Of a stretch of 64,000 bases of DNA, positions 1 to 64,000 are shown one piece after another. The position numbers and the translations under genes were made by a program. Numbering within the stretch: position 1 is the first letter of the stretch; every line of letters begins with the position of its first letter. The stretch lies in the IMG/VR virus record IMGVR_UViG_3300022223_000001, positions 1 to 64,000 of that record; one strand, 5' to 3'. Origin of the DNA: a virus. The notes under the pieces are model-generated. The model saw nothing but the letters and a program-made list of their open reading frames with translations. It had not been told where the DNA came from and did no database searches.

Positions 1-27
1 CAGTTCACCGCTCCCTAGCCTCTCCCT

Positions 28-411
28 GTGGCACTGGCGCTCGACACCGACGGCGACATCGCGCTCGGCAGCGCGGGCATCCCGCACTTCATCGGCGGGG
101 CCGATGAGGCCATCCAGCGGATGGGGGTGCGGTTCAGGTTCGTCCGTGGCGAGTGGTACCGGGACACGAGGCTCGGCATCCCGTACTTCGAGCACGTCCT
201 GCTCAAGCGGCCGCGCCTGCAGCTGGTCCGCTCGCTGTTCCGCCAGACGATCCTCGGCGTGCCGGGCATCGAGCGCCTGGAGCGCCTCACGGAGAGCTTC
301 GACCGCGCGATCCGGACGCTCAAGCCGGAGTTCGCCGCCGTCCATCAGGACGGCACGGTCATCACCGACCGTGACGTAGAGGCCTCGCTGCTGCCCCTCG
401 AGGTGTCGTAG
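28..411 (+). CDS. Baseplate wedge-like protein (gp25/DUF2634-type)
   Basis: 127 aa, GTG start 9 nt after an in-frame TAG. The middle carries GEWYRDTRLGIPYFEHVL, a pattern found in small phage proteins encoded just before baseplate J, where they help join the tail tube end to the wedge. The C-terminus ends in a D-R-D-V-E-A segment. Its stop overlaps the next start by 1 nt (TAGTG). The family assignment rests on that motif and on position, so gp25-like versus DUF2634-like is not resolved. Confidence 0.72.
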   Translation: MALALDTDGDIALGSAGIPHFIGGADEAIQRMGVRFRFVRGEWYRDTRLGIPYFEHVLLKRPRLQLVRSLFRQTILGVPGIERLERLTESFDRAIRTLKPEFAAVHQDGTVITDRDVEASLLPLEVS

Positions 412-1559
412 TGCCCTACGGCCTGCTGCCCACCGGCTTCGCACGCAAGCCGCTTGAGGTGATCGATTCCGAGGTCGAGGCCGCGCTGCGCGCCATCTCG
501 CCCTTGATCACGCTCGATGCCGACGACCCCTTCGCCCAAGCCATCAAAGTGCTTACGGGCAAGGTGGGTGAACTGTGGGAGGTGGCCGAGGCCGTCAACG
601 CTTCCCAAGGCCCGGACCAGGCCGGCGGAGCGGCGCTGGACGCGCTTGTGGCGCTCAACGGCATCCGCCGTGAGTCCGCAAAAAAGAGCCGTGTCACCGC
701 GACGGTCAACCTGAACGACGGCACGGACATCGCCGCGGGCACGGCCTACGCCAGCGTCGACGGCAATCCGAACGCCGTCTTCGTCAACGTCGACCCGATG
801 GTGAACGCCTCGGGCGCCGCGGCGAACGTGCCGGTCATCTTCGAGGCGGTCGACACCGGCCCGGTCGTCGCGGCGGCCGGCACGCTCACGCAGATCGACA
901 CGGCGCTGACCGGCTGGAACAGCATCACCAATGCGGCGGACGCGGCGCTCGGCTCCGCTATCGAATCCGACCCCGACCTGCGCCTGCGTCGCGAGCAGGA
1001 GCTCGGCGAGCAGGGCGGCGGCACGCTCGACCGGATGGCCACAAAGTTGGAAGCGGTCGCTGGCGTCACGGCGGCTCGGGTTTACGAGAACGTCTCGGCT
1101 GTGACCGACGCATGGGGGCTGCCGCCGAAATCCTTCGAGGCGGTGATCGATGGCTCCGGGTACGACTTTGACCAGGTGGCCCAGGTCATCTGGGACAACA
1201 AGCCCCTCGGCATCGAGCCGTTTGGCAGCGCGCTGGGCACCGCCACCGACAAGCAGGGCGACGCACACACGATGCGGTTCACCGCCGCCGCGGCCGTCAC
1301 GGTCGATGTGCAGTACTCGGGAATCGTGCCGGCGAGCGGGTGGGACTACTCCGAGTTCCAGGCGGCCCTGGTCGCCGCGGGCGCTGCGATGCCGGTGGGT
1401 GAGGACGTCTACGCCAGCACCCTGATCTGCGCCGCGCTCCAAGTCGACGGCATCACCGCGGTCACGACCCTCGAGATTCGCCGCGACACTGACCCATACG
1501 GTGACGTGGTCACCCTTTCCCGACGGGAGCGTCCCGTCATTTCGGTGGCGGGGCCATGA
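411..1559 (+). CDS. Baseplate J-like protein
   Basis: 382 aa, GTG start. The protein has the layout of gpJ/Mu gp47 proteins: an N-terminal helical part, then a DGTDIAAGTAYAS segment, a VPVIFEAVDTGPVVAAAGTLT segment, and SDPDLRLRREQEL near residue 185, a signature of this family. gpJ builds the baseplate wedge in contractile tails. It lies between gp25-like and DUF2612-like genes with 1-nt and 4-nt overlaps, the usual order in myoviruses. Confidence 0.88.
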   Translation: MPYGLLPTGFARKPLEVIDSEVEAALRAISPLITLDADDPFAQAIKVLTGKVGELWEVAEAVNASQGPDQAGGAALDALVALNGIRRESAKKSRVTATVNLNDGTDIAAGTAYASVDGNPNAVFVNVDPMVNASGAAANVPVIFEAVDTGPVVAAAGTLTQIDTALTGWNSITNAADAALGSAIESDPDLRLRREQELGEQGGGTLDRMATKLEAVAGVTAARVYENVSAVTDAWGLPPKSFEAVIDGSGYDFDQVAQVIWDNKPLGIEPFGSALGTATDKQGDAHTMRFTAAAAVTVDVQYSGIVPASGWDYSEFQAALVAAGAAMPVGEDVYASTLICAALQVDGITAVTTLEIRRDTDPYGDVVTLSRRERPVISVAGP

Positions 1560-2206
1560 GCATCGAGCACGTCACAGACCACGAGGAGCAAGGGCTTGCG
1601 CTGCTGATCGAGCAGTTTCGCGACAAGCCGCGCATCGAGATTCTGGTGCGCGCGCTCATGGCGCAGGTACAGGAGGCCGAGGACGCGCTGTGGGACCTGA
1701 GCTTCAAGCGAGCACTGGCCAACGCCGAAGCGACGCAGCTCGACGCGCTTGGCGAAATCGTGCTCCTGCCGCGCAACGGCATGGACGACGACACCTACCG
1801 CGCATGGATCGGAGCCGTGCACCTGATCTCACGCTCGGGCGGATTGCCTGAGCAATTGTTGTCGATCCTCTCGGCGTTGACGCCAGAGGGCACGAGCTTG
1901 CGCGCCGACGAGTATTACCCGGCGGCGTTCCGTATCGAGGTGCTCGAGTCGATCTCTGACTACCTGGGACAGGCACTGGCCGCGATCATCAGCAAGGCCA
2001 GGGCCATCGGGGTCAACGGTGCCCTGCAGTGGCACAGCGGGACGAACGTGTTTCGTTTCAGCCTCGACGGCGCGCAGGAGCTTGGGAGTGCGAACGGCCT
2101 CGGCTCGGGCGTGTGGGCCGCGCTGTCCACCGGCGCCGCAGTGAATAGCCAGCCGTCGCTCGACTTCAGCGTACCCAGCAACTCCATGTACCTGGGGGCA
2201 ATCTGA
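1556..2206 (+). CDS. DUF2612-like baseplate/tail protein
   Basis: 216 aa, ATG in an ATGA overlap with gpJ. The segment ATQLDALGEIVLLPRNGMDD followed by D/Y-R-A-W-I and a later GGLPEQLLSIL matches the DUF2612/tail protein I type that follows gpJ and links the baseplate to fibres. The C-terminal 60 residues are Gly/Ser-rich and could be the fibre attachment part. The stop overlaps the next start (TGATG). Confidence 0.72.
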   Translation: MSIEHVTDHEEQGLALLIEQFRDKPRIEILVRALMAQVQEAEDALWDLSFKRALANAEATQLDALGEIVLLPRNGMDDDTYRAWIGAVHLISRSGGLPEQLLSILSALTPEGTSLRADEYYPAAFRIEVLESISDYLGQALAAIISKARAIGVNGALQWHSGTNVFRFSLDGAQELGSANGLGSGVWAALSTGAAVNSQPSLDFSVPSNSMYLGAI

Positions 2207-3270
2207 TGGGCGAGTCGCGACCCACGACCCTGCCGCGCTGGGCGACCGCGGCCGACCCCGCCGATGTGGTCGAGCCACCGTCCGGCAAAAAGGATGTCGC
2301 CTGGCTCGCGGGCGAGGCGCCTCCGCACGGATGGTTCAACTGGCTTCAAAAGAACTGGTCCGACTGGATTCGCTTCCTGGATAGCGTGAGCGACGTTTGG
2401 CTCAGCAACTGGCTGGTCGAGCCGATTGCGACTTTTTCCGGAACCCTGTTCGGGGGCACCTACGTGGAGTCTCTCGATCTGCACGTCATCTGCGGCGACA
2501 ACGGCGAGATCCAAACTTCGCCAAACGGCCACATATGGACCAAGCGCACGCCCGCGGGCGCGTACTCGGACGCATTCCACTCGGTCGCTTGGAACGGCTC
2601 GCTGCTTTGCATGGTGGGCGTGAACGCTGAGATCCAAACCTCGCCAGACGGCGTCACCTGGACCGCACGCACCGCCGCCGGCGGTTACTCCAACGACTTC
2701 GAAAGGGTCATCTGGAACGGCTCTCTGTTTTGCGCCGTGGGCATCCTCGGCGAAATCCAAACCTCGCCCGATGGCATCACATGGACGCAGCGCACCGCCG
2801 CGGGAGGCTACAGCAACTGGTTCTTCGACATCGCGTGGAACGGGTCGGTGTTTGTCGCCGTCGGAGCCGGCGCGGAGATCCAAACCTCGCCAGACGGCGT
2901 CACCTGGACCAAGCGCACGCCGGCGGCCTCGTTCGCGGGTGACCTCCGCACAGTCGCATGGGGCAACGGAGTCTTCGTCATCGGGGGCAACAGCGGCGAG
3001 ATCCAGACCAGCGCCGATGGCATTTCCTGGACGCAACGAGCGGCGGCTGGCTCCTACTCGGGCCAGTGGTACGCCGCCGCGTATTTCAACGCGGTCTTCT
3101 TCATCGCCGGGACAAACAACGAGCTCCAGACGTCCAATGACGACGGCGCAACGTGGACAAGGCGCCGAATACCACTTGCCGCGCAAGGCGCATTCGTCAG
3201 CGATCGGCGTGTTTTCTTCGCCGGCAGCAGCACCGTCGGCAAGCTCGCCGGAAACCTGAGCCTGAGCTAG
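2206..3270 (+). CDS. Beta-propeller tail fibre / receptor-binding protein
   Basis: 354 aa. After a 70-residue N-terminal region rich in Trp, the protein is made of about seven ~41-residue repeats built around EIQTSPDGxTWTxR-AAGGYS-x-WNGSLF-AVG. That is the look of a bladed propeller of the BNR/sialidase-repeat kind, though no sialidase Asp-box catalytic set is evident. Position straight after the DUF2612-like gene suggests a distal fibre that touches the host surface. Some blades are almost identical at DNA level, a sign of recent blade duplication. Confidence 0.7.
   Translation: MGESRPTTLPRWATAADPADVVEPPSGKKDVAWLAGEAPPHGWFNWLQKNWSDWIRFLDSVSDVWLSNWLVEPIATFSGTLFGGTYVESLDLHVICGDNGEIQTSPNGHIWTKRTPAGAYSDAFHSVAWNGSLLCMVGVNAEIQTSPDGVTWTARTAAGGYSNDFERVIWNGSLFCAVGILGEIQTSPDGITWTQRTAAGGYSNWFFDIAWNGSVFVAVGAGAEIQTSPDGVTWTKRTPAASFAGDLRTVAWGNGVFVIGGNSGEIQTSADGISWTQRAAAGSYSGQWYAAAYFNAVFFIAGTNNELQTSNDDGATWTRRRIPLAAQGAFVSDRRVFFAGSSTVGKLAGNLSLS
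2629..2664 (+). repeat. 36-nt direct repeat, copy 1 (propeller blade)
   Basis: A 36-nt stretch beginning GAGATCCAAACCTCG is identical to positions 2875-2910. It encodes the blade motif EIQTSPDGVTWT. Perfect identity at third positions points to recent duplication or gene conversion. Confidence 0.9.
2875..2910 (+). repeat. 36-nt direct repeat, copy 2 (propeller blade)
   Basis: Second identical copy of the 36-nt blade motif at 2629-2664, two blades further on. Unequal recombination between the copies would remove or add exactly two blades. Confidence 0.9.
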
Positions 3271-3279
3271 GAGCACGCG

Positions 3280-3657
3280 ATGTCCATCGAAGTCAGAGAC
3301 GGAAAGGGCGCAACGCAGCTGATCGAGACGGCTGACGTGGGTGGCGAGCATCGCTACGTGCAGAAGATCGGCGACATCACGTTGCCCTCCGCTCTGCTGC
3401 ACGGCGAAAAGCTCGTGACCGCCGCCGCCACGCCCGAGGCGCTCGCTGCTTCCACGACCATCAAGTCGATGGTCCACGTCCGGGCCAAGCCGAGCAACAC
3501 GGACGCCGTCTACATCGGAAACTCGGCCGGTGTGACCACCGCGGACGGCTACCCGCTCGACCCCGGCGAGTCGCTGCCCATCGAGATCGACGACCTCGCC
3601 AAGGTCTTCATCCGCGTCGCAGTCAACGGAGAGGGCGTCAACTACATCGCCAGCTGA
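3280..3657 (+). CDS. Small phage structural-type protein
   Basis: 125 aa, ATG with AGGAG 6 nt upstream. The C-terminal half (DAVYIGNSAGVTTADGYPLD, then PIEIDDLAKVFI) resembles a small beta-rich virion protein seen in many phages, often near fibres or capsid, of unproven role. No membrane segment or catalytic motif is seen. It sits inside the fibre cluster, so a fibre accessory or decoration role is likely. Confidence 0.6.
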   Translation: MSIEVRDGKGATQLIETADVGGEHRYVQKIGDITLPSALLHGEKLVTAAATPEALAASTTIKSMVHVRAKPSNTDAVYIGNSAGVTTADGYPLDPGESLPIEIDDLAKVFIRVAVNGEGVNYIAS

Positions 3658-3660
3658 ACC

Positions 3661-3807
3661 ATGGCCCGCCTACGCATCAGACCGGCCCTCAAGGCCACCT
3701 ACCACGCCCAGTCGAAGTACGCGGTGCTGGTGAAGTCGTCGGGCGGCAACTTTGTGAAGGCTGGTGCCAAAATCATCAAGGCCGGAAGGCGGAGAGTGAG
3801 GAAATAG
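3661..3807 (+). CDS. Small basic protein, unknown
   Basis: 48 aa, ATG 3 nt after the previous stop, followed after 3 nt by the next ATG. Very basic: ends in KAGRRRVRK, with a KSSGGNFVKAGAKI middle. Tight spacing on both sides supports real coding. I do not recognise the family; it may bind nucleic acid or be a short virion component. Confidence 0.5.
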   Translation: MARLRIRPALKATYHAQSKYAVLVKSSGGNFVKAGAKIIKAGRRRVRK

Positions 3808-3810
3808 ACC

Positions 3811-4248
3811 ATGCGTTACTTGAGAGTGCCGGAGGACGTGGACGTGCAGGGCGTCGATGGCCTGCAGACCAAAGGCAGCAAGCCGCTCACATTCGCGAGC
3901 TTCTTTGTTGAGCTCGTGGTGCCGCGGCTGGCGCAGCTGCAGCGAGACGCGGCCCTGATGCGCATCACCCGTGCGCTCGTGTCGAAGCTCGATGGCGTCG
4001 AGGCTGGTGGCATCGTCGAGTTGCGTGACGACGAACACGAGAAGCTCGAGCAGTGCATGCCGAGCGACCTGCGCGGCTCCATCTACATTCGCACGCTGCA
4101 CTTCTACGAGGCGGTGATCGGCGCCACCAAGGACCGTCCGGCGGACGCGGTCAAGCCCCCGGCCGAAACCGCGCTCCCGGCACCACAGGAGGCTCCGGCG
4201 CTCCCGGCGGGCTCCAACGATGCCGCTGCCAAGGAGGCCGCCGAATAG
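3811..4248 (+). CDS. Hypothetical protein in tail-fibre cluster
   Basis: 145 aa, start 3 nt after the previous stop. The first 100 residues are a mixed alpha/beta sequence (FFVELVVPRLAQL, ALMRITRALVSKL); the last 40 are Pro/Ala-rich (APQEAPALPAGS), a likely flexible tail. No known domain recognised. Location suggests a fibre assembly or attachment role only by association. Confidence 0.6.
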   Translation: MRYLRVPEDVDVQGVDGLQTKGSKPLTFASFFVELVVPRLAQLQRDAALMRITRALVSKLDGVEAGGIVELRDDEHEKLEQCMPSDLRGSIYIRTLHFYEAVIGATKDRPADAVKPPAETALPAPQEAPALPAGSNDAAAKEAAE

Positions 4249-4259
4249 CGGAGTGAGCG

Positions 4260-6104
4260 ATGGCGATCTACGAAGACCACGGTGATCTGCGCTGGAACGA
4301 CCACGACACCGGTGAGCGTGGCATCCACACCACCGAGGCGTGGGACGCGTTCATCAGCGATGCTGCGCGCAACGCCAAGGTGCAGGTCGCGATAGACCGT
4401 GGTCGCATCGCCTACCAGAGCGCCGGCACGGTCGGGTGGTTCTTCGCCACCGGTACGACGGGCAACTGGGAGCGGATCATCACCCAGAGCGGCTCGGGCG
4501 GCCTCGACGTCAACAAGCTCGCCAACGGCGCGGCCGACGATGTCCTGCTGACGTCCGGCGCGACGCCGACCTGGGGCAAGGTGGCCGACGCCAACGTGTC
4601 CGCCGGTGCGGCCATCGCAGGCACCAAGGTTGTCCCCGCCTTCGGCGCGCAGGCCATCTCGACCACCGGCACGCTGGCGGCCAGCTTGCTCACCGTCCAG
4701 CACGCGACCGAAGCGCGCATCGTCATGATCAACGACGCGGCGGCGCTCGACGAAAAGCGCTGGCGCGAGGCTGTCGGAAACGGGTCGTGGGCAGTTCAGG
4801 TGCTGAACGATGCGGGCACGTGGATCGCCGACGCGATCAAAATCGTCCGGAGCGCCACGACCCTTACCGACATCAACCTCGGCGCCGACCTGGACCTGCA
4901 GAGCAACGACATCCTGAACGCCAACAGCGTCGAGATCCACAGCAGCACGGAGGCGGCGCTGCATTTTCGTAGCGACGGAGCGGGGTTAGACCTCAAACGG
5001 TGGAGGGTGCTGGCCGAAAACGACGGTAGCTTCAAACTCACCGCCGACACCGACGCAGGCGCGTTCATCGCCCATGCAATCGTAGCCCGGCGCACGGCGT
5101 CTGCGGTCACCGAGATCGATGTTTACGCCGACCTCGATCTGCAAGAGAGCAACGTCAATAACGTCGGCATCCTGGATGCTGGACGCGCCACGATTCAGCA
5201 CGCGACAGCGCCCCAGCTCGACATTGTCGAGGGCGACGCCGCGCTGGACGAAAAATGGTATCGGTTCGTCGCCGACGCGGGCTCGCTGCACCTGCAGACA
5301 CGCACGGATTCCAACGGCGCCGGGAGCACAATCTTCACAGTCAACCGCACGTTGACGGCCGTGGACAGTCTGCAGCTGTTCGCCGGTCTGGGCATGCAGG
5401 GCAACTCGATCTCCAACGCATCGAGCGTCGAAGTTCGCGGCACGGCCCCGTCGGCGTACTTCTACGAGACCGACGCCGGCCTTGACGAGAAGTTTTGGCA
5501 GTGGGTCGTTGACGGCGATCGTCTCTATCTCAGGACGCTGACTGATGGCGGCGGCGCGGGCGAAAGCCTGCTCAACATTCTGCGCACGGGCACCGCAGGC
5601 CAGAGCTTGCAGTTGACCAACCTTGAGCTCGACCTGAACGGCAACGACCTGCTGAACGTCGGCACCAGCCTACAGTTCGACGCGACCGTGACGCCGACCA
5701 TCGACCACGCGTCGGTGGGGGACGTGGTCGGCAAGAAGCTCACCATCCACGCCCAGGCCAACAACAGCGCGACGCTCAAGGCCGGCGACCTGGAGATCAA
5801 GCCAGGCGAGAACGCCGGGGCCGGTGCAGACGGCGATTTGATCCTGGGGCTGGGCACGACGGGGATCGAGCTAGACGGCGCAGGCAAGATCGGCATGTAC
5901 GGCGCTGCCATGGTTGCGCAGGGCACTGACCCTGGGGCGCTCACGGATTCCACCGGCGGCACTGCGGACGGCACGCTCGCGGACGTGGGCGCGAGCTACT
6001 CTCAGTCAACGCTCAACAACAACTTCGCCGACCTCGCCGCGAAGATCAACGCCCTGCGCGCCCTCCTCTCGGAGGCCGCGGGCGGGATCGGGATCGCGGC
6101 ATGA
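4260..6104 (+). CDS. Repeat-containing tail fibre protein
   Basis: 614 aa, with GGAGTGAGCG before the ATG. The N-terminal ~110 residues form a particle-binding type region (YEDHGDLRWNDHDTGERG). The rest contains about four ~90-residue units with shared landmarks: ALDEKRWR or LDEKFWQW, then a Ser/Thr-rich strand, then DLDLQ(S/E)N and NVG/NAS. The C-terminus (YSQSTLNNNFADLAAKINALRALL) is a short coiled coil, typical of fibre trimerisation ends. Overlaps the next gene by ATGA. Confidence 0.75.
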   Translation: MAIYEDHGDLRWNDHDTGERGIHTTEAWDAFISDAARNAKVQVAIDRGRIAYQSAGTVGWFFATGTTGNWERIITQSGSGGLDVNKLANGAADDVLLTSGATPTWGKVADANVSAGAAIAGTKVVPAFGAQAISTTGTLAASLLTVQHATEARIVMINDAAALDEKRWREAVGNGSWAVQVLNDAGTWIADAIKIVRSATTLTDINLGADLDLQSNDILNANSVEIHSSTEAALHFRSDGAGLDLKRWRVLAENDGSFKLTADTDAGAFIAHAIVARRTASAVTEIDVYADLDLQESNVNNVGILDAGRATIQHATAPQLDIVEGDAALDEKWYRFVADAGSLHLQTRTDSNGAGSTIFTVNRTLTAVDSLQLFAGLGMQGNSISNASSVEVRGTAPSAYFYETDAGLDEKFWQWVVDGDRLYLRTLTDGGGAGESLLNILRTGTAGQSLQLTNLELDLNGNDLLNVGTSLQFDATVTPTIDHASVGDVVGKKLTIHAQANNSATLKAGDLEIKPGENAGAGADGDLILGLGTTGIELDGAGKIGMYGAAMVAQGTDPGALTDSTGGTADGTLADVGASYSQSTLNNNFADLAAKINALRALLSEAAGGIGIAA

Positions 6105-6817
6105 GTGTGCAGTTGAGGGCGGGGCAGTTTGCCGCCGGACAGCTCGGGGGATACTGGACGCCTCAGTCCACGCCCAAGCTCAAGCTTTGGCTAAACGCCG
6201 ACCTGGGCGTCATGCTTAACGGCAGCGACTGGAATGCGTGGGCGGATCAGTCCGGCCACGGGTTCGATGTGGTACAGGGGACAGCGTCGAAGCAGCCCGC
6301 CGACTCGACGTTGAGCAACGGCAAGCGAGCGGGCCTGTGGGATGGCGTCAACACCATTCTCAAGACCACCGGTGGCGATGTCATCGACCCCGGTGATTGG
6401 ACGTTTGCGGCGGTGGTCGAACCGGATATCACGCAGCCGCACTCACACCTTATCGACTCAAGCGGGGCCGGCGGCCGGCTGGTCATGGGCGTCGATGCCA
6501 ACGCAAACAAGGTGGCTCACTACGATGGGGCGTGGCGCGAATACGGGGCATCGGCCGGTGGCCTACAGGCGATCACTTGGCAACTGATCGTTGGGGCAGG
6601 CGCGACCGGCTACCGCGACGGCGCTGTCATCGGCACCAACAGCTATCCCGCCGTGAAGGGGCTCGGCTCCTCTCTATCTATTGGTGGCGATGTGTCGACA
6701 GGGGCCGGCCTCTATAAGGGCCTGGTGCGCGAGATCATCGCGTTCAGCCCAGCACTAACCACCCAGCAACTCCAAAACCTCTTCGCCTACCAACGCCGCA
6801 ACTCGGGGACGCCATGA
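6101..6817 (+). CDS. LamG/concanavalin A-like tail protein
   Basis: 238 aa. The sequence LKLWLNADLGV ... WADQSGHGFDVVQ ... TFAAVVEPD ... REIIAFSPALTTQQLQNLFAYQ follows the pattern of LamG-type jelly-roll domains (lectin-like fold) found in phage tail tips. It likely binds a host glycan or shields the fibre. Overlaps its neighbours by ATGA on both sides, so it is translated with the fibre. Confidence 0.7.
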   Translation: MSVQLRAGQFAAGQLGGYWTPQSTPKLKLWLNADLGVMLNGSDWNAWADQSGHGFDVVQGTASKQPADSTLSNGKRAGLWDGVNTILKTTGGDVIDPGDWTFAAVVEPDITQPHSHLIDSSGAGGRLVMGVDANANKVAHYDGAWREYGASAGGLQAITWQLIVGAGATGYRDGAVIGTNSYPAVKGLGSSLSIGGDVSTGAGLYKGLVREIIAFSPALTTQQLQNLFAYQRRNSGTP

Positions 6818-7176
6818 GCCGCCACGCACTACCTCACTCTGCCGCGCAGGCCGCGCAGATCGTTGCTGCGCTCGACGTGCTCGAAGGCTATCCAAGCCGC
6901 GGCGTGCACGTCGGCGGAGGTCGACACGTCGACGCCCCGGACACATGGGACGGCACCGGCGACACCCCGTCCGGCTGGACGAAGGGCCACGAAGCCGTCG
7001 AGCGGCCCGGCGATCCAACACAACTGCGGGTCACACTGTCGCAGCAGACGCTCGCCCGGCTTGCCGACCCCGGCTACCGCGCCAACTGCAGTACCCCACA
7101 GCTCGCATTGCTCGACGGGCTCAGCCTGATCGACACGCTGCCGCCCGAGTGGGTGCCAGCGCCGGAGATTCTGTAG
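6814..7176 (+). CDS. Hypothetical protein after the fibre genes
   Basis: 120 aa, ATGA overlap with the LamG-like gene. N-terminal helix (HSAAQAAQIVAALDVLEGYPSRGVHVGGG), then a WDGTGDTPSGW loop and helical C-terminus. No recognised domain or membrane segment. May be a fibre chaperone by position. Confidence 0.55.
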   Translation: MSRHALPHSAAQAAQIVAALDVLEGYPSRGVHVGGGRHVDAPDTWDGTGDTPSGWTKGHEAVERPGDPTQLRVTLSQQTLARLADPGYRANCSTPQLALLDGLSLIDTLPPEWVPAPEIL

Positions 7177-7244
7177 GAGACACCATGCCAGTCCCAGAGA
7201 TTTTGGACGGAGAGATGTGGACGCGAGTCCCGTAGGAGAGAGAC

Positions 7245-7577
7245 ATGCCATTCACCACCAAGCTATCGGTCAACAAGGCCAACCCCCGCACCGGTGCAGT
7301 TGCCACTGTGGCCGCGCCCTTTCATTGCCAGATCTCGATTCGGCCGAACGGCGAGGTCTTGCTTGGGATGAAGTTCCACTTCTACGCCGACGAGACGCTG
7401 GCGGCGGACCCCAACGCGGAGCCGATCGGCCAGGCGAACGTAGAGTTGACGGAGAACGACCTCAATCCCGGTCAGGTCACCGCGCTGGAGGCGATCCTCG
7501 GTCTGCTGATGGGCAAGGCGACCGAGGCCGGCGAGCAGCTCGAAGGCGCCTCGCCGCTGCCCAGTGGTGGCGGCTGA
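7245..7577 (+). CDS. Hypothetical protein
   Basis: 110 aa, ATG with GGAGAGAG upstream. Beta-rich first half (FHCQISIRPNGEVLLGMKFHFYADE) and a C-terminal helix. No family recognised. It closes the fibre cluster before the membrane/lysis genes. Confidence 0.55.
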   Translation: MPFTTKLSVNKANPRTGAVATVAAPFHCQISIRPNGEVLLGMKFHFYADETLAADPNAEPIGQANVELTENDLNPGQVTALEAILGLLMGKATEAGEQLEGASPLPSGGG

Positions 7578-7621
7578 CGGGCAGTAGGCCCAGGACGAGC
7601 GACGAAGGCGAAGGCAGCGCG

Positions 7622-7876
7622 ATGGACGAAACTCTGCGACAGCTCTTGATGATCGGCGTGGGCATGATCACCACGCTCACGCCAATGTTGGTACTCGCCA
7701 TTATCGGTGCCGGCAAGCTGCGCGCCCAGGTCGACCATCTGATCGCATCCATCGGGCGGCTCGCCAACGCGCTCGAAAAGATCGACGCGCGCGTGGATGA
7801 CACCACGCAGCGCTTGGCGCGGGTCGAAGGTCGGCTCGCACGGATTTCGGAGATGCCAAGGGAGAAACGAACATGA
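7622..7876 (+). CDS. Small membrane protein with coiled coil (holin/XhlA-like)
   Basis: 84 aa. I place the start at the ATG at 7622, since the longer in-frame extension lacks a sensible N-terminus. One membrane helix (about residues 8-31, LMIGVGMITTLTPMLVLAIIGAG) is followed by a heptad-patterned coiled coil rich in R/D. This N-in, one-helix design matches holin-associated or XhlA-like lysis proteins. It overlaps the next gene by ATGA and starts the lysis cassette. The family is not certain. Confidence 0.6.
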   Translation: MDETLRQLLMIGVGMITTLTPMLVLAIIGAGKLRAQVDHLIASIGRLANALEKIDARVDDTTQRLARVEGRLARISEMPREKRT

Positions 7877-8634
7877 GAATCCGACTCACTCTATTTCAGC
7901 AACGCGCGCTGATTGTGCTGCTCGGAGCCGGCCTGGCCGCGCTGGGCAAGCTGCTGCTCGACGACGCCAGCATGACCAACCTGGGCCTGGGCATGATTGC
8001 CACTGGCGCGGCCGCCCTGGGCGCCGCGGTGTTCAAGCGCCCGGGCGACACGCCCCCGCCGAAGCGTCGCGTCGACGGGCCGGACACCATCGTGGCGGTG
8101 CTGCTGACGCTGTCGGCCGCGAGCGCCGCGCCGGCGCCGGCCTGTGCCTCAAGCGAAACCGATGCCGTGCACCAGGCGCTCGACGAAGTGACTCGCGTAG
8201 GCAAGCCGCTGGGCAATACGATCAAGGCGGCGTGCCATGGGGCGCGCGACGTCGGGCGCATCAGCTGTCGCACGAGCTTCGTGTCCCAAGCGTGCCATGA
8301 GGACCGAACGGAAGGCCGGCCGGCCTGCAAAGACGAAGAGTTGGCCGCCGCGCGCAACTGCTACGGGCGATTGACGACGCTGCTCGACGCAAAGTGCGAC
8401 CCCGCCATCGACGCCTACGAGACCATGCGCCAACTGCAGTGGGCGACGAGACGATCGGCCAAAGCGGCCGAGACGTGCGAGCACGCCAACCGCGACCCGA
8501 GCTACACCCTCGACTGCATGGCGACGGGCATCTCGGCGACCGGCCAGATGCTGCGCGCGCTCGATGACACGAGAGCGAAGTGGCGCAAGGCCCTGCCGCT
8601 GGTGAGACGGCTCCAGAACGGGGAGCTGCCGTGA
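7873..8634 (+). CDS. Membrane protein with Cys-rich C-terminal domain, lysis cassette
   Basis: 253 aa. Two adjacent N-terminal hydrophobic helices (about residues 11-28 and 36-54) resemble a two-helix holin. A third hydrophobic stretch (TIVAVLLTLSAASAAPAPACAS, about 76-97) looks like an internal signal segment. About eight Cys residues follow (ACHGA, ISCRTS, ACHED, ACKDEE, NCYGR), as expected for a disulfide-bonded periplasmic domain. It may be a holin or spanin fused to a periplasmic domain, or two fused genes. No homologue recognised. Confidence 0.55.
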   Translation: MRIRLTLFQQRALIVLLGAGLAALGKLLLDDASMTNLGLGMIATGAAALGAAVFKRPGDTPPPKRRVDGPDTIVAVLLTLSAASAAPAPACASSETDAVHQALDEVTRVGKPLGNTIKAACHGARDVGRISCRTSFVSQACHEDRTEGRPACKDEELAAARNCYGRLTTLLDAKCDPAIDAYETMRQLQWATRRSAKAAETCEHANRDPSYTLDCMATGISATGQMLRALDDTRAKWRKALPLVRRLQNGELP

Positions 8635-8816
8635 GCGCTCTGGCCGTGCTGGAGTTCATCGGCGGGCTGGTGAGCCTCGGCCAGGCGGTGCTGAAGGCCG
8701 CCGGCGGCGACCCGGTGAAAGCGCAGGAAAGCCTCGAGTCGATCCGCGCGAGCTACGAGGTCGGCAAGCAGACGATCGACCAGAAGGCCGTCGAGGACTT
8801 CACGCGGGGTCGATGA
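8631..8816 (+). CDS. Small hypothetical protein, lysis cassette
   Basis: 61 aa. The GTG at 8631 overlaps the previous stop (GTGA), which decides the start. The N-terminus is weakly hydrophobic and amphipathic (ALAVLEFIGGLVSLGQAVLKAAGG), the rest charged. It could be a membrane-associated lysis regulator. Ends in a 4-nt overlap with the DUF6527 gene. Confidence 0.5.
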   Translation: MSALAVLEFIGGLVSLGQAVLKAAGGDPVKAQESLESIRASYEVGKQTIDQKAVEDFTRGR

Positions 8817-9145
8817 TGCGATTGCTCGATCTCGAACCCCAGTTCTTGGCGGTCGAAGAGCCGGGGCGCACCTACCGGCACGTCGACACGATCGAGGAGG
8901 CAGACGGCGTCCAGTTCCTCTGCCCGAAGTGCTTCAAGGCCAACGGCGGCGCTGTCGGAACGCACTCCGTCCAGTGCTGGTCGCCGAAGGTCTCGCCGAC
9001 AGAGACCCCCGGGCCCGGCCGATGGAACCTGCTCGGCACCGGGCTCCACGACCTTACCCTGCAGGCGGGAAGCTCGTCGGTCCTTCTCACCAGTGGCTGC
9101 AGGTGGCATGGCTTCGTGCGCAACGGTGAGGTGACCGGTGCTTAG
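8813..9145 (+). CDS. DUF6527 family protein
   Basis: 110 aa. Carries the family signature: FLCPKCF, NGGAVGTHSVQCW, then PGPGRW, GTGLHDLTL and GCRWHGFV. The conserved Cys and His residues suggest a metal site. DUF6527 genes are common beside phage endolysins; their role is unknown. ATGA overlap upstream and an 8-nt overlap downstream keep it in the lysis operon. Confidence 0.82.
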   Translation: MMRLLDLEPQFLAVEEPGRTYRHVDTIEEADGVQFLCPKCFKANGGAVGTHSVQCWSPKVSPTETPGPGRWNLLGTGLHDLTLQAGSSSVLLTSGCRWHGFVRNGEVTGA

Positions 9146-9326
9146 CAGCTCGCACCCTCCGCCCGGGCCCAGCAACGGCGCGGCGCAGTGCCCCGGCTGC
9201 ACGCGCCTGCTGGCGACGGTGGAACGCACATCCTGCAGCGGCAGCAAGTGCGAGGTGGAACTCTGCGCGCGGTGCGCGAAGGCGGACCCGCTGTGCCAGG
9301 GGTGTCGATTGGAGGCTTCGAGATGA
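9138..9326 (+). CDS. Small Cys-rich putative zinc-binding protein
   Basis: 62 aa, GTG start overlapping the DUF6527 gene by 8 nt. Four CxxC-like elements (CPGC, CSGSKC, CARC, CQGC) suggest binding of one or two zinc ions, in the manner of a RING or ribbon fold. No known family. Its stop overlaps the endolysin start (ATGA). Confidence 0.55.
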   Translation: MLSSSHPPPGPSNGAAQCPGCTRLLATVERTSCSGSKCEVELCARCAKADPLCQGCRLEASR

Positions 9327-9898
9327 ACATGCTGGCCAGCGAGCAACGCGAGCTGTGGAGGGCGTTCCAGGCCCGGCAAGGCATCTCCCCTGCGACCGGA
9401 CACCCCGGACCGCTGACCCTCGAAGCCGTGCTGCGCCTCGAGGGCTACGAGCCACAAGGGCCCGTGGTCGGGGAGTTCAGCTTCGGTGGACCACCGCTCC
9501 GCGCCGGCGTCGACCGCGACCCCTCGCGGCTGCTTCCGGGCTTTGCCGCTCGGGTCGAGCTGCTGTTCCAGCGCCTGCGCGCGCGCGGACTCGATCCGAT
9601 GCTCTGGGAAGCGTATCGCTCTCCGGAACGCGCCGCCGCCCTTCACGCTCGTGGGTCGGGGTCCAAGCGCTCGCTGCATTGCCTGGGCGCTGCTGTCGAT
9701 ATCGTCCACCGCGAGGACTACTGGTCGGCCCCCGGGTCCTTCTGGAAGGCCATCGGGCAGGAGGCGAGGGCTCTCGGCCTCACATGGGGAGGGCGCTGGC
9801 GCCGGCGGGACCTGCCGCATGTCCAAGCGGTCCCCGTGTGGCGGCAGCGAGGGTTTCGCGCGATGACCGACGAGCAGCGCCGAGCAAAGGTCGCGTGA
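9323..9898 (+). CDS. M15-family peptidase endolysin
   Basis: 191 aa. I chose the ATG at 9323, in the ATGA overlap, because a longer in-frame extension upstream has no protein-like character. The C-terminal half has EAYRSPERAAAL, then SLHCLGAAVDIV and DLPHVQ. These give the H-x6-D and final His zinc ligands of M15 peptidases (VanY/L-Ala-D-Glu type), which cut peptide cross-links of peptidoglycan. The N-terminal 90 residues may help bind the wall. No signal peptide is seen, so a holin is needed for export. Confidence 0.85.
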   Translation: MNMLASEQRELWRAFQARQGISPATGHPGPLTLEAVLRLEGYEPQGPVVGEFSFGGPPLRAGVDRDPSRLLPGFAARVELLFQRLRARGLDPMLWEAYRSPERAAALHARGSGSKRSLHCLGAAVDIVHREDYWSAPGSFWKAIGQEARALGLTWGGRWRRRDLPHVQAVPVWRQRGFRAMTDEQRRAKVA

Positions 9899-10050
9899 CC
9901 TGCCGCGAGCTGCGCCGCGGTGCTCACATCGCCGCCCGCCTCGGCGCCGTCCTGGCCCTCGAGGGGCTGGCGCTGGGACTGGAGTGGGCCGTCGACCAGC
10001 TGCTGCACGGCGGCCAGCGCGCGACCCGGCGTCGACCGCGTTCCATCTGA
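9895..10050 (+). CDS. Very small protein after endolysin
   Basis: 51 aa, GTG overlapping the endolysin stop (GTGA), AAAGG 5 nt upstream. The middle (IAARLGAVLALEGLALGLEWAVDQLL) is a long, mostly hydrophobic helix, and the C-terminus is basic (RRRPRS). It could be a membrane-linked lysis accessory. The coupled start is the main support. Confidence 0.42.
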   Translation: MTCRELRRGAHIAARLGAVLALEGLALGLEWAVDQLLHGGQRATRRRPRSI

Positions 10051-10206
10051 CGAGCTTTCGCTACGCCGCGCGACGACGCCCCGGCCGTCACTATGCTGCA
10101 GGTGTGACGCAAATCACGCAACGCTTGCACAGGTGACAGATCTGAGGCAATCGGCAACTATCACCGGGTCAACCGCGGCGCCATGCTGTGGGGTGGAGGT
10201 AGACCG

Positions 10207-10587
10207 ATGCGATTCATCATCCTTGCGGCCGCGCTCGCGGCCATGGCTTGCGGCGACTCAGCGGACACGGGCCCAGACGAATCTGGCGGCGATTTTTCCA
10301 GCGCGCCGGCAGATCGCGACAGCTCCACCAGGCTGCCGATGGACGCAGGCCCGGATTCAGCGATGGACTGGTTCGGCGACTCGGACTGGGAGTGCTGCTA
10401 CAGCTTCCGCTGCTCGGGCCTGTGCGACCCGGGCCAGGTGCCGACGCAGGCGCCGCACGAGCTGACCTTCTACTGCGCGCCGGACCGCGGGCAGTGCCCG
10501 GGGGAGTTCGACGGGCCACCGGATGCCGCTGTCGGTGATGCTGCGGCCGAGGACGACGCGGGCGCCGAGGACGACGCCGGCGAGTAG
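10207..10587 (+). CDS. Secreted lipoprotein, Cys- and Asp-rich
   Basis: 126 aa. GGAGGT lies 6 nt before the ATG at 10207, which I prefer over an ATG 24 nt upstream. The N-terminus is a lipoprotein signal (MRFIILAAALAAMAC-GD) with the lipid Cys at residue 15. The mature part has a Cys-rich core (CCYSF, CSGLCDPG, YCAPDRGQCPG) between acidic D/A/G/P-rich arms. A 156-nt gap before it may hold its own promoter. Such lipoproteins are typical of Myxococcota-like hosts; in a prophage it could be a lysogenic conversion gene or an outer-membrane (o-spanin-like or exclusion) protein. Confidence 0.62.
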   Translation: MRFIILAAALAAMACGDSADTGPDESGGDFSSAPADRDSSTRLPMDAGPDSAMDWFGDSDWECCYSFRCSGLCDPGQVPTQAPHELTFYCAPDRGQCPGEFDGPPDAAVGDAAAEDDAGAEDDAGE

Positions 10588-10633
10588 GTGACTCAGTCGT
10601 GTAAGTTGAGCGTGGGCAAGAGGCCGCGGCGGC

Positions 10634-10807
10634 TCATGGCCGCCCTCGCACCACGACCGTGCTGCACCCGCAGTGCTCGCAAGGCTCAACGGCTGCCACC
10701 TCGATCGCCCGGCGCCCGGAGTCCAGCAGTTGCCCCCACGCCCCCGGTGGTAGCTCCATGCGGCGGTGGCAGCGCTGGCAGCTTGCCTTCGGTTCCGAGT
10801 TTCCCAC
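10634..10807 (-). CDS. Small zinc-ribbon-like protein
   Basis: 57 aa on the minus strand, GTG start (an in-frame TAG lies just upstream, so this is the only option besides an internal ATG). Two CxxC knuckles (CQRCH at residues 10-14 and CEHCGC at 43-48) separated by 28 residues form a zinc ribbon pattern. GAGG is 10 nt upstream of the start, and the previous gene ends 14 nt away. It is the last gene of the long leftward operon. Confidence 0.5.
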   Translation of the reverse strand: MGNSEPKASCQRCHRRMELPPGAWGQLLDSGRRAIEVAAVEPCEHCGCSTVVVRGRP

Positions 10808-10821
10808 GCCGCTACTCTACC

Positions 10822-11043
10822 TCACGCCTCCCCAGCGTCCACCAGCCGCAGCAGCGCCCCGGTCTGCGAATAGACCCAGGCAGCGGCCTGGATCGCGCCG
10901 TCCTCGCTCAGCAGCACGATCAGCTCGGTGGCGCCGGCGCCGTCGCCGAGCTCGACGACCAGGCGGTCGGGCCAGGTCCAGATGGTGGGGGCGGCTGGGG
11001 CCGGGCGGGCCGAGGCGCGAGAGGGGATCGGTTCGGGGGTCAT
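10822..11043 (-). CDS. Hypothetical protein
   Basis: 73 aa. Pro/Ala-rich first 20 residues, then a compact alpha/beta part (IWTWPDRLVVELGDGAGATELIVLLSEDG, AAAWVYSQTG). No family recognised. Separated by 7 nt from the upstream membrane protein gene. Confidence 0.45.
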   Translation of the reverse strand: MTPEPIPSRASARPAPAAPTIWTWPDRLVVELGDGAGATELIVLLSEDGAIQAAAWVYSQTGALLRLVDAGEA

Positions 11044-11050
11044 GACCCTG

Positions 11051-11941
11051 TTATCGGCCAGTGGCGGGGTCAGTTTCGGTCTTTGTGCATTCCAGCTTCA
11101 TCTGCCCTCCCTCGCTCTGAATCGCAGGGGCGGCCTCCGCTGTGACCTCCCACGGAAGGAACTTCCATCCTGCAATCAGCAGCGCACCAAGGGCTATGAT
11201 GCCCAAGATCGGTGCTAGCCAAAAATCAAAGAACGAGCGTAGCTTACGGCCCGTCAGTAGGGTTCTCGCCGATGCAACCTCGGCGTTGGCGGCCTCCACC
11301 CAGACAACCAACCGGCCCTTGAGCGTGTCCAGTGCACTGTTGTCGTCGGGGGGGATGGCGTCGACGTGCACTTTGATGGCGTCGAGCTCGTCGCGCAGTG
11401 CTTTGATCACCCTTTCGTGCCTCAAGTGGTCCGAATGCCGGTAGGAGAGATAGACGCACGCGTGAAAAATGAGAAGCCCGATTCCAAACCACACCATCGG
11501 CGCCCCAGCAGTCGCTTTCGCTCCAAGCACCTCAAGTGCTTCTGGGAGCTGAAAGTGGTTGGCGAACACTAGAGCTAGAATCGATGCCGATACGAAGTTC
11601 AGGTTGCGCTTGGCTGCGCGAGTTGCGGAGTCGAGAGGATCGGCTTCTACCTCCTGGGTCAAATCTGGATCCACGGTACCGGCAGGCAGCTCGCTGCGCT
11701 GATGGGTCTCTCGCGAGTTCTTGATGACAAGCCGATCGAGTTCTTCTTGCGTCTCAACCGTTCCATGCGTGTCCTTCGTGAGCTTGAGGACAGCAGCCAG
11801 TGTCTGATCCACGTCCTTTCCGATGGATTCCGGTGCTCTGTACTCGGGGTCGGACGCTGCGCGAGCTGCATGAACCGACACCAGCAGGCGGTACGCGCAC
11901 TCGCGAAGATCCGCTGCACGGTGCCGTAGATCGTCTCCCAC
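11051..11941 (-). CDS. Membrane protein with long cytoplasmic arms, unknown
   Basis: 296 aa, GTG start. About 110 charged helical residues come first. Three membrane segments follow: about 114-133 (LNFVSASILALVFANHF), 148-168 (WFGIGLLIFHACVYLSY) and 240-262 (LAPILGIIALGALLIAGW), with a helical domain between the second and third. The pattern resembles a family of uncharacterised bacterial membrane proteins. Base composition is less GC-rich than neighbours, consistent with separate acquisition. Position at the end of the accessory operon fits a superinfection-exclusion or defence role, which is a guess. Confidence 0.6.
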   Translation of the reverse strand: MGDDLRHRAADLRECAYRLLVSVHAARAASDPEYRAPESIGKDVDQTLAAVLKLTKDTHGTVETQEELDRLVIKNSRETHQRSELPAGTVDPDLTQEVEADPLDSATRAAKRNLNFVSASILALVFANHFQLPEALEVLGAKATAGAPMVWFGIGLLIFHACVYLSYRHSDHLRHERVIKALRDELDAIKVHVDAIPPDDNSALDTLKGRLVVWVEAANAEVASARTLLTGRKLRSFFDFWLAPILGIIALGALLIAGWKFLPWEVTAEAAPAIQSEGGQMKLECTKTETDPATGR

Positions 11942-11981
11942 CCTTGAACGGTATCATGCACGCTGCCGACGCTTCGAGTCC

Positions 11982-13217
11982 CTAGCGCACCAGCAGCCCC
12001 AGTTGCACCGGCCCGTCGCCGCCATCCTCCCCAGGCCCGGCCTTCCCGGCGCGCTCGAGCGCCTTGGCGATGCGCGCCCGGGCCAGCTCGGCGTAGGTCT
12101 TGCTGATCTCGATGCCTACGAAGTCTCGGTCGTGGTGCACGGCCACGGCCCCGGTCGTCCCGCTGCCGGTGAAGGGGTCGAGAACGGTGCAGGGGACCGG
12201 CTCGCCGGCGTCGCAGCTGCATGTCGGGTCCCAGCCGGCCGTGCGCCGGACCCTCGAGACGTGGCCGTGGCTACCCTTCACCGCGAAGCTGTGGGGGTTG
12301 CCCAGCGAGGCCTTCGAGTACTCGCTGGGCTCGCGCCCGGCGGTGCGCTCGTTGAAGCTGAGCCCCTCGATGACGACGCGCCGGCGCCGTGGCGCTCCGC
12401 AGGCCGCACAGCACCCGGCCTCGGACGTCCCCGCCAGGATGCACGGCCGCGCCAGGTCCTCGGGGAACGTGGCGTAGTGGCCGCCGCGGTAGGGCTGCGT
12501 CGGGATCGTCCACACCGTGCGCTTGTTGCGGTGGGTGACCAGCTCGCGCACGGCGCGGCCGAAGCTCTCGTTCTGGCGCACTCGATCGTGGGGCGTCTTG
12601 CCGGGCGGCTGGGCCTTGCCGCCGACGCCTCCCCCGCGGGTGTGCGCGCCGCCGGTGACCGGCTCTCGGATCGCATCGGCGTCGTAGAAGTAGGTCGGCG
12701 ACGGCGCGAGCAGGAACAGGTGCTCGTGGCTCTTGGTCGGGCGGTCCTCGACTGCCTCGGGCATGCAGTTCGGCTTGGCCCAGATGATCTCCGATCGCAG
12801 CACCCAGCCATCGGCCTGCAGCGCGAATGCCAGGCGCCACGGCATTCCGATCATGTCCTTGCGCTGGAAGCCCGCGGGCGGTCCGCTCCAGCCGTTCAGC
12901 TTCGACTTGCCCTTCCAGCTGGCGTCCCCGCGCTCCTGCATGAAGCTGCCGCCGCCGCCGTTGCCGCCGGCCGCGTAGGTGTCCCCCATGTTGAGCCAGA
13001 GCGTCCCGTCGGGGCGGAGCACGCGGCGCACCTCGCGGAACACCTCGACCATCGCATGGAGGAAGGCCTCGGGCGTCTCCTCGATGCCGAGCTGGCCGTC
13101 GACGCCGTAGTCGCGCAGGCACCAGTAGGGCGGGGAGGTCACGCAGGTGTGCGCGGAGGCGGCTGGCATCTCCCGCAGCCGCTCCCGGCAGTCGCCCACG
13201 AGGACCTGGTGGGTCAC
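11982..13217 (-). CDS. Beta-class DNA methyltransferase (N4-C or N6-A)
   Basis: 411 aa. I choose the GTG at 13217, which overlaps the previous stop (GTGA); another GTG lies 9 nt upstream. The catalytic motif IV is TSPPYW near residue 35; the AdoMet motif I is DPFTGSGTT near the C-terminus, so the order is that of beta-class enzymes. TSPPYW favours N4-cytosine but N6-adenine enzymes share it. The region between holds Cys pairs (CCAACG, CSCD) and a variable target-recognition part. Last of a chain of genes joined by 4-nt overlaps. Confidence 0.85.
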   Translation of the reverse strand: MTHQVLVGDCRERLREMPAASAHTCVTSPPYWCLRDYGVDGQLGIEETPEAFLHAMVEVFREVRRVLRPDGTLWLNMGDTYAAGGNGGGGSFMQERGDASWKGKSKLNGWSGPPAGFQRKDMIGMPWRLAFALQADGWVLRSEIIWAKPNCMPEAVEDRPTKSHEHLFLLAPSPTYFYDADAIREPVTGGAHTRGGGVGGKAQPPGKTPHDRVRQNESFGRAVRELVTHRNKRTVWTIPTQPYRGGHYATFPEDLARPCILAGTSEAGCCAACGAPRRRRVVIEGLSFNERTAGREPSEYSKASLGNPHSFAVKGSHGHVSRVRRTAGWDPTCSCDAGEPVPCTVLDPFTGSGTTGAVAVHHDRDFVGIEISKTYAELARARIAKALERAGKAGPGEDGGDGPVQLGLLVR

Positions 13218-13414
13218 GGCGTCCACCTGCCCCGGCTGCCCCACTTCAGGACGATGTAGCGGATTTGCTCCCCGGTGGCATTCCGTCCGAGGTCGCGCAG
13301 CTGCAGGGCCATTGGCCGCCTCGGTGGCTTTGGTGGCTGCCAGCGCGGCGCCAGCGCGTAGACCAGCAGGCCGGCGCCGGTGATGGCGAGGGCGGCGAGC
13401 AGGGCGGCGGTCAC
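13214..13414 (-). CDS. Small single-pass membrane protein
   Basis: 66 aa, GTG start overlapping the previous stop, and its own stop overlapping the methyltransferase start (GTGA both times). One N-terminal membrane helix (TAALLAALAITGAGLLVYALA) is followed by a Pro-rich turn and a basic C-terminal tail (ALQLRDLGRNATGEQIRYIVLKWG). Unknown role. Confidence 0.5.
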   Translation of the reverse strand: MTAALLAALAITGAGLLVYALAPRWQPPKPPRRPMALQLRDLGRNATGEQIRYIVLKWGSRGRWTP

Positions 13415-13782
13415 GGGCGGCCTCCCGGCCGGTCCGGTACCACCTCGACCGACCCGTCTCTGTAGTGATAGAGCGCGACGCCGTCGGGCATGTAGCGGTT
13501 GGTGCGCATCTCGATGTCGCCGCGTAGGTGTGCCAGTCCAGGCGTGGCAGCGGGGCCGGCGACGACCGCGATCGGGCCCTTCCACTGCCGCCGCGTGATT
13601 GCCACCGGGCGGCGCATGCGTCGCAGTATTGCCTCGATATCCTTCCGTATGCTCTCGCAGCTGCCGCAGCGCTCGGGAGGGTCGAAGTCACAGGGCGCGT
13701 AGCCGAGCCGCGAGACCTTGCAGACATCCCGCACAGCCTGGTCGAGCACGGCGCGGGCGTCGTCGGTGAGGTTGAGGGTCAC
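13411..13782 (-). CDS. Hypothetical protein in methyltransferase-nuclease-helicase cluster
   Basis: 123 aa, GTG in a GTGA overlap with DUF1643. N-terminal helix (TDDARAVLDQAVRDVCKVSRL), a CDF-x6-CGSC Cys group, then a beta-rich C-terminus (PDGVALYHYRDGSVEVVPDR). The Cys may bind a metal. Family not recognised. Confidence 0.55.
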   Translation of the reverse strand: MTLNLTDDARAVLDQAVRDVCKVSRLGYAPCDFDPPERCGSCESIRKDIEAILRRMRRPVAITRRQWKGPIAVVAGPAATPGLAHLRGDIEMRTNRYMPDGVALYHYRDGSVEVVPDRPGGRP

Positions 13783-14315
13783 CGCCGCGGCCTCGCCGTA
13801 GGCACCCAGTACCTCCGCGGCTGCGTGTCCGCCGGCAGGTAGAGTGGGTGGCGGGGCGAGCGGTCCTTCGCCGTCCCGAGGCACCACAGCTGGCGCCGGC
13901 GCAGCACCCCGGCGACCGTGGCCGCGCGCTCTGCGATCAGGTCGCGCAGCGCTGCCGGGCCGTGGGAGCCCCATGCGCAGAGCACGGGCTGCGACAGCCC
14001 GCCGGCGGCCGCGATCGCGTCGTTGTTGCCCGGGCCCACCGGGTCGGTGGCGCTGAGCAGGTCCGCCGGCGAGGGGCTGCGCAGCGCGAACAGGTTGACG
14101 ACCTCGATGCCGCCGGCGCCCCAGGCCTGCGCGAATCCAATGCAGCGGCGGATCGTCGGATCGTTGTCGACGGCATCGGCGGTCGACGGGTTCAGCATCA
14201 GCCACACCACCAGCCGCCGGTCGCTCCACCGGCGCCACAGGCGGTAGCGGTACCGGCCGCAGTCGCTGATGTCGGCGCCGCGGTCGTCGGTTGCGGCGAG
14301 GGCGAGCTGGGTCAC
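13779..14315 (-). CDS. DUF1643 family protein
   Basis: 178 aa, GTG in a GTGA overlap with the helicase gene. Signatures are RYRLWRRW, WLMLNPSTADAVDNDPTIRRC, IGFAQAWG, VVNLFALRSPSPADL, and a C-terminal CLGTAKDRSPRHPLYLP, all matching DUF1643. Length is usual for the family, which is common in phages and of unknown function. It may act on nucleotides or DNA, given its steady company with DNA-modifying genes. Confidence 0.85.
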   Translation of the reverse strand: MTQLALAATDDRGADISDCGRYRYRLWRRWSDRRLVVWLMLNPSTADAVDNDPTIRRCIGFAQAWGAGGIEVVNLFALRSPSPADLLSATDPVGPGNNDAIAAAGGLSQPVLCAWGSHGPAALRDLIAERAATVAGVLRRRQLWCLGTAKDRSPRHPLYLPADTQPRRYWVPTARPRR

Positions 14316-16090
14316 GATGCGGCCCCGCTGGCTGCCACCACTTCCGCCGGCTCCTTCACCGGCTCCGGCAGCTTCTCGCCGCGCTGGAGCAGGTAGGCCT
14401 CGGCCAGGCTCTTCAGCCGATCCGTGCCGCTCTCCAGCCGCTCGAGCAGGCCGCCGTCGGGGTCGCGCACGCCCCGGGCCTGGGCCGCCTTCAGCCCCAG
14501 CATCTCGGCGACGACCGGATCCGAGCCGCTGTCGGACTGCAGGTAGTAGGCGACGACGCTGTCGCGCTGGCCGTCGCGGTGCACGCGCCCAGCGCACTGC
14601 TCGTGCACGCCTGGGCTCCAGTCGAGTTCTCCGAACACCACCGTGTTGCAGGCGCCCTGCAACCCATCGAGGCCGGCGCCGGAGCGTAGCGAGATAATCA
14701 GCACCTGGCAGTCGCCCTTCGTGAACGCATCGACTGCGTCTCGCTTCTGCTTCGGGCTCTCGCTGCCGGTGTAGAGCTGCGGCTTCAGCGCCTTGAGCTT
14801 GTCCAGCCACACCCCGTAGACCTCGCGGTGCCAGCCGAAGAGCACGACCTTGCCGGCGCCGCCCTCCACCAGCAGCCGCACGAACTCGGCGACGTAGGGG
14901 GCCTTGGCCACGCCGGTGGCCTGGCGCAGCCGCCAGTCGAGTTCGCCGGCGGCCTGGCGCTTGGTCATGCCGTCGAGGCCCTGCTGGAGCACCATGCGCG
15001 CCAGCTCGGCCACGCCGGCCGAGAGCGCCTCGAGGGCCTTCGGGTCGCTGGAGACGTGGTGCGGGACCTTGACCAACTCGGGCAGCTCGCGGCCCACGTC
15101 CTCGCGCGTGCGCCTGATCATCATACCCTGCTCGCGCAGGTAGGAGCCGAAGGCTTTGGGGTTGCTGAGCGCCGCCTTCTCGAACTCCCCGTAGCCGCCC
15201 TTGCACCACTCCGTTTGGAACTCGCTCTTGTTGCCGAGGGCGCCCGGGCGCAGCACCTGCATGATGTTCCACATCTCGCCGCCGAAGTTGTAGATGGGCG
15301 TCGCGCTCAGCCCGACGCGGACGTTGCAGCCCTCGGCGATGTGCTTGGCGGCGGCGTACTTCTTCGACGGCTCCTTGGGCTTGCCGGAGCGGCGCAGCTC
15401 CTGGCACTCGTCGAAGACCACCGAGCGTACCTTCCCGGCCAGCGTCTCGGCCCAGCCGGCCAGCTTGTGGTAGTTGCAGATCAGCACGTCGGGGAAGCGC
15501 GGCTCGATCAGGTCCATCTGGCCGGCGCGGCGTCGGCGCGGCGCTGCCACGTCGTAGGGCGTGCCCTTCTTGATCACGTGCTGTTCCAGCCCGGGCGCGA
15601 ATCGCTCGATCTCGCGCTGCCACTGGATCGGTAGGTGGGTCAGCGTCACCACCAGCGCCGGCCGGGTCGCCGGGTCGGTCAGGGCGGCGATCGCGGTGCA
15701 GGTCTTGCCCAGGCCGACGTCGTCGGCGATCAGCAGCCCAGGCGACTGCAGGGCGAGCTCGGCGCCGATGCGCTGGTACTCGCGCGGCGGCAACGCCATC
15801 TTGAACGCACGCGGCTCGATGGTGCCGGTCAGCACGCCAGCGAACCGCTCCGCCCGCCGATCGTAGGCCTCGGCGCGCTTTTGCAGGTGCTCGAGCGGGT
15901 CGACCTCGAGCGGGTAGCGCTGCATGAACCACAGCAGGTCGCGGCACACCTCGTCGGTGTTGCGCAGCTTGATGGTTCCGACCTGGCCGCGCGCCGCGCC
16001 GAAGAAGCGCTTCAGGCGCAGGATCACGTGGGGCTCGGCCTGAATGTGCCAGTTCGTCTTCTTCAAGACCGCGGTGCCGAATGTCCTCAT
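14312..16090 (-). CDS. SNF2-type DEAD/H helicase
   Basis: 592 aa. Superfamily 2 motifs in order: Q-region PPREYQRIGAEL, Walker A ADDVGLGKT (about residue 120), motif Ia TLTHLPIQW, Walker B VFDECQEL (DECQ), motif III GLSATPIYN, and motifs V/VI SLRSGAGLDGL and HEQCAGRVHRDGQ. These are hallmarks of SNF2-like DNA translocases found in phages beside a VRR-NUC-type nuclease. Separated by 1 nt from the upstream nuclease gene and overlapping DUF1643 by GTGA. Confidence 0.9.
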   Translation of the reverse strand: MRTFGTAVLKKTNWHIQAEPHVILRLKRFFGAARGQVGTIKLRNTDEVCRDLLWFMQRYPLEVDPLEHLQKRAEAYDRRAERFAGVLTGTIEPRAFKMALPPREYQRIGAELALQSPGLLIADDVGLGKTCTAIAALTDPATRPALVVTLTHLPIQWQREIERFAPGLEQHVIKKGTPYDVAAPRRRRAGQMDLIEPRFPDVLICNYHKLAGWAETLAGKVRSVVFDECQELRRSGKPKEPSKKYAAAKHIAEGCNVRVGLSATPIYNFGGEMWNIMQVLRPGALGNKSEFQTEWCKGGYGEFEKAALSNPKAFGSYLREQGMMIRRTREDVGRELPELVKVPHHVSSDPKALEALSAGVAELARMVLQQGLDGMTKRQAAGELDWRLRQATGVAKAPYVAEFVRLLVEGGAGKVVLFGWHREVYGVWLDKLKALKPQLYTGSESPKQKRDAVDAFTKGDCQVLIISLRSGAGLDGLQGACNTVVFGELDWSPGVHEQCAGRVHRDGQRDSVVAYYLQSDSGSDPVVAEMLGLKAAQARGVRDPDGGLLERLESGTDRLKSLAEAYLLQRGEKLPEPVKEPAEVVAASGAAS

Positions 16091-16091
16091 G

Positions 16092-16490
16092 TCATGTGGT
16101 CTCCAGGGTGACGACGTGCAGCGGCTTGCCGCCGAGCTCGTCGGGTAGGGTGGCGTGCCGCGCCACGATGGTGGCCAGCACCAGAGACTCGACGCGCTCG
16201 GACGCGGCGTAGCGGCTGAGCTGGCGCAGCACGGCGGTCGGCGGGCCGGCCAGCTTCACCTCGATGCCCACGCCGCCGACCAGGAAGTCGATGCGGTCGC
16301 CCGGCGCCAGGGAGACCTCGCGCTCGAAGTCGATGCCGTCGCGGCGCAGGGCCTCGGCGATGGCCTCCTGCAACTCGGCCTCGTCGTGGCAGAGGAAGCG
16401 GTAGCAGGTGAGGGTGCCCAGCACGGCAGTTGTCGCGCGGCTGTTCGATGCGGCGGGGCCGCCGGGTAACAGGTGTCGAACGGGGGTCAT
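16092..16490 (-). CDS. PD-(D/E)XK nuclease-like protein (VRR-NUC type)
   Basis: 132 aa, ATG in an ATGA overlap with the C5 methyltransferase. The core is EAELQEAIAEALRRDGI, FEREVSL, then DRIDFLVGGVGIEVKL and LRQLSRYA. The D-x(n)-E-V-K motif with preceding Glu is a PD-(D/E)XK nuclease centre; the fold resembles Holliday junction/VRR-NUC enzymes. Pairing with the SNF2 helicase is a common phage arrangement. Pairing with a C5 methyltransferase also allows a restriction role. Confidence 0.72.
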   Translation of the reverse strand: MTPVRHLLPGGPAASNSRATTAVLGTLTCYRFLCHDEAELQEAIAEALRRDGIDFEREVSLAPGDRIDFLVGGVGIEVKLAGPPTAVLRQLSRYAASERVESLVLATIVARHATLPDELGGKPLHVVTLETT

Positions 16491-17602
16491 GGGGAATCCC
16501 CCGGGATAGCCGCCATGATGGCCCGGCCGATCACCTCCGCGACCTGGGGAACTACGGCGTTTCCGAGGGCTCTGAGTCTGTGTGCCCGATCGGGAATCCC
16601 ATGAGCCACTCGACAAACCGCGGGTTGAGCGTCAGCTTGCACTCGCCCCCATGCGTGCAGGTCGTCGGGAGCGGGCGGCCACTGCGGCAGGTCGCGTCGG
16701 TCAACGTCGTGCCGCCCTCCGATCGCGGCCGACCCGTCGACTTGGAGATCGGGCCGTAGCCCCTCGCCCCGCTCGAGTTCGCGTCGCCGGCGGTCGCTGT
16801 TGGCCACATCGCTGACACCGCGTCCTCGAGATTCCGGCGCCCGGCGCCCAGCCGAATCTGCGCCATCGATGCCGAAGGGAACCCGCGCTTCGGATCGCCC
16901 AGTCGCGCCTTGGGCGTTGGCCACGTCCGGGCGACCGATGACAGCGGCTCGCCGCCCTGCGCGTTCCGCCCCTTCGTTGGCCCCCGCGCGTCCCTCGACA
17001 ACGGCGTCGGCCATGCTCGGGCCCAGCTGAACAGGCTCGGCGTTCCAGCCGTCGGCCTCTTGTGGGACACCTGCCCCTCGTTCTGGCTGCTCCCGTACTC
17101 CGTCGCGCTCGGGGTCGGATACTCGCCACGCGACCACGAAGAGCCGGTCACGGCGGTGAGGGGCGCCAACGGCTGCAGCCGGTAGACCGTCCCAGACAGC
17201 ATCATACCCGAGCGTGGCCAGGTCACCGAGGACGCGGTCGAGTCCTCGAGTAACGAGAGCTGGGACGTTCTCCACGACGACGCAGCGTGGTCGAAGTGCG
17301 CCAACGATTCGCGCGTACTCCGACCAGAGACCAGAGCGCGGATCTGCGAGGCCCAGCCCCTTTCCAGCGACGCTGACGCCCTGGCAGGGGAATCCTCCAC
17401 AGATGAGCCCGGGCCGTTCGGCCCGCTCGTCGACTTGCCGGACATCGTCGTACCTCGTTGCGTTCGGCCAGTGCTCCGCGAGCACCCGCTGACAAAATGG
17501 ATCGCTCTCGGCCTGCCAGAGCACCGGGCCAAGGCCAGCGCGCTCCAGACCCAGCTCGAGCCCGCCGATGCCGCTGAACAGGCTGCCGATCGCGAGGGTC
17601 AC
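16487..17602 (-). CDS. C5-cytosine DNA methyltransferase
   Basis: 371 aa, GTG in a GTGA overlap with the integrase. Motifs: I LFSGIGGLELGLERAG, IV GGFPCQGVS (catalytic Cys), VI VVENVPAL, VIII HRRDRLFVVA, X RLRALGNAVVPQVAE. The stretch between VIII and X is low in fold character, with repeated VADA/VANA words. In that stretch another frame carries the stronger coding signature (see the overlapping entry). It probably protects phage DNA from host restriction or pairs with the adjacent nuclease. Confidence 0.88.
   Translation of the reverse strand: MTLAIGSLFSGIGGLELGLERAGLGPVLWQAESDPFCQRVLAEHWPNATRYDDVRQVDERAERPGLICGGFPCQGVSVAGKGLGLADPRSGLWSEYARIVGALRPRCVVVENVPALVTRGLDRVLGDLATLGYDAVWDGLPAAAVGAPHRRDRLFVVAWRVSDPERDGVREQPERGAGVPQEADGWNAEPVQLGPSMADAVVEGRAGANEGAERAGRRAAVIGRPDVANAQGATGRSEARVPFGIDGADSAGRRAPESRGRGVSDVANSDRRRRELERGEGLRPDLQVDGSAAIGGRHDVDRRDLPQWPPAPDDLHAWGRVQADAQPAVCRVAHGIPDRAHRLRALGNAVVPQVAEVIGRAIMAAIPGDSP
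16552..17532 (-). CDS. Overlapping reading frame inside the C5-methyltransferase gene (WPTP-repeat protein)
   Basis: 326-codon open frame, or 297 codons from the ATG at 17445, nested in the methyltransferase gene in another frame. It reads as protein: SSWRTSQLSLLE, TWPRSGM, then repeated WPTP words and a C-terminal LNPRFVEWLMGFPIG. I know this sequence type from other phage methyltransferase loci. In a hand count of 100 codons (about 16711-17010), 86 end in G/C in this frame against 71 in the methyltransferase frame. Real dual coding is possible; a shadow of the conserved gene is the alternative. Confidence 0.4.
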   Translation of the reverse strand: MARCSGRPRAIHFVSGCSRSTGRTQRGTTMSGKSTSGPNGPGSSVEDSPARASASLERGWASQIRALVSGRSTRESLAHFDHAASSWRTSQLSLLEDSTASSVTWPRSGMMLSGTVYRLQPLAPLTAVTGSSWSRGEYPTPSATEYGSSQNEGQVSHKRPTAGTPSLFSWARAWPTPLSRDARGPTKGRNAQGGEPLSSVARTWPTPKARLGDPKRGFPSASMAQIRLGAGRRNLEDAVSAMWPTATAGDANSSGARGYGPISKSTGRPRSEGGTTLTDATCRSGRPLPTTCTHGGECKLTLNPRFVEWLMGFPIGHTDSEPSETP

Positions 17603-19179
17603 GCCGCGCCCTCCCGTGCCCCGCGCTCGGTCGCCGGCGCGCGCCCAAGCTCGTGGCGAACGATGGCTTCGAGCAGCCGCACCGTCAGCGAGTGGACTTC
17701 CGCTTCGGGCGCCTCGACCAGTCGGCCGGCCAGCAGCACGGGCTCGCTGAGCAGCACCGCCTTGCTGATCAGGTCGGCGTCCTCGCGCGTGAATTTCTCC
17801 CTCTGCGCGCACCGCTCGAGCAGCTCTTGTGCTACGACCAGCAGTGAACCTGTCCGCGACCTGTCCGCGCCCCCGTAACTACCCGGAATTACAAGGTTGG
17901 CTTTCCCCTCCGGAGCCAAAGGTCGGGCGTTCGAATCGCCCACCGCCTGCCCAATGATTTCAAGTAGTTGCGCCACTTGAGGATCGACAGCGCGGACAGG
18001 TTGCAGACATGTCCGCGCTGCCCGATTGCTCAGCGCGCGCGGGTCCAGGTGGGCGTAACGCTCGGTTACCGCCTCGTGGCTGTGGCCGAGGAACTTGGCG
18101 ACGTCGGTCAGCGGCCAGGGATCGCCCCAGTAGCCGCTGACCAGGGCGCTGGCGCAGGTGTGGCGCAGGTCGTGGAAGCGCACCCGGCGGCGCAGCCCGA
18201 CGCGGTAGCGCCAGCCCAGCAGCGTCAGCCCGCGGGCGCGGTCGGTCTGCGGCGCCCAGCCCCAGTCGTAGCCGCGAGCGTGGTGTCCTGGCTTGGCTCC
18301 CTTGCGCCGCGGGCGGCTGGGCCAGACAGGGCCGGCCTTCGGGCGCCCCTGGCCCTCCCACCAGGCGAGTAGGGCGGCCTGGCCCATCGGGGTGAGCGGC
18401 ACGTCGCGCCTCGAGGTCTTCGTCTTCGTCTCGCCGTCCCAGCTGGCCAGCACGTCGATGCCCGGCCTGGGCCCGGTCAGCCGCACCCTCTCCCACGAGA
18501 GCGCGGCGAGTTCGCCCTGGCGCAGGCCCTGGTAGATGGCGACGGCGAAGGCCGAGCGCGCCTTCGCGGACAGGTCGGGGTGCTCGAGAACCTGTCCGAT
18601 CTCCTCGATCGTGAGGAAGGTCCAGGGCTCCGGCGTCGCGACGAAGGTGTCCGGCAGCGACACGTCGGCCGCGGGGTTTGTGGGGATCAGCCCGTCCTCC
18701 ACCGCCTCCTGCAGGCACAGCCGCAGCCTGCCGAGGGCGTGCTTGGCCGTGTCGCGGCTGATCGGGGTGCCGCGCTCGGAGATGTGCTCGGGTAGGGCGC
18801 GCGCCCAGTCCCGGACGTCGGGCATCGTGATCGCGTCGAGCGGCCAGTCGGCGAACTCGGCGGCGCAGACCGTGGTGCGCCAGACCGAGCGCCATGGCCC
18901 GATGTTCCGGCCGCCGGCCTTCTCGACCCACCGCTCGCCGTAGGCCCGGAGCGACGACGCGGCGCCGCGGAACTGGGTCTCGCGCCGGGCTTCGACCAGG
19001 GCGTTCAGCGCAGCGTGGGCCGCGTCCTCAGCCCGGACGGTGCCGACGTTGTGCATCCCGCCGGCGCCGTCCGGGAAGCGCGCCCGGAAGCGCCATGCGC
19101 CTCCCTGCCAGACGGGGGTGACGGTGCCGGTGCCGCGCGGGCGGCGGGTGACGGTGGGCTTGGGTGGGCGGTGGCTCAT
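17599..19179 (-). CDS. int: Tyrosine recombinase integrase with attP inside its frame
   Basis: 526 aa. Catalytic residues are visible: Arg in GLRQGELAAL (about 222), HDLRHT (about 336), GHS, and the Tyr nucleophile in ERYAHLDP (about 375). The N-terminus has an arm-binding-like WQGGAWRFRARFPDG segment. The frame runs about 150 residues past Tyr. Codons for residues about 408-424 are the antisense of a tRNA 3' half (the attP core), so integration should replace the last ~100 residues. ATGA overlap upstream, GTGA downstream. Confidence 0.92.
   Translation of the reverse strand: MSHRPPKPTVTRRPRGTGTVTPVWQGGAWRFRARFPDGAGGMHNVGTVRAEDAAHAALNALVEARRETQFRGAASSLRAYGERWVEKAGGRNIGPWRSVWRTTVCAAEFADWPLDAITMPDVRDWARALPEHISERGTPISRDTAKHALGRLRLCLQEAVEDGLIPTNPAADVSLPDTFVATPEPWTFLTIEEIGQVLEHPDLSAKARSAFAVAIYQGLRQGELAALSWERVRLTGPRPGIDVLASWDGETKTKTSRRDVPLTPMGQAALLAWWEGQGRPKAGPVWPSRPRRKGAKPGHHARGYDWGWAPQTDRARGLTLLGWRYRVGLRRRVRFHDLRHTCASALVSGYWGDPWPLTDVAKFLGHSHEAVTERYAHLDPRALSNRAARTCLQPVRAVDPQVAQLLEIIGQAVGDSNARPLAPEGKANLVIPGSYGGADRSRTGSLLVVAQELLERCAQREKFTREDADLISKAVLLSEPVLLAGRLVEAPEAEVHSLTVRLLEAIVRHELGRAPATERGAREGAA
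17907..17954 (+). other. attP: Putative attP core: 3' half of a tRNA-Arg(CCG)
   Basis: The segment reads like a tRNA from the anticodon loop (CTCCGGA, anticodon CCG) through a variable loop, the T arm (stem GGGCG, loop TTCGAAT, stem CGCCC) and a 3' acceptor strand ACCGCCTG. The 5' half of a tRNA is absent. Such fragments are the phage half of tRNA attachment sites. Phage genes lie on both sides, so this is attP rather than attL or attR. Confidence 0.75.
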
Positions 19180-19391
19180 CGGTTCCTCAGCATCCGGAGT
19201 AGCCGCTTGGCCCGGGCGACGTCCAGGTCGGAGGGCGGCGGGCCGGGCGGCGCCGGCGGGTCGTAGACGCCAGCTCGCCGGCGGGCGCGGCGCTCCTTGC
19301 GGTCGCGCTCACGGGCCGTCAGGACGTTCAGCTGGCGCTGCAGGTCCTGCAGGATCGCCAGGGCGTCGCCGTCTTCGGCCGGGTCGCTCAC
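19176..19391 (-). CDS. Small charged protein upstream of int
   Basis: 71 aa, ATGA overlaps with both neighbours. N-terminal coiled-coil-like helix (ALAILQDLQRQLNVLTARERDRKERRARRRAG), Pro-rich middle, basic C-terminal helix (ARAKRLLRMLRNR). It lies where excisionases or recombination directionality factors are often found, but no winged-helix motif is seen. Confidence 0.5.
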   Translation of the reverse strand: MSDPAEDGDALAILQDLQRQLNVLTARERDRKERRARRRAGVYDPPAPPGPPPSDLDVARAKRLLRMLRNR

Positions 19392-19789
19392 CCCGAAAAC
19401 CTCCCTACGATCACGTCGTTGTCGCCCAGGATGAGGGTCCGCATCGACAACTCGGCGATCACCATTTGGATGCTGCCGGCCACCAGCGCATCGGCGAACT
19501 CTGCGGCCGGGGTGTCATCGCGCACGAGCCGGTCGAAGCTTTCAACGATGACGACGGCCGGTCCGTTCTCTGCCGCTCGGCGCAATAGAGCGTCGAAGCC
19601 AGGGCGCGCACGGCGCCCGAGCCAGCCCGGGATAGCGCGGTCCTCGAACACCTCCGCCAGCGGGTACCCGCGCTCCTCTGCGAAGCTGCGGATGTGCTTC
19701 ACCTGGCGGTCGACGCTGAGCGGCTGCTTGGCCGTGCTGGACCGTGCGTAGCCCAGGAAGATCCGGGCGCCTGCCGTCGGGTCAGCCAC
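19388..19789 (-). CDS. Small serine recombinase (resolvase catalytic domain only)
   Basis: 133 aa, GTG start. YARSSTAKQPLSVDRQ gives the catalytic Ser and first Arg; RPGFDALLRR and ESFDRLVRD supply the other conserved Arg positions of the resolvase/invertase fold. The C-terminal HTH domain of typical resolvases is missing; the protein ends soon after the catalytic domain. It sits two genes upstream of int. It may be a degenerate invertase, a multimer-resolution enzyme lacking its DNA-binding part, or a partner of another DNA-binding protein. Confidence 0.78.
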   Translation of the reverse strand: MADPTAGARIFLGYARSSTAKQPLSVDRQVKHIRSFAEERGYPLAEVFEDRAIPGWLGRRARPGFDALLRRAAENGPAVVIVESFDRLVRDDTPAAEFADALVAGSIQMVIAELSMRTLILGDNDVIVGRFSG

Positions 19790-20018
19790 CCCGCACCTCC
19801 TCGCCGTCCAGGTCGCCCACCGTCACCGACAGCCCCCGGCGCAGCCGCCAGCCCTGCCAGAACCGCAGCTGCTCGGGCGTCACGTGGGCGTGGCCGAGCT
19901 CGGGGTCGAGCAGCGCCTGGCCGATGCCCTCGGCGTAGGCCAGGGCGAAGCGCTCGCGAACGGCGCGCTGCTCGAAGGCGCCGAGGGCCAGGCGGGGGCG
20001 GGGGAAGCCGTCAGGCAC
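19782..20018 (-). CDS. Hypothetical protein
   Basis: 78 aa. GTG at 20018 in an 8-nt overlap (GTGCCTGA) with the upstream gene; its own stop overlaps the recombinase start in the same way (GTGGCTGA). Helical (FEQRAVRERFALAYAEGIGQALL, TPEQLRFWQGWRLRRGL). No family recognised. Confidence 0.48.
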   Translation of the reverse strand: MPDGFPRPRLALGAFEQRAVRERFALAYAEGIGQALLDPELGHAHVTPEQLRFWQGWRLRRGLSVTVGDLDGEEVRGG

Positions 20019-20382
20019 CGGTCGGCTCCCAAGGCCGCTCAACGGCCTTGAGCCCCTGCCTTCTTCGGGCCACGTTCTCGTCGTACCAGCAGCGCCCCTC
20101 CGGGCACTGGCATCGCTTCCGGCCGTAGTACCGGGGGCACGCCTTGTTGGACAGCTGGACGCTGTCGTCGATGTACTGCGGCTCCTCGTCGTCGGCCTCA
20201 GCGTGCAGACCCACGGGCACGCCATCGACCGAGAGCAGCATCGGGTGGTCGCGCAGACTCAGGTCGTGGGCCCGGTTGATCCAGAGGATGCAGCCAGGCG
20301 TGTGGCATTCGCCGCCTGCGCCGTCCAGACAGAGCGAGCACAGCTGCATCTCCACGACGTGGAGCGTAGGTTCCTCACCCAT
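20011..20382 (-). CDS. Cys-rich putative zinc protein
   Basis: 123 aa. The ATG at 20382 follows GAGGTAGTC, part of an 18-nt junction repeated at another gene start. Cys/His pattern: CSLCLDG, ECHTPGC, then CPRYYGRKRCQCPEGRC. Between these lies a structured LSLRDHPMLLSVDGVPVG segment. Likely binds zinc. Unknown function. Confidence 0.55.
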   Translation of the reverse strand: MGEEPTLHVVEMQLCSLCLDGAGGECHTPGCILWINRAHDLSLRDHPMLLSVDGVPVGLHAEADDEEPQYIDDSVQLSNKACPRYYGRKRCQCPEGRCWYDENVARRRQGLKAVERPWEPTGA

Positions 20383-20392
20383 GACTACCTCG
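20375..20392 (-). repeat. 18-nt gene-junction repeat, copy 1
   Basis: Minus strand CGAGGTAGTCATGGGTGA: the upstream gene's last codon and stop (AGG TAG), Shine-Dalgarno GAGG and the ATG start of the next gene. Identical to 21068-21085. Confidence 0.9.
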
Positions 20393-20762
20393 CCCTCCAG
20401 AGCAGCCCCAGCGCCGACCGCGGGCCTTCGTGCTGAGCGTTCGCCGCCTCGGCCTCCTGAAACTGGAAGTCGACCGGCAGGCCCGACGCCAGGCCGAGGT
20501 GCTCCGACAGCACCATGCAGAGCATCTCCCATCGCGGGTCCATGAACGGGTCACGCGGGCTCAACCCGGGGAACATGCCGCGCCACTCGGCGTCCGACAG
20601 GATCGCGCGCACGTCAACGTCGCGGTAATCCGGCCGCTGCAAGCAGGAACCGACCAAAAAGACGCCGTAGCCGAAGGCGCGATGCAGCGGCGCACACGCC
20701 AAGTCGAGCGCCATCAGCCGGGGGCGCAGGAGATAGGTGCCGCGGCGTTCACTGTTAGTCAT
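20385..20762 (-). CDS. Nucleotidyltransferase-fold protein
   Basis: 125 aa, ATG at 20762 overlapping the previous stop by 8 nt. FGYGVFLVGSCLQRPDYRDVDVRAILSD shows the GS...D-x-D signature of the polymerase-beta NTase superfamily. A C-terminal SEHLGLASGLPVDFQFQ strand adds the third acidic position. Similar proteins occur in phages; the substrate is unknown. It could modify a tRNA, a nucleotide or a protein. Confidence 0.65.
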   Translation of the reverse strand: MTNSERRGTYLLRPRLMALDLACAPLHRAFGYGVFLVGSCLQRPDYRDVDVRAILSDAEWRGMFPGLSPRDPFMDPRWEMLCMVLSEHLGLASGLPVDFQFQEAEAANAQHEGPRSALGLLWRAR

Positions 20763-21075
20763 CCTTGGTATCCGGTTCCTTGGACTCGCGCTCCGCGGCC
20801 ATGCCCTTCTCGAAGCCTTTGACGATCGTGTTGGCGATGCCGTCCCAGAGCTTCTCGAGCTTGTCGGTGCGGGCGACCTCGGCATCGAGCTCAACGCCGC
20901 ACCATGGGCAGAACGTCGCCGGCACGAGGGCGAAGCCCATGGGCTGCGTGCCCGGCGGCATCGGCGCGTGCAGCTCCCAGCCGCGGGAGTCGTTACGGAC
21001 TAGCTCGATGCGCTTGGACACGTCGCAACAGCTGTGCTTGCGCGGTGGTGGTGGCAGGTGTCGAAGGTCACCCAT
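20755..21075 (-). CDS. Hypothetical protein with CPWCG motif
   Basis: 106 aa. HSCCDVS, then a beta segment WELHAPMPPGTQPMGFAL and FCPWCGVEL, a zinc-knuckle arrangement typical of small phage proteins. C-terminal charged helix. Shares the 18-nt start junction with the gene at 20011-20382. Confidence 0.55.
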   Translation of the reverse strand: MGDLRHLPPPPRKHSCCDVSKRIELVRNDSRGWELHAPMPPGTQPMGFALVPATFCPWCGVELDAEVARTDKLEKLWDGIANTIVKGFEKGMAAERESKEPDTKDD

Positions 21076-21085
21076 GACTACCTCG
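21068..21085 (-). repeat. 18-nt gene-junction repeat, copy 2
   Basis: Minus strand CGAGGTAGTCATGGGTGA, identical to 20375-20392. It again spans stop codon, Shine-Dalgarno and start codon of adjacent genes, although those genes are unrelated. Confidence 0.9.
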
Positions 21086-21959
21086 TCTCCCTTCGCTCAC
21101 GGTGGAGCGGGCCGCGCTTGCGCCGGCGCTCGAAGCCGGCGAGCCCGAGCGCCGTTCTGACGCCATCCACTACGTTCCGCGCGGCGACATCTCCGTTCTT
21201 GCGCGCGCACAGTGCATCGTCGTGGGCATCCATGAATCTTTCGATCGCCCAAAGTTTGCCGCGCGCGCTGCGCAACTCTTCGGCCCTGCGGTCTCGAAAA
21301 CACGCGGAGCACCAGTTCGTGTCGTCAGCGAGCGCCGCGTACTCGGCACGCGCACCGCAAGCGCTGCAGTCGTCATCGACCGCTACATCGAGGAGCTGGT
21401 TGGCCCATGTCTCGGCCTGCTCGGTTCGCCATTGTAGGTCCGCCACCCTCTTGGCCAGCTCCTCGATCCGCGCCTCCCGCCGCACCAGCTCCGCCTGCAT
21501 CGCGTCGATCTCCGACAGCAGCTCGGGCAGCAGGCGCACCAGTTCCACCAGGTCCTGGACGGCGAAACTGCGGCGCTCGAGGTCGAGGGCGATGCCGCGG
21601 GCGACGGCGACTTCGGGGGAGTCGGTGGGGCGCTGGTTGGAGGCGGACGCCTCCCTTGGCTCCCAGCGAAGCTCGAACACTGGACCGTCATCGTCATCTT
21701 CTGGCGGCGGGCCAGGCACGAACGTCTCCCCACCGAACGTGACCTCGACGTCGATGGGCGCGCAGGCCACCGGCTCCTCGACCGCCATCGTCACGAACAC
21801 CTTCACATCGAACACCCGCCCAGGCCGGTCGACGTGGTTACCGCACTCAGGACACTCGCGCGTGTCGTTCGGCACCGCGCAGTCGCGCTCGCACGTGTCG
21901 CAGTAGGCGCCGCGATAGCCGGGGGAGTTGGCGGCCGGGGTGTCAGGCTCATTGCGCAT
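21078..21959 (-). CDS. Two zinc-finger, coiled-coil protein
   Basis: 293 aa, ATG at 21959 overlapping the previous gene by 11 nt. N-terminal ribbon CDTCERDC ... CPECGNH (residues about 20-42), a beta domain (VFVTMAVEE, DVEVTFGGETF), then a long coiled coil (LVELVRLLPELLSEIDAMQAEL...), and a second ribbon CSACG...CSAC. The design suggests a DNA or protein scaffold. No named family recognised. Confidence 0.6.
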   Translation of the reverse strand: MRNEPDTPAANSPGYRGAYCDTCERDCAVPNDTRECPECGNHVDRPGRVFDVKVFVTMAVEEPVACAPIDVEVTFGGETFVPGPPPEDDDDGPVFELRWEPREASASNQRPTDSPEVAVARGIALDLERRSFAVQDLVELVRLLPELLSEIDAMQAELVRREARIEELAKRVADLQWRTEQAETWANQLLDVAVDDDCSACGARAEYAALADDTNWCSACFRDRRAEELRSARGKLWAIERFMDAHDDALCARKNGDVAARNVVDGVRTALGLAGFERRRKRGPLHRERRETR

Positions 21960-22185
21960 TGGTCGACCCTCTCCACTGCGCACGCTCGTGCTGCAGCCGC
22001 AGCTCCCTCGCCTTGCGCCTGGCCGCCTTGACGTCCTTCGCATCGACGGTGTACTCGATGCAGCCTCCCCACAGCGGGTTGTAGTAGAGTGAGTAGGCCG
22101 TCACGTGACGCAGAATGGGTGCCTTGTTGGGGCGAGCCCTATCGCGGTGATAAAAAGTCCCGAAGGTGAATGAGCGGTCAGGCAT
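21949..22185 (-). CDS. Hypothetical protein
   Basis: 78 aa. Aromatic-rich middle (TAYSLYYNPLWGGCIEYTVDAKDVKAARRKARELR) ending in a basic helix. Similar small proteins occur in phages, but I cannot name the family. Overlaps neighbours by 8-11 nt. Confidence 0.5.
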   Translation of the reverse strand: MPDRSFTFGTFYHRDRARPNKAPILRHVTAYSLYYNPLWGGCIEYTVDAKDVKAARRKARELRLQHERAQWRGSTNAQ

Positions 22186-22429
22186 CGGCGATCTTCCTTT
22201 CGATCTCCCATACGCAGTCGTCGCAGAGGCCCGGCGTGTCGTCGGCGCAACCCTGCTCGTAAGAGACCACCTCCCCGCACCGGTTGCAGACCCAGCGCTC
22301 GCATCCGGAGCAATCTCGCTCGTCGAGCGTGCAGCCCGGGTGCAAATAGCGCTCCATGTCCGGCGACCAGACGACCAAGCAGAAGTCGACGCAGTCGTCT
22401 GCCGGCAAGCCGATGTGGAGTGCGCTCAC
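22178..22429 (-). CDS. Cys-rich zinc-binding protein
   Basis: 83 aa, GTG start in a GTGA overlap. Cys/His positions: HPGC, DCSGCERWVCNRCGE, GCADDTPGLCDDC. The spacing is that of a cross-brace zinc fold (PHD/RING-like). Unknown role in the early or accessory operon. Confidence 0.55.
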   Translation of the reverse strand: MSALHIGLPADDCVDFCLVVWSPDMERYLHPGCTLDERDCSGCERWVCNRCGEVVSYEQGCADDTPGLCDDCVWEIERKIADA

Positions 22430-22959
22430 GCCCACCTCCCGCTCGCCGGCATTCCGTTCGCCCGAGCCTGCTCGTAGCGGATGCGGTCGAACTGCACCCG
22501 CACCCGTTCGAAGACCTCGTCCGGCAGCCGCCACAGGCCTTGCGCGCCGCGGCAGGGCACGGGCTCGGGCAGCACGACTCGCCGTGATGCCGGCAGCTCC
22601 CAGCACTCGGGACCGAACGCCCAGGGGTCAGAATGCACAGCGCTCTTCCCCGGCAGCGAGTAGGAGCCGGTCAGCCTGCAGAGCACCGTGATGACGCTGT
22701 CGGGATGGTCGCCGGCCGGCGGCACCGCCTGCGCCGCAGACCCGAAGAAGCCGGCGCGCATGCGCTGCCATGCGCCATCGTCGAAGGCCTTGCCGGAGTG
22801 CAGGGCGACCCAGCCGCCGATCATCTGTCGCGGCGGCTTCCATCCGCGGTTCTCCACGCCCTTGGCTTCCGACTCGGGCAGATGCGTGAACGCCCACGGC
22901 CACGGGCGGTGCAGCGTCAGGCCGCGGATGATGCGGCCTTCGAGGGTGTGCTCAGGCAC
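22426..22959 (-). CDS. ASCH-domain protein (PUA-like)
   Basis: 177 aa. GLTLHRPWPWAFTHLPESEAKGVENRGWKP and GGWVALHSGKAFDD are ASCH signatures (start of the beta-barrel, a K-x-V-E-N-R motif). A later strand LCRLTGSYSL fits the fold. ASCH proteins bind RNA or modified bases, and one subset hydrolyses N4-acetylcytidine. The exact activity here is unknown. Overlaps neighbours by 4-8 nt. Confidence 0.78.
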   Translation of the reverse strand: MPEHTLEGRIIRGLTLHRPWPWAFTHLPESEAKGVENRGWKPPRQMIGGWVALHSGKAFDDGAWQRMRAGFFGSAAQAVPPAGDHPDSVITVLCRLTGSYSLPGKSAVHSDPWAFGPECWELPASRRVVLPEPVPCRGAQGLWRLPDEVFERVRVQFDRIRYEQARANGMPASGRWA

Positions 22960-23161
22960 TGGTCACCGCCTTCGCGTAGCTCTCGGCAAGCAGTCCGATT
23001 GCCTCGGCGATTTCGACGAATTCGCACGGTGCCTCGACGCAGTTGCAGTCAGCGAAGTAGTGCTCTTTGGACCACGCGATCAGCTTCGCCAGTTGCTCTG
23101 CGCTCGGGGCGCGAGCCCTCAGCGACGCATCGATCGGTGGCTTGTTCGTGTGCTCAGTCAC
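22952..23161 (-). CDS. Small helical protein
   Basis: 69 aa, ATG. Sequence RARAPSAEQLAKLIAWSKEHYFADCNCVEAPCEF then helix EIAEAIGLLAESYAKAV. A CNC...C group may bind metal. No family recognised. It lies 7 nt after the ParB-like gene. Confidence 0.48.
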   Translation of the reverse strand: MTEHTNKPPIDASLRARAPSAEQLAKLIAWSKEHYFADCNCVEAPCEFVEIAEAIGLLAESYAKAVTSA

Positions 23162-23168
23162 GTGTCGC

Positions 23169-24911
23169 CTACGCCGTTGCCTGTGATGCCGTTGCCTGCG
23201 ACTTCTTCGAGGTCGTCTTACCGGCCGCGGCCTTCTTCTTCGTGGCGACTTTCTTCGCCGCGGCCATCTCCCCCTTCTTCGCCTCGGCCTTGCTGCTGGC
23301 CTTCCCGTTCTTCTTCGCCTTCGCCGCCTTGCGCTCCGCCTCGAGCGCCTTCTTGGCTGCCGCCTCGGTTTTCTTCAGGTCGACGCCGTACTCCTTGCAC
23401 AGCGCCTTAAGTTCGTCCGAGGGCTTCCCTTCGCTGCCGCCCCAATGCACCTGGGTGGGCAACAGCGCCTCGAAGACCAGGCCGCGCAGCTCGCCCTCGG
23501 TCATCTTGGCGATGTCCTTCTCCGCGTGTCCGAAAGCGTCGTTGGGCGACACATCCCCCGACCAGCCCCGGCGATCGGACATGTCGCCGCCGTAGTCGAC
23601 GTCCATGCGCGCGGCGTGTAGGGCCAGGGTGCGCCACAGCTTCGTCGTGGCCGCTCGCTTCTCGATGCGTTTCACCACCTCGCCGATGGCCAGGTCGTGC
23701 GCCTTGCGAGCGAGGTCGCGCGCGGTGATCGCCGCCGGCGCCGCTGCTTTGCCATCCGAAGCGCCGCCGTTGTCGTTGGCGGCCTGACCATCGGCGGTCT
23801 TGCCTCCGCTGCCGCCCGCGCCGGCGTTCTGCTTGCGAAAGTCGTGGCCAGCGTCGCGCAGCGCCCGGGCCAGACCCTTCGCAGTCACCAGCTCCACGAT
23901 CTTCCCGCTCGGTGCCCGAGCGAGCGTTCGCGGGTGCTTCTTGCCGAGCAGGCGCGCGTAGGTGCGGTGCTTCGGGTCCTCGATGCAGTGCGACGCCATG
24001 TCGACGTAGCCGCAGCCGACGGCGACCTGGTCGCTGCCGTAGGGAAAAATCTCTTTGAGCGCCTTCGCCGCGGTGATGACCTCCCACCCCTTCTCGCGCG
24101 CGTCGGCCTGCACGACCTTCCAGTGCGCGTCGAGCTTCGACTCGTAGCAGTTGGGCGCGGTGCACAGGTCGTCGCTGTCGACGTCGTCGAATAGCTCAGG
24201 TTGGTTGCCGGTCCGTTGCGGGCAGACCGAGCACGCGCCGGCCTTGTCGACCAGGTCGGGGTCGTCGGTCTTGAACGGCGCGTCGGCCAGCCGGAGCATG
24301 TACCGCTCGCGCACCAGCCGCGAAGCCTCGCGCGCGGTCGGCAGGTCGCCGCGAAAGTCGGGCTCCACGAGTTGCTGAACGGCCTTGTTCTGCAGCGCCT
24401 CGTCGGGGATGCGCGCCACCACGAGCGCCGAGGCCGCCGAGAGCTTGCCCCCAAGGAAGGCCTCCCGCCCGGCCTTGCTCAGCGCGCACAGCTGCAGCCG
24501 CTGGTAGATGTAGCCCGCCGGCCGGCCGACCTTCGCGGCCATGTCCGCCACGTTCACGCCACGCTCGCGCAGCCGCCGGTAGCCGTCCGCTTCGTCGAGC
24601 GGGTGCACGTCCTCGCGCTGCAGGTTTTCGACGAGCTGCGCCTCCTCGACCTCCTCGTCGGTCATCTCGGCGATGGTGACGGGTACCTCATCGAGGCCGA
24701 TGGCCGTCGCCGCGCGCAGCCGCCGCGAGCCGAGCACCACCTCGTACTGCTTCGAGGAGTCGCTCTCGAGTGGACGCAGCCGCACGAGCAGCGCCTGCAG
24801 GACGCCGTGCTTCATCATGCTGTGCTGCAGCTCGCCGTCGCGCGCCTGGTCCACGATCTTCCGTGGATTGGTGAGCGACTCGTACAGCGCTTTGGTTGGC
24901 AGTTTTTCCAT
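23169..24911 (-). CDS. ParB-like protein with Lys/Ala-rich tail
   Basis: 580 aa. ATG at 24911 with GGGAG upstream; longer in-frame extensions are Arg-rich and unlikely. ParB nuclease/CTPase-type box: LGSRRLRAA near residue 60 and ENLQREDVHPLDEADGY near 95. HTH: VADMAAKVGRPAGYIYQRLQL (about 120-145). A middle Cys group (CSVCPQRTGNQ ... CTAPNCY) recurs in phage ParB proteins. The last ~60 residues are histone-H1-like Lys/Ala repeats. It heads the block that also encodes the recombination genes, so it may bind phage DNA broadly. Confidence 0.85.
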   Translation of the reverse strand: MEKLPTKALYESLTNPRKIVDQARDGELQHSMMKHGVLQALLVRLRPLESDSSKQYEVVLGSRRLRAATAIGLDEVPVTIAEMTDEEVEEAQLVENLQREDVHPLDEADGYRRLRERGVNVADMAAKVGRPAGYIYQRLQLCALSKAGREAFLGGKLSAASALVVARIPDEALQNKAVQQLVEPDFRGDLPTAREASRLVRERYMLRLADAPFKTDDPDLVDKAGACSVCPQRTGNQPELFDDVDSDDLCTAPNCYESKLDAHWKVVQADAREKGWEVITAAKALKEIFPYGSDQVAVGCGYVDMASHCIEDPKHRTYARLLGKKHPRTLARAPSGKIVELVTAKGLARALRDAGHDFRKQNAGAGGSGGKTADGQAANDNGGASDGKAAAPAAITARDLARKAHDLAIGEVVKRIEKRAATTKLWRTLALHAARMDVDYGGDMSDRRGWSGDVSPNDAFGHAEKDIAKMTEGELRGLVFEALLPTQVHWGGSEGKPSDELKALCKEYGVDLKKTEAAAKKALEAERKAAKAKKNGKASSKAEAKKGEMAAAKKVATKKKAAAGKTTSKKSQATASQATA

Positions 24912-24928
24912 GTCTCGTTCTCCCTTTT

Positions 24929-25714
24929 CTAGGCCGCTTCGCTTTTTGTCGTGGCGCAGAACGCATCCAGCACGTCGGCTGCTGTTTCGATGTGATCGAG
25001 CACGTCGGCGAGTACGCTCTTCGCCTCGTCGGTCGACAGTTCCGCGCACTGCACGGTCCGAAGCGCGGCAGTGAAGTCGCGCAGTTTCTCTACGTCGGGC
25101 TTCAGAGCTTCGAGGCGGGCCGCCTCTTGCTTTTGGCGCTCGAGTTCTGCCAGTCGACGCGCTTCCTCGGCCTCGCGCTCACGCTCAGCGCGCTCGACGG
25201 CTTCCCGCTCTCTACGTACACGCGCGGCCTCGGCCTCCAGCGCTGCCTTCTGCTCAGCAAGCTTGCGCTGTTCTGCTTCGAGAGCTGCGCGCTCCTTCGC
25301 CAGGCGCGCCTCTTCAGCTTCGCGTTCGGCACGAAGCTTCGCCTCCTCGGCTTCACGCTCGGCACGAATACGCTCCTCAATCTCGCGTAGCCGGGCCTCT
25401 TCCTTCTCCCGCCTGATGCGGGCCCTCTCGTCGTCGACCGCTTGCTTCTTCGCCTTGAGGTCGCTTTCGATCGGCTCGATCAGCGCGACCAGCTTTTTGG
25501 CTTCGGCGTCGATCACCCGGCACAGTTCGAGCGGCTTCCGCTTCAGCTCTTTGCGCAGCGCCTCGATGCTGGTCCGAGCACCACGCCAATGAGCGATGCC
25601 CTTGCGGACCTTCTCGTAGCCTTCTGGCGTGTCAGTGGTGAGCGCCGCGTACTCGGCGCGCTTCGCCTCGATCTGTTCGGCGGTGATGTCGTACTGCACG
25701 ATTTGCGTGGCCAT
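24929..25714 (-). CDS. Coiled-coil DUF1351-like protein
   Basis: 261 aa, ATG at 25714. The first 90 residues (ITAEQIEAKRAEYAAL, EGYEKVRKGIAHWRGAR, LRKELKRKPLELCRVIDAE) match DUF1351-type phage proteins, found beside recombination functions. Then about 120 residues of almost pure E/R/A/K coiled coil, and a C-terminal helical part. Probable scaffold in the recombination complex. Confidence 0.65.
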   Translation of the reverse strand: MATQIVQYDITAEQIEAKRAEYAALTTDTPEGYEKVRKGIAHWRGARTSIEALRKELKRKPLELCRVIDAEAKKLVALIEPIESDLKAKKQAVDDERARIRREKEEARLREIEERIRAEREAEEAKLRAEREAEEARLAKERAALEAEQRKLAEQKAALEAEAARVRREREAVERAEREREAEEARRLAELERQKQEAARLEALKPDVEKLRDFTAALRTVQCAELSTDEAKSVLADVLDHIETAADVLDAFCATTKSEAA

Positions 25715-25716
25715 CG

Positions 25717-25959
25717 CTATGCCAGTCCCTTCTTCTCCGCGATCCACTGCGTCACCACGAGCTTGCCCTCGGGCTCGTTCATCTCACCCGTCTCGGCGTC
25801 GTAGTAGAGTTCGCTGTCGTCGTGTACTTGCGAGTGCGGGATCCACATCTCGCCGCGCTCACCGAGGTCGTAGAGCGCCGCCTTTGCGCTGACGCTCAGA
25901 ACCTTCACATCCTCGATCGGTACCCCCGGCTTGTCTTCGTCTCGAATCGTCCTCGGCAT
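25717..25959 (-). CDS. Small conserved phage protein
   Basis: 80 aa, ATG at 25959. VKVLSVSAKAALYDLGERGEMWIPHSQVHDDSELY followed by LVVTQWIAEKKGL matches a small family often encoded near phage recombination genes. Function unknown. It sits 2 nt each side from its neighbours. Confidence 0.6.
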   Translation of the reverse strand: MPRTIRDEDKPGVPIEDVKVLSVSAKAALYDLGERGEMWIPHSQVHDDSELYYDAETGEMNEPEGKLVVTQWIAEKKGLA

Positions 25960-25961
25960 CG

Positions 25962-27147
<1,186 letters not shown>

Positions 27148-27158
<11 letters not shown>

Positions 27159-27609
27159 GCGACCATTGCTCCCGTGATGCGATCTTCCTGACCTGCCGCG
27201 GATTGATGCCGTACCGCGCAGCGAGCTCTGCATTGGTTGCCCCCCCGACCTTTGCTTGGCGAATGTCCCTTACATCGGAGGGACGAAGCTTTGCGGCAGG
27301 GCGAGAGATCCGGCCTTTCCCACTCATGTCCCGCATGTTCTCTGCTTGAGTACCGAGGAACAGATGCCCTGGGTTGCAGCACGCCGGAACGTCGCAGTCA
27401 TGACAAACAAAGAGCCCGCCCGGGATTCGTCCGAACGTCAGCTCCCACGCCAGCCGATGAGCACGGATGAGTCCCTGGGATCGACGGCCGCGGCCGACCA
27501 AGCCGTATCCCCACGGATGTGTCGCGCCGGTCCAAAGCCAGCAGCCAGAGACCGTGTCGAATCGAAGCATGGCCCAGAAGCGCTCCGGTAGTGGTCGCAT
27601 CGCTTTCAC
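27148..27609 (-). CDS. HNH homing endonuclease inserted in recD2
   Basis: 153 aa, GTG in a GTGA overlap with the upstream RecD2 part; its stop overlaps the downstream RecD2 part by 11 nt. CWLWTGATHPWGYGLV then AHRLAWELTFGRIPGGLFVCHDCDVPACCNPGHLFLGTQAENMRDM contains the HNH centre (H-DCD...CCNP-HL). The C-terminal SDVRDIRQ...NAELAARYGINPRQVRKIAS is a DNA-binding HTH. This pairing is that of free-standing phage homing endonucleases. Almost no spare sequence remains for an intron. Confidence 0.87.
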
Positions 27610-28529
27610 GCCGCGCGCTCCTTGCCCTCGAGCAGCCGCCGCAGCGCCGCCGCACAGTCGGCCTCGGCGGTGTCGAGCTTCGACGGGTAGACCCGCCAAC
27701 CCCGGCGCACTACCTGGCCCAACTTCACCGCCTCGAGTATTTGCGGCCCGATGCTGTCGGCCGGCACCTCAAGCAGTTTCGCTGCCATGTTCACCACCGC
27801 CTTGCCCGCCAGGTAGCAGTGGCCCGCCGAGCTGGCTTCGTGCAGCGTGTGCTCGACACCGGCTCGGATGCGGCTCGGTGCATCCGGCAGCACGCCCATC
27901 TTGCGAGCTACTGCGTCCGCGCGCAGGAAGCCAAAGCCGTGCACGAAGCGCGAGAGCTGGTAGGGGTCGTCGCGCAGCTGCTCGACCACCCGGTCGAGCC
28001 TCTTCCAAGCGTTCACGCACTGGCCGACCTGGTGGTCGGTGAGCCCCCAGCCGCGTAGCTTCACCATGGCGTCGCGCTCGGCCCGATGGCGCGCGTAGGC
28101 TTCGGTGATGGCCTTGAGGCGCTTTGCGTTGATGCCATCTACCTCGAGCAGGCGCTCGGGGTGTTGCTCAATGGTCTCCCACAGCGCATCGCCGAAACGC
28201 TCCACGAGCGCCCGAGCCCGGCCCTCGCCGATGTCCGGCAAGCGCGAGGCCATCCACTTTGCCGCACCCTCGGCGCCCACCAGTTCGGCGGCCTCGCAGC
28301 GCCGAACCTTGAACTGCCGGCCGAAGCGTTGGTGGTCGGTCCAGTAACCCTCGACTGAGATGTGGTCGCCCACGTTTACGCCGAGCAGCTTGCCGACGAC
28401 GGTTACGTCGCGGTGCCTCGCTCCGGCTCGCACGCGCAGTGCACCACGGCCCCAGTGGTCGGCACCGAAGACGCGATGTGCGATCAGTTCGCCGCGCAGC
28501 GTTTCGATCTTGTGGCTGATGTCCGGCAT
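27606..28529 (-). CDS. RecD2 helicase, N-terminal OB/HhH part (split gene)
   Basis: 307 aa, ATG at 28529. N-terminal OB-type barrel (VTVVGKLLGVNVGDHISVEGYWTDHQRFGRQFKV), then tandem helix-hairpin-helix units (LPDIGEGRARALVERFG, LLEVDGINAKRLKAITEAY) and a helical region with DDPYQL. This is the RecD2 N-terminus up to the linker before Walker A. The motor is encoded after the HNH gene. The product could bind the motor non-covalently. Confidence 0.83.
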   Translation of the reverse strand: MPDISHKIETLRGELIAHRVFGADHWGRGALRVRAGARHRDVTVVGKLLGVNVGDHISVEGYWTDHQRFGRQFKVRRCEAAELVGAEGAAKWMASRLPDIGEGRARALVERFGDALWETIEQHPERLLEVDGINAKRLKAITEAYARHRAERDAMVKLRGWGLTDHQVGQCVNAWKRLDRVVEQLRDDPYQLSRFVHGFGFLRADAVARKMGVLPDAPSRIRAGVEHTLHEASSAGHCYLAGKAVVNMAAKLLEVPADSIGPQILEAVKLGQVVRRGWRVYPSKLDTAEADCAAALRRLLEGKERAA

Positions 28530-28580
28530 GGCGTGAGTCGGTGGGTGAGGGCGGGCGAGGGCGGGCGGGCGAAAGGAATC

Positions 28581-28628
28581 GGGACCAGTTCCAACGGTAG
28601 GAGGGGGTTCCGCCGCGCCGCTGGTCCC
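28581..28628. repeat. 8-bp inverted repeat in leader of the split recD2
   Basis: GGGACCAG at 28581-28588 and CTGGTCCC at 28621-28628 are perfect inverted copies with a 32-nt loop. It lies in the 161-nt gap before the RecD2 N-part start. No T run follows, so a terminator is unlikely; a translational or protein-binding hairpin is possible. Confidence 0.4.
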
Positions 28629-28690
28629 ACCCAGCGCGACGGCCTCAGCGCGCACACCCGCGGCGCGCCGAAGTCTTTAGTGCGATGGCG

Positions 28691-29596
28691 CTAGATGGTG
28701 GCGGGCTCTTCGACGAAGTCCTCGCCCTCGTCCTTGGTGAAGTCGCCCGGGTCGAAGCTGGCGTCGCCGCCGCCGTTGCCGTCGCCGGTTTCGCGGCTGA
28801 CCACCTGGTCCTCGAGGCGCTGCAGCGACTCGGCCAACATCTCAGCCGCGCTCTTCGCTGCTTCATGCATTTGGTGGATGCGTTCCTTGGGCAATACAGC
28901 CACTTTCTGCAGCACTGGCAGGGCGTAGTTCTTGTGCGTCTTGGCGTCCAAGGTGATGCGGCACTCGAAAACGAAGAGCGGGTAGTCCTTCGCCACGCCC
29001 TTTACAATGCGACGGCCGAGATGGTGCTTCTGCAAGTACAACTTGATGACGCCCTCGCTCGTCTTCTTGAAGCGGATGACGAAAGGCAGGCTCGTCTCGA
29101 ACTCGATGCCCACGACGTTGTAAACGGTGCTGCAGTCGCGGCCGCGCTTGCCCTCGTCGTTTGCGGTCCACTTCGCGTGCGGACAACCATTGCAGCTGCG
29201 CGTGGAACCGTCCTCCATCTCGCCGGTTACGCGGTCCATGCTGCGGCAGCGAACCTCGGTGCGGTTTTCGTCGTTGTTGAACTCGCTCCAAAGATTTGAC
29301 TTGTGGATGTGTAGCAACGCACAGTGAATTTCCTTCTGCGCGCGCTCGGCGATCGTGTCGAAGAAGGCATTGGGCGGCACGGGCTCGCCGTCCTCGTCAG
29401 TGCCCTTGAAGTTGAACACCTTCGCTGCAAGCTTGATTTCCTCGCTACCGATTTCATCGAGACCATCGACTTCAAACTCGAAATCTTCGCCGAGCCCCGC
29501 GAGTTCATCATTGGTCGGCAGCGCAAGCGCCGCGCTCGATCCGTTGTCGTCTTTGCTTGCGTTGCCGGCGCCGCCGGCGTTTTTCTTGGTTCCCAT
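28691..29596 (-). CDS. Phage recombination-associated protein with Cys motif
   Basis: 301 aa. Middle region ALLHIHKSNLWSEFNNDE, then VRCRSMDRVTGEMEDGS and SCNGCPHAKWT...DCSTVYNVVG, then LPFVIRFKKTSEG. A CR-S...C-x2-CP-x3-W...C...Y pattern marks a phage family commonly beside a nuclease and seemingly ssDNA-binding or annealing-related; this role is inferred. Acidic N- and C-termini (DPGDFTKDEGEDFVEEP) recall the acidic tails of SSB-like proteins. Encoded 47 nt after the Cas4/RecB-like nuclease gene. Confidence 0.55.
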   Translation of the reverse strand: MGTKKNAGGAGNASKDDNGSSAALALPTNDELAGLGEDFEFEVDGLDEIGSEEIKLAAKVFNFKGTDEDGEPVPPNAFFDTIAERAQKEIHCALLHIHKSNLWSEFNNDENRTEVRCRSMDRVTGEMEDGSTRSCNGCPHAKWTANDEGKRGRDCSTVYNVVGIEFETSLPFVIRFKKTSEGVIKLYLQKHHLGRRIVKGVAKDYPLFVFECRITLDAKTHKNYALPVLQKVAVLPKERIHQMHEAAKSAAEMLAESLQRLEDQVVSRETGDGNGGGDASFDPGDFTKDEGEDFVEEPATI

Positions 29597-29643
29597 GATT
29601 CAGTCCTCTCGGGTGTTTCGTTCGTCGTTGTCAGGGCAGGCCG

Positions 29644-30876
29644 CTACGCGACGTCGCCCAGCTCATCCAGGTCGAGGCCCTTGAGGGCCCCTTCAATCTG
29701 CTTCTTTTCCTCGCCCTTCGGCGCGTAGCCGGCGGTGAGGCACGGCGCCCTGAACGCGCAGCGCTTGCACTTCTCGCCGACCGATTCGAAGAAGCGGCCC
29801 ATGCGCACCACGCCCACGACGTTGCGCACCAGGTGCTCGAGGCGCACGACGTCCCGCGCCGTGCGCCGCATCTGCCACCACGCCGGGCCGCGCCCGTCGC
29901 CCTTTTCGCAGGTGACCTCGCCCGGCTCGGTGAGACCGAAGAACTCCATTTCCTCGGGGCGATCGACGCGCTTCTTTTGCTTCCGCGTGTACGGCAGGTA
30001 GTCGCGCATGTGGACCACGTGCATCGACGAGGGGAACTCGTGGAAGCGCCGGCCGACGCTGACCTCGCCGCCGGTGTCCACCAGCTCGCGGCCCATCGCT
30101 ACCAGCACCGCCTCCATGCCGGCGCGCTCCACTCGGAATCGACTCGAGCCCGTGATCTCGACACCATAGGGGCCCGTGGCTTTCCACCCGCCGACGCAGC
30201 CATCCTCGTCGACCACCTGCTCGATCTGCACCAGCTCGCGCGACAGGAAAATCCCGTCGTGCAGGGCGTTGGCGTAGAGCCCGCTCTCGAAGCCATGCTC
30301 GAGGTCGATGGGGTCGGGCCGCTGCTGCCCGGTCTTCCAGTCGCAGAAGGCGATGGTGTCCGGCGCTGACCGAGGCCGGTAGACGAGGTCCACGTGGCCT
30401 GCAGTCCAGTAGTCGCCGAGTGGCGCGATGAACCCGGCCTCAACCTCGACGACCTCGGCGACATGGTTGTGCAGGTCGTTGAGCAGCGCGACCGTCATCC
30501 ACACGGCGTCCTCGACTACCTTGTCCGGGCTGTCCTTCGGTCCCCATGTGAGCTCGCGGCCGCCGCCCGCGCGCACCATCTCCTGCTGAAACACATCGCG
30601 CACGGGCCCAGTCGCCACGGGCCTGCCGGCGAGCAGCGCTTCGCGCATCTCCGGGTTGTTCAGCGCACGCGCGATCGTCTCGTGCGAGGCGTTGCCGATG
30701 CAGGCCTTGCCCGACACCGTCTCACGCTCGGGGCGCTCCGTCTCCTGCATCGAGTAGCGAAACGCGCGCAGGCAGCCGAAATTGCCGGTGATCGACGAGA
30801 GCTGGCTTTTGTGGATGGGGTCGTCAAGCGTGCCCCAGCGTTGATGATTCCACTTTCCGTTGGTGTTGCTCGCCAT
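29644..30876 (-). CDS. PD-(D/E)XK nuclease, Cas4/RecB-like with Fe-S-type Cys
   Basis: 410 aa. ITGNFGCLRAFRY near the start gives the first Cys; GHVDLVYRPRSAPDTIAFCDWKTG is the D...D-W-K nuclease motif near residue 165; CKRCAFRAPC near 380 supplies the other three Cys. This four-Cys pattern is that of the iron-sulfur nucleases Cas4, AddB and RecB-like phage exonucleases. It likely resects DNA ends for phage recombination with the neighbouring gene product. Shine-Dalgarno GGAG before ATG; a terminator-like hairpin lies 30 nt upstream. Confidence 0.85.
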   Translation of the reverse strand: MASNTNGKWNHQRWGTLDDPIHKSQLSSITGNFGCLRAFRYSMQETERPERETVSGKACIGNASHETIARALNNPEMREALLAGRPVATGPVRDVFQQEMVRAGGGRELTWGPKDSPDKVVEDAVWMTVALLNDLHNHVAEVVEVEAGFIAPLGDYWTAGHVDLVYRPRSAPDTIAFCDWKTGQQRPDPIDLEHGFESGLYANALHDGIFLSRELVQIEQVVDEDGCVGGWKATGPYGVEITGSSRFRVERAGMEAVLVAMGRELVDTGGEVSVGRRFHEFPSSMHVVHMRDYLPYTRKQKKRVDRPEEMEFFGLTEPGEVTCEKGDGRGPAWWQMRRTARDVVRLEHLVRNVVGVVRMGRFFESVGEKCKRCAFRAPCLTAGYAPKGEEKKQIEGALKGLDLDELGDVA

Positions 30877-31289
30877 GTCAGTCGCTCCGTGGGTTCAAAA
30901 AATGGATGGGCCAGCCGCCCGAGCCGCGCCGAGGGACAGGGATTGACGGCGCAAGGGGGCCCAGGCGGCTGGCCCAAAGTTAGGTGCCGGTCCCCGCCGC
31001 TCCCAGAAGCGGTCCAATGCGACCAGGGCGGGGGTGTGGAGCGTTAGCCTCAGACCGGCGTTCAAGCATGTGCCCGGCTCCACCAGGGGATCGCAACTAG
31101 TGGTCTCACTGCGATCGGTGTCGATTGTTTTGGGACAGCGGGCCTCGTCAGCCAATCCACCACGACACAACGTCGTTGCTGGTCTCTCCCAGCGGTCCCT
31201 GCTTTGTCCCGACCTCCCGGTATCGGCCGCTGACAGAGGGCAATGCAGGCCCCTGCAGGAAGCGCTGCCACGCTTCGGACGCAAACCCA
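30877..31289 (-). other. 413-nt leader between early gene groups
   Basis: Contains the nested hairpin described at 30907-30976. An open frame of 131 codons (30895-31290, minus) starts in a TGATG overlap with the upstream gene, but it is Arg/Ser/Pro-rich, has weaker third-position GC than neighbours and runs through the hairpin, so I do not call it a gene with confidence. The stretch may be an untranslated leader. Confidence 0.45.
30907..30976 (-). terminator. Strong hairpin with T6 tract in early operon (terminator/attenuator)
   Basis: Perfect 13-bp inverted repeat TGGGCCAGCCGCC / GGCGGCTGGCCCA (30964-30976 and 30907-30919 in minus orientation). A second 6-bp stem GCGCCG/CGGCGC (30947-30952 and 30926-30931) is nested in the loop. 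In the leftward reading direction the stem is followed after 4 nt by TTTTTT (30902-30897). This is an intrinsic terminator pattern just upstream of the nuclease gene, where an antiterminator could act. Confidence 0.65.
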
Positions 31290-31583
31290 TCAGTGCACCC
31301 GCCCGCTGCGCGTCGACGCGCTCACCGCGCCGCCGACGGTCGCTCCGCGCACAGGCGCGTAGCCGTGTTGCTCAAGCCAGGGCGTAACCTGGTCAGACGG
31401 CAGTTCGAGTACTCCCAGGACGAGGTGCCAGCGTGCCATCTGATCCGCCGCACTTTCGAGCCCCACCACGAGCGCGACCGCGGTTGCTTGAGAAAACCGG
31501 AAGGAGTGCCCCTGCTCGAGGAGGATCGAAGCGGCGGACTTCTGCGCGCCGTCGCGGCGCTGCTGGCGCTCTTCGGGGGCCAT
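31290..31583 (-). CDS. Hypothetical early protein
   Basis: 97 aa, ATG in a TGATG overlap. Two helical segments: EERQQRRDGAQKSAASILLEQGHSF and SQATAVALVVGLESAADQMARWHLVLGVLEL, then a C-terminal part ending TRSGRVH. No family recognised. Third gene from the promoter end among the four small leftward early genes that follow 53-32 kb order here. Confidence 0.5.
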   Translation of the reverse strand: MAPEERQQRRDGAQKSAASILLEQGHSFRFSQATAVALVVGLESAADQMARWHLVLGVLELPSDQVTPWLEQHGYAPVRGATVGGAVSASTRSGRVH

Positions 31584-32035
31584 CACGCGGCCTCCGACAG
31601 CTGCTCGCCGGACCAAGCATTCAAGCCGCGAACCTCGGCCGGCACGTCCGGGTCGTCGATACCCCCATAGCCGAGCAGGTAGAGCGCGCACTCGTAGCTG
31701 CCGGCCACCACCAGCGGCTCGTAGCCGGGCGCGCCCTCGAGGACCCACACGACCCCGCGGTGCGTCTCGCACAGTTCCGGCCCGCAGGCGCTGCAGTCCG
31801 CCGGCACAGTGCCATCGCCGTCCCCGTAGCCGTCGACACAGGTTGGGCACGGCAACGAGTACTCGCGATCGCCCTCGAGGAACCACGCGACAAGGTCGCC
31901 GTCGCAGTGCGGGCACGGCTCGCGCAAGCCGCGCTCGTGAGCGTCAATGCAGGCGTGCACGGTGGCCAGCTGACCATTCCACGCGCGGAACTTGACCGAA
32001 CGCACGGGCTCGTAGATGCGGCCGAGCGCGCTCAC
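31583..32035 (-). CDS. Zinc-ribbon early protein
   Basis: 150 aa, GTG in a GTGA overlap. CPHCDGDLV...CPTCVDGYGDGDG...CSACGPELC gives three CxxC knuckles in a DnaJ-like spacing. N-terminal part VKFRAWNGQLATVHACIDAHERG and C-terminal EPLVVAGSYECALYLLGYGG are structured. Unknown; could be an RNA- or protein-binding adaptor. Confidence 0.55.
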   Translation of the reverse strand: MSALGRIYEPVRSVKFRAWNGQLATVHACIDAHERGLREPCPHCDGDLVAWFLEGDREYSLPCPTCVDGYGDGDGTVPADCSACGPELCETHRGVVWVLEGAPGYEPLVVAGSYECALYLLGYGGIDDPDVPAEVRGLNAWSGEQLSEAA

Positions 32036-32298
32036 GCGGCCCTCCGACTGCCGACGACGGCAGCGAGCTTCGGCGACAGCGCCGGCGCCGACGTGATGTT
32101 GGCGCGGGCCCAGGCCCGGAAGCCCGGCCCGCGCAGGCGAGCGATGCTTCCGCGGCCCGCACAGGCGGGACACTTGACCGCCACGATCGAACCGGCGTCG
32201 AGTTCGCCGCCGCCATCACAAGCGCGGCATTCTTCGCGGACAAGGTACTCGCGCCGGTAGCGGCGACGGGCGATGTGCTGGGTCTTGATGGAGTTCAC
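32032..32298 (-). CDS. DnaJ-type zinc-finger small protein
   Basis: 88 aa, ATG. CRACDGGGELDAGSIVAVKCPACAGRG matches the CxxCxGxG repeats of DnaJ zinc domains, preceded by a basic helix (ARRRYRREYLVREE). Small proteins of this kind are frequent in phage early regions. Overlaps neighbours by 4 nt. Confidence 0.58.
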   Translation of the reverse strand: MNSIKTQHIARRRYRREYLVREECRACDGGGELDAGSIVAVKCPACAGRGSIARLRGPGFRAWARANITSAPALSPKLAAVVGSRRAA

Positions 32299-32606
32299 GC
32301 CGCCTCCGAGGCAAGCTCAGGGTGAGGCAGCGCGACCGAAGCAGCCGGTGGCGGCTCGAGCGGCGACGTGGGGGGGGCGGCTGTGGCCGTGGGCGTGGGC
32401 GTCGAGAAGTTGCCTAGCGCGCGGCGAAGGCGACGTCGAAGGCGAGCCGCGCAGGCCTGGCAGCAGGTGCTACCGGCCGCGGCGCCGCAGCGCAGGCACA
32501 GGGCCTCGGTCGGGTGCGGCGAGGCGGGGGCCTCGGCGAGGTGGGTGGGTGGCGCGGGATGGGTGGCCCCGGTGGATGCTGACGGCGTGGATGGCGGGTG
32601 TGCCAT
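32295..32606 (-). CDS. First gene of leftward early operon, Pro-rich with CxxC
   Basis: 103 aa. The ATG at 32606 follows GACAGGAGGAACCC, the strongest Shine-Dalgarno in the region, which decides the start. Low-complexity Pro/Ser/Thr arms flank a core with CLRCGAAAGSTCCQACAARLRRRLRRAL (Cys-rich, basic). It could be an antiterminator-like RNA-binding protein in the N position, but no N-type motif is visible. Confidence 0.55.
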   Translation of the reverse strand: MAHPPSTPSASTGATHPAPPTHLAEAPASPHPTEALCLRCGAAAGSTCCQACAARLRRRLRRALGNFSTPTPTATAAPPTSPLEPPPAASVALPHPELASEAA

Positions 32607-32638
32607 GGGTTCCTCCTGTCTTCGTTGGGACGAGGAGA

Positions 32639-32667
32639 AGCATGACAAACGTAATGCACAGAGTCAA
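32639..32667 (-). promoter_or_regulatory. Putative leftward early promoter (PL-like)
   Basis: Minus strand -35 TTGACT (32667-32662), 17-nt spacer, weak -10 CATGCT (32644-32639), start expected near 32632, 26 nt before the first early ATG. The -35 is embedded in CGTATTGACT, the same 10-mer that carries the -35 of the rightward promoter near 34.24 kb. Confidence 0.5.
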
Positions 32668-32835
32668 TACGACTGTCATAAAAAAATTGTCCGCCGGCGC
32701 ATGATCCGCTCATATGAGTGCTAATTGAGCGCAGGACCCATGCAATGCGCAGATCACCCAAGGCCCTGCACACCGAGGCGGCCGGGGTCAGCCGGGCCGC
32801 GGGCGGACGGGCCGTAACTGTCTGGCGTGGCCGCG

Positions 32836-33072
32836 CTAGCGCGCTACGACGCCAGGGACCGGAAGCGTGCGCACAACGCTTCTGTCACGCGCTACGTCAT
32901 CCAACAGAAGAATTGCCTCGCGCTCATCGGCAGCGGTCGCGGGCTGTGGGTAGTGCAGGAGCCCGCCGTCGACATGGGGACGGCACACAGACTCGTCGGC
33001 CCAGATTCCCGCCCGTGCCCGGACTAGGGCCCCCTTCAGATCACGGCTGAACTCCCTACCCCTATTTGGCAT
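32836..33072 (-). CDS. Possible small gene, unknown
   Basis: 78 aa, ATG. The sequence (REFSRDLKGALVRARAGIW, then EAILLLDDVARDRSVV) is protein-like, but there is no Shine-Dalgarno and a plus-strand frame at 32827-33027 is a competing reading. Either or neither may be real. Confidence 0.22.
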   Translation of the reverse strand: MPNRGREFSRDLKGALVRARAGIWADESVCRPHVDGGLLHYPQPATAADEREAILLLDDVARDRSVVRTLPVPGVVAR

Positions 33073-33256
33073 CGCAACTCACAGCCTAGCGCTGCCACAG
33101 ATCTGACACAACGGCAGGTTTGCTACCCCCAAAATCTGCCGGTATGCAGAAAATGGACGGTGAGGGGCGAAGGGAAAACTACCCGAACGTTGTGGGGTGT
33201 GACCCGGCTAACAATCTGTGCCTCAAGTGTCGCCCGAAAAGAGCGAAGAGGCAGGC

Positions 33257-33580
33257 ATGAAGTACGTGATTAATTTGAGGAAATTGCGCATCGACGCGAT
33301 CTCCTCTGACGACCCGGACGAACTGGAGCTGTCCATTGTCCTGCCGCTCCGCGGCCGCATCAGCGACTTGCCCGGGCCGATCACCGGTGCGCTTACGCGG
33401 CGCCAGGCGGATGTGCTGAAGCTGATCGCGTGGGGACGCACCATCGCAGAGGTGGCCGACGAACTCGACGTGGGAGAGTCGACGATCGCGAAGCACCTGA
33501 AGCTGGCCTACGCGCGCCTGGGCACACGGAATCGCTCGGAGACCCTCAGGCTGATACGCGACGCCTGGTCACGACGCTGA
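33257..33580 (+). CDS. LuxR/GerE-type HTH regulator without sensor domain
   Basis: 107 aa. I choose the ATG at 33257, preceded by GAAGAGG, over an upstream GTG. The first ~50 residues are short beta-like (VINLRKLRIDAISSDDPDELELSIVLPL). The C-terminal half is a clear GerE HTH: LTRRQADVLKLIAWGRTIAEVADELDVGESTIAKHLKLAYARLG. It has no receiver or autoinducer domain. It converges on the repressor gene with a 12-nt overlap of 3' ends, so the two could oppose each other. Confidence 0.82.
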   Translation: MKYVINLRKLRIDAISSDDPDELELSIVLPLRGRISDLPGPITGALTRRQADVLKLIAWGRTIAEVADELDVGESTIAKHLKLAYARLGTRNRSETLRLIRDAWSRR

Positions 33581-34207
33581 TTTTTTCGCGCGGTCCGTGA
33601 GCCAGCGCGCAAAACCCTCGATCTCGGGCATTGAGAGCACCCCCGCTCGACGCGAGATGTCCGCGTTGATCACGGCGTGCTCGCCGATTTTTGCCTCGAT
33701 TCCGGACGGCAACTCGTCCCCAGACCTCAGCAGTCGGCGATAGAGCGTAAGCGCTAATTCGTAGTGCAAGCCAGACGATTTTCGCCCCAGCCCTACGCGG
33801 TCGTCCAACAGAAAGTCGTGCTCGGTCGCGAGAAGATCCTTCGCATGAAAGCGAGTAAAATCTTCCCACGCTGAGGAGAGCATGCGCACGACGGCGTGCG
33901 CGCCCAACGCGTTATCGTTGTCCGCCTCGGCCAGCAGGCGCAATTCGAGGTGGTCTTTGTAATAGGGCTCGTCGAGCGCCGCGTCGGTAAAAAACTGCGC
34001 GCTGAGCCCCAGCGCATCGATTGCCGCCTCGCACGTCTCCCACTTCGCCTTACGTTTACCTGACAGCAACAGCGAAAAATGCGGCTGGGGGATGCCGAGG
34101 CGACGTGCTGCGGCGCTTTTGGCGCCGTGTCCGTCGTACTCCGCAACGAGCTGTCGGCAGAGAAGCTGAAATCTCGCTGCCGCAAGAGTGGGGCGCTTTC
34201 TGATCAT
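33569..34207 (-). CDS. Phage repressor-like HTH protein
   Basis: 212 aa, ATG at 34207. N-terminal HTH: DGHGAKSAAARRLGIPQPHFSLLLSGKRKAKWETCEAAIDALGL, a Cro/CI-type fold. The C-terminal 120 residues are helical (LELRLLAEADNDNALG, LHYELALTLYRRLLR) and lack an S24 peptidase Ser-Lys pair, so RecA-stimulated self-cleavage is unlikely. Divergent from the Cro-like gene across a 71-nt operator region. It is the best lysogeny repressor candidate. Confidence 0.72.
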   Translation of the reverse strand: MIRKRPTLAAARFQLLCRQLVAEYDGHGAKSAAARRLGIPQPHFSLLLSGKRKAKWETCEAAIDALGLSAQFFTDAALDEPYYKDHLELRLLAEADNDNALGAHAVVRMLSSAWEDFTRFHAKDLLATEHDFLLDDRVGLGRKSSGLHYELALTLYRRLLRSGDELPSGIEAKIGEHAVINADISRRAGVLSMPEIEGFARWLTDRAKKSAS

Positions 34208-34231
34208 TACACGTGTTGTACGCGCCCCGGA

Positions 34232-34261
34232 ATAACATGCGTATTGACTGGCGCATGACAA
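34232..34261 (-). promoter_or_regulatory. Putative repressor promoter (PRM-like)
   Basis: Minus strand -35 TTGTCA (34261-34256), 18-nt spacer, -10 TGTTAT (34237-34232); start near 34225, giving a leader of about 17 nt without a Shine-Dalgarno. It overlaps the rightward promoter almost completely. An ACACGTGT palindrome (34209-34216) lies next to the start codon. Confidence 0.45.
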
Positions 34262-34271
34262 AGCGTATAGT
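34244..34271 (+). promoter_or_regulatory. Putative rightward early promoter (PR-like)
   Basis: -35 TTGACT (34244-34249), 16-nt spacer, -10 TATAGT (34266-34271). The start is expected at about 34278, right at the GTG of the Cro-like gene. The -35 lies in an imperfect operator ATGCG-N10-CGCAT (34237-34256), and CGTATTGACT is shared with the leftward early promoter. Confidence 0.6.
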
Positions 34272-34278
34272 TCTGTAT

Positions 34279-34545
34279 GTGAGTACGGTTCATCAACGGT
34301 TCGCTGCATGGGTCGACTGGCTGGGAGTGTCTCAGGCTGCGGTCGGAAAAATGATCGGCGGCACCCAGGGAGCTGTCAGTCACATCCTAAATGGCAGGCG
34401 CAACGCCGGGAGGCTGTGCTTCGCGATTGAGGACGCCATGCGCCAGCCGCACCCGGTTACGGGCGAAACCTATTCGAAGGCGCCGATCGACCCACGGGAG
34501 TGGCGCGTGGCGCCGAAGCGTTCGCGGGCAACCAAAGCCGCATGA
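34279..34545 (+). CDS. Cro-like HTH protein, probably leaderless
   Basis: 88 aa from the GTG at 34279, where the PR-like promoter should start transcription; in-frame codons further upstream would lie inside or before the promoter. HTH: WLGVSQAAVGKMIGGTQGAVSHILNGRRNAGR. C-terminal part AIEDAMRQPHPVTGETYSK and a basic tail (APKRSRATKAA). It should repress the early promoters like Cro. Confidence 0.68.
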   Translation: MSTVHQRFAAWVDWLGVSQAAVGKMIGGTQGAVSHILNGRRNAGRLCFAIEDAMRQPHPVTGETYSKAPIDPREWRVAPKRSRATKAA

Positions 34546-34588
34546 CCTCACCATACGGACGCTGCGCCACGCACTAAAGGGGACTGCG

Positions 34589-35182
34589 ATGCGAAATTCG
34601 ACACCTAAACTCACTGTCAGACGCGACTCGGCCGAAAAGACACTGTGGCGGCAAGACTACGAAGCCGCACGAAAGCACTTCGGGATTTCCTACGACGCCA
34701 TCGGCGCTCACTGTGGGGTAAGCAAGAACAAGGCAGCCCTGTGGGGCAAGCCAGATAGGTTGCTGCCCAACGCGGAACACCTACGGAAAATGCCCGCAGA
34801 GATCCGCGCGTTCCTTCGCGCACGTGAAGCCGCGCGCGAAGGTCTGGCAGTGGTGCTCGCAGAAGCCGATGGGCTCGACAACCACCAGCGACAGACGGAG
34901 ATGACCGTCAAGATGTGCGACCTGATGTCGCTGCACGCCAACGTGCTCGCAGACGGCAAGCGCACGCGCAACGAAACCGTGCAGCTGATTCCGGTGCTCG
35001 ACGAGGTGATCCACGCGCTCACCAGCGCTCGCACGACGCTGCAGCAGGAGCTGGACGCGTCCGAAGGCAACGTCTTTCCGTTCGTTCGCACACCAGCTCC
35101 ACCGCCGCCACCGGGAGCGGGGACGGCGGTGCCAGCAGCGGCGCCAGCAGCACGCAGGTCCCTCAACCGCGAAAGCGCGTAG
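34589..35182 (+). CDS. CII-like DNA-binding early protein
   Basis: 197 aa, AAAGGGG 5 nt before the ATG. N-terminal HTH-like stretch YEAARKHFGISYDAIGAHCGVSKNKAALWGK, then a helical dimerisation part and a Pro-rich C-terminus (RTPAPPPPPGAG). Position directly after the Cro-like gene fits a CII-type activator or a replication initiator that recognises the origin. Neither can be shown from sequence. Confidence 0.55.
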   Translation: MRNSTPKLTVRRDSAEKTLWRQDYEAARKHFGISYDAIGAHCGVSKNKAALWGKPDRLLPNAEHLRKMPAEIRAFLRAREAAREGLAVVLAEADGLDNHQRQTEMTVKMCDLMSLHANVLADGKRTRNETVQLIPVLDEVIHALTSARTTLQQELDASEGNVFPFVRTPAPPPPPGAGTAVPAAAPAARRSLNRESA

Positions 35183-35202
35183 GCCGTAGGCAACTCCAGC
35201 CC

Positions 35203-35553
35203 ATGAAGGTCATCTACATCGCCGGCCCCTTCCGAGCCCCCACGGGCTGGAAAGTCGAGCAGAACGTCCGCCGCGCCGAAGAGTGCGGGTTCCGTGTCGC
35301 GCAGCTCGGCGGGATGCCTTTGATCCCGCACACCAACACCCGCTTTTTCAACGGAGAACTGACTGACCAGTTTTGGCTCGACGGAACGCTCGAGCTACTC
35401 AAGCGCTGCGACGCCGTCATGCTGGTCGACGGGTGGACCTCTTCGACAGGTGCGCGCGGCGAGTTCGACTACGCGCAGGCCAACGGCATTCCGTGCTTCG
35501 TCAGCTACACGGAACTCGAAGAGTGGCTCTCTGAGTCAGGTCAGACAGCATGA
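35203..35553 (+). CDS. DUF4406 protein (deoxyribosyltransferase-like)
   Basis: 116 aa. MKVIYIAGPFRAPTGWKVEQNVRRAEE, MPLIPHTNTRFF and CDAVMLVDGWTSSTGARGE are DUF4406 landmarks, a family related in fold to nucleoside 2-deoxyribosyltransferases. The DGW...S-GAR-E loop is the expected active-site region. It may act in nucleotide salvage or modification. ATGA overlap with the primase-helicase gene. Confidence 0.8.
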   Translation: MKVIYIAGPFRAPTGWKVEQNVRRAEECGFRVAQLGGMPLIPHTNTRFFNGELTDQFWLDGTLELLKRCDAVMLVDGWTSSTGARGEFDYAQANGIPCFVSYTELEEWLSESGQTA

Positions 35554-38108
35554 CGGCAGGCAAGCCCAAGCTCACCAAGCTGCCCGAGGGCGCGATTCGC
35601 GTGGCCGAAGTGCCCACCGAGCGCATCCTCATCAAGGACCACCTCGACAACCTCAAGACCTCGGGCCTGACCGAGGAGACGATCCGCCTGCTCGGCTGGT
35701 ACACCGAGCACGGCCCTCGCGAACTCAAGCGCCTGCTCAACTGGAAACGCGCCTGGGCGCGGACCATGGGCGCGGGCTTGGTCATCCCCTATCGCGTGCC
35801 CGGGCAGAGCGATCCGGTGTTCCATCGCGTGCGCCCCAGCAAGCCGCGCTTGGTCACCAAGAACGGCAAACAGTCGACGAGGAAATACGAGCAACCGGAA
35901 GATGTTCGTACCGCGCCCTTCTTCCCGCCGCGCAGCATCTCGACGGGCGCGCTCAAGGACGTCACCCAGCCGCTCTATTTCACAGAGGGCGAAAAGAAAG
36001 CCGCCACGCTCGACCAACTTGGTTACGCGACGGTCGGCTTCCCTGGCGTGTTCAACTACCACGACGCGACCAAATACAACTCGAGAACCAAGGAAGGGCT
36101 CGAGTTGCATCCGTTGCTGATCGAACACGTAGCCTACGCTGCGCGCCATTGCGTCATCGTCTACGACGGTGACACCCGAACGAACGACCTCAACCAGCTC
36201 GCAGCGCAACGCCTGGCGGGACTGCTGCTCGCCGCCGGCGCGCGCAGCGTCACCATGGTGCTGCCGCCCGATGCCGAGTCGAAGCAGGGCATCGACGACT
36301 ACTTCGTGGCGCATGGCGAGGAGGCCACGCACACGCTGCTGCGCGAAGGCCAGCAGCCCATCGAAGCGCTGTCGCCCGAAAGCCCCCTGCCCAAGATTCA
36401 CTCGATCCGCTCCATGCGAACGGCCCCGGTGCACAAGGGAATGCGGCTGCCGCCGGGCTACGAAATCGACGGCCGGGATGCCGAGCTGTGGATCGAACCC
36501 GAAGAGGAAAAGAAGCAGCCGACACGCATCGCCTCCACCCCCATCCTGATTCGTCAGTTGCTGGTGGACCTCTACAGCGGCGAAGAGCGCGTCGAGGTCG
36601 TGTTCCTGCGCAACGGCCGTTGGATGACCGCGTGCGTCGACCGCCGGGCCATCGCCGATGCGCGCACCATGATCGGTGACCTCATTCCCCTGGGTGCGCC
36701 CGTCACCAGCAACAATGCTTCGAAGCTGGTCGACTGGTTCGAGGCCTTCGAGCGCGTCAACGCCTCGCGCCTCGAGCGCGTGCCGTGCATCGGCCGCGCC
36801 GGGTGGCATGAGGTCCACGAGCGCGACGTCTTTGTACTCGACCAGATCGTGGGTACAAAGGAGCCGATCGAGATCGACACGCGGGGCGACCGTCGGAAGC
36901 TCTTCGGCTCGCTTGGGCGCAAGGGCAGCCCTGCGGCGCACATCGACGCGTTGCGGCGCACCTGGCAGTCGGACCTCACCGCCGCGGTGATGATCGCTGG
37001 AGCGCTGGCCGCTCCGCTGCTCAAGGGAATCTGCGCGCCGAATTTCGCCATCCACTTGCCGGGTGATTCGTCCCGCGGCAAGACCTCGATGCTGAAGGTC
37101 GCAGCGTCGGTCTACGGCGACCCGAACAACGACCAGTGGGTGGGCAACTGGAACACGACCGCCGTCGGCGCCGAGCTGCGCGCCGCTGTGCTGTCGGACT
37201 TGCCGCTGTGCTTCGACGAGGTCGGCGCCGGCGACATGAAGCAGACCGAGAAGCTGGTTTACATGCTGATCAACGGCGGCGGCAAAGCGCGCGGCCAGAA
37301 GGACCTGCAGCTGCGCGAGACGCCGTCCTGGCGCACGGTGCTGCTCAGCACGGGAGAGCACGAACTCGCCGACGAGCGCGCCAGCACGGGCGCCCAGATC
37401 CGAGTCCTCCAGTTCCACGTCGGCGCCTTTGGTGACCTGGGCGCCGAGGGGGTGGACGAGCTACGCGAGGCGGCCTGCGCCAACTACGGCCATGTCGGGC
37501 AGCAGTGGGTGGAGGCGCTGCTCGAGATCGAGGATTGGAGAGAGTTCATCGACGTCTACCGGGAGTTCACGCGCCTGCTTCGGAGCAAGGCCACCAATCA
37601 CCTGCAACAGCGCGCGGCCATCTACTTCGCCGTGCTCTGCACCGCCGAGTCGATGGCCCACAGCCTGTGTGGTCTCGGCCAGAAGAACGGCGAGACGATG
37701 CAGTGGGCGTTCAAGGACGTTGAGGGAGTGCGCGACGACGTAAAACCCCTCGGAGAGAGGGCGCTCGACCTCACCCGCGACTGGCTCGCATCCGAGCCGC
37801 TGGCATTCCCCGCTCTGGGCCGAACGTGCATGGGCGACGAGGAGGCGAAGAGCACCCCGGTGCTGGTGCACGGGTACCGGCGTGACGACGGCTCGACGCT
37901 TTTCATCCCGAAGCAGCTGCAGGCGTTCATGGCTAAACAGGGCCTGTCGTACCGGGAGGTGCTGCGCGGGTGGGCCGGGCAAGGGTGGGTCGACAGCGGC
38001 AGCGGGCAGTTTGCGAAGCCGGTGAGGATCGAGGGGCGGGTGCAGCGGATGGTGGTGCTCAGCGCGGCCGCGTCGTCGGGAAAGATGAGCATGGAGGCGG
38101 AAACCTGA
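35550..38108 (+). CDS. DUF3854/DUF927 primase-helicase
   Basis: 852 aa. N-terminal toprim-like DUF3854 region: YFTEGEKKAATL (about 143) and IVYDGDTRTNDLN (about 203). The C-terminal DUF927 motor has Walker A GDSSRGKTS (about 506) and Walker B LCFDEVGAGD. This pair is found in phages and satellites as a fused primase-helicase that starts replication. Immediately downstream lies the 11-copy iteron cluster, so the protein may recognise that origin. Confidence 0.86.
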   Translation: MTAGKPKLTKLPEGAIRVAEVPTERILIKDHLDNLKTSGLTEETIRLLGWYTEHGPRELKRLLNWKRAWARTMGAGLVIPYRVPGQSDPVFHRVRPSKPRLVTKNGKQSTRKYEQPEDVRTAPFFPPRSISTGALKDVTQPLYFTEGEKKAATLDQLGYATVGFPGVFNYHDATKYNSRTKEGLELHPLLIEHVAYAARHCVIVYDGDTRTNDLNQLAAQRLAGLLLAAGARSVTMVLPPDAESKQGIDDYFVAHGEEATHTLLREGQQPIEALSPESPLPKIHSIRSMRTAPVHKGMRLPPGYEIDGRDAELWIEPEEEKKQPTRIASTPILIRQLLVDLYSGEERVEVVFLRNGRWMTACVDRRAIADARTMIGDLIPLGAPVTSNNASKLVDWFEAFERVNASRLERVPCIGRAGWHEVHERDVFVLDQIVGTKEPIEIDTRGDRRKLFGSLGRKGSPAAHIDALRRTWQSDLTAAVMIAGALAAPLLKGICAPNFAIHLPGDSSRGKTSMLKVAASVYGDPNNDQWVGNWNTTAVGAELRAAVLSDLPLCFDEVGAGDMKQTEKLVYMLINGGGKARGQKDLQLRETPSWRTVLLSTGEHELADERASTGAQIRVLQFHVGAFGDLGAEGVDELREAACANYGHVGQQWVEALLEIEDWREFIDVYREFTRLLRSKATNHLQQRAAIYFAVLCTAESMAHSLCGLGQKNGETMQWAFKDVEGVRDDVKPLGERALDLTRDWLASEPLAFPALGRTCMGDEEAKSTPVLVHGYRRDDGSTLFIPKQLQAFMAKQGLSYREVLRGWAGQGWVDSGSGQFAKPVRIEGRVQRMVVLSAAASSGKMSMEAET

Positions 38109-38122
38109 ACGATTCCGTGAAT

Positions 38123-38422
38123 GTTACTGGCTGTTACTGGTCAGTTACTGGTTTGGGTTCCGGGATTCTTCAAGGATTCCGCGGCAGTTACTGGTGTTAC
38201 TGGTTGTTACTGGAAATTCGAATGCACTTAAGGAGCGAATTTGGGCGTCTTTTGGGGCGAGTGGGGAGGCTGGGGAGAAAACCCCGGGAACTCCCTATAA
38301 TGCGTACTACTTGTGTAACACCAGTAACACCAGTAACTGAGGGTCTAACCCTCCGAAATCATTCGAAGTCGGTGTTACTGGTCTGTTACTGGTTTGGCGT
38401 TTTCGTCCAGAAAACCAGTAAC
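38123..38422. repeat. Iteron cluster: 11 copies of GTTACTGG, putative replication origin
   Basis: Copies in plus orientation at 38123, 38133, 38144, 38187, 38196, 38206, 38374 and 38385; inverted copies (CCAGTAAC) at 38321, 38330 and 38415. Spacing within groups is 9-11 nt, one helical turn. The left and right groups flank about 100 nt containing an AT-richer patch and a CCTATAAT sequence. A 6-bp hairpin GAGGGT-CTA-ACCCTC sits at 38339-38353. No gene fits in 38109-38433. Iterons behind a primase-helicase gene are the classic layout of an origin. Confidence 0.8.
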
Positions 38423-38433
38423 ACGGGGGCGCC

Positions 38434-39192
38434 ATGGGCCGTTTGAGGGCCTCCGTCGTCGACATCGACGAGCAGCTGCCGCTCTTCGGCGGCGAGGCCG
38501 GCGCGGGCGTGGGCAAAGCCGCCAGCTCCCCGAATAGGCCCAGCAGCTCCCCGAATAGGCCGCCAGCGCCCGCCAGCGCCTCCACGCGCCCTGCAACCGC
38601 CAGCGCCGCCCCAGCGCCCCAGCCTGGGCCTGCGCGCCCCGCTGAGGCCGGTAGCGCCCCGGGAAAGCCGGTTGTCGCCCCTGCCGCCGCCCCTGCCGCC
38701 GCCCCTTCCGCCGCCGCCGTCCCGCTCCATGCCCCCGCCGCGCTTCGCATCTTCGAACTCGGCGAGCTGCCAGCACGCTTCCTCGCATCGTTGCCGGCGC
38801 CGTGGGCCGCCGTGGGCCGCCACCCGACCGCAGCCGCCCCGATTGTGCTCACTACGTCGAAGCCGGCGTACGCGGCCGCCAGGGCCCGGCGCTGGCCTGT
38901 GTTCGTGGGGCGCGAACTGCTGGCGCTGGCGCTGGCCGCCCAGCACGAGCGCCTCGTCGGCACCGACTTGCCCGACTGGTGTGCGCGTAAGGCCCAGGCG
39001 CCCGAGTGGAAGCTCACGCCCCAGGTCGCCCTCGGCCTGGGGCCGGCCGGCGCGCGCCTCGAGCTGGGCGACGTCACGGTCGCCGAGATGTTGCGGGCGG
39101 CGGACCTCGAGCTGATCGACGCGGTGGTCGGCGACGAGGACGGGCGCGCACTGATCGAGCAGCTGCAGCAGCAGCGAGAGGAGGCCGCCTGA
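38434..39192 (+). CDS. Hypothetical protein with Ala/Pro-rich N-terminus
   Basis: 252 aa, ATG. After VVDIDEQLPLFGG come 75 residues of low complexity (two SSPNRP units, then Ala/Pro). The C-terminal 150 residues are globular (ALRIFELGELPARFLASLP, VFVGRELLALALAAQHERLV, ELGDVTVAEMLRAADLELIDAVVG). The first residues recall a clamp-binding Q-L-x-L-F motif (EQLPLFGG). Unknown; adjacent to the origin, so a replication role is plausible. Confidence 0.5.
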   Translation: MGRLRASVVDIDEQLPLFGGEAGAGVGKAASSPNRPSSSPNRPPAPASASTRPATASAAPAPQPGPARPAEAGSAPGKPVVAPAAAPAAAPSAAAVPLHAPAALRIFELGELPARFLASLPAPWAAVGRHPTAAAPIVLTTSKPAYAAARARRWPVFVGRELLALALAAQHERLVGTDLPDWCARKAQAPEWKLTPQVALGLGPAGARLELGDVTVAEMLRAADLELIDAVVGDEDGRALIEQLQQQREEAA

Positions 39193-39758
39193 TGTCGAGC
39201 ACGACCCCACGCAAGCGCAAGGCGTCCCGCCGCAAGCCACCGCCCCCCCCGCCGCGCCTGGTGCCCTGGCCGGTGGTCGTGTTGGCGATCGACCCGGGGC
39301 TCACTTCGGGTTGGGCGCTGTGGGCCGCCGGCAAGTACGTCGACTCGGGCGAGGTGGATGCCCTCGACCCGGCGGCTGTGGCCAGGGTGGTGAGCGGCGC
39401 GATGCTGACGGCCGAGCTGGCCTCCATGCCCGCGGTGCTGGTCTACGAGCGGTCGTGGTCGCAGCGCTCGCTAGGCCCTACGCGGCCGATCTGGAAAGCC
39501 GCGTGGAAGGCCGGTGGCGGGGTGCAGAAGTACGTGGTCGGCTTTTACCCGGCCACGTGGCGCGCGCGCGTGCTCGAGAAGGGAATGCACGCGGCACCGA
39601 CCGATGTTGTGCGACGCGCCGAGCAGCGGACCGCCGCCCGCATTGCGCGTCGTCGCGTAGGCGTTGATGAAGCGCCCGCGGTCTGCATGGGCCAGTGCGG
39701 CTGTCACGCCGGCGAGGTGGGCGCGGTGCTGCCGCAGAAGATTCGGGAGGCGGCATGA
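39192..39758 (+). CDS. RuvC-like Holliday junction resolvase
   Basis: 188 aa, ATG at 39192 in a TGATG overlap. After a basic Pro-rich leader, VVLAIDPGLTSGWALW gives the first catalytic Asp and fold start; LVYERSWSQRS the Glu; later VDEAPAVCMGQCG helps close the fold. The RNase H-like pattern matches RuvC-type phage resolvases, which clear branched DNA before packaging. Confidence 0.75.
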   Translation: MSSTTPRKRKASRRKPPPPPPRLVPWPVVVLAIDPGLTSGWALWAAGKYVDSGEVDALDPAAVARVVSGAMLTAELASMPAVLVYERSWSQRSLGPTRPIWKAAWKAGGGVQKYVVGFYPATWRARVLEKGMHAAPTDVVRRAEQRTAARIARRRVGVDEAPAVCMGQCGCHAGEVGAVLPQKIREAA

Positions 39759-39991
39759 GCGACCTGCTGGACACCCCATGGCTCGACATGGAGCGCCCCG
39801 ACCACCGCATCGCGTGGGTGGCTGCCATGGAGCTGATGCCACGCGCACCGAGCGTGGAAACGGCCGCATTTTATCCACGTGTCGCTGCGGCCGCCCACCG
39901 AGCGGCTGCAGACATCGCAAAGGAGTTCGCAGCGACGATTGCGAACATGGCCTCGAAGCGGCGCGCGCCAGGCTGGGGGACCGATGGGTAG
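39755..39991 (+). CDS. Small helical protein
   Basis: 78 aa, ATGA overlap. DTPWLDMERPDHRIAWVAAMELMPRA then an Ala-rich helix (VAAAAHRAAADIAKEFAATIANMASK). No family recognised. Confidence 0.48.
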   Translation: MSDLLDTPWLDMERPDHRIAWVAAMELMPRAPSVETAAFYPRVAAAAHRAAADIAKEFAATIANMASKRRAPGWGTDG

Positions 39992-40565
39992 CTCAGCCGC
40001 CGCACGCAAGCTGTCGGTGGTGGACACCGAGAGGTCGGCCTCCACTGAGCGGGTGCCCTATCAAACTCCGGGGCGCGGCCACCATCGCACAACGCTCCAA
40101 CTCTCGCGCGAGTCGAAGCGGGCGCGCGCACGCCACCGCAGCAGCGTCACCGCCGAAGAGCTGGCCGAGCTGGAGCGACTGCGGCCGCGCACCCGAGGCG
40201 ATTGCGTTGATGGTCTCCGGCCATGTCCGTTCGCCGGCTGCCGCTATCACCTCTATCTCGACGTCGACGAGGACAAGCGCAGCCGTCGTGCTCCCGACGT
40301 GGTGAACATCAACATCCCTCGCCCCGATGTGCCCATCGAGCGCATGACCGAGAGCTGTGCGCTGGACGTCGCCGAGCGCGGGGGCGGCACGCTCGAAGAT
40401 CTCGGTGTGATCTACGGTGTGAGTCGAGAGCGCATTCGACAGATTGAGGCCCATGCGCTCAAGCGCGTGCGGCTGCACGAGGGCGGTCGCCTCGAGGGTA
40501 TGCAAGAGGCGCTGGACGAGCTCGAAGACGAGCGCAAGCGGCGATGCCAGGGAGGCGAGGGGTGA
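39984..40565 (+). CDS. Sigma-70 region 4-like regulator
   Basis: 193 aa. I choose the ATG at 39984, an 8-nt overlap. C-terminal: CALDVAERGGGTLEDLGVIYGVSRERIRQIEAHALKRVR, a textbook sigma region 4.2 HTH. Before it, RPCPFAGCRYHLYLDVDED with two Cys. No region 2 is present, so it cannot be a full sigma factor. I associate this architecture with myxobacterial genomes. It could redirect transcription to late genes. Confidence 0.8.
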   Translation: MGSSAAARKLSVVDTERSASTERVPYQTPGRGHHRTTLQLSRESKRARARHRSSVTAEELAELERLRPRTRGDCVDGLRPCPFAGCRYHLYLDVDEDKRSRRAPDVVNINIPRPDVPIERMTESCALDVAERGGGTLEDLGVIYGVSRERIRQIEAHALKRVRLHEGGRLEGMQEALDELEDERKRRCQGGEG

Positions 40566-41302
40566 AGCAGCAGTCACTCGATATGCTATGGCATGGCGAT
40601 CAGCCGTGGTTTCGCCTCGACCAGGCAGACGCCGTCGAATGGTTGCTTTCGCTTCCGCCCGAGAGCGTTGATCTGTTCGTCACGGACCCGGCCTATGAGT
40701 CGCTCGAGAAGCATCGCAAGAATGGCACGACGACGCGCCTCGCGCACAGCAAAGCATCGAGCAACGACTGGTTCGACATTTTCCCGAACGAACGCTTCGA
40801 GCAGCTGCTACCGGCGATGCACCGGGCGTTGCGCCCCGACCGCCACTGCTACGTGATGTGCGACCAAGAGACGGGGTTCTACTTGGTCGAGCTGAACCGT
40901 CGCCTCGGCATCTTCACGTTCCACAAGGCGATCATCTGGGACAAGAAGCGCATCGGGATGGGCTACCACTACCGTGCCCGCCACGAGTGGATCCTCTTCT
41001 TCGAGAAGGGCAAGCGGAAGCTGAACGATCTCGGGGTGCCGGACGTGCTCGAGTTCGAGCGCGTGGTGGGTGGCTACCCGACCGAGAAGCCGGTGGGGCT
41101 GGTCGAGACTCTGATCAAGCAGAGCACCGCGGAGGGCGAGGTCGTGGTCGATCCGTTTGTGGGCTCGGGTTCCGCCGCGGAGGCTGCGTTGCGGTGTGCG
41201 CGCCGCTTCCATGGGTGTGACGTGAGCTATCAGGCGACGCAGCTTGCGGGGCAGCGTGTCTCGCGCTGGGTGCAGGGCGTGGCCCAGGGAGGCGAGAGGT
41301 AG
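40562..41302 (+). CDS. N6-adenine DNA methyltransferase
   Basis: 246 aa, GTG in a GTGA overlap. Motif IV TDPAYESLEKH (about residue 45), then YVMCDQETGFYL and AIIWDKKRIGMGYHYRARHEWILFFEKG, and motif I VVDPFVGSGSAAEAAL near the C-terminus: beta-class order with DPAY, so adenine-N6. It is a solitary enzyme without a partner nuclease nearby, so restriction evasion or regulation is likely. Confidence 0.88.
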   Translation: MKQQSLDMLWHGDQPWFRLDQADAVEWLLSLPPESVDLFVTDPAYESLEKHRKNGTTTRLAHSKASSNDWFDIFPNERFEQLLPAMHRALRPDRHCYVMCDQETGFYLVELNRRLGIFTFHKAIIWDKKRIGMGYHYRARHEWILFFEKGKRKLNDLGVPDVLEFERVVGGYPTEKPVGLVETLIKQSTAEGEVVVDPFVGSGSAAEAALRCARRFHGCDVSYQATQLAGQRVSRWVQGVAQGGER

Positions 41303-41351
41303 ATGCGCGAACCGCACCTGACAAAACCTGGCGCACGGAAAGGCTCTCGCT

Positions 41352-42179
41352 ATGAAACGTAGACTCAACCGAGAGCCAACGATTGGAGACTGGGGCCCGG
41401 TGGCACTGCTGCTGCTCGTGGCGCTGGTGCTGTGCGCCTCGGCGGTGGCCGAAGGGCAAGCAGGTCAGGAAGGGAATGGAGATGGACAGGCGAGAGAAGT
41501 GCAGGCGAATCGCGCTCCAAGTGCTGGACGATATCTCAGCCGGGGAGCAATCGGACCTCGAAGAGGCAACGAGGGAGCTGCTGCGCATCAAGTGGCGGGT
41601 CGCGGCGAAGGAAAAGGGAAGGCTCGACAAGCGGACGATCGCGGCAAACGAGGGGCCCGAGGGCGACAGGATGCTCCGGTTGTTGATGGGGGACTAACCT
41701 TAGAGCCTGCCTCGATCGACCATCTCCCGATCCCCCCAGCCGAGTTCACCCGAGCCGCCCACCACGACCTAGCGCGTGCGTGCGCCGGCGAGGCGAACTT
41801 CCGGGCGACGCGAGACCACCTGATGATCGCTTTCGCCGAGGTGCGCTGGTGGCGCTATCAGCGCCGCGGCTGGTCGTTCCACGAGACGATCCGCCGGCAC
41901 ACGATGCTGAAGGACGACAACGCGCGGGCGCGGCGCATCAAGGCGCTGCCGTGGCGCCCGCTGCCCGAGCAGCTCGGATGGATGCGACTGCTCACGCGCA
42001 TCTGGCAGTGGTCGCAGGGCTGGCACGAGGACCCATGCCCGGGAGCGATTACGTGGCACGGCCGCGAGCCGACCGAACGCGCACGGAAGTGGGTGGGCGA
42101 GCGGCGGCTCGTGCGGCTCGAGTGCGGGACGGTCAACGTGCCGTATGCGCTGGCGGGGCGGGCTGGAGGTGAGGCGTGA
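41352..42179 (+). CDS. Long open frame spanning a small gene; composite, uncertain
   Basis: 275 codons open. Start MKRRLNREPTIGDW has GAAAGG 8 nt upstream and is followed by a clear membrane segment (GPVALLLLVALVLCASAVA, residues 15-33). From about 41450 to 41697 the frame shows weak codon bias while another frame (41482-41697) is strongly coding. After 41697 bias returns to this frame. So the frame may be a membrane peptide plus a separate downstream gene rather than one protein. Confidence 0.33.
   Translation: MKRRLNREPTIGDWGPVALLLLVALVLCASAVAEGQAGQEGNGDGQAREVQANRAPSAGRYLSRGAIGPRRGNEGAAAHQVAGRGEGKGKARQADDRGKRGARGRQDAPVVDGGLTLEPASIDHLPIPPAEFTRAAHHDLARACAGEANFRATRDHLMIAFAEVRWWRYQRRGWSFHETIRRHTMLKDDNARARRIKALPWRPLPEQLGWMRLLTRIWQWSQGWHEDPCPGAITWHGREPTERARKWVGERRLVRLECGTVNVPYALAGRAGGEA
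41482..41697 (+). CDS. Small helical protein nested in another frame
   Basis: 71 aa from the second ATG (AGGAAGGG lies 7 nt upstream of it; the ATG at 41476 is too close). KCRRIALQVLDDISAGEQSDLEEATRELLRIKWRVAAKEKG is a helical, charged protein. By hand count 60 of 71 codons end in G/C, against under half in the frame of the longer overlapping ORF. Its stop follows a G5 run, and the neighbouring frame is coding right after it. Confidence 0.55.
   Translation: MDRREKCRRIALQVLDDISAGEQSDLEEATRELLRIKWRVAAKEKGRLDKRTIAANEGPEGDRMLRLLMGD
41823..42179 (+). CDS. Hypothetical protein, start unclear
   Basis: 118 aa from the first ATG in frame (MIAFAEVRWWRYQRRGW). However the frame already looks coding from about 41698 (IPPAEFTRAAHHDLARACAGEANF) with no start codon there. 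It may be reached by -1 frameshifting from the small gene ending at 41697, or an indel may separate the two. The body has WSFHETIRRHTMLKDDNARAR and a Trp-rich GWMRLLTRIWQWSQGWHED. No family recognised. GTGA overlap with the helicase gene. Confidence 0.5.
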   Translation: MIAFAEVRWWRYQRRGWSFHETIRRHTMLKDDNARARRIKALPWRPLPEQLGWMRLLTRIWQWSQGWHEDPCPGAITWHGREPTERARKWVGERRLVRLECGTVNVPYALAGRAGGEA

Positions 42180-43507
42180 AGAAGCTCTGGCCGCATCAGG
42201 AGCGCGGGCTCACTGCAATCCGGTCTGAGGTCGAAGGCGGCTGCCGGCGCGTGTTGGCCGTCGCTCCGACCGGCGCGGGCAAAGGCACGATGGCAGCGTC
42301 TATGCTGGCGGATGCCGCTCGAGCGGGACAGCGCTGCCTGCTGCTGGTGCACCGACGCGAGATCGTGAAGGACATCGCCAAGCGTGTGAGCGCCCACGGG
42401 GTCGCCGCTGGGATGATTCTCCCGGGCTCCCCGCAAAAGCCACGAGCGAAGGTGCAAGTCGCGAGCGTTCAGACGCTGGCCCTGGCCGACGAAACGCCGC
42501 CGGCCGAGCTGGTGATTGTTGACGAGGCGCACCACTACGCGGCGGACGAATGGGGCGCCGTGCTCGCGCGGTACCCCGCGGTGACCATGGTGGGATTCAC
42601 CGCGACACCGCAGCGAGGCGACGGCCGCCCGCTTGGCGATGTGTTCGATGGGCTGGTAGTCGTGGCCCACTACAGCGAGCTGATCGAGGAAGGGCTCATC
42701 GTGTCGAGCGCGGTGCTGCGTCCGCCTGCTGCTCTCGGGAAAGACCTGGCCCAGGACCCGGTTGACGCCTATCTGCGCTACGCCCCCGGCACCCCTGCGA
42801 TGCTATTCGTGCGGAGGGTGCGGGAGGCGAAGCGCGCGGCCGAGCGCATGACTGAGGCCGGGCATCCATGCGGGTTCATCACCGCCGAGACATCAACGGG
42901 CGAGCGCGACGAGACGGTTGCGAAGCTGAAGGATGGCAGACTGACGGCGATCGCCAACGTGTTCACAATGACCGAAGGCGTCGACGTCCCTCGGGTTCAG
43001 ACCATCGTGCTCGCGAGGTCGTGCCAGCACGCGAGCACCTACGTGCAGATTTGCGGGCGGGCGCTTCGAGCCGCACCCGGCAAAGAGCGGGCGCTGCTGC
43101 TGGACCTGTCGGGCGCGAGCTACGCACATGGGATGCCGCACGACGACCGGGTGTACACGTTGGATAGCAGGGGCATGGGTGGCGGCTCCGGCGGGCGCGA
43201 AGGTACGGGCGAGCGAGACATGTCGCCGGGCGAAGTGCTGGGGGTCGAGCTGGAGCCCGTGGGCGGCGGCGATGCGGCGATGCGGGCCCCCGACCCGAAG
43301 CGCGAGCGGTGGGATGAACTGGCAGTCGAGATCGAGGCGGGGCGCCTGACGATCGCGGCCGGCGTCGATGTGTATCGGCGTGAGTTTGGAGAGCGGCCGG
43401 CGTGGGTGGGCGAGTTGTCGGAAGTGGCGAAGGAAAGAGAGCGGGGGAGAATGACACGGGTGCACCCGCGATTGGCCAGGCTAAAAGAGCAGGAGCTTCT
43501 GGGATGA
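42176..43507 (+). CDS. DEAH-type superfamily 2 helicase
   Basis: 443 aa, GTG in a GTGA overlap. KLWPHQERGLTAI, Walker A APTGAGKGT (Gly in place of the usual final Thr/Ser position), VIVDEAHHY (DEAH), GFTATPQRGDG, then VFTMTEGVDVP and QICGRALRAAPGK (motif VI). It is of the RecQ/UvrB-like DEXH phage helicase kind found near replication genes. The last 100 residues are a charged extension (GERDMSPGEVLGVELEP). Confidence 0.88.
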   Translation: MKKLWPHQERGLTAIRSEVEGGCRRVLAVAPTGAGKGTMAASMLADAARAGQRCLLLVHRREIVKDIAKRVSAHGVAAGMILPGSPQKPRAKVQVASVQTLALADETPPAELVIVDEAHHYAADEWGAVLARYPAVTMVGFTATPQRGDGRPLGDVFDGLVVVAHYSELIEEGLIVSSAVLRPPAALGKDLAQDPVDAYLRYAPGTPAMLFVRRVREAKRAAERMTEAGHPCGFITAETSTGERDETVAKLKDGRLTAIANVFTMTEGVDVPRVQTIVLARSCQHASTYVQICGRALRAAPGKERALLLDLSGASYAHGMPHDDRVYTLDSRGMGGGSGGREGTGERDMSPGEVLGVELEPVGGGDAAMRAPDPKRERWDELAVEIEAGRLTIAAGVDVYRREFGERPAWVGELSEVAKERERGRMTRVHPRLARLKEQELLG

Positions 43508-44529
43508 CACTGTCGGACCGTGACCTCGCTTCGATGAATGAGGGCTCCGCTCGATTCAAGGTTGATTTCTACACGTTCCTCCGGGTCCTTGGAGACCATC
43601 ACGACGACTTGACTCAAGGCATGGCGGCCCAGCTTGTTGCTGACCCGTCGACGGCCGCGAGTGCTACGGACATGGCCATGCACATTCGCATGTCAGCGGC
43701 GTGGAAGGTGTGTGGGTACCCTCAGATCGTTGTGTCCGAAAAACTCGCCTATCAGTTTTGCGAAACGCGGATAGGTGAAGACGTCGTGCCAGAAGAGGTT
43801 GGGCTGCCGTGGAGCACGTTCATGCTCCGCTTGCCTTTGGGCCTATTTCGTGACTTCGGGGTCACGAAGGACAAGGGCTGGCATGACCCGGCGTACTACG
43901 ACTACACGATCTTTCACACGAAGCCGGACAGCAGCCAGCTGCTCGTCTACACGGGTACGGAGTGGCTCTTCGCTGGCGGAAGCCCTGCGCACTATCGGAG
44001 TGTCGCGCACATGGCCAGTTCGAGCGCGGAAATGGGGTACATGGATGGTGACGAAGATCGGCCATCAGCACTGGCGCGTGGCTTTCTGTCACCACGGGAT
44101 GCGGACAGGCCCGTGCAAGGGGTTGCGCGGGAATCGGGAGCAAAGCTTCGCCGGTTTCAGCTGTGCTGCGTGCTGGAAATGATGTCTCCGCGACACAGTT
44201 CTGGAGTGGCGCGAATTCGTCGTCGAGGGGCAAAGAAGAAGCGTGGCTTACCGAAGTCGCACACCTACCAGATATCGAGAGACGTGTCCGTGGACCTGCG
44301 GGAGCGCGTACGCCAGGACCTCGGCCTCTGTTCGTCGAACAAAAAGTCCTCTGGTGAGCGGCCCAGGGTCCAATCCCTCGTCCGCGGCCACTGGAAGCGC
44401 CAGCGCTACGGCAAGGGCAACAAGCTCGTGAAGTACATCCACATCGAGCCGTACTGGAAGGGGCCGGAGGATGCTCCCATCGCGGTGCGGTCGCACATCC
44501 TGAAAGGCGGAAACCCGAATGACTGTTGA
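43504..44529 (+). CDS. Hypothetical phage protein with conserved C-terminus
   Basis: 341 aa. The ATG at 43504 overlaps the helicase stop (ATGA); the upstream extension of the frame lies in the helicase gene. The N-terminal 200 residues are mixed (RFKVDFYTFLRVLGDHHDD, GLPWSTFMLRLPLGLFRDFGV). The C-terminus HWKRQRYGKGNKLVKYIHIEPYWKG is a motif of many phage proteins of unknown function. Base composition is less GC-rich than neighbours. Basic region RRRGAKKKRGLPKSHTY before the motif. Confidence 0.6.
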   Translation: MTLSDRDLASMNEGSARFKVDFYTFLRVLGDHHDDLTQGMAAQLVADPSTAASATDMAMHIRMSAAWKVCGYPQIVVSEKLAYQFCETRIGEDVVPEEVGLPWSTFMLRLPLGLFRDFGVTKDKGWHDPAYYDYTIFHTKPDSSQLLVYTGTEWLFAGGSPAHYRSVAHMASSSAEMGYMDGDEDRPSALARGFLSPRDADRPVQGVARESGAKLRRFQLCCVLEMMSPRHSSGVARIRRRGAKKKRGLPKSHTYQISRDVSVDLRERVRQDLGLCSSNKKSSGERPRVQSLVRGHWKRQRYGKGNKLVKYIHIEPYWKGPEDAPIAVRSHILKGGNPNDC

Positions 44530-44893
44530 CGTGCTCCAGGTTGTGCCCGCCCCAGAGGGATCCGTGGCTGTATGGTGGGAGGTGGACGAGGAGCTACCGG
44601 GTGGTGGAAGGCTGTGGACGCAGCCGTTTCACTTTCTCGCGCTTGTGCGAGACCGGCCAGAGTCGACGCCGACGAAGTATGACACGCCGCATGGCTACGG
44701 TGACCGCTTGGTGCCGATGATGCCGGGGCCGAGCTATTGCGATGTCGACGTTGAGTTGGCCCCTGAAGAGATCGACGGCGTGTTTATGGTGCTCCCAGGC
44801 AACGACTTTGCTGCTGCCAGCGCACGCGCGCGCGAGTTCGCGGAGACAAGAGAGAAGGCGCGCGCGCCCAAAGCAAAGCCCCCCGGCACCTAA
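44519..44893 (+). CDS. Hypothetical protein
   Basis: 124 aa, ATG overlapping the previous gene by 11 nt. Beta-rich (DVLQVVPAPEGSVAVWWEVDEELPGGG, FHFLALVRDR) with a helical charged C-terminus. Unknown. Its last codons fold into a hairpin (44878-44908). Confidence 0.5.
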   Translation: MTVDVLQVVPAPEGSVAVWWEVDEELPGGGRLWTQPFHFLALVRDRPESTPTKYDTPHGYGDRLVPMMPGPSYCDVDVELAPEEIDGVFMVLPGNDFAAASARAREFAETREKARAPKAKPPGT

Positions 44894-44908
44894 CTGGTAC
44901 CGAGGGGC
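44878..44908 (+). terminator. Hairpin over the stop codon (weak terminator candidate)
   Basis: GCCCCCCGG and CCGAGGGGC pair over 9 bp with one mismatch around a 13-nt loop that contains the TAA stop. No T run follows. It could slow transcription or shield the 3' end, but is not a standard terminator. Confidence 0.3.
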
Positions 44909-44947
44909 CTCCGGGATCAGCAAGTCGCCCACCTGCTGGATCGGAGA

Positions 44948-45022
44948 ATGAGACAGGTGACCAAACGTGTCAACACGAGCGCGAACGGCGGGCGGCCTGC
45001 TCCCGAGCGGAGGCACGTTTGA
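44948..45022 (+). CDS. 24-residue leader-like peptide
   Basis: ATG with CGGAGA just upstream; basic peptide (MRQVTKRVNTSANGGRPA...RRHV). Its TGA overlaps the TTG start of the next gene (TTGA), the same 4-nt coupling used across this genome. It probably exists to deliver ribosomes to the TTG. Confidence 0.35.
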   Translation: MRQVTKRVNTSANGGRPAPERRHV

Positions 45023-45417
45023 TCCCCGTCGACTCCGACGGCCGCTTCTACTGCGAGCCGCTTCGTTGCCGGCTGTCGAAGGTCAGCTGCAAGGCGCGCT
45101 TTCAGCTGGCCATGGCCGGGAACAAGCGCCACGCCGAGGGTCCGTGCTCGCGCTGCAACGTGGGGCGCTCGCTGAACACGCGCGGCCGGATGCCGAAGAA
45201 GTTCAAGCTGAAGGTGCTGAAGGCGCCGGAGCCGGTTGCCAGCCGCGACAAGGCGTGGGGCTTCGCCAACTGCCTGCAGTGCGGCACGCGCTTCAAGAAG
45301 GGGTCGGGCAACCACCTGTACTTCTGCCGGCGCCGATGCGCCAAGCGCTACTACCGACCGTTCAAGCCGGCGCAGCCGGGGCTGAAGGAGATCGAAACCG
45401 TGATGGAGGGCTACTGA
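45019..45417 (+). CDS. Zinc-ribbon protein (TTG start)
   Basis: 132 aa. TTG start with GGAGG 6 nt upstream. Cys groups: C-x4-C and C (EPLRCRLSKVSCKA), CSRCN, then NCLQCGTRFKK-x8-YFCRRRCAKRYY, the last a common zinc-ribbon end in phage and restriction proteins. Likely DNA- or RNA-binding. Confidence 0.58.
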   Translation: MIPVDSDGRFYCEPLRCRLSKVSCKARFQLAMAGNKRHAEGPCSRCNVGRSLNTRGRMPKKFKLKVLKAPEPVASRDKAWGFANCLQCGTRFKKGSGNHLYFCRRRCAKRYYRPFKPAQPGLKEIETVMEGY

Positions 45418-45418
45418 G

Positions 45419-46690
45419 ATGAAGATCGGAGACTACGAGGTGCACGATGCTGCGAGGCTGTTCCCGTTGATGGTCGGGGCGGAGTTCGAGGCGCTGTGCG
45501 ACAACCTGCGCGATCAAGGCCTGCTTGAGGACATCGTGCTGGTGAAGACCGGCAAGTCCGAGAAGCTGCTCGACGGCCGCAACCGGCTGCGCGCGTGCGA
45601 GGCGACGGGCATCGAGCCGCGCTTCACCCACTTCGAAGGCAAGGACCCCGTGGCCTACGTGGTGAGCCACAACCTACACCGAAGACACCTCGACGCATCG
45701 CAGCGCGCGATGGTCGCGGCGCGCATCAAGCCGCTGTTCGAGGCCGAGGCCGCGCAGCGCTTGCGCGAGGGCGGCGCCCGTGGCGGAAAGGCGTCCGGTT
45801 CGGCGCCCGGCAAGAATAAGCCTGTGGAAACATTGCCACAGGCTTCCGAGCGTCGCCCTCCAGCGCGCGACCAGGCGGCCCGCCTCGTCAACGTGAGCGG
45901 GCGCACCGTGCAGAAGGCGCAGAAGGTGATCGAGTACGGCTCCAAGGAACTGGCGGCCGCCGTCGACGCTGGCGTCGTCAACGTCGAGCTGGCCGCCCAG
46001 ATCGCCGACAAGCCGAAGGACGAGCAGAAGGAACTCGTGCGCAAGATCGCCGAGAGCCCGGGCAAGAACGCGCGTGCTGTGCTCCGGTCCCACGACCGCG
46101 ACACGGTCGTCGAGCAGATCGAAGCCGAGGCCGTCGAGATGCCCGAGGGCCCCTTCCGCGTGATCCTTGTCGACTTCCCCTGGGCCTACGCCAAGCGCGC
46201 CGGCGACGGCACCCAGCGCGGACAGACACTGTATCCCACGATGCAGCACGACGAGATCGTCGAGTTTGCGCGCGACAAGCTCGCCCCGCTGGCGCACGAG
46301 GACGCGGTGCTGTTTCTCTGCATCACCAACGCGCACCTGGTCCGAGGCGACCACGTCGCAGTGCTCGAGGCCTCCGGCTTCACCGGCAAGACGATGCTCT
46401 CGTGGGACAAGGAGCGCATGGGCACCGGTGACTGGCTGCGCGGGCAGACCGAGCACATCATCATGGCCACGCGCGGCCGCCCGATGGTGAAGCTCACCAA
46501 CCAGAGCACCGTGCTGCCGATGATCTCGGAGAAGCGGCGCGAGCACAGCCGCAAGCCCGAGTCGCTCTACGGCTTCATCGAGGAGCTGTGCCCCGGCAAC
46601 CGGGTGGAGCTGTTCTCGCGCACCGACCGCCCCGGCTGGACCGCGTGGGGCGCCGAGGCTGGGAGCTTCGAGGCGGAGCTGGGGTTGTGA
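45419..46690 (+). CDS. ParB domain - MT-A70 methyltransferase fusion
   Basis: 423 aa. N-terminal ParB-type part: EFEALCDNLRDQGLLEDIVLV, LLDGRNRLRACEATG, HNLHRRHLDASQRAMVA; HTH-like QAARLVNVSGRTVQKAQKV (about 155). From residue ~240, an MT-A70 domain: RVILVDFPWAYAKRA (motif IV, DFPW instead of the usual DPPW), PTMQHDEIVEF, FLCITNAHL, GTGDWLRGQTEHIIMATRG, SRKPESLYGFIEEL. It should methylate adenine N6, targeted by the ParB/HTH half. A phage-type combination. Confidence 0.85.
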   Translation: MKIGDYEVHDAARLFPLMVGAEFEALCDNLRDQGLLEDIVLVKTGKSEKLLDGRNRLRACEATGIEPRFTHFEGKDPVAYVVSHNLHRRHLDASQRAMVAARIKPLFEAEAAQRLREGGARGGKASGSAPGKNKPVETLPQASERRPPARDQAARLVNVSGRTVQKAQKVIEYGSKELAAAVDAGVVNVELAAQIADKPKDEQKELVRKIAESPGKNARAVLRSHDRDTVVEQIEAEAVEMPEGPFRVILVDFPWAYAKRAGDGTQRGQTLYPTMQHDEIVEFARDKLAPLAHEDAVLFLCITNAHLVRGDHVAVLEASGFTGKTMLSWDKERMGTGDWLRGQTEHIIMATRGRPMVKLTNQSTVLPMISEKRREHSRKPESLYGFIEELCPGNRVELFSRTDRPGWTAWGAEAGSFEAELGL

Positions 46691-46986
46691 TGGAAGCTCC
46701 CAAGCCAAACCTCGACTCTGCCGTTCAGGACCCGCCGCCGCGCCAGCCCGCCGGCCCCGGCATCCACCTGCGCAAGCCGCGCAACAACCAGGAGCAGCGC
46801 ATGGTCGACAAGCTGCTGCGCGCGCTCCGCAACCGCGACAACGCGCTCAAGCAGCTGGCCCAGCTGAACCGGTCCGTGATGCGCCACCATGCGGCGCTGC
46901 GCGATGCCGGGATGCTCGTGGGGCCGGCGCCGTCGATCGGTGAGGCGGAGGACGGAGAGGGGGTTTTGCCTCCCCCCCGCACGTAG
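46690..46986 (+). CDS. Hypothetical protein before terminase
   Basis: 98 aa, ATG in a TGATG overlap. Pro-rich start, then a helical basic region (NQEQRMVDKLLRALRNRDNALKQLAQLNRSVMRHHAALRD). Possibly DNA-binding and packaging-related by position. It ends 1 nt before the terminase small subunit ATG. Confidence 0.52.
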   Translation: MEAPKPNLDSAVQDPPPRQPAGPGIHLRKPRNNQEQRMVDKLLRALRNRDNALKQLAQLNRSVMRHHAALRDAGMLVGPAPSIGEAEDGEGVLPPPRT

Positions 46987-46987
46987 G

Positions 46988-47473
46988 ATGCCGCGAGCGA
47001 AGCCAAAATCGGCGCCGGGCCGCCCCACGAAGCTGACGTCGGCGCTGCGCAAGAAGTTCGTGCGGGCCGTCAAGTTCAACTACTTCGAGACGGCGGCGGC
47101 GCTCTGCGGCATCGACCCGAGGACCGCCAGGCGCTGGATGAAGCGCGGCTCCGACGAGCTCGAGCGCATCGAGGCGGGCGAGCCGCGCAGCAAGGAGAAT
47201 GCGGCCTATGCGCTCTTCTGCGCCGAGGTGCGCGCGGCCGAGGCCAAGGGCGAGTCGGAGATGGTCCGGCGGCTGACGGCGCACGGCAAGGAGCACCCCT
47301 CCGCGGTGATGCAGTACCTCGAGCGCAAGTACCCGAAGCGCTGGGGCAACCGAGTGAAGATCGTGCAGGAGATCGAGGCTGAACTCGACGCGGTGTTCGC
47401 CAAGCTCGAGAAGCACCTGACGCCAGAGGAGTACGCCCGTGCCCTTGCGGCACTCGACGCGCCGGATAGTTAG
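46988..47473 (+). CDS. terS: Terminase small subunit
   Basis: 161 aa. PGRPTKLTSALRKKFVRAVKFNYFETAAALCGIDPRTARRWMKRG is an N-terminal HTH of the TerS kind; ENAAYALFCAEVRAAEAKGESEMVRRL and PSAVMQYLERKYPKRWGNRVKIVQEI follow as in the family. It recognises phage DNA and starts packaging. Overlaps the large subunit by 35 nt. Confidence 0.85.
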   Translation: MPRAKPKSAPGRPTKLTSALRKKFVRAVKFNYFETAAALCGIDPRTARRWMKRGSDELERIEAGEPRSKENAAYALFCAEVRAAEAKGESEMVRRLTAHGKEHPSAVMQYLERKYPKRWGNRVKIVQEIEAELDAVFAKLEKHLTPEEYARALAALDAPDS

Positions 47474-49025
47474 GCGCCGGCGTGACGCGATAGCCGGCAC
47501 CCAGGCGCTCGACACCGCGGCCCTCGACGAGGAACGCGAGAGGTGCACGCAGAGCTTCGCCGCCTACATCAAGGCGGCGTGGCCGCACGTGGAGCCCAAG
47601 CGCCTGGTATGGGGATGGCACCACGACGCGATCGTGGACCACCTCGAGGCGGTCACGAGCGGCGACATCAAGTATCTGGTGATCAACGTGCCGCCCGGCA
47701 GCACGAAGACGCTTTCGGTGCAGGTCTTTTGGCCAGCCTGGGAGTGGATCTGCGACCGGCACGCCCGGTCCGACGAGTTCCCCACCGGATTCCGGCCCGA
47801 CATGAAGTACCTGTTCGCGACCTACGAGTCGGGCCTCGCGCGCCAAAAGTCGCTGCTGTGCCGCCAGCACATGGAAAGCGATTGGTACCAGTCGCTATTC
47901 GCGGGGCGGTGGCAGCCGAATCGAGCTCAGTGGGGCGTCGAGCTGTTTGGTAACCGCCAGGCCGGCTGGCGGCTCGCCACCAGCGTGGGAGGGCGCGCGA
48001 CGGGCACGCACCCGAACCGCCAGATCGTGGACGACCCGACGAAGCCGCAGGACGTGCTGGCGGGCACGGGCAGCTCGACGAAAGTGGCGCTGGCGAACAC
48101 CCAGACCTGGTGGACCCAGACGATGACGACGCGCAAGGCGGACGCCAACACAGCGCGCATCGTGATCATGCAGCGCCTGCACGAGTCCGACCTCGCTGGC
48201 CACATCATCAAGGAAGGCGACGCCGAGGTGCTGCGAATCCCGATGCACTTCGAGTCGAAGTTCCCATGCCGCACAGTGCTGCGGCGCGCGCCCAGCGGAG
48301 AGCCCGAGAAGACCTGGGAGGACCCGCGCGCCGACGAGGGGCAGCTCATGTGCCCGGAGCTTTTCGACGAGCAGGAGTGCGCCAAGCGCAAGAAGGGTCT
48401 CGGACCGCAGGGCTATGCGGCGCAGGAGCAGCAGCGCCCGGCGCCGGCGGGCGGTGCGCTCTACAAGCAGCACTACTTCAAGCACTGGACGGCGCGCCCC
48501 ATCGGCGGCGTGTGGATCATCGCCGGCGACTGCACGTTCAAGGCGCTCGACACCAGCGACTGGGTGGCGCTGCAGGTCTGGTGCGCGCAGGCGCCGCACT
48601 TCTACCTGATCGACGAGATCCGGGAGCGCATGGGGGTGCTCGACACGTGCAAGGGGATTCTCACCCTCAAGAGCCGCTACCCGCAGGTGGGCGCGGTCTG
48701 CATCGAGGATGCCGCGAACGGGCCTGCGGTCGTGGAAATCATGAAAAAGCGGGTGCCCGGCATTCGGCTCGTGCCCACAGGTGGCGGCAAGTACGCCCGG
48801 GCGAACGCCACGAGCGTCTACCACGCATCGGGCAACGTGTTCCTGCCGCCGCTCGAGCGTGCCCCGTGGGTCCAGGACTACATCGAGGAGCACCTGAGCT
48901 TTCCGGTGGGCGCCCACGATGACCGCGTCGATGCGCAGTCACACGCCATCGTCCACCTGTCCGAGGGCATGGCCGACTTCGAGAAGATGCTGGCGACGAT
49001 GCGCGAGCTTGGTATCGAGCCGTAG
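47439..49025 (+). CDS. terL: Terminase large subunit
   Basis: 528 aa, GTG start. ATPase: variant Walker A NVPPGSTKT (about residue 88), then MKYLFATYESGLA, RQIVDDP (Walker B-like). Nuclease: IIAGDCTFKALDTSDW, VCIEDAANGPA and AHDDRVDAQSHA, the three acidic positions. It powers DNA packaging and cuts concatemers. The start inside terS is coupled. Confidence 0.92.
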   Translation: MPLRHSTRRIVRRRRDAIAGTQALDTAALDEERERCTQSFAAYIKAAWPHVEPKRLVWGWHHDAIVDHLEAVTSGDIKYLVINVPPGSTKTLSVQVFWPAWEWICDRHARSDEFPTGFRPDMKYLFATYESGLARQKSLLCRQHMESDWYQSLFAGRWQPNRAQWGVELFGNRQAGWRLATSVGGRATGTHPNRQIVDDPTKPQDVLAGTGSSTKVALANTQTWWTQTMTTRKADANTARIVIMQRLHESDLAGHIIKEGDAEVLRIPMHFESKFPCRTVLRRAPSGEPEKTWEDPRADEGQLMCPELFDEQECAKRKKGLGPQGYAAQEQQRPAPAGGALYKQHYFKHWTARPIGGVWIIAGDCTFKALDTSDWVALQVWCAQAPHFYLIDEIRERMGVLDTCKGILTLKSRYPQVGAVCIEDAANGPAVVEIMKKRVPGIRLVPTGGGKYARANATSVYHASGNVFLPPLERAPWVQDYIEEHLSFPVGAHDDRVDAQSHAIVHLSEGMADFEKMLATMRELGIEP

Positions 49026-49096
49026 GGCGTGGCTCGGGCGAGGTCAGTTCAATCCGATTGTAGATGGGGCCCGTTCACCGCGTCGTAGGACAAGGC

Positions 49097-50554
49097 GTGC
49101 TGCTGAATCTGCTCGATTCCGCCTTCTTGCGCCTCGACGGCTTCGCCAACGCGGTCACCGGGCTCGGCACTGAGACGCTCGACAAGACCATGTCGGCGCT
49201 GTTCCAGCGCGCCGTCCGTCGCCACGATTCCTACTACGAGAGCCTGTACGAGGAGGACCCCTTCGCGCGGAAGGTCTGCGAGAAGCTGCCCGAGGAGATG
49301 CTGCGCAACGGCTTCGACCTCTCGATGGGCGACGAGGAAGATGCGCTTGAGGTCGCCACAGCGGTGCGCGATGAACTCCGGCGGCTGAAGGCGACCGACC
49401 GCGTCAAGTCCGGCCTGGTCTGGGAGCGCGTGCTGGGCGGTTCGGCCGTCCTGATCGGCGTCGACGATGGCGCGAGCGACCCGTCCGAGCCCTTGCGCGA
49501 AGAGAGCATCAGGCGAGTGACCCACCTCAGCGTGGTGGACAAGCCGCGCATCTACGCAAAGACCTGGTACGCCTCCACGCACGAGCGTGCAGGCTGGCCG
49601 GAGCTCTACACGCTGACGCCGTTGGATGGTGGCAGCCCCGTCGATGTGCACGAGACCCGTCTGCTCGTGTTTTCCGGCGGGCGCGTGTCGCACGAGCGCA
49701 GGGTCGCGTTGCAGGGCTGGGGCCATTCGGTGCTCGCCTCGATGCACGAGGTCCTGAGCGACTACTCGATGAGCTGGCGTGGCATCGCGCACATGCTGCA
49801 GAGCGCCAACCAAGACGTCTGGTACATGAAAGACCTCCGTTCGGCGCTGACCAGCGGCACCGACGCTGCGAAAGCCTACTTCGCCGCGCGCTTCCAGCTG
49901 GCCCAGATGCGCCAGGGGCCGAACCGAGCAATCGCACTCGATTCGGACGGCGAGAAGTTCGAGCGCCATGGCTCCACGCTGACCGGCATTCCCGAGACGC
50001 TGCAGCAGATGAACCTGCGCCTGTCGGCCACGGCCGGGATGCCGGTAACCGTCCTATTCGGCATGTCCCCCGCAGGCATGAACGCCACCGGTGAGAGCGA
50101 CCTGCAGATGTGGCACGGCAGCGTCAAGGCGCGCCAGCAGGACCAGGCGCAGCCGCACTTCGAGCGCTTGATTGACCTGCTGATGAAGTCCAAGGAAGGC
50201 CCGACCAAGGGCAAGGTCATCGAAGGCTGGAGCCTGACGTGGCGCCCGCTGCTCGAGATGTCCGACGGTCAGCGCGTCGAGCTGCGGCTCAAGCAGGCGC
50301 AGGCGGACAAGGCGTATATCGACGCCCAGGTGCTGCTGCCCGAGGAGGTCGCCCGTAGCCGCTTCCGGCCGGAGGGCTACAGCATCGAGACCGGCATCGA
50401 CTTCGAGGCGCGCGAAGACATCCTCGAGGCGGAGCGGCAGGAGCGCCTCGAGGCAGAGGCGCGGGCCAAGCTCGCATTCCAACAGGCGGGGCAGGGCGAT
50501 CCCGAGGATCCCGACGCTGAGGACGAAGACGACCCGCCGCCGGATGACGAGTAG
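49097..50554 (+). CDS. Portal protein (DUF1073-type)
   Basis: 485 aa from the GTG at 49097, which has AGGA 6 nt upstream and gives the usual LLDSAFLRLDGFANAVTGLGTETLDK beginning. An ATG at 49064 would add 11 residues without a ribosome site. VCEKLPEEMLRNGFDL, WERVLGGSAVLIGVDDG, YSMSWRGIAHMLQSANQDVWYM and MPVTVLFGMSPAGMNATGESDL are DUF1073 portal marks. The C-terminus is acidic (EDEDDPPPDDE). It forms the DNA entry ring. Confidence 0.87.
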   Translation: MLLNLLDSAFLRLDGFANAVTGLGTETLDKTMSALFQRAVRRHDSYYESLYEEDPFARKVCEKLPEEMLRNGFDLSMGDEEDALEVATAVRDELRRLKATDRVKSGLVWERVLGGSAVLIGVDDGASDPSEPLREESIRRVTHLSVVDKPRIYAKTWYASTHERAGWPELYTLTPLDGGSPVDVHETRLLVFSGGRVSHERRVALQGWGHSVLASMHEVLSDYSMSWRGIAHMLQSANQDVWYMKDLRSALTSGTDAAKAYFAARFQLAQMRQGPNRAIALDSDGEKFERHGSTLTGIPETLQQMNLRLSATAGMPVTVLFGMSPAGMNATGESDLQMWHGSVKARQQDQAQPHFERLIDLLMKSKEGPTKGKVIEGWSLTWRPLLEMSDGQRVELRLKQAQADKAYIDAQVLLPEEVARSRFRPEGYSIETGIDFEAREDILEAERQERLEAEARAKLAFQQAGQGDPEDPDAEDEDDPPPDDE

Positions 50555-50559
50555 CCGCC

Positions 50560-53500
50560 GTGCCCACGGCTGACCAGATTGCGCAGCTGCGGGTCCGCCG
50601 GCTGGTCTCGGAGGCGGCTGGGCGGCGGGTGAGGCCGCAGGCCAACATCGCGCCCCAGCGTGAGCCTCGCGCTATCCGGATGCGCTACCTGGTGGCTCTG
50701 CGCGGCATCGTCGCGGACATCCAGCGGGCGACCAAGGCGGCGGTCGTCGACAAGCTGCCGGAGCTGTTCGCCCTGCTTCCAGCCGAGCTGAGGCTCGACG
50801 CTCCCCCGGACGATGGCGCGCGCGGACTCATGCTGGAGCTGCGCTCCGACGTCGACGGCATCCTGTCGGACAAGCCGCTGATGACGCTTTCCGAGCGCAT
50901 CGCCCGGGACGTGTCGACCTTCAACCGCTCCGAGTTCAGCAAGCAGATGAAGATTGCGATCGGCATCGACCCCTTCGTTGCCGACGCGAACCTGTCCTCC
51001 TACGTCGACGGTTTCGTCGCGGAAAACGTCGCGCTGATCAAGAGCATCGGCTCAGAGCAGCTCGGACGGGTCGAGGGAATCGTGATGCGAGCGCTGCGAA
51101 ACGGCACTCGCGTCGAGACCGTGCGCAAGGAGATCCAGCAGAGCTTCGGCCTGTCGAGGAAGCGCGCAGAGCTCATCGCCACCGACCAGGTGAGCAAGCT
51201 CAACGGGCAGCTCACGCGCTCGCGACAGCAGCAGGTCGGCATCGAGAAGTACCGATGGAGCACCAGCCGCGACGAGCGTGTCCGCCGTCGTCACCGCGAA
51301 CTCGAAGGGACCGTCCACAGCTGGAGCCGGCCGCCGGTGGTGGACGCGAAGACGGGACGAAGGGAGCACCCAGGCGGCGACTTTCGCTGCCGATGCGAGG
51401 CGATTCCGGTGGTCGACGACCTGCTCGAGCAGCTGGGAATCGTGCCGCCGAGCCGACCCTCCCGGCCCGCTCCGAAGCCCGTCAAACGACCGGCGAAGAC
51501 TGCGCCGGCGGCACCCGTCCCGTCCGCAGCGTCGCCGAAAGCGCCGCCCGCAACGACACCATCACCGGCTCCCCTGTCGGTGCAGGCCGCGGCGAAACTG
51601 CAGCAAGCGCGGGTCATCGAAGCTGCCAAGCAGGCGCAGGCGGCAGCGGACGCGGCCGCGCTTGAGAAGGCCCGGGCCGCGGTGGTCGTGCAGGCGGAGG
51701 CCAAGCAGGCGGCGCTCGACAAGGTCGCTACGGCGCAGGCCAAGGCCGCAGCCTACAAGGCCGAACTCGATGCGCAGAAGAAGGTGAAGGCTGCAGCAGA
51801 AAAGCAGGCCGCTGTCGAAGCCGCGGCGGCATCGCACAAAACAGCGTTCGAGGCGCTCGCTACGCACGGTGCCGACCCGGAGGTCGCGTTGAAGGCGCTC
51901 CTTGGCATTGCGCAGAAGGAGCCGGAGGCATTCGCGCAGCTCTACAATCTGATCATCAAAGGCGGGAAGGGGCTGTCACCGAAGTACCTGAAGAACCTGC
52001 CGAAATCGAAGGGCAAGGACGCCAAAAAGATCCTAACCAAGCTTGGGTTCGAGCTCGCACCTCCGAAGCCGAAGTGGGACAAGCCTTATCCGCCCATCGA
52101 GCCGGCTCCGCTACAGCAGTTTTCCTTCCAGGTGGTCGACGGCAGCGGATTCCAGTGGCACGACGTCTACAGCGCGGATGGACAGACCAAGTTCGCGTTC
52201 ATCAAGCGGATCGGCGACGAATGGGTGGTCGACCCGCCGGCGGACCTGAAGGCGAAGGGGTGGGACAAGCTGACGTGGCAGGGGACCGACGAGGGAAAGT
52301 CCTTCGCCGTCTCCTACGCGATCGATGTCTCGGAAGCGATCAAGGCCTCCAAGCTGGCGCCCGCGAAGTCTGCGGGGGCGGCGGCATTCACGCCCGCGCC
52401 CAAGGCCATTGGCTGGAGCGGCAAATGGAAGGGGCGGCGCGACGTGAAGGTCGGCGCCGATCCGGCGAAGGATCTTGCGAAGCGGTTCCGGGATGGGCGA
52501 AGCGGTACCGCCGTTGCGGGCGATGGAGAGTGGATCGAGGACTTCAATATCCAGATTCAGCAAGAAATCGTGGACGGTCGGCCCGAGTTCGTCGCGAGGT
52601 TCAAGGTCAACGAACACAAGGGCGCATCCTTTCGGAAGGCGATGGAGACTGCAGGCGGGCGCCCTGCCGCCTTCCAGTTCTCCGGCCTCGATTCGCTCGG
52701 CAGTGAACGGCTGGTGAAGGACCTGTCGAAGCTTCAGGACGCGCCGGGCTCGCACCAGGGACTGCGCGCCGTGGATGTGGAGGGCGCGCTCGTCGAGTTT
52801 CAACGGGGGGTTGCGCGAGGAAGTCAGGTCTCTGCCATGCACAACGCTGTCGAGGTGCGGCTGCCGATGCCGGACGACCTTCAGGAGGGCTATCGCCACT
52901 TCGCTCGCGTGATGCAAAAGCTGGGTGTGGACGTCACGAAAGGGCCTAACAAACGGGCGATCGACACATGGAAGAAGGCGAAGCTGATGTCGGTCACAGA
53001 GGGCGCGCGCGAGGATCTCGCGGCGCTGAGGTCCCGGGGCCCGCTGAAGGTGAACGAACTGTGGGAACGGCACGCCACCCCCGAGCTGCGGGAGCTGCTG
53101 GAGGACGTGCAGCTGCGCGAGGTGTCTCCGGGCAAGGTGGCGCCCTACAGTCCCAAGCTGGCTCAGCAGCTCAAGGACAGCGGCGCGACCCATCTGGTGC
53201 ATCACAGCAGCGCCGACGCGGTGGAGCTGCTGGAACAGGTCCTGGTCAAGGACGGCCAGAATGCGCTCCTGTCTAGCCGAGAGCGCTACAACCGGGGCCT
53301 ATTCTTCCGCGGCATGTCCACTTCAACGGACTTCGAGACAGGAGGGGCCGACAGCGTTTTCACCAGGATGCGGCGTGGCGCGCCTGAAGCCAGCGCTGGC
53401 GTGCAGTTTGAAATCGACCCGGGCGAGCTGGGGCGCCTGGACGCCTACATGTTCAACAGCGATGAGTTCGGCCGAACGGGGCCGGACCACGTGCGGCGCC

Positions 53501-53724
53501 GCGAGACTCTACGTGGTATGATCGATCTCGCGGGGGGCAGTTCCCGCTCGCTATCCAGTAGCAACGAAATAATGTTCCGACACAGCATTCCGGTCAGCTC
53601 AGTGCGCCGCATTCAGGTGCCGAGCGGTGCGCGAGCCCGCGTGCTGCAGATGCTCGATGATGCCGGGGTCGAGCAGGTCAACGGGATCCCGGTATCGGAC
53701 TTCATACAGTCGGGCTCCTACTGA
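50560..53724 (+). CDS. MuF-type head protein with long ART-like C-terminal region
   Basis: 1054 aa, GTG start. Residues ~1-290: MuF/SPP1 gp7 domain (ATDQVSKLNGQLTRSRQQQVGIEKYRW, RVRRRHRELEG, HPGGDFRCRC). About 300-430: Pro then Ala/Lys coiled linker. The remaining 600 residues are not structural in look. The end (about 900-1050) has LFFRGMSTSTDFETGG, FTRM, FEIDPGELGRLD and SNEIMFRHSIPVSSVRRIQV: R...STS...E spacing like ADP-ribosyltransferases. MuF proteins often carry such effector tails that enter the cell with the DNA. The next genes include a macro domain. Confidence 0.72.
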   Translation: MPTADQIAQLRVRRLVSEAAGRRVRPQANIAPQREPRAIRMRYLVALRGIVADIQRATKAAVVDKLPELFALLPAELRLDAPPDDGARGLMLELRSDVDGILSDKPLMTLSERIARDVSTFNRSEFSKQMKIAIGIDPFVADANLSSYVDGFVAENVALIKSIGSEQLGRVEGIVMRALRNGTRVETVRKEIQQSFGLSRKRAELIATDQVSKLNGQLTRSRQQQVGIEKYRWSTSRDERVRRRHRELEGTVHSWSRPPVVDAKTGRREHPGGDFRCRCEAIPVVDDLLEQLGIVPPSRPSRPAPKPVKRPAKTAPAAPVPSAASPKAPPATTPSPAPLSVQAAAKLQQARVIEAAKQAQAAADAAALEKARAAVVVQAEAKQAALDKVATAQAKAAAYKAELDAQKKVKAAAEKQAAVEAAAASHKTAFEALATHGADPEVALKALLGIAQKEPEAFAQLYNLIIKGGKGLSPKYLKNLPKSKGKDAKKILTKLGFELAPPKPKWDKPYPPIEPAPLQQFSFQVVDGSGFQWHDVYSADGQTKFAFIKRIGDEWVVDPPADLKAKGWDKLTWQGTDEGKSFAVSYAIDVSEAIKASKLAPAKSAGAAAFTPAPKAIGWSGKWKGRRDVKVGADPAKDLAKRFRDGRSGTAVAGDGEWIEDFNIQIQQEIVDGRPEFVARFKVNEHKGASFRKAMETAGGRPAAFQFSGLDSLGSERLVKDLSKLQDAPGSHQGLRAVDVEGALVEFQRGVARGSQVSAMHNAVEVRLPMPDDLQEGYRHFARVMQKLGVDVTKGPNKRAIDTWKKAKLMSVTEGAREDLAALRSRGPLKVNELWERHATPELRELLEDVQLREVSPGKVAPYSPKLAQQLKDSGATHLVHHSSADAVELLEQVLVKDGQNALLSSRERYNRGLFFRGMSTSTDFETGGADSVFTRMRRGAPEASAGVQFEIDPGELGRLDAYMFNSDEFGRTGPDHVRRRETLRGMIDLAGGSSRSLSSSNEIMFRHSIPVSSVRRIQVPSGARARVLQMLDDAGVEQVNGIPVSDFIQSGSY

Positions 53725-54050
53725 TGTTTGATTGGCCCGAGGCGGTGGTGATCGACGCGCCCAATGGGGCGGCCCTGGCTGGTTTGCGTCCGCGGTACAT
53801 GGCGGACGACGAGACGCAGACGCAGGTACTGGAGTGGCACGAGGGCGGGCATGTGCGAATCCGGGAGCTCGCCCGCGTGGTCGAAGACACGCCCGAGCGC
53901 TTCGTGGCAGAGACCACCAGCGGGGAGCTCTGGACGATCGAGAAGATGACGCTCGAGCGCTATCGCGAGCGGGTGCGGGAGCACACCGTCGGGAAGCCGG
54001 ACTTCGAGACCGAGGCCGAGATGCTCGAGGCGATGCGAAGGGAGTGGTGA
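53724..54050 (+). CDS. Hypothetical protein between MuF and macro-domain genes
   Basis: 108 aa, TGATG overlap upstream, TGATG downstream. VVIDAPNGAALAGLRPRYMADDETQTQVLEWHEGGHVRIRELARVVE then an acidic helical C-terminus (TEAEMLEAMRREW). It could be an immunity partner or a head accessory protein. No family recognised. Confidence 0.5.
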   Translation: MFDWPEAVVIDAPNGAALAGLRPRYMADDETQTQVLEWHEGGHVRIRELARVVEDTPERFVAETTSGELWTIEKMTLERYRERVREHTVGKPDFETEAEMLEAMRREW

Positions 54051-54622
54051 TGCAGAGAGACCGTGGGGACTTATGGGATTGGCACGATGCCGGCTACCGG
54101 ATCGTCGTCAGCACAAACATCGGGTACTGCCCGAAGACGTTCAGGAACAACATGGGGGCGGGCATCGCGTGGCAGGCAGCGCGCCGCTACCCGGGGCTGC
54201 CCGATTGGTACGGCCGCCAGTGTGCGGAGCGCGGAGCCGAAACGCCGGTGCTTGAGCGCGAGGACTTGCGGCTGGTCTTCTTCCCGGTCAAGCCGTTTCG
54301 CCCGGAGGATCCCGAGCGCGGCTGGGCACAGAATGCGAGCCTCGATCTGATCGCGGACCGCGCGCGCCAGCTGGGAGTGATTGCGACAGCTGGGGCACCA
54401 ATCGCGATGAGCACCGTCGGAGCTGGTCCGAAGGGGAGCGGAGGCGGCCTTGACCCGCGAGAGGTCGAGGAACTCCTGCAGCGTGAACTCGGCGAGTCGA
54501 GCGAAAGGGTTGTGCTTGTCGAGTACGACCCGCAAGCAAGCCGTGTGATTCCGGCGCTCGCAATCTCGGCTCCGGGTCGAACACGTGGCGCCAAGCCGCG
54601 CCGCGTTGCTGCGCGTCGTTGA
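54050..54622 (+). CDS. Macro-domain protein (ADP-ribose binding)
   Basis: 190 aa. I choose the ATG at 54050, overlapping the previous stop; an upstream extension is in a shadow frame. RIVVSTNIGYCPKTFRNNMGAGIAWQAARRYPGLPDWYG is the macro-domain N-terminal signature (loop NNMGAGIA). FPVKPFRPED, SLDLIADRARQL and AMSTVGAGPKGSGGGLDPREVEELL complete the fold. It binds and possibly hydrolyses ADP-ribose, adjacent to the ART-like head protein. The basic tail (GAKPRRVAARR) is extra. Confidence 0.8.
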   Translation: MQRDRGDLWDWHDAGYRIVVSTNIGYCPKTFRNNMGAGIAWQAARRYPGLPDWYGRQCAERGAETPVLEREDLRLVFFPVKPFRPEDPERGWAQNASLDLIADRARQLGVIATAGAPIAMSTVGAGPKGSGGGLDPREVEELLQRELGESSERVVLVEYDPQASRVIPALAISAPGRTRGAKPRRVAARR

Positions 54623-54653
54623 CTGAGCGTCATACGCGGTCAATAGTCGCTTC

Positions 54654-55220
54654 ATGCAGCTGAGCCGCCGCCGCTTCCTCACCAGCCTCGGGGCCGGCGC
54701 TGCCGCTGGCCTGGTGTCGCTCGCAGCCCCCGCCCCGGTACGCCGCTTCTGGCAGGTGCCGCGCGGGGCGCCGGTGAAGGGGCCAAGCGACCTCGACTGG
54801 TACGCGGTGGTGGGAGACGACGGGCGCATCGTGGCCTCGCCAGATGGCGTGAGGTGGATGGCCACCGGCATCGACGACGAGCGCGTGCGGCCGGGGCACG
54901 GCGCACTCGATGGCTCGCCGCCGAAGTGGGGCGCGATGCCGCCGGGGCCATCCGCTCTTGTGACCGGCCACGTGCGCGTTGCCCAGCCAAGCGCGGAGGA
55001 AATCGCGCGGAAGTTGGCGATGGAGATCAGCCACGCGGTACGCGACCGGCTGGGCGATTTCCTCGGCGCTGCCCCCCTGAACTTCTCCGACAGCGACGAG
55101 GTGAAGCGGCAAGTGCTCGCTGAGCTCTACGACCGCTTGCCGCCCGTTCAGCCAAGCATCAAGGCCAGCGCCCGCGGCCGGCTGGTCGACATCAGCGTCG
55201 ACTTCGACGTGACCGTCTAG
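54654..55220 (+). CDS. Twin-arginine signal protein in head cluster
   Basis: 188 aa. MQLSRRRFLTSLGAGAAAGLVSLAAPAP is a Tat-type signal (RRxFL then a hydrophobic core of about 20). The mature part includes DWYAVVGDDGRIVASPDGVRWMATG and HAVRDRLGDFLGAAPLNFSDSDEVKRQVLAELYDRLPP. Tat-like leaders appear in some phage head-cluster proteins, but the reason is unknown. Sequence DPDGVRW recalls the propeller motif of the fibre. Confidence 0.6.
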   Translation: MQLSRRRFLTSLGAGAAAGLVSLAAPAPVRRFWQVPRGAPVKGPSDLDWYAVVGDDGRIVASPDGVRWMATGIDDERVRPGHGALDGSPPKWGAMPPGPSALVTGHVRVAQPSAEEIARKLAMEISHAVRDRLGDFLGAAPLNFSDSDEVKRQVLAELYDRLPPVQPSIKASARGRLVDISVDFDVTV

Positions 55221-55266
55221 CGGCCGACCCAGCCGGGGTCAGTTTACGCCTGCCTACGGTGACGGC

Positions 55267-56802
55267 ATGACGCCGTCGGCGCAGGAAGGTCACCAGCGAT
55301 TCGACTTTGCCCAGATCGGCCAGGTCGAGGTGCTGCCCTCCGGCGCGCTCCGGATCCCGGCCACGCTCGGCCGGGTCGGCGTCCTCGAGTACCGCCGCGG
55401 CGGCCAGGTGGTGCGCGAGCTGCGGCCGCCCGACGAAGTGTTCAGGGCCGACTCGGTGGCGACGTATTCGGGCGCCTTCGCGACCGACCTGCACCCGCCC
55501 CGCGACAAGGCCTGGATCACCACCAAGAACTGGAAGGACTGGGCGGTCGGCTACGTCAGCGACGGCGTGCGGCAGGACGGCAACCACCTGCGGGGCACCC
55601 TCATCGTCCACGACGAGAAGATGATCGGGCTGATCCAGGGCGGCGAGCGCCGAGAGCTGTCGCCCGGCTACATCTGCCTGAAGCTCGACGAGACGCCGGG
55701 CAAGTTCAACGCCGCCACCGGCGACTACGGGCCCGATGTGGCCGAGGGCCAGCCCTACGACGTGGTGCAGCGCAGCATCGTCTACAACTCGGTGGGCATC
55801 GGCCCCCGGGGATGGGGCCGGCAGGGCAGCGAAGTTGCGCTGCGACTCGACGGCGCCGACGACGATGCAGACCTGGGCGTCCTGCGCCTGGACGGCACGG
55901 CGCTCGGCGACTTCCTCAGCTCGCGGATGCGTCAGCTCAATAAGTCGCTCGCGGACCTGGCCGCGGAGACCGGAATCCTCGCGCCCAAGCAGCCCGAGGA
56001 TCAGCCGCTACTGCGCAGCGGGCCGCGCCCCAACCGCACGTACATCCTCGAAGCGATCCTCGACGGCTGGACCGACCGGCCGAGCGACGCGCAGCTCAAG
56101 GCGCTCGCCAAGGCGCTCGAGGTCGACCTCGACGAACTCATCAAGCTCATCCCCGACGAGCTCCAAAAGCTCGACGGCGGTGTCACCCCCGAACCCAAGC
56201 AAGAGAGCACGACGATGGAAATGATCGAAATCCGCCTGGACGGCCTCACGGTCTCGGTGCCCAAGCAGGCGGCCGAGATCATCAACAAGGCGATCGACGA
56301 GCGCGACTCGAAGATCAAGGCGCTCACCGACGCCGGCAGCGAGAGCAAGGCGCGGCTGGACGGACTGACCGAGCAGCTCGGCGCCGCCGAGATGCTGCTC
56401 GAGGAGTTGCCCGGCCAGCTGCGCGGAGAACTCGCCGCGCGCAGCAAGCTCGAGGACCAGGCGCACTCGGTCCTGGGCAACGACCCCGACGGTCGCCCCG
56501 TCAACCTGGACGGCAAGAGCGACCGCAAGGTCCGCGAGATGGTGCTCGCCGCCATCGCGCAGAAGGCCGGCGGCACCGAGCTGAAGCTCGACGGCGAGGA
56601 CGACACCTACGTGCGCGTCCGCTTCGACGTGGCGATGGAGAATTTCAAGGCGCCCGACGCCAGCGCAAAGGCCCGTGAGGCCGCGCTCGGCGGCACCAGC
56701 CCGAAGGTGCGCCAGGACGCTGGCAACGGTCCCGACCCGGTGGCCGCCCGCAACGCGATGATCGAGAAGCGCTCGAACGCCTGGAAGGGCCAGCCCAACT
56801 GA
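55267..56802 (+). CDS. DUF2213 head maturation protease with inserted HTH and scaffold part
   Basis: 511 aa. N-terminal protease region: VLEYRRGGQVVRELRPPDEVF, VGYVSDGVRQDGNHLRGTLIVHD, RRELSPGYICLKLD, QRSIVYNSVGIGPRGWGR, all DUF2213 marks. Residues ~212-300 form an XRE-like HTH (NKSLADLAAETGIL and KALAKALEVDLDELIKLIP). The C-terminal part is a helical, acidic scaffold (KLEDQAHSVLGND). It should cleave and shape the capsid during assembly. Confidence 0.82.
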   Translation: MTPSAQEGHQRFDFAQIGQVEVLPSGALRIPATLGRVGVLEYRRGGQVVRELRPPDEVFRADSVATYSGAFATDLHPPRDKAWITTKNWKDWAVGYVSDGVRQDGNHLRGTLIVHDEKMIGLIQGGERRELSPGYICLKLDETPGKFNAATGDYGPDVAEGQPYDVVQRSIVYNSVGIGPRGWGRQGSEVALRLDGADDDADLGVLRLDGTALGDFLSSRMRQLNKSLADLAAETGILAPKQPEDQPLLRSGPRPNRTYILEAILDGWTDRPSDAQLKALAKALEVDLDELIKLIPDELQKLDGGVTPEPKQESTTMEMIEIRLDGLTVSVPKQAAEIINKAIDERDSKIKALTDAGSESKARLDGLTEQLGAAEMLLEELPGQLRGELAARSKLEDQAHSVLGNDPDGRPVNLDGKSDRKVREMVLAAIAQKAGGTELKLDGEDDTYVRVRFDVAMENFKAPDASAKAREAALGGTSPKVRQDAGNGPDPVAARNAMIEKRSNAWKGQPN

Positions 56803-56870
56803 GGCGCAACCCACTTCACTGCCAGACGACTCACTCAAACCGTCAACCGCCAGCCAGCTGAGATTCAACG

Positions 56871-57677
56871 ATGCCCGTACAGACCACCTACGCCACGAAG
56901 CCCGCGTCCCGCGCCGCGGGCATGGTCGCCAACGCGTTTGGCCCGCCCCAGTACGTTTCGCGTCCGCTGTCGACGCGGCAGCTCGAGGAGATCACCTTCG
57001 GTGACGACGGCGGCGCCGAGCTCTACACCGTCACTATCGACGGGGTTGAGGTGGCCAACTACACCTCGACGGGGACCAACACCGCGACCCAGCTGCGCGA
57101 CGAGATCTACAACGACCTGGTCGCCGCCGGCATCGTGACCGAGCAGGTGAGCACCGACAAGCTGCTCATCGAGGCGCCCGGCGACGACGCGGCCGACGAC
57201 TTCACAATCGCGCTGTCGGCGGTGTCGGGCACGTTCTCGAAGACGCAGCTGGTGGCGCACGGCCAGGAAGTGCCCTTCGGCCTCGGCCTGGTGCGCGACG
57301 ACCGCGCGCCGTCGGGCGGGCCGCGCAAGTGCCGACTGCCGCGCCTGGCCACCGACGTGACCGGGGGCTTGTTCCTCGGCGTCGCAGCGCAGAACGTGAT
57401 GCGCGAGCCGAACGTCAACGGCTGGCCGCACCAGTCGATGCCCAACATCCTGCGCGTCGGCCACATCTACGTGGTCGTCGAAGCGCCCGCGGCCGGCGCC
57501 GGCACCGAGGGCAAGAACCTCTTCATGCGCCACGCCTCCGGCGCTGGCGGCACCCAGCTCGGCGCGTTCCGCGAGGACGCCGACTCCGCGTCCGCCGTCG
57601 CGGTACCGGGTCTTCGCGCGATGGAGGACTGGACCGCCGCCGGCACCGTCCTCGCCGAGTTCATCCCGCAGACCTGA
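56871..57677 (+). CDS. Capsid decoration/DUF2190-like structural protein
   Basis: 268 aa. Beta-rich: ELYTVTIDGVEVANYTSTGTNTATQLRDEI and DVTGGLFLGVAAQNVM, then NILRVGHIYVVVEAPA, AVPGLRAMEDWTAAGTVLAEFIPQT. Resembles head fibre or decoration proteins between protease and capsid. The first half is an inserted domain of beta type (residues about 48-110). Confidence 0.68.
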   Translation: MPVQTTYATKPASRAAGMVANAFGPPQYVSRPLSTRQLEEITFGDDGGAELYTVTIDGVEVANYTSTGTNTATQLRDEIYNDLVAAGIVTEQVSTDKLLIEAPGDDAADDFTIALSAVSGTFSKTQLVAHGQEVPFGLGLVRDDRAPSGGPRKCRLPRLATDVTGGLFLGVAAQNVMREPNVNGWPHQSMPNILRVGHIYVVVEAPAAGAGTEGKNLFMRHASGAGGTQLGAFREDADSASAVAVPGLRAMEDWTAAGTVLAEFIPQT

Positions 57678-57739
57678 TCCTGACGGGGCCACGACTAGCA
57701 CGCTTCTGACCAGATCCAATCAAGCTCACAGGAACACAG

Positions 57740-58744
57740 ATGAACTTCTTCGACATCGATTTCTCGACGCTCTCGCCGGCGCAGAGGCTGCAACTGGGCG
57801 CGGTCGCCAACGGGATGAACCTCGACGCCAACGAGACGGCGCTTCTCGAGCGGCAGCTGCGGCACATGGAGGCGCAGCTGTACGAGGTCGAGTACCCGGA
57901 GCTGCGCCACACGCGCTACATCCCGCAGGACACCTCGACGCCCGTTGGCGCCGAGTCGATCCTGTACCGGGTGATGGATCAGGTCCGAGCGGCCGCGCTC
58001 ATCACCGACTACGCGAACGACCTCCCGAACGTCGACGTGATCCTCAAGGAGTACCCGATCCCGATCAAGGGCTACGGCAACCACTACAAGTACTCCCTGC
58101 GCGACCTGCAGCACGCAGCCTTCAGCGGTCAGCCGATCGACACGCTGCGCGCCCAGACCGCGCGCGACTCCATCGAACAGTCGCTCGACGAGGTCGCCTG
58201 CCTTGGCGAGCCGAGCGTGGGCATCAAGGGCTTCATCAACAACGACGCGGTGGACATCCTGACCGCCGCGACGGTCGGCGGTGACGTCACGTGGGCCGAC
58301 AAGATCAATGGCACCGGTGGTGCTGCGGCGGTGATCGCGGACATCTCGGAAATGCGGAACCACATGATCGTCGACACCGAGCAGCTCTACCGGCCCAACG
58401 CCTACCTGCTTCCGACGGCGCTCTTCGAACTCATCAACACCACGCCGTTCAGCGCCAGCGGCGGCAGCGACCGGACCATCCTGGAGTGGTTCCGGCAGAA
58501 CAATCCCGGCGTCAGCATCGAAGGCTGGTGGAGGTTGGACAACGCCAACGCAGCGGGCACCGGCGGGCGCATCGTCGCCTACTTCCGTGACCCGCGCATC
58601 CTGGTCGAGAAGGCCGTGATGCCCTTCAATCAGCTGCCTCCGCAGGCCAAGTCGCTGGCCTTCATCATCAACTGCTGGGCGCTGACCGGCGGCACGCACA
58701 TCTACCGCCCAAAGGGCGTGGTCTTCATGGACGGCGCCAACTGA
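57740..58744 (+). CDS. Major capsid protein (DUF2184-type)
   Basis: 334 aa. EVEYPELRHTRYIPQDTSTPVGAESILYRVMDQ, KEYPIPIKGYGNHYKYSLRDLQHAAFSG, VACLGEPSVGIKGFINND, LEWFRQNNPGVSI and MPFNQLPPQAKSLAFIINCWALTGGTHIYRPKGVVFMD mark the DUF2184 capsid family. HK97-like fold is expected. Preceded by AGGAA. Confidence 0.88.
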   Translation: MNFFDIDFSTLSPAQRLQLGAVANGMNLDANETALLERQLRHMEAQLYEVEYPELRHTRYIPQDTSTPVGAESILYRVMDQVRAAALITDYANDLPNVDVILKEYPIPIKGYGNHYKYSLRDLQHAAFSGQPIDTLRAQTARDSIEQSLDEVACLGEPSVGIKGFINNDAVDILTAATVGGDVTWADKINGTGGAAAVIADISEMRNHMIVDTEQLYRPNAYLLPTALFELINTTPFSASGGSDRTILEWFRQNNPGVSIEGWWRLDNANAAGTGGRIVAYFRDPRILVEKAVMPFNQLPPQAKSLAFIINCWALTGGTHIYRPKGVVFMDGAN

Positions 58745-58798
58745 GGCGCTGGCCTGATCGCTCTGTTCTGCTGACCTCAAACCGCGACGAGAGACTCC

Positions 58799-59254
58799 AT
58801 GACTCGGACCATCATCAACAAGCGCAAGCACTCGCTGAAGACCGAGAACGGCGTGCTGCTACGCCCGGGCAAGAACGACCTGGGCGCGGCAAAGGTCGAG
58901 GCGCTCCGCAAGAGCGAGGCCGCCAGGACCTGGCACGAGCTCAGCTGGATCAGCGTGCAGAAGCCCCCGCCCGAGAGCCTCGGCGCGGACCTCGGCGGCG
59001 ACGAGGAGAGCGACTCCCCACTGCGCAGCCTGAACGCCAAGGAAGCGATCGCCATGGTCGCGTCGGTGGAGGACGCCGAAATGCTGCTCGGCATCCTCGA
59101 CGACGAGAAGCGCAGCACGGTGCGCTCCGCCATCGAGCGACGTCTCGACGAACTTACGGCCGCCAGCGGCGAGGGCGGCGGTCAGGGCGACGAGAGCGAC
59201 AGCGGCGCAGGGGCCAGCGAAGGCGGCGAGGGCTCGGCCCCTGGCGACGGCTGA
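58799..59254 (+). CDS. Hypothetical protein after capsid
   Basis: 151 aa. RTIINKRKHSLKTENGVLLRPGKNDLG, then a helix (AKEAIAMVASVEDAEMLLGILDDEKRSTVRSAIERRLDEL) and a Gly/Ser/Glu-rich tail. It may aid head-tail joining, by position only. Confidence 0.52.
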   Translation: MTRTIINKRKHSLKTENGVLLRPGKNDLGAAKVEALRKSEAARTWHELSWISVQKPPPESLGADLGGDEESDSPLRSLNAKEAIAMVASVEDAEMLLGILDDEKRSTVRSAIERRLDELTAASGEGGGQGDESDSGAGASEGGEGSAPGDG

Positions 59255-59274
59255 CGCCCGTCAGGACCTAAGCC

Positions 59275-59562
59275 GTGGCCGTCACCTACGCCCAGTTCAT
59301 CATCGACTTCCCTGAGTTCGCCAGCGCGCCTCAGCCGGTGGTCGAGTATGAGCTGGGCGTCGCTGCGCGCTCGGTCAACTCGGCGATGTTCGCCGAGCAG
59401 GCCAACGACGCGATCGCGCTGCTCGCCGCGCACAAGATGGCGCTGCGCCCCGGCGGCGAGTTCGCCCGGCTCCAGACCAAGGACGGCACGGCCAAGACCA
59501 CGTTCGGCGAGCAGTACAAGGAGATGCTCACGCACGTCGCGCCGGGGGACAGGGTGCCGTGA
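59275..59562 (+). CDS. DUF4054-like head-tail connector
   Basis: 95 aa, GTG start. FIIDFPEFASAPQPVVEYELGVAARSVNSAMFAEQANDAIALLAAHKMAL matches the small all-helical connector family placed after the capsid. It links the portal to the tail completion proteins. Confidence 0.7.
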   Translation: MAVTYAQFIIDFPEFASAPQPVVEYELGVAARSVNSAMFAEQANDAIALLAAHKMALRPGGEFARLQTKDGTAKTTFGEQYKEMLTHVAPGDRVP

Positions 59563-59563
59563 C

Positions 59564-60049
59564 GTGGGTCGCACGCGCGTCAAGGTGGTGGACCGCGACC
59601 GGGGCTTCAAGCGCATCCGGCGCGAGCTGAGGTCTCGGCGAATCGAGATCACCGTCGGGGTCCAGGGCCCGCTGGGGGCTGCCGTCCATGGCGGCAGCGG
59701 CGACGCCACGGTGGCCGACATCGCGGCCTTCAACGAGCTGGGCCTGGGCGTGCCGGAGCGTTCGTTTCTGCGCTCCACGTTGGACGCCAACGCGAAGAAG
59801 TACCGCAAGCTGCTCGCCGGCGTCGGCCAGGCCGCCATTGATGGCCGGGTCACGCTCGAGCAGGGGGCTGGCATCGTCGGCGAGGTGGCGGTGGGTGACG
59901 CCAAGCAGGCCATCGCGGATGGCATCCCACCGCCCAACGCACCATCCACCATCGAGCGCAAGGGCAGCAGCCGCACGCTGATCGACACCGGTCAGATGCG
60001 TAGCGCCATCACGAAGCAGGTGAAGATCACCAAGGCGGGAGGGTCGTAG
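59564..60049 (+). CDS. Neck/tail completion-like protein
   Basis: 161 aa, GTG at 59564. GFKRIRRELRSRRIEITVGVQGPLGAAVHGGSGDATVADIAAFNELGLGVPERSFLRSTLD is the landmark of phage neck proteins (virion morphogenesis type). C-terminal TLIDTGQMRSAITKQV is the usual end. Starts one base after the previous stop. Confidence 0.68.
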   Translation: MGRTRVKVVDRDRGFKRIRRELRSRRIEITVGVQGPLGAAVHGGSGDATVADIAAFNELGLGVPERSFLRSTLDANAKKYRKLLAGVGQAAIDGRVTLEQGAGIVGEVAVGDAKQAIADGIPPPNAPSTIERKGSSRTLIDTGQMRSAITKQVKITKAGGS

Positions 60050-60050
60050 C

Positions 60051-60638
60051 GTGGCAACGCCGATGGATTGGACGCCGGTGTGGAACGGTATTCGCGACTG
60101 GGTGGTGGCGGTGACGGGCCTGCAGGCGAGCGACGTCAACTGGCGCGACTGGCCGCAGAAGTTTGCCGGCCCAACGCAGGTGCGGCTGAACCCGCTCGCG
60201 GCGCCGATGGTCGACACCGAGCTGTCCTACAGCGACACCGGCACCGACCTCGAGGCGGCGCAGGAGGGGCTCACGCTGCTCACGGTCTCGATCGCCGTGC
60301 GCAGCCGCAGCCAGGACCCGGCCAAGTTCGGCCTGCGCGAGGCGAAGCTCCTCGAGGCCGCCATCGTCGATACCGAGGAGCTGGTCGCGCTCGAAGCGCT
60401 GTGCGTCTACCCGGCCCGGGTGGCGCGCGGCGTGCAGATCGGCGCCTACGAGTGGGACGGACGCATGGAGCAGCTGTGCACGCTCGACATCGAGTTCGCG
60501 GTGTCGACCACCCAGGCGATGGGGCCCGTCGGGTGGTTCGACCATGTCGAGGTCAGTTCAGACACGAGCAACGTAGACGGGTCGCCGCTACCGGCTGAAC
60601 TGCAGCTCTCGAAAAAGCAGGTTGGACCGCCGCCATGA
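60051..60638 (+). CDS. Neck protein (tail terminator-like)
   Basis: 195 aa, GTG start. WNGIRDWVVAVTGL, DWPQKFAGPTQVRLNPLAAP, TLLTVSIAVRSRSQDPAKFGLREAKLLEAAIVD resembles phage tail-terminator/LIC12162-like neck proteins. The C-terminus (QLSKKQVGPPP) is loose. ATGA overlap with sheath gene. Confidence 0.65.
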   Translation: MATPMDWTPVWNGIRDWVVAVTGLQASDVNWRDWPQKFAGPTQVRLNPLAAPMVDTELSYSDTGTDLEAAQEGLTLLTVSIAVRSRSQDPAKFGLREAKLLEAAIVDTEELVALEALCVYPARVARGVQIGAYEWDGRMEQLCTLDIEFAVSTTQAMGPVGWFDHVEVSSDTSNVDGSPLPAELQLSKKQVGPPP

Positions 60639-61975
60639 GCCTCGACTCCATCGTCTCCGTAACCATCGACAAGGTCGACGCGAGCCTCGAGCGCACGGCC
60701 TTCGATGCGGTCCTGATCGCCGGCTACCACACGGTCTGGGTAGGGCCCGAGAAGACGCGGTTCTACAGCGCCTCCGGTGGCCTGGCCGCGATGGTCACCG
60801 ACGGCTTCCTGGCGACCGACCCGATCTACCTGTGCGCGCAGGCCTTCCTCGCGGCCAATCCGCACGTCAGCGGCTTCAAGATCGGCAAGCTGGACTCGGC
60901 GCCAAGCTGGACCGGGCAGATCACGCCGGTCAACGTCACCGAGGGCTTCGTCTACGACTTCGACGTCATCTCGCATGCCGGGGTGAGCACCAACATCACC
61001 TACACGAATGGGGCCGCCGAGACCGTCGCCACGGTCGTTGACGCACTGGTCGCTGCGATCACCGCCATCACCGCCATCACCGCAGCCGACGACATCACCC
61101 ATGCCACGGTGACCACCGACGGCGTGGGTGAGCTGGCGGCCATCGTGAGCACGCACTCTCGCGCCGACCTCAAGGTGGAGAACCTGACCGCCGACCCCGG
61201 TCTGGCGACCGACCTCACGGCCATCGAGGCGGCCGACGACGCATGGTACGGCCTGCTGCTGGCCTCCAACAGCCCGGCCGAGGTGCTGGCGGCCATGGCC
61301 TGGGCGGAGAGCCGCACGAAGCTGCTGGGCACCACAGCGAGCGACAGCGAGTGCAAGGACGCTGCGGTCACCGACGACGTGATCAGCACCTCGCAGACCA
61401 ACAGCTACTTCCGTAGCTGGATCCAGTTCTGCGAGAACGACCTCGACTACGCCGCCGCCACGCTGATGGGCGAGGAGTTTCCGTTCCAGCCCGGCTCGCG
61501 CACCTGGGAGTACAAGACGCTTCCGGGCGTCGCGGTCTCTCCGCTTACCGCGGCCGAGGTCGCCGCGCTCATCGGCAAGAACGCCGTCATCTACGTCACG
61601 GTCGCCGGCCGCAACGTCACCCGCAACGCCAAGACCCCGGGCGGCGAGTGGATCGACGTCACGCACGGCATCGATGAGATGCACGCGCGGATGCAGGAGG
61701 ACGTCTTCGGCGTGCTCGTGTCCAACGGCAAGGTCCCCTACACCAAGGCCGGCGTCGCCCTGGTGGTCAATCCGGTGCAGGGCGTGCTGGACGCGCGCGC
61801 CGACGAGTCGATCGGCTTCATCGCCAAAGACCCCGCGCCGGTCGCCAGCGGTCCGGACCCGAAGACCGTCAGCGCCGCGGACAAGGCCGTTCGCAAGCTC
61901 CCGAACGTCAACTTCAGCTGCACGCTCGCCGGCGCCATCCACGCCGTCAACATCAACGGCAAGGTCTCGGTGTAA
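60635..61975 (+). CDS. Tail sheath protein (DUF3383-type)
   Basis: 446 aa. FYSASGGLAAMVTDGFLATDPIYLCAQAFLAANP, SEVDD-type AADDAWYGLLLASNSPAEVLAAMAWAESRTKLLG, AAATLMGEEFPFQPGSRTWEYKTLPGVAVSPLTAAEVAALIGKN are DUF3383 marks. Marks the phage as a myovirus. Its internal segment has a run AITAITAITA of near-identical triplets. Confidence 0.87.
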   Translation: MSLDSIVSVTIDKVDASLERTAFDAVLIAGYHTVWVGPEKTRFYSASGGLAAMVTDGFLATDPIYLCAQAFLAANPHVSGFKIGKLDSAPSWTGQITPVNVTEGFVYDFDVISHAGVSTNITYTNGAAETVATVVDALVAAITAITAITAADDITHATVTTDGVGELAAIVSTHSRADLKVENLTADPGLATDLTAIEAADDAWYGLLLASNSPAEVLAAMAWAESRTKLLGTTASDSECKDAAVTDDVISTSQTNSYFRSWIQFCENDLDYAAATLMGEEFPFQPGSRTWEYKTLPGVAVSPLTAAEVAALIGKNAVIYVTVAGRNVTRNAKTPGGEWIDVTHGIDEMHARMQEDVFGVLVSNGKVPYTKAGVALVVNPVQGVLDARADESIGFIAKDPAPVASGPDPKTVSAADKAVRKLPNVNFSCTLAGAIHAVNINGKVSV

Positions 61976-61987
61976 CGGGAGGTTATC

Positions 61988-62413
61988 GTGGGCACCAAGC
62001 GACACAACCCCGGTCAGATCATCTTCGCCTGGGCCGGGCTGAACATCCGGGGCTACGCGGCCGAGGGTTTCATCACCATCAACCGCACCTCCGAGGCTAC
62101 CCAGTCGAGCGTCGGCGCCAACGCCGAGGTCACCGTCGAGGTGATCCCCGACGACCGCAAGCGGATTACGCTGCGGCTGCAGCGATCCAGTGACGACAAC
62201 AAGGCGCTGACCAAGATTTTTCAGGCCCAGCGCACCAGCGGAGACGTGTTCTTTTCGCCTCTGCTCATCGAGGACCCGAACGTGGGCGACAAGCATGTGG
62301 CGCCCACGTGCTGGATCATGGACGAGCCCGATCCGGAGTACTCGGCGCAGGTCGGCATCTCCGAGTGGGTCTTCGAAGCGGCGAACATGCAGAGCTTCCA
62401 CGGCGGGGTCTAG
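61988..62413 (+). CDS. Tail tube protein (DUF3277-type)
   Basis: 141 aa, GTG start. NPGQIIFAWAGLNIRGYAAEGFITINRTSEATQSSVGANAEV, RITLRLQRSSDDNKALTKIFQ are DUF3277 signatures for the tube subunit inside the contractile sheath. Confidence 0.85.
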   Translation: MGTKRHNPGQIIFAWAGLNIRGYAAEGFITINRTSEATQSSVGANAEVTVEVIPDDRKRITLRLQRSSDDNKALTKIFQAQRTSGDVFFSPLLIEDPNVGDKHVAPTCWIMDEPDPEYSAQVGISEWVFEAANMQSFHGGV

Positions 62414-62415
62414 CC

Positions 62416-62994
62416 GTGGCGCTACGCACCGACGACCGGTTGATCGGCAAGCACACCTACCGGGTGCGCCAGCTGCCCTATCTTGAATCGCTCGCGGTGC
62501 TGCCGTACCTGCCGCAGATGCTCGGGCCGACGCTGGCCGCGGTGCTCGAGGGCACGGCCGACGGCGAACTCGCGGCGCTCATGTCGAGTGCTGCCAAGGG
62601 CGACGGCGAGGAGGGCAAGGGCGGGCTGCTCAATGCCGACGTGTCGGCGCTCTTTCCGCTGCTGGCTCGCATTCTGCGCGAAGCTGCGATGCTGCCCGAC
62701 GAATCGATCGCGCGCGCGCTGCAGAGCGTTGCCAAGGCGTTCGCGAAGACCACGTGCATCGTGGGCTCGAAGGAGAAGTTCGGCGTCGACGAGGCGGAGC
62801 TTGGCCCGCTCGAAGCGGAGCACTGGCCCGCGCACTGGAGCGAGTGGGCCGGCTGGATCGCGTTCTGCATCGAGGTCAACTACAGCTCTTTTTTAGGCGA
62901 CAAGCTCAGCGCCGGCGTCCTGTCGGGTCTGGCAAAGGCACCGTCGTCGTCCCAATCCCCGACGGCCTCGACTGGGGGGTCTGGCGGATCCTGA
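62416..62994 (+). CDS. Tail assembly chaperone, first product
   Basis: 192 aa, GTG 3 nt after the tube stop. Helical: RVRQLPYLESLAVLPYLPQMLGPTLAAVLEG and FPLLARILREAAMLPDESIARALQSVAKAFAKTTC. The gene carries a TTTTTTA heptamer near its 3' end and is followed by a -1 frame extension, as in gpG/gpGT-type chaperones, which prepare the tape measure. Confidence 0.78.
   Translation: MALRTDDRLIGKHTYRVRQLPYLESLAVLPYLPQMLGPTLAAVLEGTADGELAALMSSAAKGDGEEGKGGLLNADVSALFPLLARILREAAMLPDESIARALQSVAKAFAKTTCIVGSKEKFGVDEAELGPLEAEHWPAHWSEWAGWIAFCIEVNYSSFLGDKLSAGVLSGLAKAPSSSQSPTASTGGSGGS
62889..62895 (+). promoter_or_regulatory. -1 ribosomal frameshift site TTTTTTA
   Basis: In the chaperone frame the heptamer reads T-TTT-TTA after TCT, an X-XXY-YYZ slippery site identical to that of HIV-1. 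Slipping back one base continues as F-F-R-R-Q into the frame that ends at 63128. Confidence 0.8.
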
Positions 62995-63128
62995 GCTCGC
63001 CGCGAATCACGGTGAGCCTGGTCGAGCTCGAGGAGCGATGGAGCGTGGACGACTGGCTGGACGCGCACTTGGCCCTGGACGTCTGGGACGAGCTCGAGCA
63101 CCAGTCCAGAGCGCGGGCGGGCGGGTGA
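62895..63128 (+). CDS. Tail assembly chaperone extension (second product by -1 frameshift)
   Basis: 78-codon extension reached by -1 slippage at 62889-62895. It has no own start in the useful part; GLDWGVWRILSSPRITVSLVELEERWSVDDWLDAHLALDVWDELE is well structured, and is the typical acidic chaperone second half. The fusion would be about 236 aa. It ends 4 nt before the tape measure start. Confidence 0.72.
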   Translation, partial: RRQAQRRRPVGSGKGTVVVPIPDGLDWGVWRILSSPRITVSLVELEERWSVDDWLDAHLALDVWDELEHQSRARAGG

Positions 63129-63132
63129 GGCG

Positions 63133-64000
63133 ATGATCGTCCGTGAGCTCATCACGCTGCTCGGCATCGAGGTCGACGACGGCGACATGCGCAAGGTCGA
63201 CACCGCGGTCACGCGGTTCGAAGACCGGATGCGCAAGGTCGGCCAGTTCATCGGCGGATCGGTCTTCATCGCAGGCTTCGCGCGCGCCGCCGGCGCCGCC
63301 GTCCAGTTCGCTTCCGACGCCGAGGAGACGCTGAACGTCCTCCGCGAGACATTCGAGTCCAACGCGGCCGAGGTCGAGGCTTGGTCGGTGCGCGTGGCTC
63401 GCGAGGTGGGGCGCAGCGAGTTCCTGATGCGCGAGATGGCGGGCACCATCGGCGCCGTGCTCACGCCCATGATGGCGGGCAACACCCAGGCCTCGGCCGA
63501 GATGAGCACGCAGCTGGCGCAGCTCGCGGTGGATCTGGCCAGCTTCTTCAACTCGACGGAGAGCGATGCGCTGAATGCCTTGCGCTCGGCCATCACCGGC
63601 GAGGTCGAGCCGATGAAGCGCTTCGGCGTGGTGCTGACCGAGGCGAATCTTCAGAACTTCGCGCTCGAGCAGGGCATCCGCAAGCAGGTCAAGGCCATGA
63701 ACCAGGCCGAGAAGACCGCGCTTCGCTACCAGGCGATCATGCACTTCACCGCCAAGGCGCAGGGCGACGCCGCGCGCACCGGTGACGGCTTTGCCAACGC
63801 GTCGCGGGCGGCGGCCGACGGCGTCAAGGACCTGGCCACGCGCATCGGCGATCGGCTGTTGCCTTTCGCGACTCGGCTGCTCATCTGGACCCGTGACACG
63901 ACGCGCAGCTTCATCGAGTTCACGCAGCACAGCCACATCCTCGAAGCCGGCCTGATCACGATGGGGGCGGCGATCGCGGCGCTGGCGGTGGTGATGGTGG
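63133..64000 (+). CDS. Tail tape measure protein (partial, runs off the window)
   Basis: 289 codons visible, no stop. MIVRELITLLGIEVDDGDMRKVDTAVTRFEDRMRKVGQ, ASDAEETLNVLRETF, EVGRSEFLMREMAGTIGAVLTPMM, LAQLAVDLASFFNSTESDALNALRSAITGEVEPMKRFGV are hallmarks of tape measure N-termini. A hydrophobic segment begins at the edge (ILEAGLITMGAAIAALAVVMV). It sets tail length and is injected first. Confidence 0.88.
   Translation, partial: MIVRELITLLGIEVDDGDMRKVDTAVTRFEDRMRKVGQFIGGSVFIAGFARAAGAAVQFASDAEETLNVLRETFESNAAEVEAWSVRVAREVGRSEFLMREMAGTIGAVLTPMMAGNTQASAEMSTQLAQLAVDLASFFNSTESDALNALRSAITGEVEPMKRFGVVLTEANLQNFALEQGIRKQVKAMNQAEKTALRYQAIMHFTAKAQGDAARTGDGFANASRAAADGVKDLATRIGDRLLPFATRLLIWTRDTTRSFIEFTQHSHILEAGLITMGAAIAALAVVMV

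Follow-up and report, generated by a model that had tools for sequence, protein, structure and literature searches.

Temperate phages need an integrase that inserts their genome on entry into the host without undoing or repeating the reaction, and the usual answer to this need is a separate excisionase. In the integration-dependent immunity of mycobacteriophages attP lies within a coding gene, and integration alters the product of that gene, which is the repressor and not int. Several other systems carry the attachment site within the integrase gene itself. In the Myxococcus phage Mx8, attP lies inside int and integration replaces the 112 C-terminal residues of the protein by 13 (PMC4701971, PMC6070905), the prophage product being less active than Int (PMC4701971); Mx8 is mentioned together with SSV in a further paper (PMC4383910). 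The SSV-type (“suicidal”) archaeal integrases likewise have attP inside a gene that is changed by integration, and the cut parts the N-terminal portion from the catalytic domain, leaving inactive pieces (PMC8371274). In streptococcal integrative and conjugative elements (ICEs) located in rumA, an att site within the integrase gene alters the C-terminus of the protein on integration (PMC4701971). Ordinary tyrosine integrases that target tRNA genes, such as those of mycobacteriophages, use cores of 43-44 bp (PMC10865867).

Here we analyze a tyrosine integrase gene in the window, i.e., the whole 64,000-nucleotide stretch studied from a 68,804-bp virus record. Its organization is of the Mx8 type, with attP placed by sequence wholly within the int open reading frame (ORF), past the codon for the catalytic tyrosine. 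Like Mx8 Int/IntX, it is a tyrosine integrase of a myxobacterial phage with attP in the int coding sequence and a catalytic part that is kept. A sequence-only reading of the window had noted that phages with attP in a repressor or int gene exist, and Mx8 Int/IntX provides such a parallel (PMC6070905, PMC4701971). The two integrases are nevertheless unlike in sequence: Mx8 Int has only weak similarity to the window Int (24% over 205 residues, E 0.001), which falls short of a common lineage, and the Mx8 tail scores 0.1 bits against the tail profile described below, under its best shuffle at 9.7, which falls short of homology. Mx8 therefore shares neither the integrase subfamily nor the tail. In contrast to the SSV type, the core found here follows Tyr375 and the catalytic part stays whole; in contrast to the rumA ICEs, which use serine integrases and a target other than a tRNA gene, this system combines a tyrosine integrase with a tRNA gene. 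With ordinary tRNA-targeting integrases it shares an attP core made of a tRNA 3' half, and the arm-type sites that flank the core in those systems have putative counterparts here; in those systems, however, attP lies outside int, so that phage and prophage Int are identical. The principle is thus already known from Mx8 Int/IntX. What is new is the recurrence of this layout in a second and separate integrase subfamily, the many tRNA genes targeted within one class and a conserved, removable domain; unlike in Mx8, the tail domain found in the window is common to many elements at many tRNA genes. No earlier description was found in the literature searched, which was limited in extent.

The phage genome and its integrase gene

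The record carries a 127-bp direct repeat at both termini (positions 1-127 and the last 127 bases), which marks it as a complete, non-integrated phage genome with an intact attP. Terminase, portal, capsid and tail-sheath genes are present, and by its tail-sheath gene the phage is contractile-tailed. The int gene and its parts are as follows:

17599..19179, minus strand: int gene, phage form, encoding a tyrosine integrase of 526 aa (Pfam Phage_integrase, 9.7e-16; PHROG 1 integrase, 8.7e-45)
18010..19179, minus strand: N-terminal, core-binding and catalytic parts (residues 1-390), with six invariant catalytic residues; predicted to be retained in the prophage form
17848..18009, minus strand: linker, codons 391-444, of low model confidence, its DNA doubling as attP
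17647..17844, minus strand: C-terminal tail domain, residues 446-511, with four predicted helices (from the profile score and a tail-only model); predicted to be lost from Int on integration
17600..17602, minus strand: likely GTG start of the next gene, a cytosine-C5 methyltransferase, sharing GTGA with the int stop

The Pfam Phage_integrase (PF00589) match spans residues 189-379 and, together with the catalytic residues R-K-H-R-H-Y, identifies Int at the sequence level as a tyrosine recombinase. These residues (R220, K252, H336, R339, H366 and Y375) are invariant across 18 aligned homologues, in agreement with the initial placement of the catalytic tyrosine near position 375. The full-length AlphaFold2 model has a high-confidence fold up to about residue 380, followed by a stretch with pLDDT below 50 (residues 380-444) that coincides with attP. 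A peptide-pattern search of IMG/VR returned no close relatives of the window Int.

The ORF at 16487-17812 matches PF00145 starting at its residue 75, and the start of the methyltransferase gene (16487-17602, minus strand) is probably inside the int stop; integration would carry this gene, together with the displaced tail, to the prophage end opposite int. Two more methyltransferase genes lie at 11982-13727 (minus strand) and 45419-46690 (plus strand), giving three in the phage altogether, the one at 45419-46690 having ParB-like matches toward its N-terminal side. Just upstream of the tyrosine integrase, a 133-aa ORF (19388-19789, minus strand) is nearly all serine-resolvase N-terminal domain (PF00239, 4.9e-17) and is without a DNA-binding part.

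An attachment site within the coding sequence

The attachment site comprises a tRNA-derived core and flanking repeats:

17847..18020, no strand assigned: attP region, entirely within the int ORF, with core and flanking 10-12 bp repeats
17907..17951, plus strand: attP common core of 45 bp, the 3' part of tRNA-Arg(CCG), antisense to int at codons 410-424 (45/45 identity with L004:6606-6681 and L005:5733-5808)
17849..17858, plus strand: putative arm-type Int site, CCTGTCCGCG, exact repeat copy
17860..17869, plus strand: putative arm-type Int site, CCTGTCCGCG, exact repeat copy
17991..18000, minus strand: putative arm-type Int site, CCTGTCCGCG, exact repeat copy
18008..18017, plus strand: putative arm-type Int site, CATGTCCGCG, near-copy of the repeat with one mismatch

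The tRNA-like antisense stretch that had been noticed at about codons 408-424 is real: the core, downstream of Tyr375 and wholly inside the ORF, is identical, over the span from anticodon loop to acceptor, to an intact tRNA-Arg(CCG) gene called by ARAGORN in two Myxococcales MAGs (L004 and L005). A scan of 84,980 species with a 34-base piece hit only two places, both within a tRNA-Arg(CCG) gene; the match between core and tRNA is not due to chance. The exact 45-bp core has no match in IMG/VR, and ARAGORN and Rfam call no tRNA in the window, as expected for half a gene.

Exact copies of CCTGTCCGCG number four in the 64-kb window, three of them within about 150 bp at attP, where two direct copies (17849-17869) lie on one side of the core and an inverted pair (17991-18017, the last with one mismatch) on the other. 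These repeats look like arm-type sites, and the four at attP occupy about 170 bp at codons about 388-444. With core and arm-like repeats both inside the ORF of a complete, non-integrated genome, the proposal that attP lies inside int holds. The presence of arm-like repeats on both sides of the core, and the very low confidence with which residues 380-444 are predicted, would also suit a 3' part of int that is constrained only as DNA, by its arm-type sites and core, and whose protein product is irrelevant. We consider this very unlikely, since the helical domain, which starts past the last of the arm-like repeats, is conserved as protein.

The predicted exchange of the Int C-terminus

Recombination computed with the tRNA gene of either L004 or L005 yields an identical Int of 430 aa, its predicted stop provided by the antisense D-arm of the tRNA and its predicted end being ...DSNARPLAPEANALSS followed by the stop. 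Integration is thus predicted to turn Int from 526 into 430 aa, ending ...QAVGDSNARPLAPE-ANALSS (...APE-ANALSS). The analysis turned up no prophage of this phage itself; the two genomes with the exact tRNA-Arg(CCG), L004 and L005, carry only distant integrases, so that their sites are empty rather than occupied by a prophage.

Integrated relatives at many tRNA genes

A translated search found Int homologues, at no more than 45% identity, in 72 of 318 genomes of one class, most likely Polyangia. Of thirty int loci fetched, 21 had a tRNA gene called no farther than about 700 bases from the int stop; L065, where the call was unclear, was left out of the 21. The int frame enters the tRNA antisense in 19 of these 21 loci, stopping inside it in 15 (at 11 or 25-27 bases from the tRNA 5' end) and reading through in four; in the remaining two (L053 and L063) int stops just before the tRNA. 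The targets called by ARAGORN include tRNA-Arg (CCG, CCT, ACG, TCG, TCT), Gly(CCC), Thr(CGT), Lys(TTT) and Asn(GTT). Two relatives sit in tRNA-Arg(CCG), their int frames ending DSNLWPSAPEADALSS (L067) and DSNQWPWASETHALSS (L058), each followed by a stop within the antisense tRNA, and both ends match the pattern predicted for this phage. Replacement of the C-terminus with the catalytic part kept, predicted for the window, is accordingly observed in the sequences of integrated relatives. The suggestion that integration swaps the Int C-terminus is supported by these frames ending in antisense tRNA, the 430-aa form of the present phage being a prediction. Neither of the outcomes that would have spoken against it, use of a different kind of site or a common C-terminus in integrated copies, was encountered: the integrated relatives use tRNA genes, twice the same tRNA-Arg(CCG), and have no Int C-terminus in common.

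At L033/L034 (G188:C100) and L035/L036 (G227:C37), three core copies lie several kb apart, a pattern that suggests tRNA-Arg(CCG) as a hot spot with tandem arrays of integrated elements.

Where one contig holds both prophage ends, the phage form can be rebuilt by joining int plus core from attL to the sequence that flanks attR on the right. The tail and int of every such pair share a strand, and the tail is located upstream of int, which is what integration predicts. In ten rejoined elements (L041, L051, L057, L067, G310, G238, G285, G317, G142, G227) the int frame is open through the core into a long tail, and in L048 and L055 it is open into a short tail of 46-47 residues. The attL/attR repeats are at least 41 bp in L048, L051, L055, L057, L067, G310, G285, G317 and G227 and shorter in G238 (18 bp), G142 (19 bp) and L041 (24 bp), which makes these last three junctions less certain; the tail of G238 matches the profile weakly (13.4 bits). 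The attL/attR pairs of G317 and G285 are complete and located on large contigs. Most rejoined elements have the core antisense to int, but in G238 and G227 the tRNA has the same orientation as int, and reading the tRNA backwards is therefore no requirement for the split. Upstream of one int, L048 (L070+L107) has attR twice, at a distance of 1.1 kb, with two diverged versions of a short cysteine-rich tail.

Natural attP forms also occur: six IMG/VR contigs (L112, L113, L116, L117, L121, L123) have T-arm and anticodon-loop sequence within the int frame, which stays open for 48-95 residues past the core. In L110, int stops before its core, and the layout is therefore common but not universal; a universal arrangement in the integrase subfamily was rejected on this case and on L053 and L063, where int stops before the tRNA.

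A conserved tail domain

The part of Int that would be removed, about 100 residues, holds a conserved helical domain that stays intact at attR. AlphaFold2 predicts four helices for residues 446-511, with high confidence when the tail is modelled alone and lower confidence in the full-length model. Against a tail profile built without it, the window tail scores 26.0 bits (best of 997 shuffles, 10.9), and pairwise resemblance gives z values of 7.7 (window-L041), 3.4 (window-L113) and 11.7 (L113-L041). A profile from seven tails matches in 56 of the 318 class genomes, and a phylum sample of 379 genomes gave 15 hits, every one already in the class set. Tails of L067, L117, L121, L123, L116 and Mx8 go unmatched by this profile.

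Thirty tail copies were fetched for context. An integrase-profile match lies directly upstream in the same frame in only two (L193 and L194); in the first of these (= L050) integrase and conserved tail share one frame without a recognizable tRNA core between them. An antisense T-arm lies within 220 bases upstream of the tail in 21 of the 30 (3.5% in control stretches), and three further tails are preceded by a sense T-arm (7.4% in controls, either orientation), placing the family behind tRNA fragments in 24 of 30 places. The best interpretation of most of these copies is that they mark the attR ends of integrated elements. The frame is open from antisense T-arm to tail in 20 of the 21, and all three codon phases between T-arm and tail occur, so the open frame is not a single inherited accident.

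These data bear on whether the tail is a protein domain at all. In GC-rich DNA stops are rare, and the int frame might simply run open past an ordinary 3'-flanking attP into a meaningless tail; random frames are indeed long at the G+C of the window, the tail stretch read in another frame meets a single stop, and some relatives have short or unrelated tails. Such a read-through artefact is nonetheless extremely unlikely given that tails are homologous between elements with different tRNAs, that dN/dS is below 1 (0.17-0.58 for related tail pairs; NG86 on short sequences, hence rough), that the frame is kept in all rejoined elements, that a compact fold is predicted and that int and the following gene overlap, stop on start, as GTGA. 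The Int C-terminus is a real domain that is removed by integration, and on sequence grounds most tails, that of the window included, are one unnamed family. Comparison of the tail with Pfam, PHROGs and a phage collection gave no convincing match, and a fold search of PDB and BFVD gave none below E 0.001; a profile hit to 8fre (E 0.00022) extends over 34 residues, and no single stretch in it passes the limit by itself.

A real domain could still be a separate small protein, e.g., a regulator or excisionase, encoded beside attP and sharing the int frame by coincidence. In favor of this reading, one subgroup (L197, L209, L210, L216) has an ATG immediately ahead of the domain, and the tail is intact at attR; in that subgroup a separate tail protein is possible. 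As a general account it is unlikely: where the core was found, a usable start before the domain is missing in the window, L190-L195, L200, L201, L206, L207 and L213, and the frame from core to tail is open in 20 of 21. The stretch from core to tail domain in the window contains neither ATG nor GTG nor TTG. Together with the overlap of the int stop and the methyltransferase start, this makes the tail appear to be translated within Int.

As part of Int, the tail could serve as a stability signal, full-length and prophage Int then differing in half-life rather than in recombination activity, as in the integration-dependent immunity of mycobacteriophages. The -GAA ends of the window Int and L117 bear a loose likeness to C-terminal degrons, but other tails end in HGS, GHG, RPK, TG, AG or RG with no common terminal signal, and the conserved part is a predicted folded domain; we regard this alternative as quite improbable. 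A shared C-terminal degron was rejected, as tail ends vary.

Proposed mechanism

Four things are established at the level of sequence: where the site lies, how the frames read, that integrated relatives show the swap and that the tail domain is conserved. On this basis we propose that attP, just past the codon of the catalytic tyrosine, recombines with the tRNA-Arg(CCG) gene of a Myxococcota host. The crossover would fall inside the shared core, its likeliest place being close to the anticodon loop, and would rebuild the tRNA with a phage-supplied 3' half. The int gene would gain a new end with a stop in the antisense D-arm, shortening the protein from 526 to 430 aa with all catalytic residues kept, and the removed part—a short stretch coding the left arm-like sites and the conserved four-helix domain—would remain at attR. 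By analogy with Mx8 we infer that the tail domain favors the integrating form of Int, e.g., by helping Int to assemble on attP or to capture attB, and that without it the prophage enzyme is quieted or redirected, being weaker or differently biased; excision would then restore the integrating form. Integration and excision could in this way be unequal, as the sequence-only reading suggested. The arrangement of the DNA would in effect record whether the phage has integrated. We hold this explanation as a whole, from recombination at an attP inside int and removal of the tail domain to a tail that favors integration, to be highly probable. For the wider proposal, that the C-terminal domain is a dedicated integration-mode module, shed and regained by myxobacterial elements with each integration and excision as a memory or directionality device that is written in the order of the DNA and reused at many tRNA genes, in either orientation, the chances appear evenly balanced.

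Implications

The phenomenon is wider than the sequence-only reading supposed, and the removal of a conserved domain was unanticipated there. The enzyme described here seems to rewrite its own gene while acting. Mx8 was previously a single curiosity; the same layout across a class, with a detachable domain at many tRNA genes, suggests a general strategy. A displaced tail beside a tRNA fragment offers a marker for mapping prophage ends, and the arrangement carries a warning: for integrases of this type, the form annotated in a prophage is not the one that carried out the integration.
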